Shown: piece by piece, positions 1 to 40,343 of the stretch
Position numbering within the stretch: the stretch's first letter is position 1
How the letters are laid out: the number at the start of each line of letters is the position of its first letter
NCBI GenBank assembly: GCA_947627455.1
Contig: CANQWC010000021.1
Coordinates: forward strand, 1-40,343
Reading direction: 5' to 3'
Source of the DNA: an uncultured Clostridia bacterium
Lineage (GTDB): Bacteria > Bacillota > Clostridia > Oscillospirales > Ruminococcaceae
DNA: 40,343 nt
Position numbers and translations under genes: made by a program
The notes under the pieces: generated by a model
What the model was told of the DNA's origin: nothing
Databases searched by the model: none
Seen by the model: the letters and a program-made list of their open reading frames with translations, nothing else

Positions 1-5
1 AACTC

Positions 6-31
6 AAGCGGCAGATTCATTTCTGCCGCTT
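6..31. repeat. Perfect 10-bp hairpin at left edge
   Basis: The arms AAGCGGCAGA (6-15) and TCTGCCGCTT (22-31) are perfectly complementary around a 6-base loop. The sequence after it is A-rich with only scattered T, so it is not a textbook intrinsic terminator in either direction. It most likely ends the transcript of a gene lying left of the window, before the small mobile-element ORF starts at 83. Confidence 0.5.
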
Positions 32-82
32 ATGAATAAATAAGAAAAATTTGGAAACAACTATTGATGAGGCGGTGATGAA

Positions 83-307
83 ATGGCTGATACACAGCTA
101 AGAAGCGAGCTTTTGAACTCGCTTGTGGATATACGAAGCGTCAGAATCGACCGTTCGGCTCCTTTGGACGAAAGGCTGAAATCCTACGTTGAACAGATAA
201 AAAATCCTTATATGTTCAGGGTCGGCGATACGGTCGTCAGGGTTTCATACGCCGATACCGAATCAACGATAAACGACAACTTTACAAATCTTCTGGCAAG
301 TATGTAA
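83..307 (+). CDS. Small TnpW-like mobile-element protein
   Basis: A 74-residue protein with a plausible ribosome binding site (GAGGCGGTGA) about 6 bases before the ATG. Its C-terminal half (around residues 42-72) reads P-Y-M-F-R-V-G-D-T-V-V-R-V-S-Y followed by a short polar stretch and a leucine-ending helix. That resembles the short beta-beta-alpha TnpW-type proteins found next to serine recombinases in clostridial transposons. The resemblance is from memory and is weak. The protein has no signal peptide or membrane segment. It lies directly upstream of three serine recombinases on the same strand, so it may be an accessory or directionality protein of the element, but no function is shown by the sequence itself. 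Confidence 0.5.
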   Translation: MADTQLRSELLNSLVDIRSVRIDRSAPLDERLKSYVEQIKNPYMFRVGDTVVRVSYADTESTINDNFTNLLASM

Positions 308-358
308 CTATGTCGGAACGGCAGGAAAAAGTTTCATTGAGCTATCCGAAAAAAGAAC

Positions 359-387
359 TTGATTTTCCGCAGCGGATATGTTATAAT
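359..387 (+). promoter_or_regulatory. Promoter of the recombinase operon
   Basis: A -35 box TTGATT (359-364) lies 17 bp before a consensus -10 TATAAT (382-387), which also carries the extended TGn motif (379-381). Transcription would start near 394, about 60 bases before the ATG of the first recombinase. This implies the recombinases can be transcribed independently of the small upstream ORF. Confidence 0.7.
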
Positions 388-456
388 GAGCATGGTCAAA
401 ACAGTCAAACACATCTCCTGTTGTCATCTGACAAAAATAGGTGAGGTGTGATTTTT

Positions 457-2148
457 ATGCTCAAATTAACACTCGACAGAGATTATAAAGCCGCCGTCTA
501 CCTCAGACTTTCAAAGGAGGACGGCGACTTTTCTTTCTCTAAAGACAAGTCGGAAAGCGACAGTATTTCAAACCAACGGCTTTTGATAATGGATTATCTT
601 AAAAGCCGCCCGGAGATAACGGTAGTGAGAGAATACTGCGACGACGGCTATACCGGCGCGAATTTTGAAAGGCCGCAGTTTCAGAAGATGATGGAAGCGG
701 TAAAATCGGGAGAAATCGACTGCATCGTCGTAAAAGACCTCTCCCGCTTCGGACGTGAGTACATTGATTCCGGCAACTATCTCCAGAAGATTTTTCCCAT
801 GCTCGGCATACGTTTTATCGCCATCAACGACAACTACGACAATGCGCAGCCAGGTGCTATGGAAAACGAGCTTATCCTGCCGTTCAAAAACCTCATGAAC
901 GATTCCTACTGCCGCGACATTTCTGTTAAGATTCGCACAAATCTTGACGTCAAGCGCAGAAGCGGACAGTTTGTCGGCAGCCGCGTGGTATACGGATATA
1001 TGCGCGACCCCGACGACAAGAACAGACTTGTAGTCGATAGAGAAGCGGCTCAGATCGTACAGGACATTTTTCGTTGGAAATTGGAGGGACTTTCTCCTGC
1101 GAAGATTGCCCAAAGACTTAACGAAAGCGGCGTCCCCTCCCCGATTGAATATAAAAAGTCAAACGGGTCAAAGCAGCGAACACCCTTTCAGACAAAGACG
1201 AGGGCAGAATGGAGTGCCGTCGCTATATATCGCATATTAAATAATGAGATATATACAGGCACTCTTGTGCAGGGTAAGACCACTACTCCGAATCACAAGG
1301 TCAAGAAAACGGTAGTAAAATCAGCTGATGAATGGGCAAGAGTTGAAAATGCTCATGAGGCTATTATTTCAGCCGCTCAGTTTGATACCGTCCGCGCTCT
1401 TATGCTTGAAGATACGAGAAGTCCTGTCGGAGAAAGCTCGGTTCACCCTTTTTCGGGAAAAATCTTCTGCGCAGACTGCGAAAGCTCGATGGTGCGAAAG
1501 GTATCTCGCTCGGGCAGCAAGGAATACGCTTATTTTATCTGCGGCGGCTATAAAGGAGATAAAAACCTTTGCTCGTCGCACTCCGTAAAGGAGCAAAAGG
1601 TATATGAAACGGTTCTTGCGGTAATTCAAGCGCATATCAGCGCGGCACTTGACATTTCCAAAGCTTTAGGCAGCATAGACAGTCTTTCTTGGGAAAACCG
1701 AGAGCTTAAAAAGCTGAACGCGAAGATTGATTTTCAAGAGGAAGTAATCTCAAAGAACCTCCGTCTTAAGACAGAAGCGTATGAGGACTTCAAAACGCTG
1801 TTTATCTCAAGAGAGGATTATAAAGCCTTTTGTGAAAAGTTTGACGCCAATATAGCCGAGGCTCGGAAAATCATATCCGAGCTGACAAGCGAGCGGAACT
1901 TGATAAAAGAGGGACTGTCCTCTCAGCAGAGTTGGATAGACAGCTTCAAAAAGTATGAGAACATATCCGAGATAACAAGACCTGTTGTCGTCAATTTTGT
2001 TGACAAAATTGTAATTCATGATAACGGCGATATAGACGTTACCGTTAAGCACGCAGATATATTCGCAGCGATTTATGAATACGTTAAGAGCAGCCAAACT
2101 CAGGTAAATATTATAACGGCTTTGGATTTAAGAAAGGAGGCGGTATAG
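457..2148 (+). CDS. Large serine recombinase 1
   Basis: A 563-residue site-specific recombinase of the resolvase/invertase large-serine family. The N-terminal catalytic domain contains YLRLSKED, whose serine is the expected nucleophile, and DLSRFGRE, carrying the family's catalytic arginines. A recombinase domain follows, then a zinc ribbon around residues 335-375 (C-x2-C ... C ... C) and a C-terminal coiled coil. Length is normal for the TndX/TnpX-like group. The open frame extends to a GTG at 448, but the Shine-Dalgarno AGGTGAGG (439-446) abuts that codon and is ideally spaced for the ATG at 457, so 457 is chosen. It is first of three tandem recombinases, one base before the next start, and the frame is intact. 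Confidence 0.92.
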   Translation: MLKLTLDRDYKAAVYLRLSKEDGDFSFSKDKSESDSISNQRLLIMDYLKSRPEITVVREYCDDGYTGANFERPQFQKMMEAVKSGEIDCIVVKDLSRFGREYIDSGNYLQKIFPMLGIRFIAINDNYDNAQPGAMENELILPFKNLMNDSYCRDISVKIRTNLDVKRRSGQFVGSRVVYGYMRDPDDKNRLVVDREAAQIVQDIFRWKLEGLSPAKIAQRLNESGVPSPIEYKKSNGSKQRTPFQTKTRAEWSAVAIYRILNNEIYTGTLVQGKTTTPNHKVKKTVVKSADEWARVENAHEAIISAAQFDTVRALMLEDTRSPVGESSVHPFSGKIFCADCESSMVRKVSRSGSKEYAYFICGGYKGDKNLCSSHSVKEQKVYETVLAVIQAHISAALDISKALGSIDSLSWENRELKKLNAKIDFQEEVISKNLRLKTEAYEDFKTLFISREDYKAFCEKFDANIAEARKIISELTSERNLIKEGLSSQQSWIDSFKKYENISEITRPVVVNFVDKIVIHDNGDIDVTVKHADIFAAIYEYVKSSQTQVNIITALDLRKEAV

Positions 2149-2149
2149 C

Positions 2150-3838
2150 ATGGCAAGAGTATCACGCAAGGCAAATACGGTGAAAAGTACCGAAAAGTCC
2201 GCGATGCGTATATGGAACACCGCCCTGTATATCCGTCTTTCCGTCGAGGACAACGGCAGGGATTCCGATTCACTGGAAAACCAGATGGCACTTCTTGAAA
2301 GATATGTCGCCGACCGTCCCGAGCTTAAAAGAGCCGGGCTGTTTTCTGACAACGGCTATACCGGCACAAACTTCGACCGTCCCGGATTTCAGCGAATGAT
2401 GTCGCAGGTCCAAGCGGGAAAGATAGACTGCATCGTCGTAAAAGACCTCTCCCGCCTCGGCAGGAATTATATCGAAACCTCGGAATTCATTGAGAAGATT
2501 GTTCCGTTCTTCGGGATAAGATTCATCTCGGTAAACGACGGCTTTGATACTGAAAAGTCGGCAGACGCAGCGCAGCTCACCGTATCGCTTCATAATATCG
2601 TCAACGATTACTATGCAAAGGACATTTCAAGAAAGGTCACGTCTGCACTTCGGGCAAAGATGGAACGCGGAGATTATATCGGAAACTACGCTCCATACGG
2701 CTATCAGAAAGACCCCGAGAATAAAAACAGGCTTATAATCTGCCCTGTGACGTCGCCCGTAATAAGAAAAATCTTTGAATGGCGCGCGGCAGGAGTAAGC
2801 TATATGGGAATCAACAGACGGTTAAACGACCTTGCAATTCCCTCACCGGGGCAGTACAGAGCAATCTGCGGAATTGAAACCAACAATAACAAAAAGCGGT
2901 CGGCGGTTCTTTGGAACAAGCACATGGTAACCGAGATACTTCAAAATGAAGTGTATATCGGTCACACCGTTCAAAGAAAAGGCAGTCAGTGTCTTTACGG
3001 CGGTATTCCCTTTCACGTCACCGGCAAAGATGAACAGATAACTGTCAACAATACCCACGAGCCGATTATAAGCGATGAACTGTTCTTTAAGGTTCAGAAC
3101 GTAAACAAAGAATCCGCGGAGCGTTCAAAAGCTTCGATCGGCAAGTACAGCAATCTGCCGAAGTCCGTAAATATCTACGGCAAAAAGTTTGTCTGCGGAG
3201 AATGTGGGAAGATAATGAAGCTTCATCGCTCAATATCCAAAAATGGCGATAAGGCATATTTCATGTTCAAATGCCCGACATACGCTGAACACGGCTCACG
3301 CGGCTGTTTTGATGTGAAGATGAAACAGTCGGAACTTGACAAAGCTGTGCTTAACTTTATCAAGGCTCAGATGGCGGTTTTTATTGACGCCGAGGATTCT
3401 ATCCGCAGGCTGTTATCCAAAAAAGAAGCCGCAGACGGCTCGGAAAAGGAAATAAAAGCCATAAAGCAAAAGCTCGACAGCAAAAATACACTTCTTCAAG
3501 GGCTTTATGTAGACCTTAAGGACGGATTTTTAAGTCAGGACGAATACCTCCACCACAGAACGGTCATTCAGTCGGACATTGAAACTTTGCAGGCACGTCT
3601 TGATGAGCTTGAAGCGGCAAAGAGCGAACTTGAAACTCAGATCACAGGCGAAGCAAAATGGCGGCAGCTTATTGAAAAATACTTTGCCGCCGAGGAAATG
3701 AGCGCAGAGATCGCCGACGCTTTTATTGATTCGATCGCCATTTATAAAGACGGCAGTCTGAAAATCCGACCGAAATACATGGACGAGCTTAAGGCTCTCA
3801 TGGAGCAGGCAGAACCGACAGCGGAGGTGGCGGTATGA
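2150..3838 (+). CDS. Large serine recombinase 2
   Basis: A 562-residue large serine recombinase. The catalytic motifs YIRLSVED (nucleophile serine) and DLSRLGRN are present. The zinc ribbon starts FVCGECGK, with further cysteines about 25-40 residues on, and is followed by a long Lys/Glu/Leu-rich coiled-coil segment. The start codon lies one base after the stop of recombinase 1, and its ribosome binding site (AAAGGAGG) is inside the end of that gene, so the two are probably translationally coupled. Its catalytic region lacks the short Lys/Asp/Ser insertion seen in recombinases 1 and 3, so it is not simply a recent duplicate. It may act alone, in a heteromeric complex, or only in one direction of recombination; the sequence cannot decide. 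Confidence 0.92.
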   Translation: MARVSRKANTVKSTEKSAMRIWNTALYIRLSVEDNGRDSDSLENQMALLERYVADRPELKRAGLFSDNGYTGTNFDRPGFQRMMSQVQAGKIDCIVVKDLSRLGRNYIETSEFIEKIVPFFGIRFISVNDGFDTEKSADAAQLTVSLHNIVNDYYAKDISRKVTSALRAKMERGDYIGNYAPYGYQKDPENKNRLIICPVTSPVIRKIFEWRAAGVSYMGINRRLNDLAIPSPGQYRAICGIETNNNKKRSAVLWNKHMVTEILQNEVYIGHTVQRKGSQCLYGGIPFHVTGKDEQITVNNTHEPIISDELFFKVQNVNKESAERSKASIGKYSNLPKSVNIYGKKFVCGECGKIMKLHRSISKNGDKAYFMFKCPTYAEHGSRGCFDVKMKQSELDKAVLNFIKAQMAVFIDAEDSIRRLLSKKEAADGSEKEIKAIKQKLDSKNTLLQGLYVDLKDGFLSQDEYLHHRTVIQSDIETLQARLDELEAAKSELETQITGEAKWRQLIEKYFAAEEMSAEIADAFIDSIAIYKDGSLKIRPKYMDELKALMEQAEPTAEVAV

Positions 3839-5391
3839 AAGAAAAATGTATTGCTGTATATCTTCGCCTTTCTTTGGAAGATGTGGACAAGCGCACCGAT
3901 TCCGTCAAGGACGACAGCAACAGCATAGTATCTCAAAGGCTGCTTATAAACCGCTGGCTCGACCTCAATCCAGAGTTGTCTAAGCTGAAAAGATTAGAGT
4001 TTTGCGATGACGGATTCACCGGCACGAACTTTTCAAGACCCGGCTTCACGAAAATGTTGGAACTCGCTAAAAGCGGAGAGATAGGCTGTGTCGCTGTAAA
4101 GGACCTCTCCCGCTTCGGCAGAGATTATCTTGAAGTCGGCGACTATCTTGAACATATCTTTCCTTTCCTCGGCATACGCTTTGTATCGGTCAACGACGGA
4201 TACGACAGCGAAAAGCACAGGGGCAGGACGGTCGGCATGGACGTGGCGTTTCGCAATCTGATATACGACTATTACAGCAAGGACTTATCCAAAAAGGTGA
4301 CAAGTGCCATGCGTATGAAGCAAAAAGAATGCGAATATGTCAGCTGCCCTCCGTATGGGTACAAGGTATCTCCCGAAAACAAGCACCGCCTTGTTATAGA
4401 CGAGCCTGCGGCTATGGTGGTAAGACGTATTTACCGCGACATAATTGACGGAAAGTCAAGCACGGAAGTCGCCAAGGCTTTGAACGAGGAGCATATATCT
4501 ACGCCCTCGGAATACAAAAAGCTTACCATTCAGCGAAACAAAGCTCCTCAGTGGACGCATACGCTAATTCTCGGCATGATTGAGAACATCAAGTATACAG
4601 GAACGATGGTGAATCACACCCGCGAAAGTCGGCATATCCGCGACAAAAGTCAGCGAAAAACCGACAAAAGCGAGTGGTACATCAAGGAAAACGCCCACCC
4701 GCCGATAATCTCTAAAGAGGAATACGACGCCGCTCTCGGTGCGATTCGCAGACGTCAGAAAAGCACATACAACAGTCATGACTTAACTGACAGGGTATTC
4801 TTCTGCGCTCACTGCGGGGCAAAGCTTGAAAAAGCAAACGGAACAGTCTTTGCCTGCCCCTCTCACAGATACCACGACAGCAGTCCTTGTGAAAATGTTC
4901 ATTGGCGCAAGACCGAGCTTGAGGAGGTTATCCTTGAAGCGCTGAAAAAACAGGTTCAGCTCATCAGAATTGAACGCACAAGGAAAGTTCAAAAGGAGCA
5001 GTCAAAGCTCGGTGAAACGGTTGCAAAGCTGTCTGCACTCAAAAAGCAGATAGAAGTTATTGACAGCGAGAAGTTTATTCTCTATGGACAGTACCGCGAG
5101 GGCAGCATGACCGCGGAGGAATATCTTGCAGCCAAGGAAACGCTGACAAAAAAGCAAGCCGACATAAAAGAACAGCTTACGGAGTGTGAGCGTCAGCTTG
5201 AACAGATGAAAACCCCAAACGCAACAGCCGAGCGGCAGGAGGAAGTAAACCGTTTCTGCGGCTTGTCCGACGAGCAGCTCAAAGAGCATTTATATGACGC
5301 TGTGGAAAAGGTCCTCCTCTACGATGCAAAGTCCATAGAGATTATTTGGAAATTCCACGATATGACGGTCGGATCAGCGGCGACCGTTTAG
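3835..5391 (+). CDS. Large serine recombinase 3
   Basis: A 518-residue large serine recombinase whose ATG overlaps the stop of recombinase 2 (ATGA), with GGAGGTGG just upstream. It carries YLRLSLED (nucleophile serine), DLSRFGRD, and a zinc ribbon starting FFCAHCGAK with two later cysteines. A coiled coil rich in K, E, Q and L fills the C-terminus. It is 45 residues shorter than its two neighbours but complete. Its stop codon lies inside the left arm of a 10-bp inverted repeat and only about 50 bases from the spoVT junction. That is the usual place for an integrase gene next to its attachment site, so this member is a good candidate for the integrase proper. Confidence 0.92.
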   Translation: MKEKCIAVYLRLSLEDVDKRTDSVKDDSNSIVSQRLLINRWLDLNPELSKLKRLEFCDDGFTGTNFSRPGFTKMLELAKSGEIGCVAVKDLSRFGRDYLEVGDYLEHIFPFLGIRFVSVNDGYDSEKHRGRTVGMDVAFRNLIYDYYSKDLSKKVTSAMRMKQKECEYVSCPPYGYKVSPENKHRLVIDEPAAMVVRRIYRDIIDGKSSTEVAKALNEEHISTPSEYKKLTIQRNKAPQWTHTLILGMIENIKYTGTMVNHTRESRHIRDKSQRKTDKSEWYIKENAHPPIISKEEYDAALGAIRRRQKSTYNSHDLTDRVFFCAHCGAKLEKANGTVFACPSHRYHDSSPCENVHWRKTELEEVILEALKKQVQLIRIERTRKVQKEQSKLGETVAKLSALKKQIEVIDSEKFILYGQYREGSMTAEEYLAAKETLTKKQADIKEQLTECERQLEQMKTPNATAERQEEVNRFCGLSDEQLKEHLYDAVEKVLLYDAKSIEIIWKFHDMTVGSAATV

Positions 5392-5426
5392 GTGCAAATC
5401 TGAAATTAAAAAATTTTTTGCACCTA
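5389..5426. repeat. 10-bp inverted repeat at element end
   Basis: TAGGTGCAAA (5389-5398) and TTTGCACCTA (5417-5426) are perfect inverted repeats with an 18-base A/T-rich spacer. The left arm contains the TAG stop of recombinase 3. There is no T-run after the right arm, so a plain intrinsic terminator is less likely. The position beside the junction suggests a recombinase-binding arm of the attachment site, or a combined terminator and binding site. Confidence 0.6.
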
Positions 5427-5460
5427 CTTGACATAATCAGACGACCTCGGAAGGGTCGTG
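5427..5460 (+). other. Probable right attachment junction (attR) in spoVT
   Basis: From 5440 rightward the frame reads D-D-L-G-R-V-V-I-P-K, matching the N-terminal AbrB segment of SpoVT. Codons just to the left (TCA at 5437-5439, TAA stop at 5434-5436) do not match the family. The native gene would have about ten further codons and a start here. The spoVT part includes a 6-bp inverted repeat, ACGACC (5441-5446) and GGTCGT (5454-5459), separated by 7 bases, the symmetry expected of a serine-integrase attachment site. The exact crossover dinucleotide cannot be named without the left end of the element. Confidence 0.65.
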
Positions 5461-5949
5461 ATCCCCAAAGAAATCCGCAGGACTATGCGTATTCGAGAGG
5501 GCGACCCGCTTGAGATATACACCAACAGCGAGGGCGAGGTCATTTTCAAAAAATATTCACCCATCAGCGAGATGTCGGAGAGCGCGGGGTCGGCCGCAGA
5601 GGTAATTCACAAGCTCGGCGCGGCGCCCGTCGTGATCTTCGACCGCGACCATGTCGTCGCGGTGTCGGGGGTTCAGAAAAAAGAATACAGCGAGCGGCGG
5701 CTCTCTCAGGGGCTCGAAGAGCTCCTTGAAACGCGCAAGGGCTGGGTCTATGAGGGCGACGACAAGCCGATTCTGCCCGTCGAGGGCGTACAAAAGCACG
5801 CCGTTGCGATTTCGCCTATTATCGCGATGGGCGATATCGCGGGCGCAGTCTGCTTCCTTGCGGCCGAAAGCTCGTCAAAGGGCTCTCAGCTCCAGCTCAC
5901 ACTCGCCCAGACCGCCGCGATGTTCCTCGGCAGACAGCTTGAGGGCTGA
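5437..5949 (+). pseudogene. spoVT: Interrupted spoVT (start codon and N-terminus missing)
   Basis: The sequence encodes the SpoVT regulator from DDLGRVVIPKEIRR of the swapped-hairpin AbrB DNA-binding domain through to the C-terminal GAF-like domain (around residues 55-175 of the intact protein), ending in the family-typical TAAMFLGRQLEG. Known SpoVT proteins are about 178 residues and begin with some ten residues upstream of this point; those are absent here and an in-frame TAA lies at 5434. The only nearby start is a GTG at 5458, which has no properly spaced ribosome binding site and would remove residues needed for DNA contact. In Bacillus, SpoVT regulates forespore genes. The remaining frame is undamaged, so the gene could be restored if the element excises precisely. 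Confidence 0.88.
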
Positions 5950-6017
5950 AAAATCTATTATAATTTGTCGAATTTGTCACTAATTATACAGATAGTATAT
6001 CTTATTCATAGAAAAAT

Positions 6018-6057
6018 ACCCGCCGTCGGGCAAGAGTCTGACGGTGGGTTTTCGTTT
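6018..6057. terminator. Bidirectional terminator after spoVT
   Basis: The stem ACCCGCCGTC (6018-6027) with GACGGTGGGT (6040-6049), containing one G-T pair, is followed by TTTCGTTTT. On the other strand the stem is followed by TATTTTT. It ends spoVT and can also stop transcription from the right. Confidence 0.8.
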
Positions 6058-6240
6058 TGGTAATTCCGCGTTTTTCATTTGCGTAGGTGTACATTATGAT
6101 GTTATCCGACCCGCTTCCCATGTTTTGCTGATAATTTAACCTCACTGACCGTATTATACGTTGCCGCCCGAAAAAAGTCAATATTTTCCGCGATGGCGAA
6201 CGCATACAAAAAATAAAATGCCCGCCGCGGGCTGGGCGTC

Positions 6241-6269
6241 TTGACAGCCGTTAGCAAATAATATATAAT
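6241..6269 (+). promoter_or_regulatory. Perfect consensus sigma-A promoter of the PfkB kinase
   Basis: TTGACA (6241-6246), a 17-bp spacer, and TATAAT (6264-6269). Both hexamers are exact consensus. Transcription would start near 6276, about 88 bases before the ATG at 6364. Confidence 0.85.
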
Positions 6270-6363
6270 TTTATTGCGATTAACCCGATTTAATTATTTT
6301 GCAGAATTTATCCCGAGTGGAGCATTCAAGGACAGGACCGTATTTTATAACCGAGGTGATTTG

Positions 6364-7287
6364 ATGATTACGACAGTAACTCTGAGCCCGTGCATCGACA
6401 AAACCGTCACGGTGAAGCAGTTCAACACTGACAGGACCAATCGCATTGAAAGCTCTCGGCTTGACGCAGGCGGAAAGGGTATAAACGTTTGCCTTGCGCT
6501 CTCTGCTCTTGATGTTGACAGCAGGGCGCTTTATTTCGACTTCGACGGCGGCGATATAATCACATCGGCGCTTGAAAAGGCGGGCGCCGAGGCCGAACAG
6601 GTCAAATGCGCGGGCCGAATCAGGACAAACCTTAAAATCTGCGATCTCTCAAACGAAAAGACGATCGAGCTTAACGAGCAGAACCCGACCGTCACCCTGA
6701 AATCGGTTCAAAAACTCATGGAGCTTATAAAGCTTGCCGCCGAAGACAGCAAGGTCATCGCCCTCTGCGGAAGCGTGCCCGCGGGCGTTCCGACCGATAT
6801 TTACAAACAGCTCACGCTTGCCGCGAAGAGCGTCAACCCGCGAATCAAAATTATCCTTGATTCCGAGGGCGAGCCTTTTCTTGAGGGGCTTTCGGCATCG
6901 CCATATCTTGTCAAGCCGAATCTTGAAGAGCTTGAGCGAACCTTTGGCAAAAGCCTTTCTTCCGACGCCGATATAATCGCGCTCGCCGAATCGGTGATAA
7001 AAAAATATTCGCTCGGCGTAATGCTTGTCTCGCTCGGCAGCGACGGTGCGATAGCCGTCACCAAGGACGGCGCAGTGCGCGCCAAGGCCCTCAAGGTCGC
7101 CCAGAAAAGCTCTACGGGCGCGGGCGACGCGATGGTTGCGGGCGCCTGCTTTGCGATTTCAAAGGGCCTCGGCGTAAGAGATATTTTGCGCTTCGGCACC
7201 TGCGCTGCCGCAGGCGCAGTCGAATGCGAGGGCACTTCGTTCTGCACCCGCGAGCGCTTTGAAGAGCTGTTCTCAAAGTTTGAGTGA
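6364..7287 (+). CDS. PfkB-family 1-phosphofructokinase / tagatose-6-phosphate kinase
   Basis: A 307-residue ribokinase-fold sugar-phosphate kinase, normal length for FruK/LacC. It begins MITTVTLSPCIDKTV, the typical FruK/LacC start. It contains the substrate-side signature LDAGGKGINVCLAL, the segment LCGSVPAG, VKPNLEELE, and the C-terminal ATP-site motif STGAGDAMVAG with the catalytic aspartate. It would phosphorylate fructose 1-phosphate (to fructose 1,6-bisphosphate) or tagatose 6-phosphate in the cytosol. The start is set at 6364 because GAGGTGA lies 5 bases upstream; an upstream in-frame extension has no ribosome binding site. Unusually, no fruA transporter or fruR regulator is adjacent, so it is a single-gene transcript and its exact substrate cannot be told from context. 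Confidence 0.88.
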   Translation: MITTVTLSPCIDKTVTVKQFNTDRTNRIESSRLDAGGKGINVCLALSALDVDSRALYFDFDGGDIITSALEKAGAEAEQVKCAGRIRTNLKICDLSNEKTIELNEQNPTVTLKSVQKLMELIKLAAEDSKVIALCGSVPAGVPTDIYKQLTLAAKSVNPRIKIILDSEGEPFLEGLSASPYLVKPNLEELERTFGKSLSSDADIIALAESVIKKYSLGVMLVSLGSDGAIAVTKDGAVRAKALKVAQKSSTGAGDAMVAGACFAISKGLGVRDILRFGTCAAAGAVECEGTSFCTRERFEELFSKFE

Positions 7288-7368
7288 GGAAGGGTTTTAT
7301 AAGAAACCTACTTTTTTAGCAAAAATAAGTTTAGGATCAAGCCCTTTACAAAGGGCTTGCAGGGGTCA

Positions 7369-7452
7369 ATGAAAGCTGGTTTTGTTGCTGCTCGCACTTC
7401 GCAATCGTAAACGATTGATTGCTCGTGCTTGCAGACAAAACCCCGCGTTCAT
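7369..7452 (+). repeat. Nested-hairpin module A, first copy
   Basis: The outer arms ATGAAAGC-GGTTTTGT and ACAAAACC-GCGTTCAT pair with each other and enclose an inner hairpin. The module aligns without gaps to 35414-35497. The outer parts are nearly identical, while the 20-base core (7402-7421) differs yet still pairs: CAATC with GATTG here, TGCCC with GGGCA there. It is inserted in repeat copy 1 but is absent from copy 2, so it behaves as a separable unit. Confidence 0.8.
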
Positions 7453-7496
7453 GAGGGCAGGCCCTTTGGTCGCGACCGCAGTCGCGAAACATCTAA

Positions 7497-7526
7497 AAAA
7501 GAGCACGCGGCCGAGCGTGCTCTTTT
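7497..7526. terminator. 12-bp terminator-like hairpin in repeat copy 1
   Basis: AAAAGAGCACGC (7497-7508) pairs perfectly with GCGTGCTCTTTT (7515-7526) around the loop GGCCGA, with A-runs and T-runs on both sides. It can act in both directions and is the best visible terminator for the kinase gene and possibly for the leftward LtaS-like gene. Confidence 0.7.
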
Positions 7527-7888
7527 TAAAAGCGTAAGCGAAACGCAGGAAGGGGAGGAGCAATCCGTTCGGTGAACGGTTGCGACGCGGGGGAACCCTC
7601 GTAGGGGGTGCCCCCGATTTTCGAGCGTTAGCGAGAAAATTTCCAGCCGCCGAGCTTGCGAGGCGGCCAGCACGGAAAGGGTGCGGGGAAACCCTGCAAG
7701 GGTGTCCCCACCGATTTTAATTAAGCCGGTTTAGGGAAACTATCTAAAGTTCAAAAGGTCGCTTTTGTCAGCGTCGTTCTGCAAAGGCTTGCGCCTTTGC
7801 CCGACTATCACGCTAAAACAACAAGGGTGTCCCCGCCAATTTGCCAAACAATATGAGAAATCTTCAACATACCATAGACCCTACCTCT

Positions 7889-9877
7889 TTATCCCCCGCT
7901 CCCCCTCTTTCCTTTCAGCTGGTAATATGTATAATAGTTATAAATATTGAGCACTTCGTCTGCGTAGGCGTCCTCGCGCTCGTTGAAAACGCTGAACCTG
8001 TCGTAATAGCCCCAAGTCGACATCGCGGGGGCGATGCCCTCGGCCTCTTTGATAAGCTGATACTCCTTCGAGAGCGGGATTCCCGCAGCTTCGAGGGTTT
8101 TAAGCCCGAGGAAGTTCGCGCTCGTGACGTTGTAATAGCTGCTTTCAAGCCCCGTGTCATAGTTCGACCAGATCACATATGGCGTTTCAAATCTCGTGAG
8201 ATATGAGTTCACAAAAAGTTCTCTCTGGGGTGCAAGCGCGTCGATAAGCTCAGCCTCGACGTTCGGCTGATGGTCGCCGAAGAAAACGATTATCGTCTTC
8301 TCGTCGACGTTTTCAAAATAGCTGATGAGCTCTTCAAGCGCCTCGTCCGAGTCTTTTATCAGCGAGAGATACTGCTCGGCACGCGGATAATACCCCTCGG
8401 GGCTTTTGATGTGAACATCGGCAACAAAGTCGTCGCCGTCATATTCATAGGTAGAGTGGTTCTGAACCGTCACACCGAAGACAAAGAGCGGGTCGTCGCC
8501 CTTGTTTTCAAACTGGTTGATGACCTCTTTATAGAAGAAGCTGTCGCTGATGAGCGTTCTGATGTATTCAACGTTGTCGCCGAAGCCCTTCTCCCATCTG
8601 TCGGCGCTGACATAAAGCCCCGCCTCGCCTGCGGCCATGTCCTCGCCGCTGATGAAGTCGTCGAAGCCCATGAATTTATATACCGAGTTCCTCTTCCAAC
8701 AGATCTCGTAAAACGGGTGCATCGCGACGGTTTTATAGCCGAATTTGTTGAGGTATGACGCCATCGAATCGACAGGCCCCGTGATGTGCTGCATATAGGC
8801 ATAGCAGCCCGACGGCATATACATCATCGAGAGCCCCGTGAGGAATTCAAACTCGGTATTGCAGGTGCCGCCGCCGAGGACCGAGACAAGGTTTCTTCCG
8901 CTCGGGTAGTCGTACGCAAGGCTGTTGAAGTATTTCATATAGGGCTCGGTGGTGCGAAGCCGCCCAAGGTATGAAAGATCCGAGAAGCTCTCGTTCATTA
9001 TAACGATGATGTTCGGGTATTCGGCGTTTTCGGGCGCGCTCGGCTCGTCGTATTTCGAGAGATAGTCGTTAAGCTTTTGCGCAGAGTAGCCCTCGGGCTG
9101 CTCGAATTTCATTTTTCTTAGGTTGATGTAAAAGTTCAGCGCGGTGCCGTTTACGTTGTTTGTCGACTCGGTGTCGAATGTCGAGGTCGAAAAGCTCTCA
9201 TAGTCGATGTTGTAAATCCCGACCGCCGCAATCGCAAATACTGCCGCCGTGACCGCCGCGACGCAGGGCCTGAGCCACTTTTTGGGGTATTCAAGCCTGA
9301 AATTCATCGCGAGCGCGACAAAGAATATACAGGTCACAAGCCCCGTCAGCATATCTGAGTTGAAGTGCCAGTCTGAGGCGGTCGTGACCTTCATCGCGGT
9401 GGATATCGCGTAAAGATCTGTCGGCACTATCGGCGTTCCGCGAATCAACAAAACTATCTCGTTCGCAAAATTTAAAACCGTCGCAAGTCCGACCGTCAGG
9501 CAGACAGAAAATCTTGTCGACTGAGTGACCAAAAAGAACAAAAGCTGGAAAAACGCGTAGATACAAAGGTTGTAAAGATAGATGCTGTCCGCATATTTCT
9601 GAACCCCGATGATGAGCATGACCGTTTCAAGCGATATCCACGGGCAGAGCAGGAATATCGCCGCCGAAGCAAGCCCCGAGTAAACCTTCGGAAGCCTGAT
9701 TCTGACAGTCAGAATACCCGACATCGCGGTAAAAAGCGCCAAAAAGCGGATTATCGCGAACGTGTCGGGTATTCCGTCGGGTGAAAATGATTCAACGTTA
9801 TAAAGGGCGACGAGCGCCGTCAGAATTATGACGGCGACCCCTGCCCAAAGGCTTTTTCCTCTGCGAAACTCTATCAT
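7889..9877 (-). CDS. LtaS-like membrane sulfatase (phosphoglycerol transferase family)
   Basis: A 662-residue protein with about five N-terminal membrane segments (roughly residues 10-220), then an extracellular alkaline-phosphatase/sulfatase-fold domain (about 280-610). Visible motifs are IIVIMNESFSD (metal ligand region), GGGTCNTEFEFLTG (the Thr is the expected nucleophile), AMHPF, VTVQNHSTY and FFGDHQPN (metal-binding Asp/His). The family transfers glycerol-phosphate or similar groups from lipid donors onto glycolipids or cell-wall glycans. It is the second gene of a leftward operon, 6 bases after the CotH-domain gene. The ribosome binding site at the start is weak. The substrate is not defined: it could make lipoteichoic acid or modify another surface polymer. 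Confidence 0.87.
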   Translation of the reverse strand: MIEFRRGKSLWAGVAVIILTALVALYNVESFSPDGIPDTFAIIRFLALFTAMSGILTVRIRLPKVYSGLASAAIFLLCPWISLETVMLIIGVQKYADSIYLYNLCIYAFFQLLFFLVTQSTRFSVCLTVGLATVLNFANEIVLLIRGTPIVPTDLYAISTAMKVTTASDWHFNSDMLTGLVTCIFFVALAMNFRLEYPKKWLRPCVAAVTAAVFAIAAVGIYNIDYESFSTSTFDTESTNNVNGTALNFYINLRKMKFEQPEGYSAQKLNDYLSKYDEPSAPENAEYPNIIVIMNESFSDLSYLGRLRTTEPYMKYFNSLAYDYPSGRNLVSVLGGGTCNTEFEFLTGLSMMYMPSGCYAYMQHITGPVDSMASYLNKFGYKTVAMHPFYEICWKRNSVYKFMGFDDFISGEDMAAGEAGLYVSADRWEKGFGDNVEYIRTLISDSFFYKEVINQFENKGDDPLFVFGVTVQNHSTYEYDGDDFVADVHIKSPEGYYPRAEQYLSLIKDSDEALEELISYFENVDEKTIIVFFGDHQPNVEAELIDALAPQRELFVNSYLTRFETPYVIWSNYDTGLESSYYNVTSANFLGLKTLEAAGIPLSKEYQLIKEAEGIAPAMSTWGYYDRFSVFNEREDAYADEVLNIYNYYTYYQLKGKRGSGG

Positions 9878-9883
9878 TTTAAA

Positions 9884-12568
9884 TCAGTTTGCCTTCTTTC
9901 TGAAATTTGCCGTGAGCTCGGTTGCGCTCCTCATGTCGAGGGTTATCTTCGCTTCCGAGGATTCAACGCTGCCGCTCCAGCCCGCGAATTCATAGCCCTT
10001 TCGCGGCACCGCCTCGACAGTAATATTATACTTGGGGAAATAATGCCCCTCCCATTTACCGCCTGTAAACTTTAACTGAAGCCCGTTTATCTTAACATAG
10101 CCGCCCGAGGACGGGTCAAGAGATATCTGAAGCTTATTCACCGCCGACGAGCCGAGGCCCATCACGCTCGAGATCTGCTCAGGCATATAGTTATAGCGGT
10201 TTTTAAGCCACTGCTTGAAGTTTTTGACATTTTCCTTGATGCCGTTCTCGCTCTGCCAAAAGATCCATCTTCTGAAATGCTGGCCGATGAACGGCGAATA
10301 CTTGCTGTAATAGGTGTCCATCACCGCGGCGGCGCCGGAGGGGTTGAACGAGACGTTCATGACGTCCTCAAACGCGACGACGAGCATCTTCTTGAAGTCC
10401 TCGCTCTTGAGAAGTGATTTCAGCATCGGGCCGAGGTGGCCGTCGCCCTTTGCAAGCTCTGAAAAGATGTTGAATTTATAGTCTCTTCCGCCGTTATAAA
10501 GGTCCATCGAGAACTCGGTGTCATAGACCATGAAACGCCATCTGCCGTCCTCATAGGGCTTATCCGAGGTCTCCTTCGCGCGCCAGCAGGCCCAGTTTCC
10601 CCAGATCCAGTCTTGGTTGCCGATGTAGATTTCAAGCGCGAGATAGTCGCAGAGGCTCTCCATATCGAAATACTCGCAGGCCTTTTCATAGTTTTCGCGC
10701 TTTGACATGTCGTTCTTCTCGACAAACTGCCTCGCCTCGTCCCAGAGCTTTATATCGCCGTCCTCGCCCTCTTCAAGGCTTCCCGCCTTAATCATCACTG
10801 CGTTGTTGTCGTTGACGCCGAAGTTTTCCTCGATGTAGTGGCTGTCGAGGATTTCGTTGAGGGTATAGATACCCCAGTATTCGCCGTCAAGGAAGCAGAT
10901 ACATAGGTCCGAATCCTGAGTCGCGACATCGAGGCCCGATGCGCAGGCCTGAATCCACGGGTCTTTGAAGAGCATCACAAAGCTGTCGTTGCCGCCGTTG
11001 CGAATCATGAACCGCTTGTATTCGTCGATGAGCTTGCCGCTGTCATAGGCCTTGTTGCCCGCGAAGAGCTCGTATTCAAGCTTCGAGCTGCCGTATTCCT
11101 CTCTCATATAGAACTTGAAGGACTTCTGCTGGCTGTTTCTTGACCAGCCGCCGTGCGCCCTGATGCCGCAGTCCTCGGCAAACTCAAGCGCGCCGTTTCG
11201 GAAGAAATCGACATGAGCCTCGCGCTCCCACTCCCTGCCCCGCTGATTGAAGTTTGCGGGGGTGTTTCCGTCGAGCTCGCCGTTGGGGTTGGCCTTTCGC
11301 CAATCTTTGAAGACATCGCCCGCGACATAGATACCGCTCTTTTCGTTGTAAAGCCCGTCGGGGTCGGTGACAAGCGAAACGACCGTGACGTCCTTATATT
11401 TTTCCGCGATCTTGCTTCCGACGAAGTATGTAGCGGTCGAGACCGCGCTTTTGCGCCCGCTGCTGTCGACCGCGATGGCGCGGATAACCGTGGCCTTTTC
11501 AAACTCTTCGCGAGGGAACTGCTCGGCCGAAGAATCGACGGTGGTGCCGCGCTTATAGGTCAGAACGGCCTTTTCGTTCGAGCGGTCGCTTATCGCGATA
11601 GGCGAAGAATATTTTTCGGAAGCTATTGTCGGGAAGCTTCCGTTTGTGGTATAATAGATTACGGTGTCGGGCTCGGCGGTGAGCGAAAGCTCGAACCCGC
11701 TTGAATAGAACCCGCTTTCGGCGCTCATCTTCGGCGGCGCGACGCGAACCTCGGCGCTCTGAGATGAGTCGTTGCTCTTTCCCGCCGAGGGCTCAAGAAT
11801 TTTCATCGTCTGCGAGCCGTCGGGAATTCGCCCGAAGGTCTCGTCCTCGCCGCAGAGCGGAACGGTGACGCTGTCGGCGGTCTCTCCGCCCTTTGCGGTC
11901 AGGGCGACGGTCTCGCCCTCGGAAATTTTAAAGTTTGTGTGAAGCTCCTTGCCCGACCTGTCCTTGTCGGAGCAGAACACCGTGAGATAGCTCTTCGGCG
12001 GTATCGTGGCGCTCGGGAAGACCCACTTGAACGGCTCGTTCGGGTCGTCTGAAAGCCCCGCGCCCTCAAGGCTGAGTTCGCTGTCGGTCGGGTTGTAAAG
12101 CTCGACCCAATCGGAGGAATCGCCGTCGGAATCGGCAAGGGCCTTTTTATTCTTCGCGCAGATCTCGTTGATAACGACCTTCTCCGCCCCGCCGAGGGTG
12201 ACAGGCTTTGCTTCGGTGGCGGGCGCTTCGGTAGTTGTGACCGTAGTGGTCACGGGCTCGGTCGTCGCGGAGGCGGTCGTCGTGACTGTCGTGACCTCAG
12301 CGGCGGTAGTCGTCACCGTGGCGGCGCTTGTTGCCGCAGTCGTTGAAACGGTCGTAGTTTCGGGGGCGCTGCTCTCACGAGCCGTGGTTTTCGCCTCGGC
12401 AGTTGTCACTTCCGATTCTGCCCCTCCGACAGCTTCAACAGGCTTTTCAGCGCGCTCGCCGAAACGCTTCGGAATTATAGTTATCGCCGCGATAATAACC
12501 GCCGCGGCCGCCATCACCGAAAGAATAACGGCGGCAAGAGTCATGGGGCTGAGCTTTTTGCTGTCCAT
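9884..12568 (-). CDS. CotH-kinase / lamin-tail-domain membrane-anchored protein
   Basis: An 894-residue extracytoplasmic protein with an N-terminal membrane anchor (residues 8-32), a low-complexity Thr/Ala/Val linker (about 40-125), a lamin-tail domain (VVINEICAKNK..., about 133-265), a chitobiase-C-terminal-like domain (VIYYTTNGSFPT, about 270-385), a CotH kinase domain (about 395-770; RAHGGWSRN, YWGIYTLNEILD, FMVYDTEFSMD with the acidic catalytic residues) and a C-terminal InlB-type B-repeat (GYEFAGWSG). CotH in Bacillus phosphorylates spore-coat proteins; related proteins occur on cell surfaces. The start is set at 12568 because AGGAG lies 7 bases before this ATG; the frame itself opens 27 bases earlier. 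It precedes the LtaS-like gene in one operon. The Thr-rich linker suggests exposure outside the cell. The kinase substrate is unknown. Confidence 0.87.
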   Translation of the reverse strand: MDSKKLSPMTLAAVILSVMAAAAVIIAAITIIPKRFGERAEKPVEAVGGAESEVTTAEAKTTARESSAPETTTVSTTAATSAATVTTTAAEVTTVTTTASATTEPVTTTVTTTEAPATEAKPVTLGGAEKVVINEICAKNKKALADSDGDSSDWVELYNPTDSELSLEGAGLSDDPNEPFKWVFPSATIPPKSYLTVFCSDKDRSGKELHTNFKISEGETVALTAKGGETADSVTVPLCGEDETFGRIPDGSQTMKILEPSAGKSNDSSQSAEVRVAPPKMSAESGFYSSGFELSLTAEPDTVIYYTTNGSFPTIASEKYSSPIAISDRSNEKAVLTYKRGTTVDSSAEQFPREEFEKATVIRAIAVDSSGRKSAVSTATYFVGSKIAEKYKDVTVVSLVTDPDGLYNEKSGIYVAGDVFKDWRKANPNGELDGNTPANFNQRGREWEREAHVDFFRNGALEFAEDCGIRAHGGWSRNSQQKSFKFYMREEYGSSKLEYELFAGNKAYDSGKLIDEYKRFMIRNGGNDSFVMLFKDPWIQACASGLDVATQDSDLCICFLDGEYWGIYTLNEILDSHYIEENFGVNDNNAVMIKAGSLEEGEDGDIKLWDEARQFVEKNDMSKRENYEKACEYFDMESLCDYLALEIYIGNQDWIWGNWACWRAKETSDKPYEDGRWRFMVYDTEFSMDLYNGGRDYKFNIFSELAKGDGHLGPMLKSLLKSEDFKKMLVVAFEDVMNVSFNPSGAAAVMDTYYSKYSPFIGQHFRRWIFWQSENGIKENVKNFKQWLKNRYNYMPEQISSVMGLGSSAVNKLQISLDPSSGGYVKINGLQLKFTGGKWEGHYFPKYNITVEAVPRKGYEFAGWSGSVESSEAKITLDMRSATELTANFRKKAN

Positions 12569-12625
12569 AAAATGCTCCTGTCTCAGGGGTTCCAAAGCGA
12601 TTGCTTTGAGCTAACATACATTTGA

Positions 12626-12654
12626 ATTATACTACATTGTCCCGCTGTTTTCAA
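12626..12654 (-). promoter_or_regulatory. Promoter of the CotH-LtaS operon
   Basis: On the minus strand, TTGAAA (12654-12649), a 17-bp spacer and TATAAT (12631-12626). Transcription would begin near 12620, about 50 bases before the ATG at 12568. Confidence 0.75.
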
Positions 12655-12718
12655 TAGAAATCGACGGAAATAATATTAAATTTTGGGGCAGCGCCTGCCC
12701 GAAAGGATTGGTTTTTTG

Positions 12719-13582
12719 ATGAAGAGCAAAGCTTTTGACATTTTCAGGCAAATTCTGTTGTGCGCGATAGGTTCAACGATCTATGCCGCGGCGGTGAGCC
12801 TTTTTCTCGACCCGAACGGAATAGTGCCGGGCGGCTTCACGGGCATCGCGATGATACTCGGAAACTATATTCCCCTGCCAACGGGTACCCTGAGCCTGAT
12901 ACTGAATATTCCGCTTCTCATCGCGGGAATATTCGTGTTCGGGTTTAAATTCCTCGGCACCACGATTTTTTCGGTCGCGGTTTCTTCGCTGATGATGAAC
13001 CTGCTGATGCCCTTCGGCCCGCTCACCGACAACCTTTTGCTCGCCTCTTTGGCGGGCGGCGCGATTATGGCGGTCGGCCTTGAGATTGTGCTTCTTCAGG
13101 GCGCGACAACGGGCGGCACCGACGTCATCGTAAAAATGCTCAGAAAAAAATTCCGCACGATCTCGGCGGGCAGGTTCTTCATCATGACCGACGGGCTGGT
13201 CGTCTTCTGCTCGATGCTCGTCTTTAAAAATATCGACGCGGGCCTTTATGCCGCCATCTGCATCGTTGTTTCGTCTTACCTGATGGACATGATGCTCTAC
13301 GGCCGCGATCAGGCAAAGCTTATCATAATCATCAGCGACAAGCACCGCGAGATCACCGACAGGCTTCTTTCCGAGCTCGACGTCGGCGCAACGCTCCTCG
13401 ACGGCCAAGGCGCCTATTCTGGGAACGAAAAATCGGTGGTCATGTGCGTCGTGAAGAAATGGCTTCTGGGCCGCGCCCTCAAGATAATCAAGAGCGAAGA
13501 CCCGCGCTCCTTCGCGATCGTTTCGACCGCGAACGAGGTATTCGGCGAGGGCTATAAGCCGCACGACGGGGAGCAGATTTGA
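12719..13582 (+). CDS. YitT-family membrane protein
   Basis: A 287-residue integral membrane protein with five to six hydrophobic segments in the first 185 residues and a soluble C-terminal DUF2179 domain (about 195-287; ISDKHREITDRLLSELDVG and AIVSTANEVFGEGY). The conserved YitT segments NGIVPGGFTGIAMILG and GATTGGTDVIVKMLRK are present. The family is widespread in Firmicutes, often in several copies; its biochemical role is not settled. The start at 12719 (MKSKAFDIF) follows AAAGGA about 10 bases upstream; an earlier in-frame ATG at 12683 lacks a ribosome binding site. It is transcribed divergently from the CotH operon and ends at a strong terminator. Confidence 0.88.
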   Translation: MKSKAFDIFRQILLCAIGSTIYAAAVSLFLDPNGIVPGGFTGIAMILGNYIPLPTGTLSLILNIPLLIAGIFVFGFKFLGTTIFSVAVSSLMMNLLMPFGPLTDNLLLASLAGGAIMAVGLEIVLLQGATTGGTDVIVKMLRKKFRTISAGRFFIMTDGLVVFCSMLVFKNIDAGLYAAICIVVSSYLMDMMLYGRDQAKLIIIISDKHREITDRLLSELDVGATLLDGQGAYSGNEKSVVMCVVKKWLLGRALKIIKSEDPRSFAIVSTANEVFGEGYKPHDGEQI

Positions 13583-13591
13583 GGGAAAGAT

Positions 13592-13625
13592 ATACCCCAT
13601 CTCATTAGAGGTGGGGTATCTTTTT
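13592..13625. terminator. Terminator between yitT-like gene and permease
   Basis: ATACCCCATCT (13592-13602) pairs with AGGTGGGGTAT (13609-13619), followed by CTTTTT. It ends the rightward YitT gene. The leftward permease ends at 13627, just before it, and may use it in reverse. Confidence 0.82.
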
Positions 13626-13626
13626 G

Positions 13627-14751
13627 TTACAGTGCCTTGATAAAAAACATAAACGCAAGCATTATCGCCAAAAAGGCGAAGTTGAACGCCGAGAAATATT
13701 CTACATAATACATCGCGTGGTGCGGGTGGTGCTTGGTGTACTCCCTGAAAGTTATCAGCGAGGCAAGCGAGGCGATGAGCGTGCCGATGCCGCCGATGTT
13801 CACGCCGACAAGAAGGTCGGGATAATTTGTCGTGAACTGCGAAAGAAGAATCGCCGAGGGGACGTTGGAGATAAACTGGCAGGAGATGACGCTGTATAAA
13901 AGCGTGCTCTGCTCCAAAAGCGCCGAGAAGAACTCTCTCACCGCGCCGATTCTCGCCATGTTGCCCGCGAAGATGAAGAAGAAAACAAAGGTCAGCAAAA
14001 GCGGGTAGTCGACCATTTTAAGCGCCTTGCGGTCGACGAAAAACAGCACCGCGGGTATCACGATAAGCCCTATCCAATAGGGAATGCCGCGAAAGACTAT
14101 GACTATCGCGAGCGCGAACAGAACAAGATAGAGCGCGGTCTTCTTCGGCTCAAGGCTGAGCTTTTCCTCCTCGAATTTAAGCGGCTCATTCTTCACAAAG
14201 ACAAAGCAGCAGAGCGTTATCAGCGATATCGCGAGGCAAAAGGGCGGCGCCATTATCGTCATGAACTCGCCGACGGGAATGTTGAATTTTGTGTAGAGAT
14301 AGAGGTTCTGCGGGTTTCCGAACGGCGTGAGCATTCCGCCGAGGTTCGCCGCGATGTTCTGCATTATAAACGTGAACGCCATGTATCTGCGCTTTTTTGA
14401 GGCAGACAGCACAAAGTAGCCGAGCGGCAAAAAGGTTAAAAGCGCCATGTCGTTCGCTATCAGCATCGAGCCGATAAAGGTTATGTAAACAAGCGCCAGA
14501 ATGCTCATTCTTGCGGTCTTGAAGGATTCGACGATTTTTTCGGCGAGGACATAGAAGAAGTTTACGTTTTTGAGCGCGCACACCACCGCCAGAACGCAGA
14601 ACAGACAGGTCAGCGTCTTGAAGTCGAAATAGCCGAGATATTCGCGGTCGGGCGGAACTATCACCGAGGTCACTGCCGCCGCGAGAAGCGCAATAAACAT
14701 CACCTTGTTGATCTTAATAAAATTTATGACCGATTCCGATACAGCCTTCAT
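13627..14751 (-). CDS. SLC13/ArsB-like anion permease
   Basis: A 374-residue polytopic membrane protein with about ten hydrophobic segments, belonging to the ion-transporter superfamily (citrate/arsenite/sodium-anion type). The two inverted-repeat hallmark segments are visible: LIANDMALLTFLPLGYFV in the first half and FISNVPSAILLSQFT in the second, each in the position of the re-entrant substrate loop. GGMLTPFGNPQNLYLYTKFN is also typical of the group. It is shorter than most SLC13 members (around 450) but appears complete. The ATG has AAGAGGG about 8 bases upstream. It is a single-gene transcript with its own promoter. The substrate (dicarboxylate, sulfate, arsenite or other anion) cannot be told. 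Confidence 0.83.
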   Translation of the reverse strand: MKAVSESVINFIKINKVMFIALLAAAVTSVIVPPDREYLGYFDFKTLTCLFCVLAVVCALKNVNFFYVLAEKIVESFKTARMSILALVYITFIGSMLIANDMALLTFLPLGYFVLSASKKRRYMAFTFIMQNIAANLGGMLTPFGNPQNLYLYTKFNIPVGEFMTIMAPPFCLAISLITLCCFVFVKNEPLKFEEEKLSLEPKKTALYLVLFALAIVIVFRGIPYWIGLIVIPAVLFFVDRKALKMVDYPLLLTFVFFFIFAGNMARIGAVREFFSALLEQSTLLYSVISCQFISNVPSAILLSQFTTNYPDLLVGVNIGGIGTLIASLASLITFREYTKHHPHHAMYYVEYFSAFNFAFLAIMLAFMFFIKAL

Positions 14752-14789
14752 TTATTATACCCTCTTGATTTATTTCTCAAAACACCGTT

Positions 14790-14818
14790 ATTGTACTACT
14801 TTTGATTCGGAAAATCAA
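14790..14818 (-). promoter_or_regulatory. Promoter of the anion permease
   Basis: On the minus strand, TTGATT (14818-14813), a 17-bp spacer, and TACAAT (14795-14790). The start of transcription would be about 35 bases before the permease ATG. Confidence 0.6.
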
Positions 14819-15079
14819 CACCGAAAGGTCGTTTTTTCAATATTTGTTCTTATTGACGCAAAAAAATGAGTGGCGGCGAGAAATCTCGTTCCAAAGTGAC
14901 AAAATTGATTTATTTTGAGACCGGGGCTTGACATTTTCGGGGGGTATAAAATATATCTTGTTTCCCGATCCTGTTTTTTGAGAATATCTCAGAAGCCGCC
15001 AAAAATGGGCTTTTAGCGGTAAAAGTCCCTTTAAAGCACTGATGCATGCCCTTAAATTCGATATTTTAATTAAAATGTA

Positions 15080-15108
15080 TTGACATTTTCTCAAAAATCG
15101 GGTATAAT
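15080..15108 (+). promoter_or_regulatory. Promoter of the EAL/beta-helix protein
   Basis: TTGACA (15080-15085), a 17-bp spacer and TATAAT (15103-15108), both consensus. A second TTGACA at 14928-14933 lies in the same 400-base gap but has no well-placed -10 box. I see no c-di-GMP riboswitch signature in the remainder of 14819-15079. Confidence 0.8.
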
Positions 15109-15151
15109 TTACTTTGGCTTTTAGTAATTATGCATCATTATAAAGCGTTAA

Positions 15152-17782
15152 ATGACTACATATGTGAGAAGAGATGACGGAATGTTGAAAATAAATAATC
15201 CAAAATGGAGCGAGCTGTTCGGAACGAAATGGGACGAGATCCTCAAAATCTGCCCTGAGATCGGCGGGTTCATGCTTGACCACCGCGAAAAAACCGTTTA
15301 TATCGACGGCAACTCGCTGCTTCTTCTTGAGAGAAAAGAGGCGCCGAGCTATTCCGCCATGATTGAAATCATCGACCGCCTTTACAACGAGTCGAATTCT
15401 TTCGCTCGCCTGATGCCTCAGATCTTTTACAGCGACGGCGACATCGACGCGGGCATTCTTCGCTGGCATTACGACTTTTCGGGGGCTCAGGCAAAGAGGG
15501 TCGTTCCGATGTGCGACCGCTCTCAGCTCATCTCTCACATGGCCCCGCACGAGAAAAAATCGCTCATCGCCCTGCTTGAATTTTCAATGTCTGACGGCAG
15601 CGCCCTGACCGATTCTCTGATTTTCGGCGCGCTCGCGGCTGTCGGAAGCGTTCTTCCCGAGGGGGCGATCTTCTGCTCCGATCACAAGGATTCATTCTGG
15701 GTATATGCCCCGAATTTCAACGGCACTGAAGAAGAGGCCCTTGCCGAGGCGCAAAGCTTTGTCAAGAACAGCGGGCAGGGCGTCGGAATCTCGGAGGACA
15801 CCGTTGAAAGATACATAACCTTTGCCGCGGGAATCGGGGCCCCCGACAGCAAGCCCGAGCGCCGAATGGCCACCGCCGAGTTTGCCCTCTATCAGGCGAA
15901 ACAGATCGACCCGAGCACGATTTTAAGCTTCTCCTCAGAGCAGTATGACGAGAACCGCGCCGAATATGAAAAGATGACAAAGTTCTCAAAGCTCGTGAAC
16001 GAGAACCTCTTCATATACCACTTCCAGCCGATAGTCAGCGCCAAGGACGGCGAGGTAATCGCCTATGAGCTTTTGATGCGCACCGACCCGAGCATCGGAA
16101 TGTACCCGCTTGAGATTCTTGACTGCGCCGACAAGGCCGACCGCCTCTATGACATCGAAAAGGCGACGATAAGCAACGCCCTCGCGATTATGGAGAAGAA
16201 TCAGGACGTCTTCAAGAACCGCAAGCTTTTTGTCAACGCGATAACCGCGCACATGCTCACCGACGACGACTGGAACGCGCTTGTAAGCCGCTATGGCGAG
16301 CTGATGGAGAAGATGGTCATTGAATTCACCGAGCAGACCGAGATCAGCGATCAGGAGGTCGAGCACTTCCGCAGCAGGCTCAACCGCTCGAACATCAAAA
16401 TGGCGATAGACGACTACGGCACGGGCTATTCAAACACCTCGAACCTCATCAAATACAGCCCCGACGTCGTGAAGATTGACCGCTCGCTCATCGAGGGCAT
16501 AAACACCAAGCCGACGGTGAGAAAGCTTGTCTCGGGCATAATCGAATTTATCCACGAAAACGGCTTCCAAGCCCTTGCCGAGGGCGTTGAGACCTATGAA
16601 GAGCTTCAGACGATGATACAGCTCGGCAGCGACCTTATTCAGGGCTATTACGTCTCAAAGCCGAAGCCGATTATGCTCTATGAGGTCTCGGACAGCATAT
16701 GCCGCGACATCGAGACGATAAACTACCTCAACACCGTGAGCATCTCGCGGCCCTATCACCCCGAAGAGGGCGAGTCTGTCGACCTTGTGATGATAAAAGG
16801 CGACGGCTATAACTCCGTTTTTGTCGAGGTTGAAAACGTCACCCTCGTCGGAAGGACGGATATTTTTCTCGACACCCAGATCATGGTGAAGAACGAGCTT
16901 CACACAAAGATAGTTCTTGAAAACGTCAAGCTTAAAAGCGAGAAGGATTCTCCGTCGGTCTCTATCGGCGATATGGCCGAGTGCGAATTCGAGCTCGTCG
17001 GCGAGAATCACCTCGACGGCAAGGGCATATACGTTCCCAAGGCCGCGAAGTTCAGCCTCACGGGGAACGGCAACCTTGAAATCATTTCAAACAGCGAGAG
17101 CTGCTTCGGCATTGGCGTTGACGCCAACAACTCGCCCGGCAATATCGTTGTCGACATCGGCGGAAAACTCACTATCCGCGCAAACGGCGACACATCGGTC
17201 GGAATCGGCGGCGGCAAGAATGAAAGCTCTACCGCGATTCGGCTCATCGGCGGAAAGGTCGAGGTCTACTGCTCGGGCCGCTCCTGCATCGGCGTCGGAA
17301 TATTCGACGGCAACAGCATTGTCGACCTTGAAAACTGCGAATACAGCGTTGAGATCACCGCGCCCGACATCGTCGGAATCGGCTCGGTAAGCGGCAACGC
17401 GGACATCTCGCTCAAAAACAGCAGCGTCAAGGGCGTGCTCAGCGGAATCAGAACCGCGGGCATCGGCTCGATAGAATACGGAACGGGCTCAATCGCGCTC
17501 TATGAGGCGGTCGTCGACTTTGTGATAAAGAGCCGCACCGTAAACTGCGTCGGCACAAGAAGCGGCGGCATCGGCTGCCACGTCAGAAAGTCTTACATCA
17601 CGCTTTACTGCGAGGGCGGCTCGGTCTCGGGCGTCGGCGATATGTTCGGCTCGGGCGATGTCACCATCGACGAAAGCAGCCTGAAATTCGACTTCCGCTC
17701 GGGCGACGGCTTCGGCTATGGCAGCCGCACGGGCAGAACCACCGTCGATAAGACCGAAGAGGTCATAAAAATCAACGCATAA
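15152..17782 (+). CDS. EAL-domain c-di-GMP phosphodiesterase fused to a glycine-rich beta-helix-like domain
   Basis: An 876-residue protein with no signal peptide or membrane segment. The N-terminal 230 residues look like a degenerate GGDEF-type region without a GGDEF motif. The EAL domain spans about 285-530 and keeps the catalytic set: E in AYELLMR, N in FVNAIT, E in VIEFTEQTE, the pair in IDDYGTGYS, K in VVKIDRS, and E in ALAEGVET. It should hydrolyse cyclic di-GMP. From about 545 to the end runs a repetitive region with GIG motifs every 20-25 residues (FGIGVDANN, VGIGGGKN, IGVGIFDGN, VGIGSVSGN, AGIGSIEYG), like the beta-solenoids of secreted adhesins. The start is uncertain: ATG 15182 is also possible; neither has a strong ribosome binding site. 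Confidence 0.87.
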   Translation: MTTYVRRDDGMLKINNPKWSELFGTKWDEILKICPEIGGFMLDHREKTVYIDGNSLLLLERKEAPSYSAMIEIIDRLYNESNSFARLMPQIFYSDGDIDAGILRWHYDFSGAQAKRVVPMCDRSQLISHMAPHEKKSLIALLEFSMSDGSALTDSLIFGALAAVGSVLPEGAIFCSDHKDSFWVYAPNFNGTEEEALAEAQSFVKNSGQGVGISEDTVERYITFAAGIGAPDSKPERRMATAEFALYQAKQIDPSTILSFSSEQYDENRAEYEKMTKFSKLVNENLFIYHFQPIVSAKDGEVIAYELLMRTDPSIGMYPLEILDCADKADRLYDIEKATISNALAIMEKNQDVFKNRKLFVNAITAHMLTDDDWNALVSRYGELMEKMVIEFTEQTEISDQEVEHFRSRLNRSNIKMAIDDYGTGYSNTSNLIKYSPDVVKIDRSLIEGINTKPTVRKLVSGIIEFIHENGFQALAEGVETYEELQTMIQLGSDLIQGYYVSKPKPIMLYEVSDSICRDIETINYLNTVSISRPYHPEEGESVDLVMIKGDGYNSVFVEVENVTLVGRTDIFLDTQIMVKNELHTKIVLENVKLKSEKDSPSVSIGDMAECEFELVGENHLDGKGIYVPKAAKFSLTGNGNLEIISNSESCFGIGVDANNSPGNIVVDIGGKLTIRANGDTSVGIGGGKNESSTAIRLIGGKVEVYCSGRSCIGVGIFDGNSIVDLENCEYSVEITAPDIVGIGSVSGNADISLKNSSVKGVLSGIRTAGIGSIEYGTGSIALYEAVVDFVIKSRTVNCVGTRSGGIGCHVRKSYITLYCEGGSVSGVGDMFGSGDVTIDESSLKFDFRSGDGFGYGSRTGRTTVDKTEEVIKINA

Positions 17783-17805
17783 CGGTTCATGAACCCCGCA
17801 TATAT

Positions 17806-17838
17806 AAAAAAGCAGCGAGCTTTTTCCGCTGCTTTTTT
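17806..17838. terminator. Terminator after the EAL protein gene
   Basis: AAAAAAGCAGCG (17806-17817) pairs with CGCTGCTTTTTT (17827-17838) around a 9-base loop. It is strong in both directions and is shared with the leftward GNAT gene. Confidence 0.85.
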
Positions 17839-18242
17839 TAAAACCTTTTCGCGCCGCGGTTTAAAAAATACCCGAGGTCGAGCCTGACCTCATGGCGCTC
17901 GATGTCCGCGTTCGTATAACAGCAGGTGTCGAAGCCGATGAGCTCGAACCCCTCGTGAAGATAAAACCCGATGGCGCTTGTGTTGCAGGACTGCGTCTCA
18001 AGAATTATCGCGCGGCGGTTCTGTTTTCTCGCGATGTCCTTTGCAAGGTCCATAAGCCGCCCGCCGACGCCCTTCCCGCGAAGATCTTCCGCGACCCATA
18101 GCTCCGTCACAATGAGCCGATTTGACCACTCCTCGGGGCAGACCTCGACGCAGGCCGGAAGCTCGCCGCGATGACCCCCTCGCGGGTGAGTAATTGTACC
18201 ATATCCGCGGGGAAATGTCAAATTTCGGGCTTCGCAACCCAA
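17838..18242 (-). CDS. GNAT acetyltransferase, probably 5'-truncated
   Basis: A 134-residue frame whose residues 25-134 are a GNAT acetyltransferase core: VCPEEWSNRLIVTELWV (beta 4), then the acetyl-CoA pyrophosphate loop RGKGVGGRLMDLA (matching Q/R-x-x-G-x-G/A), then AIILETQSCNTSAIGFYLHEGFELIG. Motif A normally lies 60-90 residues from the start but here begins near residue 47. The first 24 residues (rich in R, P, G, H) do not resemble the family's first helices. No ribosome binding site precedes the ATG. The upstream bases TTCGGGCTTCGCAA (18223-18236) resemble the intergenic repeat module at 36169-36182, so the original 5' end may have been replaced by repeat sequence. It is probably a remnant; substrate unknown. 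Confidence 0.6.
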   Translation of the reverse strand: MGCEARNLTFPRGYGTITHPRGGHRGELPACVEVCPEEWSNRLIVTELWVAEDLRGKGVGGRLMDLAKDIARKQNRRAIILETQSCNTSAIGFYLHEGFELIGFDTCCYTNADIERHEVRLDLGYFLNRGAKRF

Positions 18243-18262
18243 AGTGGCAAAGAAAATTCAAG

Positions 18263-18291
18263 TTGCAAACGTCGGTTGGTGGTGATATAAT
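18263..18291 (+). promoter_or_regulatory. Promoter of the XRE membrane regulator
   Basis: TTGCAA (18263-18268), a 17-bp spacer and an extended -10, TGATATAAT (18283-18291). The transcript would begin about 55 bases before the ATG at 18354. Confidence 0.7.
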
Positions 18292-18353
18292 CGGCAGTGA
18301 GGTATTATTGTGTCATCGGGTCAACCGAAAAATATCTCACGGAGGTAACAAAA

Positions 18354-19253
18354 ATGAATTTCAGTGAAAATCTTCAGGCGCTGAGAAAGGCCAAGGGCAT
18401 TTCTCAGGAACAGCTCGCCGAGCGCCTCGACGTCTCGCGGCAGGCCGTCAGCAAATGGGAGACCGACGGCGGATACCCCGAAATCGAAAAAATAATGCAG
18501 CTTTGCGACATCTTCGGGGTGACGATGGACGAGCTTTTAAAGGGCAAGATCGACAAGGCGGACATTCGCGAAAAATACGACCGCCACTACAACGCCTTTG
18601 CCAAGGGCATCGCGACGGGCGTATTCCTTATAATTTTCGGCGTGGCGATGTCGGCGCTGAGCTCTGAGCTGGTCGAGGACGGCAGCATGAATACGCTCGG
18701 CACCGTTCTGCTTTTTATCTTTATCGCCGCAGGGGTCGCGCTGATGACGATTTTCGGTCTAAAAAACGAAGGCTTTAAACACGAGCACCCTGTTATGCCC
18801 GAAATTTACACGCCCGAGGAGCGCGAGCTCTTCAACACAAATGTATTCCCCTATTTGATTGCGGGCGGGCTTGCGCTCATATTCATCGGCGTGATACTTA
18901 CGATTATAAACGCCTTTGCAGGAAGCAATTCGATGTTTCTTGTTTTCATTGCGGCGGCGGTCTGGCTGTTTGTTTACGCGGGTATAAAGCGCGGAAAATA
19001 CGACATCAAGGGCTATAACCGCGAGAGGGACGACGAACACGGAATCAGTGCGAACGACTCGCCCGAGGCTGTCGCGAGGAAAAAGCGCCGCAGCCTTGTC
19101 GGAAAAATCAACGGCACGATAATGCTTTTGGCGACGGCGATCTTCCTTTTGATCGGCTTTGTCTGGGGCATATGGGATCCCTCATGGGCGATTTTCCCCA
19201 TCTGCGGAATTCTCTGCGCGATCGTCGGAATTATCGTCAATAAGGGCGATTAA
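18354..19253 (+). CDS. XRE-family regulator with membrane C-terminus
   Basis: A 299-residue protein. Residues 1-65 form an XRE/Cro helix-turn-helix (LRKAKGISQEQLAERLDVS, RQAVSKWETDGGYPEIEK), which binds DNA. About six hydrophobic helices follow (roughly 84-100, 112-134, 163-188, 192-209, 254-272, 277-294), placing the regulator at the membrane. This arrangement is common in Clostridia and usually lies near the genes it controls. The ATG at 18354 has GGAGGT 9 bases upstream; the upstream in-frame ATG lacks one. It is a single-gene transcript ending in the repeat copy at 19296, with no clear target operon next to it. Confidence 0.87.
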   Translation: MNFSENLQALRKAKGISQEQLAERLDVSRQAVSKWETDGGYPEIEKIMQLCDIFGVTMDELLKGKIDKADIREKYDRHYNAFAKGIATGVFLIIFGVAMSALSSELVEDGSMNTLGTVLLFIFIAAGVALMTIFGLKNEGFKHEHPVMPEIYTPEERELFNTNVFPYLIAGGLALIFIGVILTIINAFAGSNSMFLVFIAAAVWLFVYAGIKRGKYDIKGYNRERDDEHGISANDSPEAVARKKRRSLVGKINGTIMLLATAIFLLIGFVWGIWDPSWAIFPICGILCAIVGIIVNKGD

Positions 19254-19295
19254 GGCAGGGAAGCTGTAAGACTTAAAAACTAAAAGTTTTCGCTT

Positions 19296-19742
19296 GAGCC
19301 TTTTACAAAAGGCTCACGAGAGTCCAGAGGCGAGCAGCCTCTGGTCGCGCTCCGCAGAGCGCGAAACACCCAAAAAAGAGCACGCGACCGAGCGTGCTCT
19401 TTTAAAAATGAAAAAAGATCAGGAGGGTAGCCCGAATCAGTCCAGTGGACTGTTCGGGCGCAGGGGACCCTATCAAGGGGTCTCCTGATTTGCCGAGCGA
19501 TGAGCGAGGCAAATTTTTCAGGGTGCAATGTAGCCCCGCTGAGCGAAGCGAGGCGGCTTGTGCACGGAAAGGGTTCGGGGAAACCCGGCATGGGTGTCCC
19601 CGCCAACAAAAACGCATAGTGGGCACGGGAAAACAAACGACGCCCTTTCCAGAGTGCAAAAAGTCGCATTCGTCAGCGTCGTTCTGCAAAGGCTTGCGCC
19701 TTTGCCCAACAGACTTCCTAAAACAATATGGATGTCCCCGCA
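19296..19742 (+). repeat. Mosaic structured repeat, copy 2
   Basis: This convergent gap has no credible gene; it repeats the hairpin order of 7339-7842 without module A. Stems: GAGCCTTTT/AAAAGGCTC (19296-19315), CAGAGGC/GCCTCTG, CGCGCTC/GAGCGCG around CGCA, a 12-bp stem (19374-19403), CCCGAA-T-CAGTCC/GGACTG-TTCGGG (19431-19458), AGGGGACCC/GGGTCTCCT, ATTTGCC/GGCAAAT (19488-19514), and the GGGGAAACCC/GGGTGTCCCC stem. The block CAGCGTCGTTCTGCAAAGG (19674-19692) is identical to copy 1. Stem bases differ from copy 1 but pairing is kept. Confidence 0.8.
19374..19403. terminator. 12-bp terminator-like hairpin in repeat copy 2
   Basis: AAAAGAGCACGC (19374-19385) pairs with GCGTGCTCTTTT (19392-19403), loop GACCGA. 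It is the same as the hairpin at 7497-7526 except for one loop base. It probably ends the XRE gene transcript. Confidence 0.7.
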
Positions 19743-19830
19743 AAAAAATCAGAGGGAAGTCAGGGGCACCCTGCGGGTTCCCCCGAACCCCCTCCGCACT
19801 GCCGCCTCGCTTCGCTCGGCGATTTAAGGT
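19743..19830 (-). repeat. Inverted partial copy of the mosaic repeat
   Basis: GCCGCCTCGCTTCGCTCGGCG (19801-19821) is the reverse complement, with one mismatch, of the stem near 19536-19556, and GGGGCACCC/GGGTTCCCC forms another hairpin. This fragment of the family lies in the opposite orientation immediately after copy 2, before the terminator of the leftward FN3 gene. Confidence 0.6.
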
Positions 19831-19862
19831 GCTCATCTTTGACAATAACCTCTACACATTCG

Positions 19863-19893
19863 CAAAAAAGCCGTCGGCCAAAAACCGACGGCT
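19863..19893 (-). terminator. Terminator of the FN3-repeat protein gene
   Basis: On the minus strand AGCCGTCGG (19893-19885) pairs with CCGACGGCT (19877-19869), followed by TTTTTGC. It lies 17 bases after the gene's stop codon. Confidence 0.85.
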
Positions 19894-19909
19894 CTTTGTT
19901 ATGCCTTAA

Positions 19910-22267
19910 TTATTTTACAGTAACAGTGGCTTCCTTGCAGTCCTTGAGCTCAGTCCAAGTCGAACCGTTGTTGGTCGAAGCCTTGATTCTGACCCAGTAC
20001 TTGCCCGCATCAAGATTATTGATGGTGGCAGAGGTGCCTGTTACCTGAGCATAGCGGGTGTAGGATCTTCCGTCAGTGGAGAGGTAAACCTTGTAAAGGT
20101 TGCCGCCCGTGACGCCCGACCACTCGACGCTGATAGTTCCGCTTCCGCCTGTCGCAGAGGTGATAACGGGAACTCTCGAAGCTCCGCCGTCAGGATCGGC
20201 AGCGGTTCTGGTGGTGCTGCCCGAGGCCTGAGGAGTGATGGTGAGGATACCCGAGTCGCGGCCGTTAGCGACGACCTTGAACTGGTAAGAAGTGCCGTTG
20301 ATGAGGCCCTTGATGTTTACAGCGCGCTTGGAGTAGTTGCTTGCCGCCTTCTTCCACTCGTTGGCAGACTCTCTCTTCCAGTAGATGTCGTAGCCGGGGT
20401 TGCCCTTAGCCGCATTCCATGAGAGCGAGACCTGCTTGTCGGTCGCAACGCCCTTGAGGTTGGTTACGAACGCAGGAGTGTTGTCGGTGCTGCTGTTGTT
20501 ATTGCCGCTGCTCGAGCTCGACGGATAATCGTCGCCCGCCTTGTGGGTGGCGGTACCGACGGTCTGAAGTCTTGTCCCGATAATAGCATAAACATTGACA
20601 GTGAAGCCGACATTCTTACCAACAGGAATATCAACACTGGTCTTAGAAGTATAGACAGTTTCAGAAGCGCTGTAACCAGCACGCGCATATTCTATCTGGT
20701 AAGTTGAAGCTCCGCTTACAGCGTCCCAAGAAACAGTGGTGGTGCTTGAATTCTTAAGGGTGAGGGTAAGTCCGTCAACCTTAGAGGTGGTTGGGTTGCT
20801 GGCAACAGAAGCAGTGTAAGAAACATAAGCGATAACTTCGTTTCTGCCAGTGGCGTAATTGGGAGCAGTGATGTTTACGCTGAAGCTCTTGCTGCTGCCG
20901 ACAGGGATATTAGCGGTGGTGTTGGTTGTGGTGAAGTATCTTGACGTATCTTCGCCGTTTACAGAGTATACAACGGTATAGTTGGTGTAGTAACCGTTAT
21001 AGCTGGTGGGGTTCCATGTGATTGTCGAAGAAGTAGATCCAACGGTAAGAGTGCAGTTATAACCCGAAACGGTGTTGCCGTAAGTTGTACTGCTGCCTGT
21101 TCCGCCAGAATTTGAAACCGAGCCGTTAGCGCCGATTACCGCCGAACCGACAAGCTGACCGACCCCGCTTACGTTGCCCTGATTATAGCGGTAAACATAG
21201 ATGCTGGTGACAACGCCATAGGTGTAGTTGATGGTGGCTGAGCTGCCATAGACATACTGGCTTACGCCATTTACCATAACAAGGTACTGACCAGAGCCGT
21301 TGGTATTATCATACCAAGTGACAGTTGCAGAGTTATAGTTGTTGATTCTTACATAAATGCCAGATACAGCAGTTCCTGTTGAGCCACTGTAATAGCCATA
21401 GGTTGCATAACCTATGAGTGTCTCGGCGCTGGAGTTGACGATAGCATAAACTTCGCAGTAAAGGTAGGTGTAACCCTGCTGAATGAAATTGCTGAGACTC
21501 AAGCTTGTAGTAGCGTTGCTGTAGGTGTTGTTGTAAATAACATTCTGATTCTGGCCGTAAATTACGACTCTGTAAGCGCTTGCACCGGTATAGCTGCCCC
21601 AAGAAAGAGTGGTCTGCCAAATGCGAACATTTCCTGAAGAGCCAGTGTTGCCGGGAGTGGTGCTTGAACCAGTGTTGTTCCAAGTATCAAGCGGCACCAT
21701 AGCTCCAGAAGCGTTGTAATAGCTTACCGAGATAGAAGCTATATCGCTTATTGCAAGGTTGATGGTGTGGCTGGTGGTGCTGTTCTGGTTGGCATAGGTG
21801 TAACCGCCGGAGTTCTTAGAATCTCTGCCGGTCCAACCGATATAGTAGCCGGTAGCACCGTCCTGCTTGGGCCAGGTAACAGTGGTGGTAGAACCCGATC
21901 CAGTAACAGTAATCTTTCTGCTTGCGCCAGTGCCTGTCACATCAAGAGAGATGGACGATGAAGTTGCCTCTTCAATAAAGCCGTTAGCGGAAGTATAGGC
22001 GGTTACACGGGCGGTGTAAGTGCCGCCAGTAAGCCCAGAGAAAGTACAACTCAAACTTGTTGTTGATTGATTAGTACTTGCTCCGCCAGACTTATTGAGA
22101 GTAACGGTGTATCTTGCCGCTCCTTGAACTGCTCCCCATGATACCGTGATCGCGTTTTGCGCACTGTTCTTGGAAATATTTACAGTGAACGCTGCAAACG
22201 CTTCAAACGACAGCACGGACAAGCTCAGGACGAGCGCCATGACGATTGCTAAAATTCTTTTTGTCAT
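19910..22267 (-). CDS. Secreted fibronectin type III repeat protein
   Basis: A 785-residue exported protein with a clear signal peptide (residues 1-26, cleaved near EAFA-AF). The rest is a series of FN3-like beta domains, marked by recurring pairs such as ITVSWGAVQGAARYTV, STTVTWPKQDGATGYYIGW, TTTVSWDAVSGASTYQIEY, QVSLSWNAAKGNPGYDIYW and TISVEWSGVTGGNLYKVYL. The two C-terminal domains (about 600-785) are standard. The middle is rich in Ser, Thr, Asn, Tyr and Gly, and its DNA is visibly more A/T-rich than the last third. No LPXTG or membrane anchor is present, so it is probably released or held by partner binding. It likely binds carbohydrate or protein at the cell surface, but nothing here identifies the ligand. 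RBS AAAGGAGTG precedes the ATG. Confidence 0.85.
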   Translation of the reverse strand: MTKRILAIVMALVLSLSVLSFEAFAAFTVNISKNSAQNAITVSWGAVQGAARYTVTLNKSGGASTNQSTTSLSCTFSGLTGGTYTARVTAYTSANGFIEEATSSSISLDVTGTGASRKITVTGSGSTTTVTWPKQDGATGYYIGWTGRDSKNSGGYTYANQNSTTSHTINLAISDIASISVSYYNASGAMVPLDTWNNTGSSTTPGNTGSSGNVRIWQTTLSWGSYTGASAYRVVIYGQNQNVIYNNTYSNATTSLSLSNFIQQGYTYLYCEVYAIVNSSAETLIGYATYGYYSGSTGTAVSGIYVRINNYNSATVTWYDNTNGSGQYLVMVNGVSQYVYGSSATINYTYGVVTSIYVYRYNQGNVSGVGQLVGSAVIGANGSVSNSGGTGSSTTYGNTVSGYNCTLTVGSTSSTITWNPTSYNGYYTNYTVVYSVNGEDTSRYFTTTNTTANIPVGSSKSFSVNITAPNYATGRNEVIAYVSYTASVASNPTTSKVDGLTLTLKNSSTTTVSWDAVSGASTYQIEYARAGYSASETVYTSKTSVDIPVGKNVGFTVNVYAIIGTRLQTVGTATHKAGDDYPSSSSSGNNNSSTDNTPAFVTNLKGVATDKQVSLSWNAAKGNPGYDIYWKRESANEWKKAASNYSKRAVNIKGLINGTSYQFKVVANGRDSGILTITPQASGSTTRTAADPDGGASRVPVITSATGGSGTISVEWSGVTGGNLYKVYLSTDGRSYTRYAQVTGTSATINNLDAGKYWVRIKASTNNGSTWTELKDCKEATVTVK

Positions 22268-22301
22268 TAAAGTAACACTCCTTTATAAAATGTTTAGATT
22301 T

Positions 22302-22330
22302 ATTATATCACCCTTGTTCGGATTTGTAAA
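22302..22330 (-). promoter_or_regulatory. Promoter of the FN3-repeat protein gene
   Basis: On the minus strand, TTTACA (22330-22325), a 17-bp spacer and an extended -10 TGATATAAT ending at 22302. The ribosome binding site and ATG follow within about 35 bases. Confidence 0.75.
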
Positions 22331-22411
22331 TAGTTTTTTTGCGAAATTTAGAAAATTTAAGCATTTATTAAGAATTTTTTGGCAGGTTTTTATCCGTTTT
22401 TTGTTTTGCTC

Positions 22412-22440
22412 TTGAATTTTCCTCGCAAAGGTGCTACACT
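22412..22440 (+). promoter_or_regulatory. Promoter of the aldose epimerase gene
   Basis: TTGAAT (22412-22417), a 17-bp spacer and TACACT (22435-22440) preceded by TGC (extended -10). The hexamers are weaker than elsewhere in the window. Confidence 0.55.
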
Positions 22441-22528
22441 CATAATACAGATTTAAACGCGGTTTTATTGCGTTTGGCTCTGGAAAATTTTAAAGTTTGT
22501 GAAAAATGACGGAAAGGCGGTTCAAATT

Positions 22529-23575
22529 ATGACAAATATTACAAAGAAGCTTTTCGGCAGGCTCTCGACAGGCGAAAAGGTCAATCTTTTCAGGCTTGAG
22601 AACTCATCGGGCGCCTATGTCGAGATCATCGATTTCGGCGGCGCAATCCGCTCGATAGTCGTTCCCGATCGCGACGGCAATTTTGGCGATGTCGCCCTCG
22701 GCTACGACTCTGCGGAGGCCTATGAGACTCAGGATAAATTCATCGGCGCGCTGATCGGAAGGCACGGAAACCGAATTGAGGACGCCAAATTCCGCATCGG
22801 CAGGCGGGTTTACGCGCTCGCCAAAAACGACGGCAGAAACAGCCTTCACGGCGGCGTAAAGGGCTTCGACAAAAAGCTCTGGAGCGCTGAGATCGACGGC
22901 GAAGCGCTTGTTCTGAAATACCTCAGCCCCGATGGCGAAGAGGGCTTCCCCGGGAACCTTGCGGTGACTGTCCGCTACACCTTCGACGAAAACAACGCCC
23001 TCGGCATCGACTACTCGGCCACCTGCGACCAAGATACCGTCTGCAACCTCACAAACCACTGCTACTTCAACCTTGACGGCGAGGCTTCGGGCCCTATCAC
23101 GGGACATTCGCTGAAGATCAACGCGACGCATTTCACCGTCGGAAATTCCGAGTGCCTGCCGACGGGCTATGTCGCGAAGGTCGAGGGCACGCCGCTCGAC
23201 TTCACCGATTTCCATGCTGTCGGCGAGAGAATCGGCTCAAAGCACGAGCAGATAAAATTCGGCAACGGTTATGACCACAACTTCTGCCCCGACGGCGAGG
23301 GCTTCAGAAAAATGGCTGAGCTTCGCGCAGAAAAATCGGGCAGGGTGATGGAGGTATATTCCGACCTCCCGGGGGTACAATTTTACAGCGGCAACGGCCT
23401 CAACGGCGGCAAGCCCTTCGGCAAGGGCAACAGGCCGATAAACCGCCGCGAGGGCCTCTGCCTTGAGACCCAGTTCTGGCCCAACTCTCTGAAATTTGAC
23501 AATTTTGAGAAGCCTATCCTGAAAAAGGGCGAGAGGTATCATCACCTGACCGTCTACAAATTCAGCGCGAAGTGA
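22529..23575 (+). CDS. galM: Aldose 1-epimerase (galactose mutarotase)
   Basis: A 348-residue cytosolic enzyme that interconverts the alpha and beta anomers of aldoses such as galactose. Family motifs are present in order: IIDFGGAIRSIVVPDRDG, GRHGNRIEDAKF (substrate-binding Asn/Arg), NSLHGG, NLTNHCYFNLDG (catalytic His), NGYDHNF (Asp), and GLCLETQFWPNS (catalytic Glu). Length is normal. The start at 22529 follows GGAAAGGCGG about 9 bases upstream; an upstream GTG at 22499 lacks one. It is a single-gene transcript with a strong terminator; no galactose pathway genes are adjacent. Confidence 0.93.
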   Translation: MTNITKKLFGRLSTGEKVNLFRLENSSGAYVEIIDFGGAIRSIVVPDRDGNFGDVALGYDSAEAYETQDKFIGALIGRHGNRIEDAKFRIGRRVYALAKNDGRNSLHGGVKGFDKKLWSAEIDGEALVLKYLSPDGEEGFPGNLAVTVRYTFDENNALGIDYSATCDQDTVCNLTNHCYFNLDGEASGPITGHSLKINATHFTVGNSECLPTGYVAKVEGTPLDFTDFHAVGERIGSKHEQIKFGNGYDHNFCPDGEGFRKMAELRAEKSGRVMEVYSDLPGVQFYSGNGLNGGKPFGKGNRPINRREGLCLETQFWPNSLKFDNFEKPILKKGERYHHLTVYKFSAK

Positions 23576-23599
23576 GCTCGACTAATAGTCTTTGAAAGA

Positions 23600-23630
23600 A
23601 GCCGTCTGAAAATTCAGGCGGCTCTTTTTT
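23600..23630 (+). terminator. Terminator of galM
   Basis: AGCCGTCTGA (23600-23609) pairs with TCAGGCGGCT (23614-23623), one G-T pair, followed by a run of six T. Confidence 0.88.
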
Positions 23631-23683
23631 AAATTATGGTGAGTTTTGAAAAATTGAGAAAATGAAAAATTTGTGTTTACATA

Positions 23684-23710
23684 CAAAAGAGCGCCACGAG
23701 TGACGCTCTT
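23684..23710 (-). terminator. Terminator of rpoC
   Basis: On the minus strand AAGAGCGTCA (23710-23701) pairs with TGGCGCTCTT (23696-23687) around CTCG, followed by TTGT. It lies 12 bases after the rpoC stop codon. Confidence 0.75.
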
Positions 23711-23721
23711 TGCTTTTTTGT

Positions 23722-26700
23722 TTACGCATTCTCCGCCGAAGCTTCGTGCGAGGCCGAGGCGACCGCAGCGTAAGGCTCGTTCTTGACGACCTCGACGTTG
23801 TGATAAACCTCCATGCCCGTGCCCGCGGGGAGGAGCTTGCCGATGATGACGTTCTCCTTAAGGCCGACAAGGTGATCGACCTTGCCCTTGATGGCGGCGT
23901 CGGTAAGCGCCCTCGTGGTCTCTTGGAATGAAGCCGCCGAAAGGAAGCTTTCCGAGCTCGAAGACGCCTTCGTGATGCCCTGAATAACGTCGCTGGTGGT
24001 GATGAGGCGCGCGTCCTCAACGCCCGCGTCGATTTCTTCCTGAATCTGGGCGTTCATCTCGGCGATCTCGTTCTTGTCAACAAGCGTGCCCGGGAGCAGA
24101 TAGCTCGAGCCCGGGTCTTCGACCTTAACTCTTCTGAGCATCTGCCTTGTGATGACCTCGATATGCTTATCGTTGGGTTCAACGCCCTGCTGACGATAAA
24201 CCTTCTGAACTTCGGTGATGATATAGTTTCTTACCGCCTCGATGCCCTGAATCGCCAGAACGTCAGAGGGGTTCTTCGCGCCCGCGGTGAGCTCATCGCC
24301 CGCCTTGACGACGTCGCCGTCGTGCACCCTGATTCTGTAATCCCACGGGACAGGGTACTGCTCGATGTTGCCGCTCTCCTCGTCGGTGACGATTATCACA
24401 CGCGACTTCTTGATCTCTTCGATCTTGACGGTTCCGCCGATCCTCGCAAGAATAGCGGCGCCCTTGGGCTTGCGGCTTTCAAAGAGCTCTTCAACTCTCG
24501 GAAGACCCTGGGTGATATCTTCTGCCGATGCAACACCGCCCGTGTGGAAGTTACGCATCGTAAGCTGAGTACCCGGTTCGCCTATCGACTGGGCGGCGAT
24601 GATTCCGACCGCCTCGCCCGTTGAAACGACGGTAGAGTGCGCAAGGTCCATGCCGTAGCACTTCGCGCAGACGCCTCTATGCGACTTGCAGCAGAGAACC
24701 GAGCGGATCGCGATTCTGTCCTTGCCCTCGGCTTCAAGGGTTTCGATTACCTTCTTGGCGTCGGCGGCGGTCATGAACTTCGAGGCCGAAACAACGACTT
24801 CGCCGCTGGCGTTTTTGAGGTCTTTGACCAAAAATCTTCCGACAAGTCTGTCAGAGAACGGCTCAATGAGCTCGTTGCCGTTTCTGATCTCGAACACGTC
24901 GATGCCCTCGTCGGTGCCGCAGTCGTCCTCGGTGATGATAACGTCCTGCGCGACATCGACCAGACGGCGGGTAAGATAACCCGAGTCGGCGGTCTTGAGC
25001 GCGGTATCGGTAAGGCCCTTTCTCGCACCGCGTGAGGAGATGAAGTATTCGAGTACGTTAAGGCCCTCGCGGTAATTGGCGCGGATAGGCATTTCAATCG
25101 TCGCGCCCGAGGTGTTCGCGATAAGTCCGCGCATTCCCGCGAGCTGACGAATCTGGGCGATAGAGCCTCTCGCTCCCGAATCCGACATCATGTAAATCGG
25201 GTTGTATTTATCAAGGCCCTTCTGGAGTGCGGCGGTGACGTCGTCGGTCGCCTTGTTCCAGATGCTTATGAACTTTCTTGAGCGCTCCGCTCTTGAAATC
25301 ATACCTCTCTTATACTGCTTGTCGATCTTGTCGACCTGAGCGTCGGCGTCGGCAAGAATACTCTTCTTCTCGGGCGGAACGGTCGCATCGCAGACCGCGA
25401 CGGTGATAGCCGCCTTGGTCGAATACTTGAATCCGAGCGCCTTTATCGAGTCAAGAACCTCAGAGGTGCGGGTGGTGCCGTGCTTGCGAATGCAGCGGTC
25501 GATTATCTCGCCGAGCTGCTTATGCTTTACAAGGAAGCCGATTTCAAGGTCGAACTGCTTTGAAGAATCGGTTCTGTCAACATAGCCGAGGTCCTGAGGA
25601 ATATTTTCGTTGAAGATGAGCCGCCCGACGGTGGTATCGATTATCTTCGAGACCTGCCTGTCGCCTATGGTCTTTGTGACCCTGACCTTTATCTTTGCCT
25701 GAAGGGTCACATCGCCGTTCTGATAGGCCATCATCGCCTCGTTGACGTCGCGGAATATCTTTCCCTCGCCCTTTTCGCCCTCGCGCTCGAGCGTGAGGTA
25801 ATACGAGCCCAAAACCATATCCTGAGTAGGAACGGTGACAGGCTTGCCGTCGGCGGGCTTTAAAAGGTTATTAGCGGCGAGCATCAAGAACCTTGCCTCT
25901 GCCTGAGCCTCGACCGAAAGCGGGACGTGAACCGACATCTGGTCGCCGTCGAAGTCGGCGTTATAGGCCGTACATGCCAGCGGGTGAAGCTTAAGCGCCC
26001 TGCCCTCAACGAGAACAGGCTCGAACGCCTGAATACCGAGGCGGTGAAGCGTCGGCGCGCGGTTTAAAAGCACGGGGTGCCCCTGAATGACGTTTTCAAG
26101 CGCGTCCCAGACCTCGTCCTTGCCGCGTTCAACCATCTTTCTTGCCGACTTGATGTTTATATTCGGGTTGGTGTCGACCAGCCTCTTCATGACAAACGGC
26201 TTGAAGAGCTCAAGCGCCATCTCCTTCGGCAGGCCGCACTGATACATCTTAAGCTCAGGGCCGACGACGATGACCGAACGCCCCGAATAGTCAACGCGCT
26301 TGCCGAGAAGGTTCTGACGGAATCTTCCCTGCTTGCCCTTGAGCATATCCGAAAGCGACTTGAATGCGCGGTTGTTCGGACCCGTGACGGGTCTGCCGTG
26401 GCGGCCGTTGTCGATAAGCGCGTCGACGGCCTCCTGAAGCATTCTCTTTTCGTTTCTGACGATGATGTCGGGCGCGTCAAGCTCGAGCATTCTCTTTAAT
26501 CTGTTGTTTCTGTTGATGACCCTGCGGTAGAGGTCGTTGAGGTCCGAGGTCGCGTATCTTCCGCCGTCGAGCGGAACCATCGGCCTGAGATCGGGCGGAA
26601 TGACGGGGACAACGTCCAGAATCATCCACTCGGGGCGGTTGCCCGAGGTTCTGAACGCCTCGACTATTTCAAGCCTCTTCAAGAGCTTTATTCTCTTCTG

Positions 26701-27300
26701 CCCCGAGGGGAGGTCTTTGAGCTCGGCTTTAAGGCTCTCGGAGAGCGCCTCTACGTCGATCTCTTCCAAAAGCTTCTTGATGGACTCTGCGCCCATTCCC
26801 GCGACAAAGGCGTCCTCATATCTCTCCCTCGCGTCCTGATATTCGCGCTCGGTGAGAATCTGCTTTTTGACAAGGCCCGTGTCGCCCGGGTCGATCACGA
26901 TATACTTTGTGAAGTAAAGAACCTCTTCAAGTCTCTTCTGGCTGATGTCGAGCATCTGGCCGATTCTTGAAGGCGTGCCCTTGAAGTACCAGATGTGCGA
27001 AACAGGGGCGGCAAGCTCGATATGGCCCATTCTCTCGCGCCTTACCTTTGCCCTTGTGACCTCAACGCCGCAGCGCTCGCAGATCTTGCCCTTGAAGCGT
27101 ATCTTCTTATACTTTCCGCAGTGGCACTCCCAGTCCTTGGTAGGGCCGAAGATGCGCTCGCAGTAAAGGCCGTCGCGCTCAGGCTTCTGGGTGCGATAGT
27201 TTATCGTCTCAGGCTTTTCGACAACGCCGTGAGACCAGCTTCTTATCTGGTCAGGAGAGGCCAGACCGATTTTGATTGAATCACATACGTTAAAATCCAA
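23722..27300 (-). CDS. rpoC: RNA polymerase subunit beta'
   Basis: The 1192-residue beta' subunit. Visible hallmarks are the N-terminal zinc site ([20 protein letters not shown]), the active-site magnesium loop [15 protein letters not shown], the bridge-helix and trigger-loop region ([19 protein letters not shown] and [20 protein letters not shown]), and the second zinc site ([17 protein letters not shown]). Length is typical of Firmicutes. The start codon reads TTG (27298-27300), preceded by AAAGAGGG about 9 bases upstream; no closer ATG fits the conserved N-terminus. It follows rpoB by 39 bases in the same leftward operon. Confidence 0.97.
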
Positions 27301-27339
27301 AATACAAACCCTCTTTACTATTTAATGGCGTTGACTTTC

Positions 27340-30300
27340 TTACATTATATCGGCGTTATCGGTGTCCGAATCCACGATGTTATAGCCGTCAAGGCTGTCG
27401 GGCTCGTCGTCGAAGTCTATCTCGGCGTCGTCGTCATAGTCGTCAAGAGTTTCCTCCCCCGAATAATCGTCGACAGGCTCGGATTCATAGGACATTCCGT
27501 AATCGCTTATCGGCGCGGGAATTATATCCGCGTCGTCGTCAAAGCTCTGGGTAAGGTCTATCTCGTTCTGGTCGGCGTCCAAAACCCTGACGTCGAGAGC
27601 AAGCGACTGAAGCTCCTTGACCATGACCTTAAACGCCTCGGGAATACCCGCCTGAGGAACGTTCTGACCCTTGACTATCGCCTCATAGGTCTTTACGCGG
27701 CCCGTGGTGTCGTCCGACTTGACGGTGAGTATCTCCTGAAGAGTATACGCCGCGCCGTAGGCCTCGAGGGCCCAGACTTCCATCTCGCCGAACCTCTGGC
27801 CGCCGAACTGCGCTTTACCGCCGAGGGGCTGCTGAGTGACCAGCGCATAAGGGCCGACCGAACGCGCGTGGATCTTATCGTCAACAAGGTGATGGAGCTT
27901 GAGGTAGTACATGATGCCGACGGTTACGCGGTTGTCGAAGGGCTCGCCCGTTCTGCCGTCATAGAGGGTGGTTTTTCCGTCCTCGTCCATTCCCGCAAGC
28001 CTGAAGCACTCGCGGATATCCTCCTCGTGAGCGCCGTCAAAGACAGGGGTCATTATCTTCCAGCCGAGCTTTTTGGCCGCCATTCCGAGGTGGACCTCAA
28101 GCACCTGACCGATATTCATACGCGACGGAACACCGAGCGGGTTAAGAACGATGTCGAGCGGTGTGCCGTCCTCGAGGAAAGGCATATCCTCCTGAGAAAG
28201 AATCCTCGAAACAACGCCCTTGTTGCCGTGGCGGCCCGCCATCTTATCGCCGACCGAGATCTTTCTCTTCTGGGCGATATAGCAGCGCACCAGCATATTG
28301 ACCCCGGGGCTCAGTTCGTCGCAGTTGTCGGGTGTGAAGATCTTTACGTCGATGATGACGCCCGACTCGCCGTGAGGTACTCTCAGCGAATTGTCGCGGA
28401 CTTCCCTTGCCTTTTCGCCGAATATCGCCCGAAGCAGGCGTTCCTCGGCGGTAAGCTCGGTCTCGCCCTTCGGCGTGACCTTTCCGACCAAAATATCGCC
28501 GCTTCTTACCTCTGCGCCGATGCGGATTATGCCGTTTTCGTCGAGGTCTTTAAGCGCGTCCTCGCCGACGCCCGGGATATCCTTTGTGATTTCCTCGGGG
28601 CCGAGCTTGGTGTCGCGGCACTCGATCTCGTATTCCTCGATGTGGATAGATGTATAGATGTCGTCTCTTACAAGCCTCTCGTTGAGCAGAACGGCGTCCT
28701 CATAGTTATAGCCTTCCCAAGTCATGAAGCCTATGAGCGCGTTTCTTCCGAGCGAGATCTCGCCGTTGCAGGTCGCGGGGCCGTCGCCGATGACCTGATG
28801 TGCCTCGACCCTCTCGCCCTTTGAGACTATCGGGCGCTGGTTGGTGCAGGTGCCCGAGTTTGAACGCTTGAATTTAGTGAGGTTATAGGTTTTAAGCTCG
28901 CCCGAATCCTCGCGGATAACGATGGTTGCGGCGTCGACCTTTTCGACAACGCCCGCGCTCTCCGAAACCACCGCGACGCCCGAGTCAAGACATGCCTTGT
29001 ATTCCATGCCCGTGCCGACTATCGGGCTCTCGGTTACAAGAAGAGGAACCGCCTGGCACTGCATGTTCGCGCCCATGAGGGCACGGTTCGCGTCGTCGTT
29101 TTCGAGGAAGGGTATCATCGCCGTCGCGACCGAAACGACCATCTTCGGCGAAACGTCCATGAAGTCGATGTTCTCGCGGTCGATCTCCATGATCTGATCG
29201 CGGTAACGGCCGTTTACCTTTGCCCTCGCGAACTTGTTGTCCTCGGTGAGGGGCTCGTTCGCCTGAGCGACCATGTAGTTATCCTCAACGTCGGCGGTCA
29301 TATATACCACCTCGTCGGTGACTACGCCCGTCGCCTTGTCGACCCTGCGGTAAGGGGCCTCGATAAAGCCGTACTCGTTTATCCTCGCGAACGTCGCAAG
29401 ATAGGAGATAAGGCCGATGTTCGGGCCTTCAGGGGTCTCAACGGGGCACATTCTTCCGTAGTGCGAATAGTGAACGTCTCGAACCTCGAAACCCGCTCTG
29501 TCTCTTGAAAGACCGCCCGGGCCGAGGGCTGAGATTCTTCTCTTATGCCTGAGCTCGGAAAGCGGGTTGACCTGATCCATGAACTGCGACAGCGGAGAGC
29601 TTCCGAAGAACTCCTTGAGCGCCGCGGTTACAGGTCTGATGTTTATGAGCGCGGTCGGGGTGACGACCTCAAGGTCCTGCGACTGAATGTTCATTCTCTC
29701 GCGGATAACGCGCTCCATTCTCGAGAAGCCGATTCTGAACTGGTTCTGCAAAAGCTCGCCCACGCAGCGGATTCTTCTGTTTCCGAGGTGGTCGATGTCG
29801 TCGACGTTTCCGACGCCCTCGCAGAGGTTGAGGAAGTAGCTTATCGTCGCAATGATGTCGTCGATGACGATGTGCTTAGGAATAAGCTCGTCTCTGCGAA
29901 GCCTGATCTGCTCGGCGATCTCGTCGTCGCCGTTGGCGCTTTCAAGAATTTCTCTCAGAACCCTGAACGAGACCTTCTCGTTGATGCCGAGGGGCTTTGC
30001 GTCGAAGTTTATGAAGCGGCCGATGTCGACCATTCCCGAGCCGATGACCTTTACCTCGTCGATGTCGACCTTGTGGGTGACTTCGCCCGTCGGGCTGGTG
30101 AGGGTCTCGCGCTTTTCAACGGTGATATAAGCCTCTTTGACGCCCGCCGCCTCAATTTCGTTTGCTCTTTCGGCGGTGAGGGTCTCGCCCGCCTCGGCGA
30201 TGATCTCTCCCGTGAGGGGGTCGGCGATGGGCCTTGCAAGAAGCCTGCCCGAAATTCTGCTCGCGAGGCCGAGCTTCTTGTTGTATTTATATCTTCCGAA

Positions 30301-31110
30301 ACGGCAGAGGTCATACCTTGCCGCGTCGAAGAAGAGGTTATTTAAATGTGTGATGGCGGAATCGACCGTCGGCGGCTCGCCCGGGCGAAGCTTTTTATAA
30401 ACCTCGATGAGGCCCTCTTCTGCGGTGGTCGAGGAATCCTTCTGCATTATGGTGGCCTTAAGCCTCGGGTCGTTGTTGAACATCGCGTCGATCTCGTCGT
30501 TGGTGCCGACGCCTATCGCGCGGATAAAGGTCGTGATCGGGATTTTTCTGTTCTTGTCGATCCTGACGTAAACGACGTCGTTTGAATCCATCTCGTATTC
30601 AAGCCAAGCGCCGCGGTTCGGAATCACCGTCGCCTTAAAGAGCTCTTTACCCGTCTTGTCCCTCTCGACGGCATAATAAACGCCGGGCGAGCGAACCAGC
30701 TGAGATACAATAACTCTCTCCGCCCCGTTGATGACAAAGGTTCCCGAAGGGGTCATCAGCGGAAAATCGCCCATATAGACCTCGGAGTCCTTGATCTCGC
30801 CTGTTTCGAGGTTGTTGAGCCTTGCGGTGACTCGGAGCGGAGCGGCATAGGTCGTGTCCCTCTCCTTGCATTCCGCGATGGAATACTTCGGCTCGGAATC
30901 AAGCCGATAGTCGATAAAGCTCAGCTCAAGGGTCTCGTTATAGTCCTTGATCGAGGCGACGTCGTGGAACACCTCGCGGAGCCCCTCGTCGAGAAACCAC
31001 TGATAAGATTTCTTCTGAACCTCGATAAGGTTCGGCATCTCAAGAACCTCGTTGATCTTCGCGAAGCTCTTTCGGACGTTTTTGCCGAGCTGTACGTCCC
31101 TAACATTCAT
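27340..31110 (-). CDS. rpoB: RNA polymerase subunit beta
   Basis: The 1256-residue beta subunit. The rifampicin-pocket region reads [19 protein letters not shown] followed by [20 protein letters not shown]; the Asp, His and Ser residues whose change usually gives resistance are wild type. Further signatures are [58 protein letters not shown] and the C-terminal [20 protein letters not shown]. The C-terminus has an acidic tail rich in Asp. AAGGAGTGA lies about 7 bases before the ATG. The usual rplJ-rplL genes are not adjacent; rpoB has its own promoter. Confidence 0.97.
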
Positions 31111-31281
31111 TGGCTTATCACTCCTTGATATGAGATTGAGATAGATACGCTTTGCTTCAAAACGGTAAAATTCATGCGCTTTTCACAACTCGCCCGAATT
31201 TTTGTTGAGAAATTTCTCACTAAAAATACAGCCTTTGTCTTCAGAGCGCTTATTATCCATTTTGACTATGATACATAATCG

Positions 31282-31310
31282 ACTATATCACAAGTGCCCT
31301 CCGATGTCAA
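31282..31310 (-). promoter_or_regulatory. Promoter of rpoB-rpoC
   Basis: On the minus strand, TTGACA (31310-31305), a 17-bp spacer and an extended -10 TGATATAGT ending at 31282. The leader is about 165 bases long. I see no clear attenuator in it, only a weak hairpin (GAGAAATTTCTC, 31207-31218). Bases 31311-31512, between this and the next promoter, show nothing recognisable. Confidence 0.75.
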
Positions 31311-31512
31311 GAAAAACTTTGCCGAAAAAGCAATTTCGTCGCACCGCGCAAGTAAAACGCCTTTACACCCTGATTTTTGGTCAAAATAGCCAAAAATACA
31401 CCGCCGCGGAAAATTTTTTGCCGCCCGCGCAATATTTCGCCCGTTTAAATCGTATTAAGAGTGTAAGAACCTTTCGTAACCGAATTGTCAACAATTTGTT
31501 ACCGTATTGTTC

Positions 31513-31540
31513 TTGATTTGCGCGCGGCGGGTGATAAAAT
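31513..31540 (+). promoter_or_regulatory. Promoter of the DUF4349 lipoprotein gene
   Basis: TTGATT (31513-31518), a 16-bp spacer, and TAAAAT (31535-31540) with an upstream TGA (extended -10). Transcription begins about 38 bases before the ATG. Confidence 0.55.
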
Positions 31541-31584
31541 AGTATCATCAACCTTGTGCAAAAACCGTGAAAGGAATGAAAACA

Positions 31585-32598
31585 ATGAAAAAATCACTCG
31601 CACTGATTCTTGCGGCAATTATAACCGCGTTCTCGATGACCGCCTGCGGCGCGGCAGATAAATCATTTGCGGCGGCGGATAACGCCGCCATGGCTGAGGG
31701 CGGCTACTACGGCTGGGACGACGACGTCGCGTGGGAAGAATCGGTCGAAGCCGAAAGCTCTTTTGACAGCATCGACGTTCCCGCCGAAGTGCCGAACACC
31801 TCGTCAAAATCGCCGAGCCAATCAGAGATCGAGAGCACCTCGCGAAAGATAATCAAGAACGGCTCGCTCGACATCGAGACCCTTGAATATGACCGCTTTA
31901 TCCGCGAGCTTGAGTCAAGCGTCATAGCCGTCGGGGGGTACATAGAAAACTTCTCGGAGTACGGCAATTCCATCTATAACTCGACAAGCTACCGTTCGGC
32001 GTCATACACCGTTAGGGTGCCCGCCGAAAAATACGACGGGTTCATCAACACCGTCGGCGAGCTCGGCACCGTCACCAATTCAAACCACTCGACCGAAGAC
32101 GTCACCTTGAGATATGTCGATGTTGAGGCCCGACTTGCCGCCCTCACCGCCGAGAGAGACAGCTTCATGGAGCTCATGGAAAAGGCCGAGACGGTCGAGG
32201 ATATACTCAGGATTCAGGAATACCTCACCGACGTGAACTATCAGATCGAGTCCTACACCTCTCAGCTCAACACGATGAAGAATCAGGTCTCATACAGCAC
32301 CGTGAGAATAAACGTCAGCGAGGTTCAGAGGATCACCCCGACCGAGCCGAAGACGGTCTGGGAGCGCATCTCGACCAACCTCAGCGAGAACATGTACAAC
32401 ATCTCCGAGGGCTTCAAGGATTTCTTTGTCGGAGCGGTAAGCTCAGCGCCCTATCTTGTGATCTACGGCTTCGTGATACTCATTATCGTCTTTATCGTCG
32501 TCGTGATAGTCAAGGCGAGCAACCGCAGACAGAAAAAGCGCGCCGAGGAATTCGCCCGCCGAAATGAACAGCCGAGAGACCCCGAACCTAAGCAATAA
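31585..32598 (+). CDS. DUF4349 membrane-anchored lipoprotein
   Basis: A 337-residue exported protein. A signal sequence (MKKSLALILAAIITAFSMTA) ends in a lipobox-like MTAC, so Cys 21 is probably lipidated. The DUF4349 domain (about 85-275) includes GSLDIETLEYDRFIRELESS, YTVRVPAEKYDGFINTVGEL, TEDVTLRYVDVEARLAAL and a coiled-coil stretch ending QVSYSTVRINVSEV. A C-terminal transmembrane helix (about 292-315) and a basic cytoplasmic tail follow. The family is common in Firmicutes and its function is unknown. The start at 31585 is preferred since AAAGGA (31570-31575) is 9 bases upstream; two earlier in-frame starts (31567, 31576) overlap that site. Confidence 0.87.
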   Translation: MKKSLALILAAIITAFSMTACGAADKSFAAADNAAMAEGGYYGWDDDVAWEESVEAESSFDSIDVPAEVPNTSSKSPSQSEIESTSRKIIKNGSLDIETLEYDRFIRELESSVIAVGGYIENFSEYGNSIYNSTSYRSASYTVRVPAEKYDGFINTVGELGTVTNSNHSTEDVTLRYVDVEARLAALTAERDSFMELMEKAETVEDILRIQEYLTDVNYQIESYTSQLNTMKNQVSYSTVRINVSEVQRITPTEPKTVWERISTNLSENMYNISEGFKDFFVGAVSSAPYLVIYGFVILIIVFIVVVIVKASNRRQKKRAEEFARRNEQPRDPEPKQ

Positions 32599-32624
32599 TC
32601 CATGACAATAAATCCGCAAAAAGG

Positions 32625-32654
32625 AAAACAGCGTCTGAAAAAGGCGCTGTTTTT
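32625..32654. terminator. Bidirectional terminator between DUF4349 and radC-like genes
   Basis: AAAACAGCG (32625-32633) pairs with CGCTGTTTT (32645-32653) and is flanked by T-runs on both strands. It serves two convergent genes. Confidence 0.8.
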
Positions 32655-32660
32655 CTGCGG

Positions 32661-33353
32661 TTATGTTTTTCTCGGCTTGGGGTAGGGCTCGTCAGGCTGC
32701 CGCGCCATTGAGAATTCCCCGTCCGTGCCGATGATAATGTGGTCCAAAAGCTCGATTCCGCGTCTCGCGAATGCCTCCGCGAGGCATCTTGTCGATTCCG
32801 CGTCAAGCTTGGTCGGCATACAGCTTCCGCCGGGGTGGTTGTGCGCGGCGATGCACCTTGTGCAATTCCTTTGCCGAAGCATATCTATAATGCGGTCGGT
32901 GTTGATGTCTACTCCGAAGGTAGTACCCCTTGCGGCGGTGAAACAGCTGTATGGCATAAGCTTTTTGTCGATGCATACTATTTTAAACTGCTCGACCTTC
33001 ACGCCGCTGTACATTCTCCGAAAAAAGTCAAAGGCGACCCGAGGCGTGGCGATCTTGTCGTCGGAGGAGACCATGGAATTCATGATTTCGGAGATCGGCC
33101 GAATGATGCTGAGCAGCACGGCGATGTTCGAGGTCATCCCCCTGACCCTCATGAGCTCTTCATATGAGGCTTCAAAGATATTCGACGGGTCTTGATATCT
33201 GTCAAAAAGCGCGTTGATGAGGTTGAAAAGCGCGGGCCCGCTCAGGCAGTACCCGAGAATGAGCTCAAGCCCGTCGCGCGGCATGAACCCGTTTGCGCCG
33301 ACCTTCGCAAACCTCTTCCTGAGGTATTCCTCCCTCGGAGTCTTCTTCGCCAC
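32661..33353 (-). CDS. radC: RadC-family JAB-domain protein
   Basis: A 231-residue protein with an N-terminal helix-hairpin-helix-like region (about 24-90) and a C-terminal JAB/MPN metalloprotease-fold domain (about 95-225). The metal motif is AHNHPGGSCMPTKLD (His 171, His 173, Asp 184) with a likely partner Glu 121; DHIIIGTDGEFS follows as in other RadC proteins. Most RadC proteins read HNHPSG; here it is HNHPGG. RadC was named for DNA repair but its true role is unsettled. The start is a GTG at 33353 because GAGGAGGGGG lies about 6 bases upstream; the longer frame starting at 33446 includes the promoter. Confidence 0.87.
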   Translation of the reverse strand: MAKKTPREEYLRKRFAKVGANGFMPRDGLELILGYCLSGPALFNLINALFDRYQDPSNIFEASYEELMRVRGMTSNIAVLLSIIRPISEIMNSMVSSDDKIATPRVAFDFFRRMYSGVKVEQFKIVCIDKKLMPYSCFTAARGTTFGVDINTDRIIDMLRQRNCTRCIAAHNHPGGSCMPTKLDAESTRCLAEAFARRGIELLDHIIIGTDGEFSMARQPDEPYPKPRKT

Positions 33354-33381
33354 TGTCCCCCTCCTCTCATCGCGATGATTC

Positions 33382-33410
33382 ATTCTACCATATTGCAGGG
33401 AAAATTTCAA
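33382..33410 (-). promoter_or_regulatory. Promoter of the radC-like gene
   Basis: On the minus strand, TTGAAA (33410-33405), a 17-bp spacer, and TAGAAT (33387-33382) preceded by TGG. It falls inside the longer open frame, which supports the shorter GTG start. Confidence 0.65.
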
Positions 33411-33426
33411 GGGGGAGTTTGATTTA

Positions 33427-33449
33427 GATGTGGCCGAAGCGGCCACATC
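33427..33449. repeat. 9-bp hairpin in intergenic gap
   Basis: GATGTGGCC (33427-33435) and GGCCACATC (33441-33449) are perfect inverted repeats with loop GAAGC. Bases 33450-33651 after it contain no gene or clear signal. Confidence 0.55.
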
Positions 33450-33651
33450 AAGAAGATAGAAGTTAGAAATTAGATGTCAGAGTTTCAAGGTGTCACCTGC
33501 GGCGACGTTTTCAAATACTGAGGATAATGTGTGCGGAATGGACACTCCCTTTGATTTTGCAGAGGAGAACAAAGGGGTATACCTATAAATAGGCGATATC
33601 AGGCCGCTCGGGCGAGCATTTATTTGTCGCCCTGACTTATTCCATCAAGGC

Positions 33652-33764
33652 GCCTCACGGAGCCCGCCTCAGCGGGCTCCCATGAACGCGGTTTTTGTCC
33701 AAGAGGACGAGCGGGCGGGCGTTTATGCCCGCGAAGTCCGATTGGCTACAAAAACCGCGTTCAT
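33652..33764 (+). repeat. Nested-hairpin module A with perfect 17-bp outer stem
   Basis: GGAGCCCGC/GCGGGCTCC forms a first hairpin (33658-33679). Then ATGAACGCGGTTTTTGT (33682-33698) and ACAAAAACCGCGTTCAT (33748-33764) are perfect 17-bp inverted repeats enclosing CCAA/TTGG, GGAC/GTCC and GCGGGC/GCCCGC nested stems. The outer arms match module A at 7369 and 35414. Bases 33652-33697 also match, inverted, 35754-35803. Confidence 0.8.
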
Positions 33765-35362
33765 TCCCGCCACTTATTGTAAATCTCCCGAATCTGCGAG
33801 GCGAGCTTGGCGTTGTCCTTGTTGGCCATGCCGCGGCGGCTCTTCGCGAGGGATAAGAGCTTTTCAGCCTCGGCGACAAGGCTTGAATAGACGGCCTCGG
33901 CGCGGGAGCTGCCCTTTTGTTTTTGGGCGATGGCGACGCCGTCGGCAAAGACGGTCATTCGGCCGCTCGCGAGGTCATATTCGGCACCGCTGTAAGGGGC
34001 ATCGGCAGAGTAGCCCCTGTCAATAAGCAGGTTCTTGAAATCTTCACATGAGGAATCTTCGCCGTGGTTCACGAATATAAAGCTCGGCTTTTTTCTGAAG
34101 CCCGAGAGCCACGCAAGAAGCCCGTCGCGGTCGGCATGGCCGCTTGTGCCGTGCAAAGAGCAGATCTCGGCGTTGACGCTTATCTCCTCGCCGAAAAGAC
34201 TGACGCTTTTTTCGCCGTTCAAAAGCCTGCTGCCGAGCGAGCCCTCGGCCTGGTAGCCGACAAAAAGTATTATGTTGTTCTCGCGCCAGAGGTTGTGTTT
34301 GAGGTGGTGGCGGATTCGGCCCGCTTCGCACATTCCGCTCGCAGAAATGATTATCTTCGGCTCGGTGTCGAAGTTTATCTGCTTCGATTCCTCCGAAGTC
34401 ACGGTGATCCTGATGCCGTCGAACCAGATCGGGTTGATGCCCTGCTTTATTATCGCGAGGGTCTCGTCGTCAAAGCAGATGGGGTTGCACTGCATGAATA
34501 TCGAGGTCGCCTCGGCCGCGAGCGGGCTGTCGACATAGACGGGAAAGCCGTCATGGCCCTTTACGAGGCCCTTCTGTTTTATTTCGCGGACGGCATAGAG
34601 CATCTCCTGAGTTCGGCCGACCGCAAACGACGGAATAACAACGTTTCCGCCGCGGTCAAGAGCACGCTGTATTATATTCGCGAGTTCGGTGACAACATCG
34701 GAACGCCCCTTTGCGTGCAATCGGTTTCCGTAGGTCGATTCTATCACAAGATAGTCGGTCTCCTCGACATGCTTCGGGTCGCGGATTATCCGCTGATTGG
34801 TGTTGCCGACATCGCCGCTGAAAACAATCTTCTTGTGAACATCGCCCTCGGTAAGCCAAAGTTCGATACACGCCGAGCCGAGCAGATGGCCGATATCGGT
34901 GAACCGAAGCTCGATGCCCTCGGCAGGACGGATTATATCTCCGTAGCTGCACCTGTAAAACAGCGACAGTGCGCCGACGGCGTCGTCAAGATCATAAACG
35001 GGCTCGACGGCGGGTTGGCCTGCGCGCTCGGCCTTTCGAGTGCGCCACTTGGCTTCCGATTCCTGAATCCCCGCAGAGTCGCGGAGCATTATCTCGCAAA
35101 GGTCGCAGGTGACATCGGTGGCATAGACCTTGCCGCGAAAGCCGTCTTTATAGAGCTTCGGGATCATTCCCGAGTGGTCGATGTGCGCGTGGGTGAGAAA
35201 CAGCGCCTCGATCTCGGTCGGCGGGATCGGCAGGGCAATATTCTGAAAAACATCGCGGCCCTGCTCCATTCCGCAGTCGACAAGATAGTATTTCTTCCCG
35301 ACCTCCAGAAGCGTGCAGCTCCCCGTGACCTCGTGCGTCGCGCCGATAAACTGTATTTTCAT
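33761..35362 (-). CDS. MBL-fold/beta-CASP hydrolase (CPSF/YSH1-like RNA-processing family)
   Basis: A 533-residue metallo-beta-lactamase-fold protein with an inserted beta-CASP domain. Motifs are LTHAHIDHSG (zinc ligands His 58, His 60, Asp 62, His 63), DIGHLLGSACIEL (His), VFSGDVGN (Asp), ESTYGNR (beta-CASP motif A), ISASGMCEAGRIRHHL, and GTSGHADRDGLLAWL (C-terminal His). Proteins of this type are predicted exoribonucleases/endonucleases related to the CPSF-73 family. The start is ATG 35362 with GGAGGTG upstream; the open frame continues about 270 bases further up, but that part lies in repeat sequence and is not coding. The stop codon overlaps the outer arm of repeat module A (33748-33764). 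Confidence 0.9.
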   Translation of the reverse strand: MKIQFIGATHEVTGSCTLLEVGKKYYLVDCGMEQGRDVFQNIALPIPPTEIEALFLTHAHIDHSGMIPKLYKDGFRGKVYATDVTCDLCEIMLRDSAGIQESEAKWRTRKAERAGQPAVEPVYDLDDAVGALSLFYRCSYGDIIRPAEGIELRFTDIGHLLGSACIELWLTEGDVHKKIVFSGDVGNTNQRIIRDPKHVEETDYLVIESTYGNRLHAKGRSDVVTELANIIQRALDRGGNVVIPSFAVGRTQEMLYAVREIKQKGLVKGHDGFPVYVDSPLAAEATSIFMQCNPICFDDETLAIIKQGINPIWFDGIRITVTSEESKQINFDTEPKIIISASGMCEAGRIRHHLKHNLWRENNIILFVGYQAEGSLGSRLLNGEKSVSLFGEEISVNAEICSLHGTSGHADRDGLLAWLSGFRKKPSFIFVNHGEDSSCEDFKNLLIDRGYSADAPYSGAEYDLASGRMTVFADGVAIAQKQKGSSRAEAVYSSLVAEAEKLLSLAKSRRGMANKDNAKLASQIREIYNKWRE

Positions 35363-35412
35363 GCTGAGCACCTCCGAATGTATTATAGCATAAAATAGGG
35401 GAGGGTGCAAGT

Positions 35413-35498
35413 AATGAAAGCCGGTTTTGTTGCTGCTCGCACTTCGTGCCCGTTTGGTATTGGGCACTCGTGCTTGCAGACAAAGCCCGGCGTTCATG
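35413..35498 (+). repeat. Nested-hairpin module A, second colinear copy
   Basis: Aligns without gaps to 7368-7453 (86 bases each). Conserved outer parts include GGTTTTGTTGCTGCTCGCAC and CTCGTGCTTGCAGACAAA. The inner 20 bases (35447-35466) are unlike copy 1, but TGCCC and GGGCA pair in exactly the same columns as CAATC and GATTG there. Confidence 0.8.
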
Positions 35499-35582
35499 GG
35501 AGCCCGCTGGGGGCGGGCTCCGCAGAGGTGGGGAACTTGGAGTTGATGGCATGGGCTTGGGCGACGGCAATAATCACTTGAT

Positions 35583-35745
35583 AAATAAAGCGGGGACACC
35601 CTTGTAGTTTCAGAAAGATTGTCGGGCAAAGGCGAAAGCCTTTGCAGAACGACGCTGACAAATGAGACCTTTTTAGCGCTGGAATGGGCGTCGTTTGTTC
35701 CCCCACACCCTTTCCGAGCTTGCCGCCTCGCAGGCTCGGCGGCTC
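35583..35745 (-). repeat. Mosaic structured repeat, copy 3 (partial, inverted)
   Basis: Read on the minus strand this matches the second half of copies 1 and 2: GCCGCC...GGCGGC stem, CGGAAAGGGT, ACAAACGACGCCC, then CAGCGTCGTTCTGCAAAGG, a CAAAGG/CCTTTG hairpin (loop CTTTCG here, CTTGCG in copies 1 and 2), and CAAGGGTGTCCCCGC. The first half of the family is missing. Confidence 0.75.
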
Positions 35746-35752
35746 GCGCTCT

Positions 35753-35803
35753 TGGGCAAAAACCGCGTTCATGGGAGCCCGCTTACGCGGTCTCCGTGAG
35801 GCA
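35753..35803 (-). repeat. Half copy of module A with its adjoining hairpin
   Basis: CAAAAACCGCGTTCATGGGA and the following imperfect GGAGCCCGC/GCGGTCTCC hairpin, ending CTCCGTGAGGC, are the reverse complement of 33652-33697. Only one outer arm is present. Confidence 0.7.
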
Positions 35804-35929
35804 CCTCGGTGAAACAAGCAAGGGCGACAATAAAATGCCCGCCCAAATGACCCTGTTACCCCCCATTATAAGGTATTCGCTTCGCTCATGCTATTTATAC
35901 CGCTCCGCCCATTTTGGGAGACCGCCGCA

Positions 35930-36000
35930 GGCGGGCTCGCAGCGACACTGACGAATGTGACCTTTATTCCAAGGTTATGGGCGTCGCTTGCACCTCTCCC
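35930..36000 (-). repeat. Further inverted fragment of the mosaic repeat
   Basis: Read on the minus strand, GCGACGCCC, AAGGTCACATTCGTCAGTGT and a GAGCCCGCC/GGCGGTCTC hairpin resemble the central block of copies 2 and 3. Bases 36027-36065 nearby form a separate C/G-rich hairpin (CCCCCTCCCC with GGGGAGGGGG). Confidence 0.6.
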
Positions 36001-36079
36001 CCGTTGGAGCGTAGCGCTAAAGGATAGACAGCAACGCCCCCTCCCCTCAAGGGGAGGGGGCGAGTTACACCCACCGCTA

Positions 36080-36132
36080 CAAAAAAGACGCCCTTCGGAC
36101 GTCATTCTTGCTGGTGGGAGAGAATGGATTTG
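36080..36132 (-). other. Duplicate of the tRNA-Tyr 3' end and its terminator
   Basis: These 53 bases match 36343-36395 with one mismatch (36104). They cover the terminator hairpin, the encoded CCA, the 3' acceptor strand and part of the T arm of tRNA-Tyr. The rest of the tRNA is absent. Such a copy is what integration of an element at a tRNA 3' end leaves, but a local duplication is also possible. Confidence 0.7.
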
Positions 36133-36343
36133 TAACCCTGGCAGAAGCGTTAAAACTTACTTTTCGGGCTTCGCAATCGTGAACGATTGATTGCTCGCCC
36201 TCAAAGAGTTTTAATCGCGTCTGCGCATCAAAGCGCTCGTACTTTCCGTCATCTCCTCACATCGCAATCACTGCGCTTTTGAGCGCCCGGATAACTATTC
36301 AGGCGCTTTGAGCAATACTTCTCACCAAACCCCCGCCATCAGC
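36133..36343. repeat. Nested hairpins between the two tRNA-Tyr 3' copies
   Basis: TTAAAACT and AGTTTTAA enclose GGGC/GCCC and the core CGCAATCGTGAACGATTG, which is the same inner hairpin as module A copy 1 (7401-7417) apart from one base. The region then carries CAAAGCGCTC and GCGCTTTGAG motifs. No gene is present. Confidence 0.55.
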
Positions 36344-36369
36344 AAAAAAGACGCCCTTCGGACGTCTTT
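36344..36369 (-). terminator. Terminator of the tRNA-Thr/tRNA-Tyr operon
   Basis: On the minus strand AAGACG-T-CC pairs with GG-CGTCTT around GAAG, followed by a T-run. It lies 6 bases after the tRNA-Tyr CCA. Confidence 0.85.
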
Positions 36370-36374
36370 CTTGC

Positions 36375-36459
36375 TGGTGGGAGAGAATGGATTTGAACCA
36401 TTGAAGCGAAACGCAACAGATTTACAGTCTGCCCCCTTTGGCCACTCGGGAACTCTCCC
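36375..36459 (-). tRNA. tRNA-Tyr (anticodon GTA)
   Basis: 85 bases including an encoded CCA. The acceptor stem GGGAGAG/CTCTCCC, the anticodon stem-loop CAGACTGTAAATCTG with anticodon GTA, a long class II variable arm, and the T arm GGTTCAAATCC are all visible. The long variable arm fits bacterial tRNA-Tyr. Confidence 0.95.
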
Positions 36460-36475
36460 ATATTAAATTGTTTGG

Positions 36476-36551
36476 TGGAGCCGGTGGACGGACTCGAACC
36501 CCCGACCTGCTGATTACAAATCAGCTGCTCTACCAACTGAGCTACACCGGC
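36476..36551 (-). tRNA. tRNA-Thr (anticodon TGT)
   Basis: 76 bases including an encoded CCA. The acceptor stem is GCCGGTG/CACCGGC, the anticodon arm CTGATTTGTAATCAG carries TGT, and the T arm is GGGGGTTCGAGTCC. It is transcribed first, 16 bases before tRNA-Tyr. Confidence 0.95.
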
Positions 36552-36576
36552 GCATGGTGCTTGCCGCAACAGTGCT

Positions 36577-36605
36577 ATATTACCACAACGGGACTGAAAT
36601 GTCAA
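36577..36605 (-). promoter_or_regulatory. Promoter of the tRNA operon
   Basis: On the minus strand, TTGACA (36605-36600), a 17-bp spacer, and TAATAT (36582-36577). The first tRNA begins about 25 bases downstream. Confidence 0.75.
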
Positions 36606-36652
36606 GGCTTTTTTCAAAAAAATTTCTTTATATTTTGTCCTCGCGAATTGAT

Positions 36653-36682
36653 GAAAAAAGCGGCACGAAAACCCATGCCGCT
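36653..36682 (-). terminator. Terminator of the sigma/beta-propeller operon
   Basis: On the minus strand AGCGGCATG (36682-36674) pairs with CGTGCCGCT (36667-36659), followed by six T. It lies 12 bases after the stop codon at 36695. Confidence 0.87.
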
Positions 36683-36694
36683 GATGTTTTATTT

Positions 36695-38893
36695 TCAGTG
36701 AACGCCGTGGCTGCTCTCGATGATATCGGCGTTCGAGACGATCGCGAAGCTGTCGCTTATCACGGCCGAGCTGACTCTGCCGTCGGCGAAGAGGTAGAGG
36801 ACCCCGTCGTTGTAAACCGCCTTGCCGTATTCAAAGGCCTCGTCTGTCTCGTGATTGCTGACGGTGCCCATGAGCTCAAAGCCGACGCCGCTGTCGCGAT
36901 AAAGCGCGTAACAGTAGCAGTAATCAAGGCCGTCGAAGTAGCCGTAGGGCAGGCCGACGATATCGCCGCTGATAAAGAGTATTCCGTTGTTTTCGAGCGC
37001 CTTTGAGGTCACGTCAGCCTCGTCAGAGACCGTGGCTTTATAGTCGAGGCTCAGCTCACCCGCCGCGTTCTTCGAGAGCTTCGCGAGGACAAGGCTTCCG
37101 TCTGTTGATTTTGTGAGGGTGACATAGCCGCTGCCGAGCTGTACAAGGCCGCTTGCCTTGTCTTCCTTCGGGGTGCCGCTGTCAAGCATTACAGGCAGCG
37201 CGGGGTTGGTGAGGTCGATTCCGCAGGAGCCCTTCGAGCCGCTGAGGTAAATCGTGTTGCCGATGCGCTTTGCCTTGGTCAGCGCCCCGTCGATGTTCGG
37301 AACTCGCGAGATAAGGTTCATCGTGCCGTCGTAAACGCCGAGCGTAGTGGTATAGCCGTTTTCGCTCTTCTTCACCGAGGCGATGGCTATTGCGTCGCCA
37401 AAGGCGGATATTCCGTCGCCGCTGAGGGCCACGCCGTCGATATCGACAAAGCCCGAATAGATCACGTTTCCGCCCGCAAGGCTGAACACCTTGACCGAGG
37501 TGAGGTCGATGCCCATCGAGTTGTCATAGCCGAGGAGGTAAACAGCGCCGTTCTTAAGAATCACCCTGCCCTCATAGCCGAGAACAGCCTTTATCGAGAC
37601 GCTGCCCTCGGAATTTATGCCCGAGATGACGGTGTAATCGGTGTTCGAGAGGTAGTCGGGTATCATGATGTCGGACGCCGAAACATAGCACTTGAGGCCG
37701 TTTACGGTATAGCTCGGGAGATAGCTCTCATAGTCGTTGACGTCGATTATAGGCGTGTTGCGATAGTCGCTGTATGCCGTCACCAAGTAGAGCGAGCCGT
37801 TCGTGAAGTTCATGTCGATGAGGCTTCCGTCCTGAACTGTCGTTGATACAAAGGCGGGTGTGCCCCCTGCGAGGTCATAGATGCAGACCTCGACCGAGCT
37901 CTGCTCCTCGGTGATGACCTGTTCGGGGCCGTAGAGGCTGTCAAGAATACTTCCGACGAAGGTCCCGTCGGGGTTCTGAGCGCTCTGAACGCTGCCCTTT
38001 ACCACCGAGTATACCGCTACAACGCGGGTGCCCGATGTATAGAAGCCCTCAAGAGTTTTAGCCGCGCCCTGCTCATAGAGCGGGAAGATATTGCCCGCAT
38101 AGGTCGCAGAGCCGAGGCTTGTGTCGATTATTCTGAGGGTGTTGCTGTCCTTCTTGAGAATGAAGCCGTTGCCGAAAGCGATGTCTGAGTTGTCGATCAC
38201 CACGGCGTTCTCGGGAAGAGGAAGCTCGCTGTCGATGATCTCGACAGGGTCTTCTTCAACGGGAGGGGCGGCGGGCTCATCGGGAATAACCTCGGTCTCG
38301 GGTGCTGCCGTTGTTCCGACAGGCTCGCCGATCGGGGGTTCGGCCGATGTGGTCGGGGCCTCGGTCTCGGGCGTTGCGGGGGCGGTGACTACCGTTCCCG
38401 AGCCCGACTGGTCGACCGACTCGTCGTATGAATGTTCAATATCCTGAATCGCGGAGTCGAGCGACATTTTATCGCTGTCATCGACATAATATTTCTGGAA
38501 TGTCTTGTGGACATCGTCGTAGTCGGAGGCGTAAGCGCCGCCGTCGGCGGGCTGCCGGTCGTCGGGGAGTTCGGTCCTTCCCGCGTTCATATAGCCCGCA
38601 ACCCCGAGAGCAAGAGCCGCGCACGCCGCCACGGAGGCAATCGAGCGGAATGCTGCGGTCCTCTTCTTGCTGCTCGTTACGGTTATATTCCTTGTATATT
38701 CATTTTTATCTTGTGTTTCAATGCCGAGTTCGGCAGCCCTTTCGGGCTTCGCAAAGGAGGGTTTTTCGGAACCTGCGGCCATTTCGGCCATACGGCGGTC
38801 AAGCATCGCGGCGATATTCTTCGGCTCGAGACGCTCGGGAATATGAAGCTGGTCATACAGCTCGATATAAGGGTTCTGAACCTTATCCGCCAC
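36695..38893 (-). CDS. Membrane-anchored beta-propeller protein, likely anti-sigma partner
   Basis: A 732-residue protein. A cytoplasmic N-terminus of about 80 residues is followed by one membrane helix (about 83-103, IASVAACAALALGVAGYMN), a Pro/Thr/Glu-rich extracellular linker (about 165-225) and a C-terminal beta-propeller domain (about 235-730). The propeller matches the secreted beta-propeller family often encoded beside ECF sigma factors in Clostridia. The start is GTG 38893 with GGAGGAATT upstream. It lies 27 bases after the ECF sigma gene in the same transcript, so its cytoplasmic N-terminus may hold the sigma factor and the propeller may sense an external signal. That role is inferred from context. 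Confidence 0.78.
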   Translation of the reverse strand: MADKVQNPYIELYDQLHIPERLEPKNIAAMLDRRMAEMAAGSEKPSFAKPERAAELGIETQDKNEYTRNITVTSSKKRTAAFRSIASVAACAALALGVAGYMNAGRTELPDDRQPADGGAYASDYDDVHKTFQKYYVDDSDKMSLDSAIQDIEHSYDESVDQSGSGTVVTAPATPETEAPTTSAEPPIGEPVGTTAAPETEVIPDEPAAPPVEEDPVEIIDSELPLPENAVVIDNSDIAFGNGFILKKDSNTLRIIDTSLGSATYAGNIFPLYEQGAAKTLEGFYTSGTRVVAVYSVVKGSVQSAQNPDGTFVGSILDSLYGPEQVITEEQSSVEVCIYDLAGGTPAFVSTTVQDGSLIDMNFTNGSLYLVTAYSDYRNTPIIDVNDYESYLPSYTVNGLKCYVSASDIMIPDYLSNTDYTVISGINSEGSVSIKAVLGYEGRVILKNGAVYLLGYDNSMGIDLTSVKVFSLAGGNVIYSGFVDIDGVALSGDGISAFGDAIAIASVKKSENGYTTTLGVYDGTMNLISRVPNIDGALTKAKRIGNTIYLSGSKGSCGIDLTNPALPVMLDSGTPKEDKASGLVQLGSGYVTLTKSTDGSLVLAKLSKNAAGELSLDYKATVSDEADVTSKALENNGILFISGDIVGLPYGYFDGLDYCYCYALYRDSGVGFELMGTVSNHETDEAFEYGKAVYNDGVLYLFADGRVSSAVISDSFAIVSNADIIESSHGVH

Positions 38894-38920
38894 GTTAATT
38901 CCTCCTTCCGAAAAGTAGAC

Positions 38921-39472
38921 TTAAGTATCGTCCAAAAGCTTTCGCAGCTTTGTTTTCCCGCGGGCGAGATATGTTCTCACCGTCGCGGCGTTTATTCCTG
39001 TTATCTTCTGAATTTCATCGCTCGTATAGCCGTAGATGGCGTTGAGCGAGAAACAGAGCTTTTCATTTTCACTGAGGCTCTCGATGTGATCCAAAAGCTC
39101 GATTCCCTCATACTTCGATTCCTTATACGGAATATCGAGTTCGGAATCATCGTCGTCGCTGTCATACCCCGCGGAGATATAACTCAGATTCTCGCGATCG
39201 GCGATATATTCGGCCTGCTTTCGTTTGATCTTCGCGGTGAGGATCCTTATCATCCAGCCCTTGAACGCCTCTTCATTCCGAAGATTCTTCAGGCCGACAA
39301 ATGCGTCAAGCACTGCGTCCTGAACGGCATCGGCCGCGTCGTCGGGGTTATTCAGGTTTGTCAGAGCGTAGTAATAGAGCTCTTTATATACCGAAGAGTA
39401 AAGCTCGGCAAATGCGGCGGAATCGCCCTTTTGCGCCCGTTTTACAAGCTCGTTGAAACCCGATTTCAACAT
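38921..39472 (-). CDS. ECF-type RNA polymerase sigma factor
   Basis: A 183-residue sigma-70-family factor of the extracytoplasmic-function type. Region 2 (about 10-80) contains DSAAFAELYSSVYKELYYYA and DDAADAVQDAVLDAFVGL; region 4 (about 130-180) contains LSENEKLCFSLNAIYGYTSD and the helix-turn-helix ITGINAATVRTYLARGKTKL. Region 3 is absent. An acidic linker (SDDDDSELD) joins the domains. The ATG at 39472 follows GAGGTGAGG; a GTG two codons earlier is possible. The gene precedes the beta-propeller gene, its probable regulator. Its own promoter looks like a sigma-A type. Confidence 0.9.
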   Translation of the reverse strand: MLKSGFNELVKRAQKGDSAAFAELYSSVYKELYYYALTNLNNPDDAADAVQDAVLDAFVGLKNLRNEEAFKGWMIRILTAKIKRKQAEYIADRENLSYISAGYDSDDDDSELDIPYKESKYEGIELLDHIESLSENEKLCFSLNAIYGYTSDEIQKITGINAATVRTYLARGKTKLRKLLDDT

Positions 39473-39637
39473 CCTCACCTCGATTCGCCCTTACTTCCAG
39501 AGCGCTCATCAAGGCTTCTGTATAGTAAGTGTCAAAAATAATCGTTTTTGTTGCACCCCTGAAAAATAATTTTTTGTAAATTCGTTGGAAATTATTACCG
39601 TCGGACATATTCCGCTCAGGGGGCAATATGCTATTTT

Positions 39638-39666
39638 ATTATACACCATATTTTTTCGGATTACAA
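39638..39666 (-). promoter_or_regulatory. Promoter of the sigma/beta-propeller operon
   Basis: On the minus strand, TTGTAA (39666-39661), a 17-bp spacer and TATAAT (39643-39638). The leader is about 160 bases long. A second TTGACA (39535-39530) in the leader has no well-placed -10 box. Confidence 0.65.
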
Positions 39667-39700
39667 GATATTGCGCCAAAAAATCTGAAATTTAATAATT

Positions 39701-39730
39701 AAAAAAGAGAGGGCGCGTCCGCCCCCTCTT
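39701..39730 (-). terminator. Terminator of the small secreted protein gene
   Basis: On the minus strand AAGAGGGGGCG (39730-39720) pairs with CGCCCTCTCTT (39715-39705) with a slight mismatch, followed by T-runs. Confidence 0.78.
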
Positions 39731-39757
39731 TAAGGACTCACTTCTTGATTGTTTGCG

Positions 39758-40264
39758 TCAACCTTTGCACTGAACTGCAGTGTGGTAGGTTACTTCAACA
39801 TTTTCATAGTGATCGCATATGGTGCACTTGTCATACTCGGTATACTCCCACTGTCTGACAATATCGCCGTCGGGATGACCATAAACTGAACTGCCCGCAT
39901 GGAAGCAAGTTGCTTCATATTCAGCTTTCAGCTGACTTTTTTTCACATGATGCATGATGCCTTCCTTGCATATTGGGCAGATTCTGTCTCTGAGAGTGCT
40001 GTCAGGAGTTTTTGCGGCAGCGCCCAGTGTAAACTCAGTACCGGTGCGGCCAAGCTCTGAACCAGAGATTACCACGCAAATCTGAGAACCTGCAACCGCA
40101 GACATCTGCGAAAGCTCGGAGATTCGGTATTTGGGGACGCCCTCAAGTTCCTTGATAGCTCCGTCGTCGGCAGCATATACAGACATGCTCAGGCTAAGAG
40201 TTACGACAATGCTTATTACTGTCAGAATGACGCGCATTAAAAGCGAGTTTTTCTTCTTTGCCAT
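39758..40264 (-). CDS. Small secreted Cys-rich protein of unknown function
   Basis: A 168-residue exported protein. A signal peptide (about residues 1-31, MAKKKNSLLMRVILTV..., ending VYA-AD) is followed by a mature domain of about 137 residues. It contains two C-x2-C pairs (RICPICKEG and DKCTICDHYE), plus Cys in ATCFHAGSS and near the end (QCKG), and several His. This pattern could bind zinc or form disulfides. I do not recognise the family. The start at 40264 follows GAGGAG; an earlier in-frame ATG at 40324 has no ribosome binding site. It ends in its own terminator. Confidence 0.75.
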   Translation of the reverse strand: MAKKKNSLLMRVILTVISIVVTLSLSMSVYAADDGAIKELEGVPKYRISELSQMSAVAGSQICVVISGSELGRTGTEFTLGAAAKTPDSTLRDRICPICKEGIMHHVKKSQLKAEYEATCFHAGSSVYGHPDGDIVRQWEYTEYDKCTICDHYENVEVTYHTAVQCKG

Positions 40265-40343
40265 TATGTTTCTCCTCGTATAATAAGATTTGCAGAAAGT
40301 TTTAAGTGCATCTGCATAGCACACTTGGATTTAGGTCAACAGG

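Follow-up and report, generated by a model that had tools for sequence, protein, structure and literature searches.

REP units are known to form dimers, among them tail-to-tail ones and heterodimers whose units differ in their stems (PMC3733652). The pneumococcal BOX element is modular, with boxA, boxB, and boxC, and the authors of that description regard BOX, RUP, and SPRITE as parasitic (PMC3049150). Similarly, bcr1, Clop-1, and Clot-1 are multi-copy folded repeats, some of them in Clostridium, and the available part of their description gives sizes of 31–167 for Bacillus and Clostridium (PMC2267715). The repeat family analysed here resembles REP dimers and BIMEs in consisting of dispersed palindromes that occur as singles and dimers, with its inverted dimers tail-to-tail in 15 of 15 cases, but REP and BIME units are described as 20–40 bp with one stem of 5–13 bp, whereas the matched arms of this family measure 134–289 nt and carry several hairpins each (122 matches). 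Unlike REP and BIME units, its arms have no GTAG/CGTC tag in the outer consensus AAAATTAAAAGTTTTCG of 105 arms, a comparison that covers the outer ends, and unlike the RAYT-linked REP and BIME systems it occurs in a genome (G000; 1.99 Mb, 40 contigs) with no Y1 transposase. The family is like MITEs in being non-coding and highly paired with terminal inverted repeats, but unlike them it is not AT-rich (arm G+C of 0.49–0.66 in the 122 matches) and has two arm clades in a fixed inverted order. It is also modular like BOX, a likeness that rests on the description in PMC3049150, and a multi-copy folded repeat like bcr1, Clop-1, and Clot-1, although larger than 31–167 when compared by description. 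Because it departs from REP and BIME in size, tag, and transposase and from MITEs in AT-richness, the family is set apart from both; it works like a BIME or a MITE but is larger and is a member of neither. No description of it was found in the open-access papers searched, from which the motif CCTTTTTCAAAAGG was also absent, and a description elsewhere is possible.

Two copies lie in the window, which is the whole 40,343-nt stretch of DNA analysed here, and with a probability of about 70% each of them is a type-1 arm belonging to a mobile palindromic DNA repeat that is non-coding and non-autonomous. Copy 1 (7319..7640, + strand) runs from an A-rich outer end to hairpin F and was recognised by a match of 110 bits to covariance model R1 and by its placement on the tree; the match itself spans 7327–7615, and the outer end is set by the 105-arm consensus. 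Copy 2 (19275..19514, +), from A to F, scores 114 bits with a model match at 19284–19487 and is likewise type 1 on the tree. The two copies match each other by blastn (E 1.8e-43) in an alignment that is a mosaic. The initial annotation had reported paired stem differences between them, and every stem it quoted is present in the DNA. Hairpin A of copy 1 (7338..7359, +; CAAGCCCTTT/AAAGGGCTTG), which is helix 1 of alignment A4 with 99.0% of cells paired, has the stem AAGCCC/GGGCTT at 7339–7358, against GAGCCT/AGGCTC at 19296–19315 within hairpin A of copy 2 (19295..19316, +). Hairpin D has the stem GCAA-T-CCGTTC/GAACGG-TTGC in copy 1 (7560..7583, +; helices 4–6 of A4, 98–99% of cells paired) and CCCGAA-T-CAGTCC/GGACTG-TTCGGG in copy 2 (19431..19458, +), with an identical bulged T. 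Similarly, hairpin F has ATTTTC/GAAAAT in copy 1 (7617..7640, +) against ATTTGCC/GGCAAAT in copy 2 (19488..19514, +), both copies being assigned from sequence and RNA fold, as is hairpin E (7589..7615, + and 19461..19487, +).

The same order of hairpins had also been claimed, but the order is not identical, the copies differing at hairpin B. This hairpin is intact in copy 2 (19324..19344, +; CCAGAGGC/GCCTCTGG), whereas copy 1 has lost its 5' part to module I, a nested 85-nt palindromic repeat (7369..7453, +) that is absent from copy 2, and retains the loop and 3' arm (7455..7468, +), identified by eye against intact B hairpins elsewhere. Module I also occurs in the window at 35414–35498 (+) and 33681–33764 (-) and at other loci. 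It inserts into other repeats, and its outer stem seems, by eye, to vary in a paired way between genomes (L145, L284, L103). Hairpin C follows in copy 1 as TCGCGAC-CGCA-GTCGCGA (7470..7487, +) and in copy 2 at 19345..19364 (+). Hairpin T (7495..7527 in copy 1; 19372..19404 in copy 2; neither strand assigned) consists in copy 1 of an A-run, GAGCACGCG/CGTGCTC, and a T-run and is terminator-like on both strands; hairpin S of copy 1 (7531..7548, +), GCGT/ACGC, was assigned from sequence and RNA fold. Beyond F, copy 1 continues in further repeat modules (7641..7842, +) that occupy the place of the type-2 arm in composite copies, with V at ~7645–7712 and the D-module at 7741–7842 on the blastn module map. 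The modules after F in copy 2 (19548..19836) are of mixed orientation, with V (+) at 19548–19604, the D-module (+) at 19653–19744, and V reversed at 19763–19836. Elsewhere in the same genome, a stretch of ~3.4 kb near a contig start (L030:844-4258, G000:C4) is filled with V and D modules that all point the same way and form an array of another repeat family. RNA folding of copy 1 (7454–7645) gives z = -4.9 and of copy 2 (19284–19520) z = -9.85, values that none of 200 shuffles equalled for either copy, and folding copy 2 as DNA gives z = -11.3.

Across 122 oriented copies (99 loci, E up to 1e-10), the arm order is an A-rich end followed by hairpins A, B, C, S, D, E, and F. The loop of hairpin C is CCGCAG, and its stem is Watson-Crick in 700 of 711 pairs (106 oriented C hairpins); the loop of hairpin D is NGT, with the bulged T in some copies. 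Hairpin T, where present, stands between C and S and is confined to type-1 arms, being carried by 20 of 26 in G000, 3 of 15 in G017, and 0 of 25 elsewhere, and by 0 of 52 type-2 arms. On the tree the arms fall into two clades, type 1 (66) and type 2 (52), separated by one branch with an SH-aLRT of 99; 4 of the 122 arms were left untyped, although visual inspection assigns one of them (L284) to type 2. Opposite-facing neighbours within 800 bp are tail-to-tail in 15 of 15 cases, and 14 of the 15 were scored as type 1 plus type 2; three tandem ++ pairs and one tandem -- pair were found in addition. Public loci hold 12 close tail-to-tail pairs (one of them a G017 place already counted), no head-to-head pair, and one tandem pair. 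The boundary of an arm is sharp on its outer side, where the anchor present in 105 of the 122 arms yields a consensus that fades ~11 nt before GTTTT. In composites the hairpin-A ends face outward on both sides as terminal inverted repeats, and the distance between end motifs is 435 to 707 bp where both anchors are present (n = 14), the longest containing nested modules; other repeats are nested inside arms as well. A giant foldback of matching ends was considered and rejected, since the A stems of both ends are equal in 3 of 15 composites, with 5.1 expected by chance. At one locus of a related genus (L080:1420-1790), a copy is flanked on both sides by one and the same kind of terminator-like hairpin, ~26 nt long and present twice, and inverted TGTYGAAAAAG-like motifs stand immediately within this pair (by eye).

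Copies 1 and 2 are members of a large repeat family that is dispersed in the DNA of gut bacteria. In G000, blastn finds 88 matching pieces, and the covariance-model search of the genome and its relatives that the initial annotation had proposed returned many matches, with model R1, built from 16 copies, giving at least 46 in G000 (46 of 46 scored candidates; 723 candidates in a first pass). Of 60 genomes searched, R1 scores positive in 21, counting G000. Among 31 genomes of the genus, 14 give strong matches, G008 gives one weak match, and the remaining 16 give no match. The repeat thus tracks a portion of the genus instead of jumping freely, which weighs against the mobile reading. A search of 291 genomes of the class yielded 14 positives. 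Scores outside the genus reach at most 151 bits in another genus of the same family, at most 89 bits in one other family, and at most 50 bits in the remaining ones. The carriers seem to be the nearer relatives, because a DNA search with the kinase gene beside copy 1 matched 12 relatives, all of them carriers. Exact hairpin-A motifs number 41 in G000, 45 in G017, 21 in G010, 18 in G003, 18 in G044, 12 in G011, 7 in G019, 4 in G004, and 0 in the carrier G018 and in four non-carriers, while the motif read backward as a control gives 0, against 41 in G000 and 45 in G017. In public genome contigs a terminator-anchored pattern gave 0 matches, and a looser pattern, which covers hairpin A alone, matched at least 118 stretches of public genomes and one viral contig; the genomic matches listed are mostly from uncultured Clostridia or from Ruminococcus, Acutalibacter, and Neglectibacter, with one labelled Bacteroidales. 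In 100 of these at least 118 loci, R1 gave 118 matches at E 1e-4, many of them weak. At one locus of Neglectibacter timonensis (L175:4578-4928), five hairpin-A motifs stand in tandem at ~81-nt spacing. The candidate undescribed family of the initial annotation has no match in Rfam 15, which at gathering score finds two tRNAs in the window and nothing else; the top sub-threshold match at 7280–7900 is ylbH, with 16.4 bits against 50 required, and in seven relative loci one match exceeds its gathering score, a T-box that lies outside the element (L060:1170-1389).

Presence and absence of the repeat can be followed at the site of copy 1, where the gap between the kinase and sulfatase genes is 601 nt in G000 against 73 nt in G010, 76 nt in G016, 68 nt in G011, and 59 nt in G003, all four without the element; these are the 4 of 12 relatives whose fetched stretch shows both genes, the stretches of the other 8 showing no sulfatase gene beside the kinase. 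One of the 12, G019, has a weak arm match of 39 bits directly after the kinase gene (L103:1241-1432). Its A stem equals that of copy 1, and an insert resembling module I interrupts it at the corresponding position, so that it may represent the same old insertion, since lost elsewhere, or an independent gain. This combination of A stem and module I is found at a further site in G000 as well (L025). No arm match follows the kinase gene in G017 or G010, and in G003 an arm lies on the opposite side of the gene (L102:2514-2678); kinase identity to G000 is 70% in G017, 67% in G010, and 52% in G019. Copy 1 may thus be a gain or an old insertion followed by losses, but G017 and G010, with no arm there, have kinases nearer to that of G000 than the kinase of G019 is. 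Copies cluster by genome, with 27 label changes on the tree of 122 copies against 61.3 in shuffles, of which 0 of 200 were as low. Hairpin-A matches fall inside a called gene in 4 of 136 cases, the calls having been made with an in-house codon-usage script rather than a standard gene finder. Weighing against the mobile reading, no target-site duplication rose above shuffles at k = 2–9 in 14 composites, a comparison of low power. In the loci read, no two arms enclose a gene as those of an autonomous copy would. Three enzymes were rejected as mobilisers: a RAYT/Y1 transposase (PF01797, RAYT/IS200-type), with 0 matches in the 99.4% complete G000 and a control positive in 5 of 14 known genomes; reverse transcriptase (PF00078), present in 6 of 14 carriers and 4 of 17 other genomes of the genus; and IS110 (PF01548), above cut-off in 5 of 31 genomes (carriers G003, G004, G010, and G017 and non-carrier G041) but not in G000. 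The distribution of the latter two families does not match that of the repeat.

The gene context bears on an unlikely alternative, in which the repeat is a domesticated terminator or mRNA 3'-end cassette and selection for ending or protecting upstream transcripts keeps its hairpins perfect. Both copies sit between converging genes, as had been noted at the outset, with a pfkB-family kinase and a sulfatase gene flanking copy 1 and genes for an HTH protein and an fn3 protein flanking copy 2. Hairpin T is terminator-like, with its A and T runs, and 56 of 92 solo arms have a same-strand upstream gene (31 opposite, 5 unknown), which is the lean that a 3'-end role would give; 41 of these 56 start at most 100 nt from the called end of that gene. 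The lean holds within tandem genes (24 same-strand against 15) and elsewhere (77 against 41). The short gap in the four relatives also contains a small hairpin (by eye), and terminator-like hairpins of the same loci share a feature of stem evolution with the arms, as described below. Against this reading, of the 87 solo arms whose upstream gene is known, 31 are oriented opposite to that gene, hairpin T is missing from all type-2 arms and from all type-1 arms outside G000 and G017, and the kinase gene seems to keep a terminator of its own ahead of the element (7291–7317, by eye). Composites show no upstream bias and occur in all gene contexts (+- 3, -+ 4, -- 5, ++ 2, ?- 1).

The initial annotation had taken the compensatory changes to mean selection on a structure, as in a functional RNA or a structured mobile repeat, and of these the mobile repeat stands, whereas selection on a functional RNA is not supported. 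According to the latter reading, which is improbable, a small RNA or cis element spread in many copies and its stems co-vary for RNA folding. The covariation is real, with two-sided changes at 38 of 44 pairs and a score of 0.418 against 0.152 in shuffled and at most 0.08 in slid alignments, a level reached by 0 of 500 shuffles, in an alignment that was fitted to the model. The conserved loops with their fixed orientation and the bias to same-strand upstream genes also favour an RNA. In 82 copies, forward and inverted loops number 66/0 for C, 43/0 for B, 63/2 for D, 39/3 for A, and 5/0 for one E loop, and this nearly constant orientation hints at recognition of the loop sequence. G-U pairs, however, are no commoner than A-C, unlike in tRNA. 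Hairpins A–E contain 4846 Watson-Crick pairs, 63 G-U, 58 A-C, and 120 other mismatches, and A–D, without the less well aligned E, contain 3814, 23, 23, and 32, respectively, with hairpin C, which is split in the model alignment, counted on ungapped sequence (with gaps the count is G-U 29, A-C 20, and other 91). Unoriented counts over all loci give G-U 22 and A-C 21, leaving out one mis-specified loop with 30 A-C; in 82 oriented copies, hairpins A–D give G-U 3 and A-C 8 and other loops G-U 9 and A-C 1. By comparison, 20 tRNAs from the same loci, the sole positive control, show 391 Watson-Crick pairs, 28 G-U, 0 A-C, and 0 other, with pairs taken from the structure that ARAGORN itself assigns, a possible bias towards G-U. 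In addition, 93 terminator-like hairpins of the same loci have G-U 17 and A-C 17, so the wobble test excludes tRNA-like evolution and not every RNA role, such as that of a terminator. Since an A-C mismatch reads as G-T on the complementary strand, the constraint looks strand-symmetric.

Stem changes between related copies are similarly at odds with an RNA that is repaired pair by pair. For hairpins A, B, and D, double and single pair changes stand at 28:2 below 5% unpaired divergence (9 copy pairs) and at 239:37 at 5–10% (74 copy pairs), with ratios of 5.9–8.0 in the other bins, the copy pairs in the bins not being independent; of the 13 hairpins that changed in the lowest bin, 10 did so at 2–3 base pairs together. 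Double changes prevail at every divergence and thus look like block replacement, and their excess at low divergence speaks against stepwise compensation, as a stepwise route would start with single changes. The pairing of hairpin D is also kept beyond the terminator-like hairpin T found inside most G000 type-1 arms, with 220 of 224 cells Watson-Crick in all type-1 arms that carry T against 396 of 402 in T-less arms, while E is paired a little less well beyond T (210 of 225) than in T-less arms (410 of 424). Selection on a functional RNA is therefore left without support by five lines of evidence, namely the presence and absence of the element, with the copy-1 site empty in four syntenic relatives, the clustering by genome, the lack of wobble preference, the double changes, and the pairing of D beyond T, and the composites in all gene contexts also argue against it. 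Few stem alleles exist per hairpin, C having 10 among 106. Allele association within G000, in tests of low power (n 21–34), is not significant for A-D (p 0.76), B-D (0.78), A-C (0.32), and C-D (0.31) and is present for D-T (p 0.0025), B-T (0.014), A-B (0.03), and B-C (0.05). The few and mostly unassociated alleles are a further departure from stepwise RNA evolution, whereas the associations of some neighbouring modules weigh against the mobile reading.

Least probable of all is that the covariation is mainly mutational, with template switching during replication rewriting one hairpin arm from the other in an unselected structure, for although the multi-base double changes lack G-U intermediates, the process is described as making multi-base compensatory changes and as making and mending perfect stems (PMC8794818), and the loop of the neighbouring V module occurs in both orientations (GAAG, TTCG; by eye), loop inversion, rejected as a sign of it here, is nearly absent from the hairpins counted, and the recurrence of few stem alleles across copies is explained more simply by exchange between copies.

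The mobile DNA repeat can be given a mechanism, which is offered tentatively, as plausible though short of probable: a two-armed element whose hairpin strings are read by an enzyme, and whose stems are rewritten as units by recombination or template switching, would show covariation without RNA selection. On the mobile-repeat reading judged probable above, a complete element consists of a type-1 and a type-2 arm joined tail-to-tail, ~435–530 bp without nested inserts, with the similar A-rich ends facing outward as terminal inverted repeats. An enzyme supplied in trans may recognise the folded or inverted ends and copy arms or pairs of arms into intergenic DNA. Recombination between dispersed copies would exchange whole hairpins, and template switching from arm to arm may help to keep stems perfect, so that paired base changes would arise and persist at the DNA level. 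Arms with hairpin T that land after a gene may act as its terminator, as a by-product.

Covariation is a main line of evidence for new structured RNAs, and here it is overwhelming, yet its pattern points to mobile DNA. If stems are indeed rewritten as units, such mobile DNA would give rise in nature to false structured-RNA families. A count of G-U against A-C and the ratio of double to single changes at low divergence are simple checks for other candidate RNAs. The family is a large repeat load for a group of Clostridia, and no candidate mobiliser enzyme was found among the families sought.

Other features of the window include a large serine recombinase gene at 448–2148, with Resolvase, Recombinase, zinc-ribbon, and DUF4368 domains. 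Direct repeats of 68–73% identity at 1.7 kb spacing suggest that 2150–3838 and 3835–5391 are paralogues. In addition, a 53-nt direct repeat (36080–36132 and 36343–36395; 98% identical, 263 nt apart) overlaps the end of a tRNA gene (36378–36459, -) and resembles the borders that a small element leaves when it has been integrated or lost.
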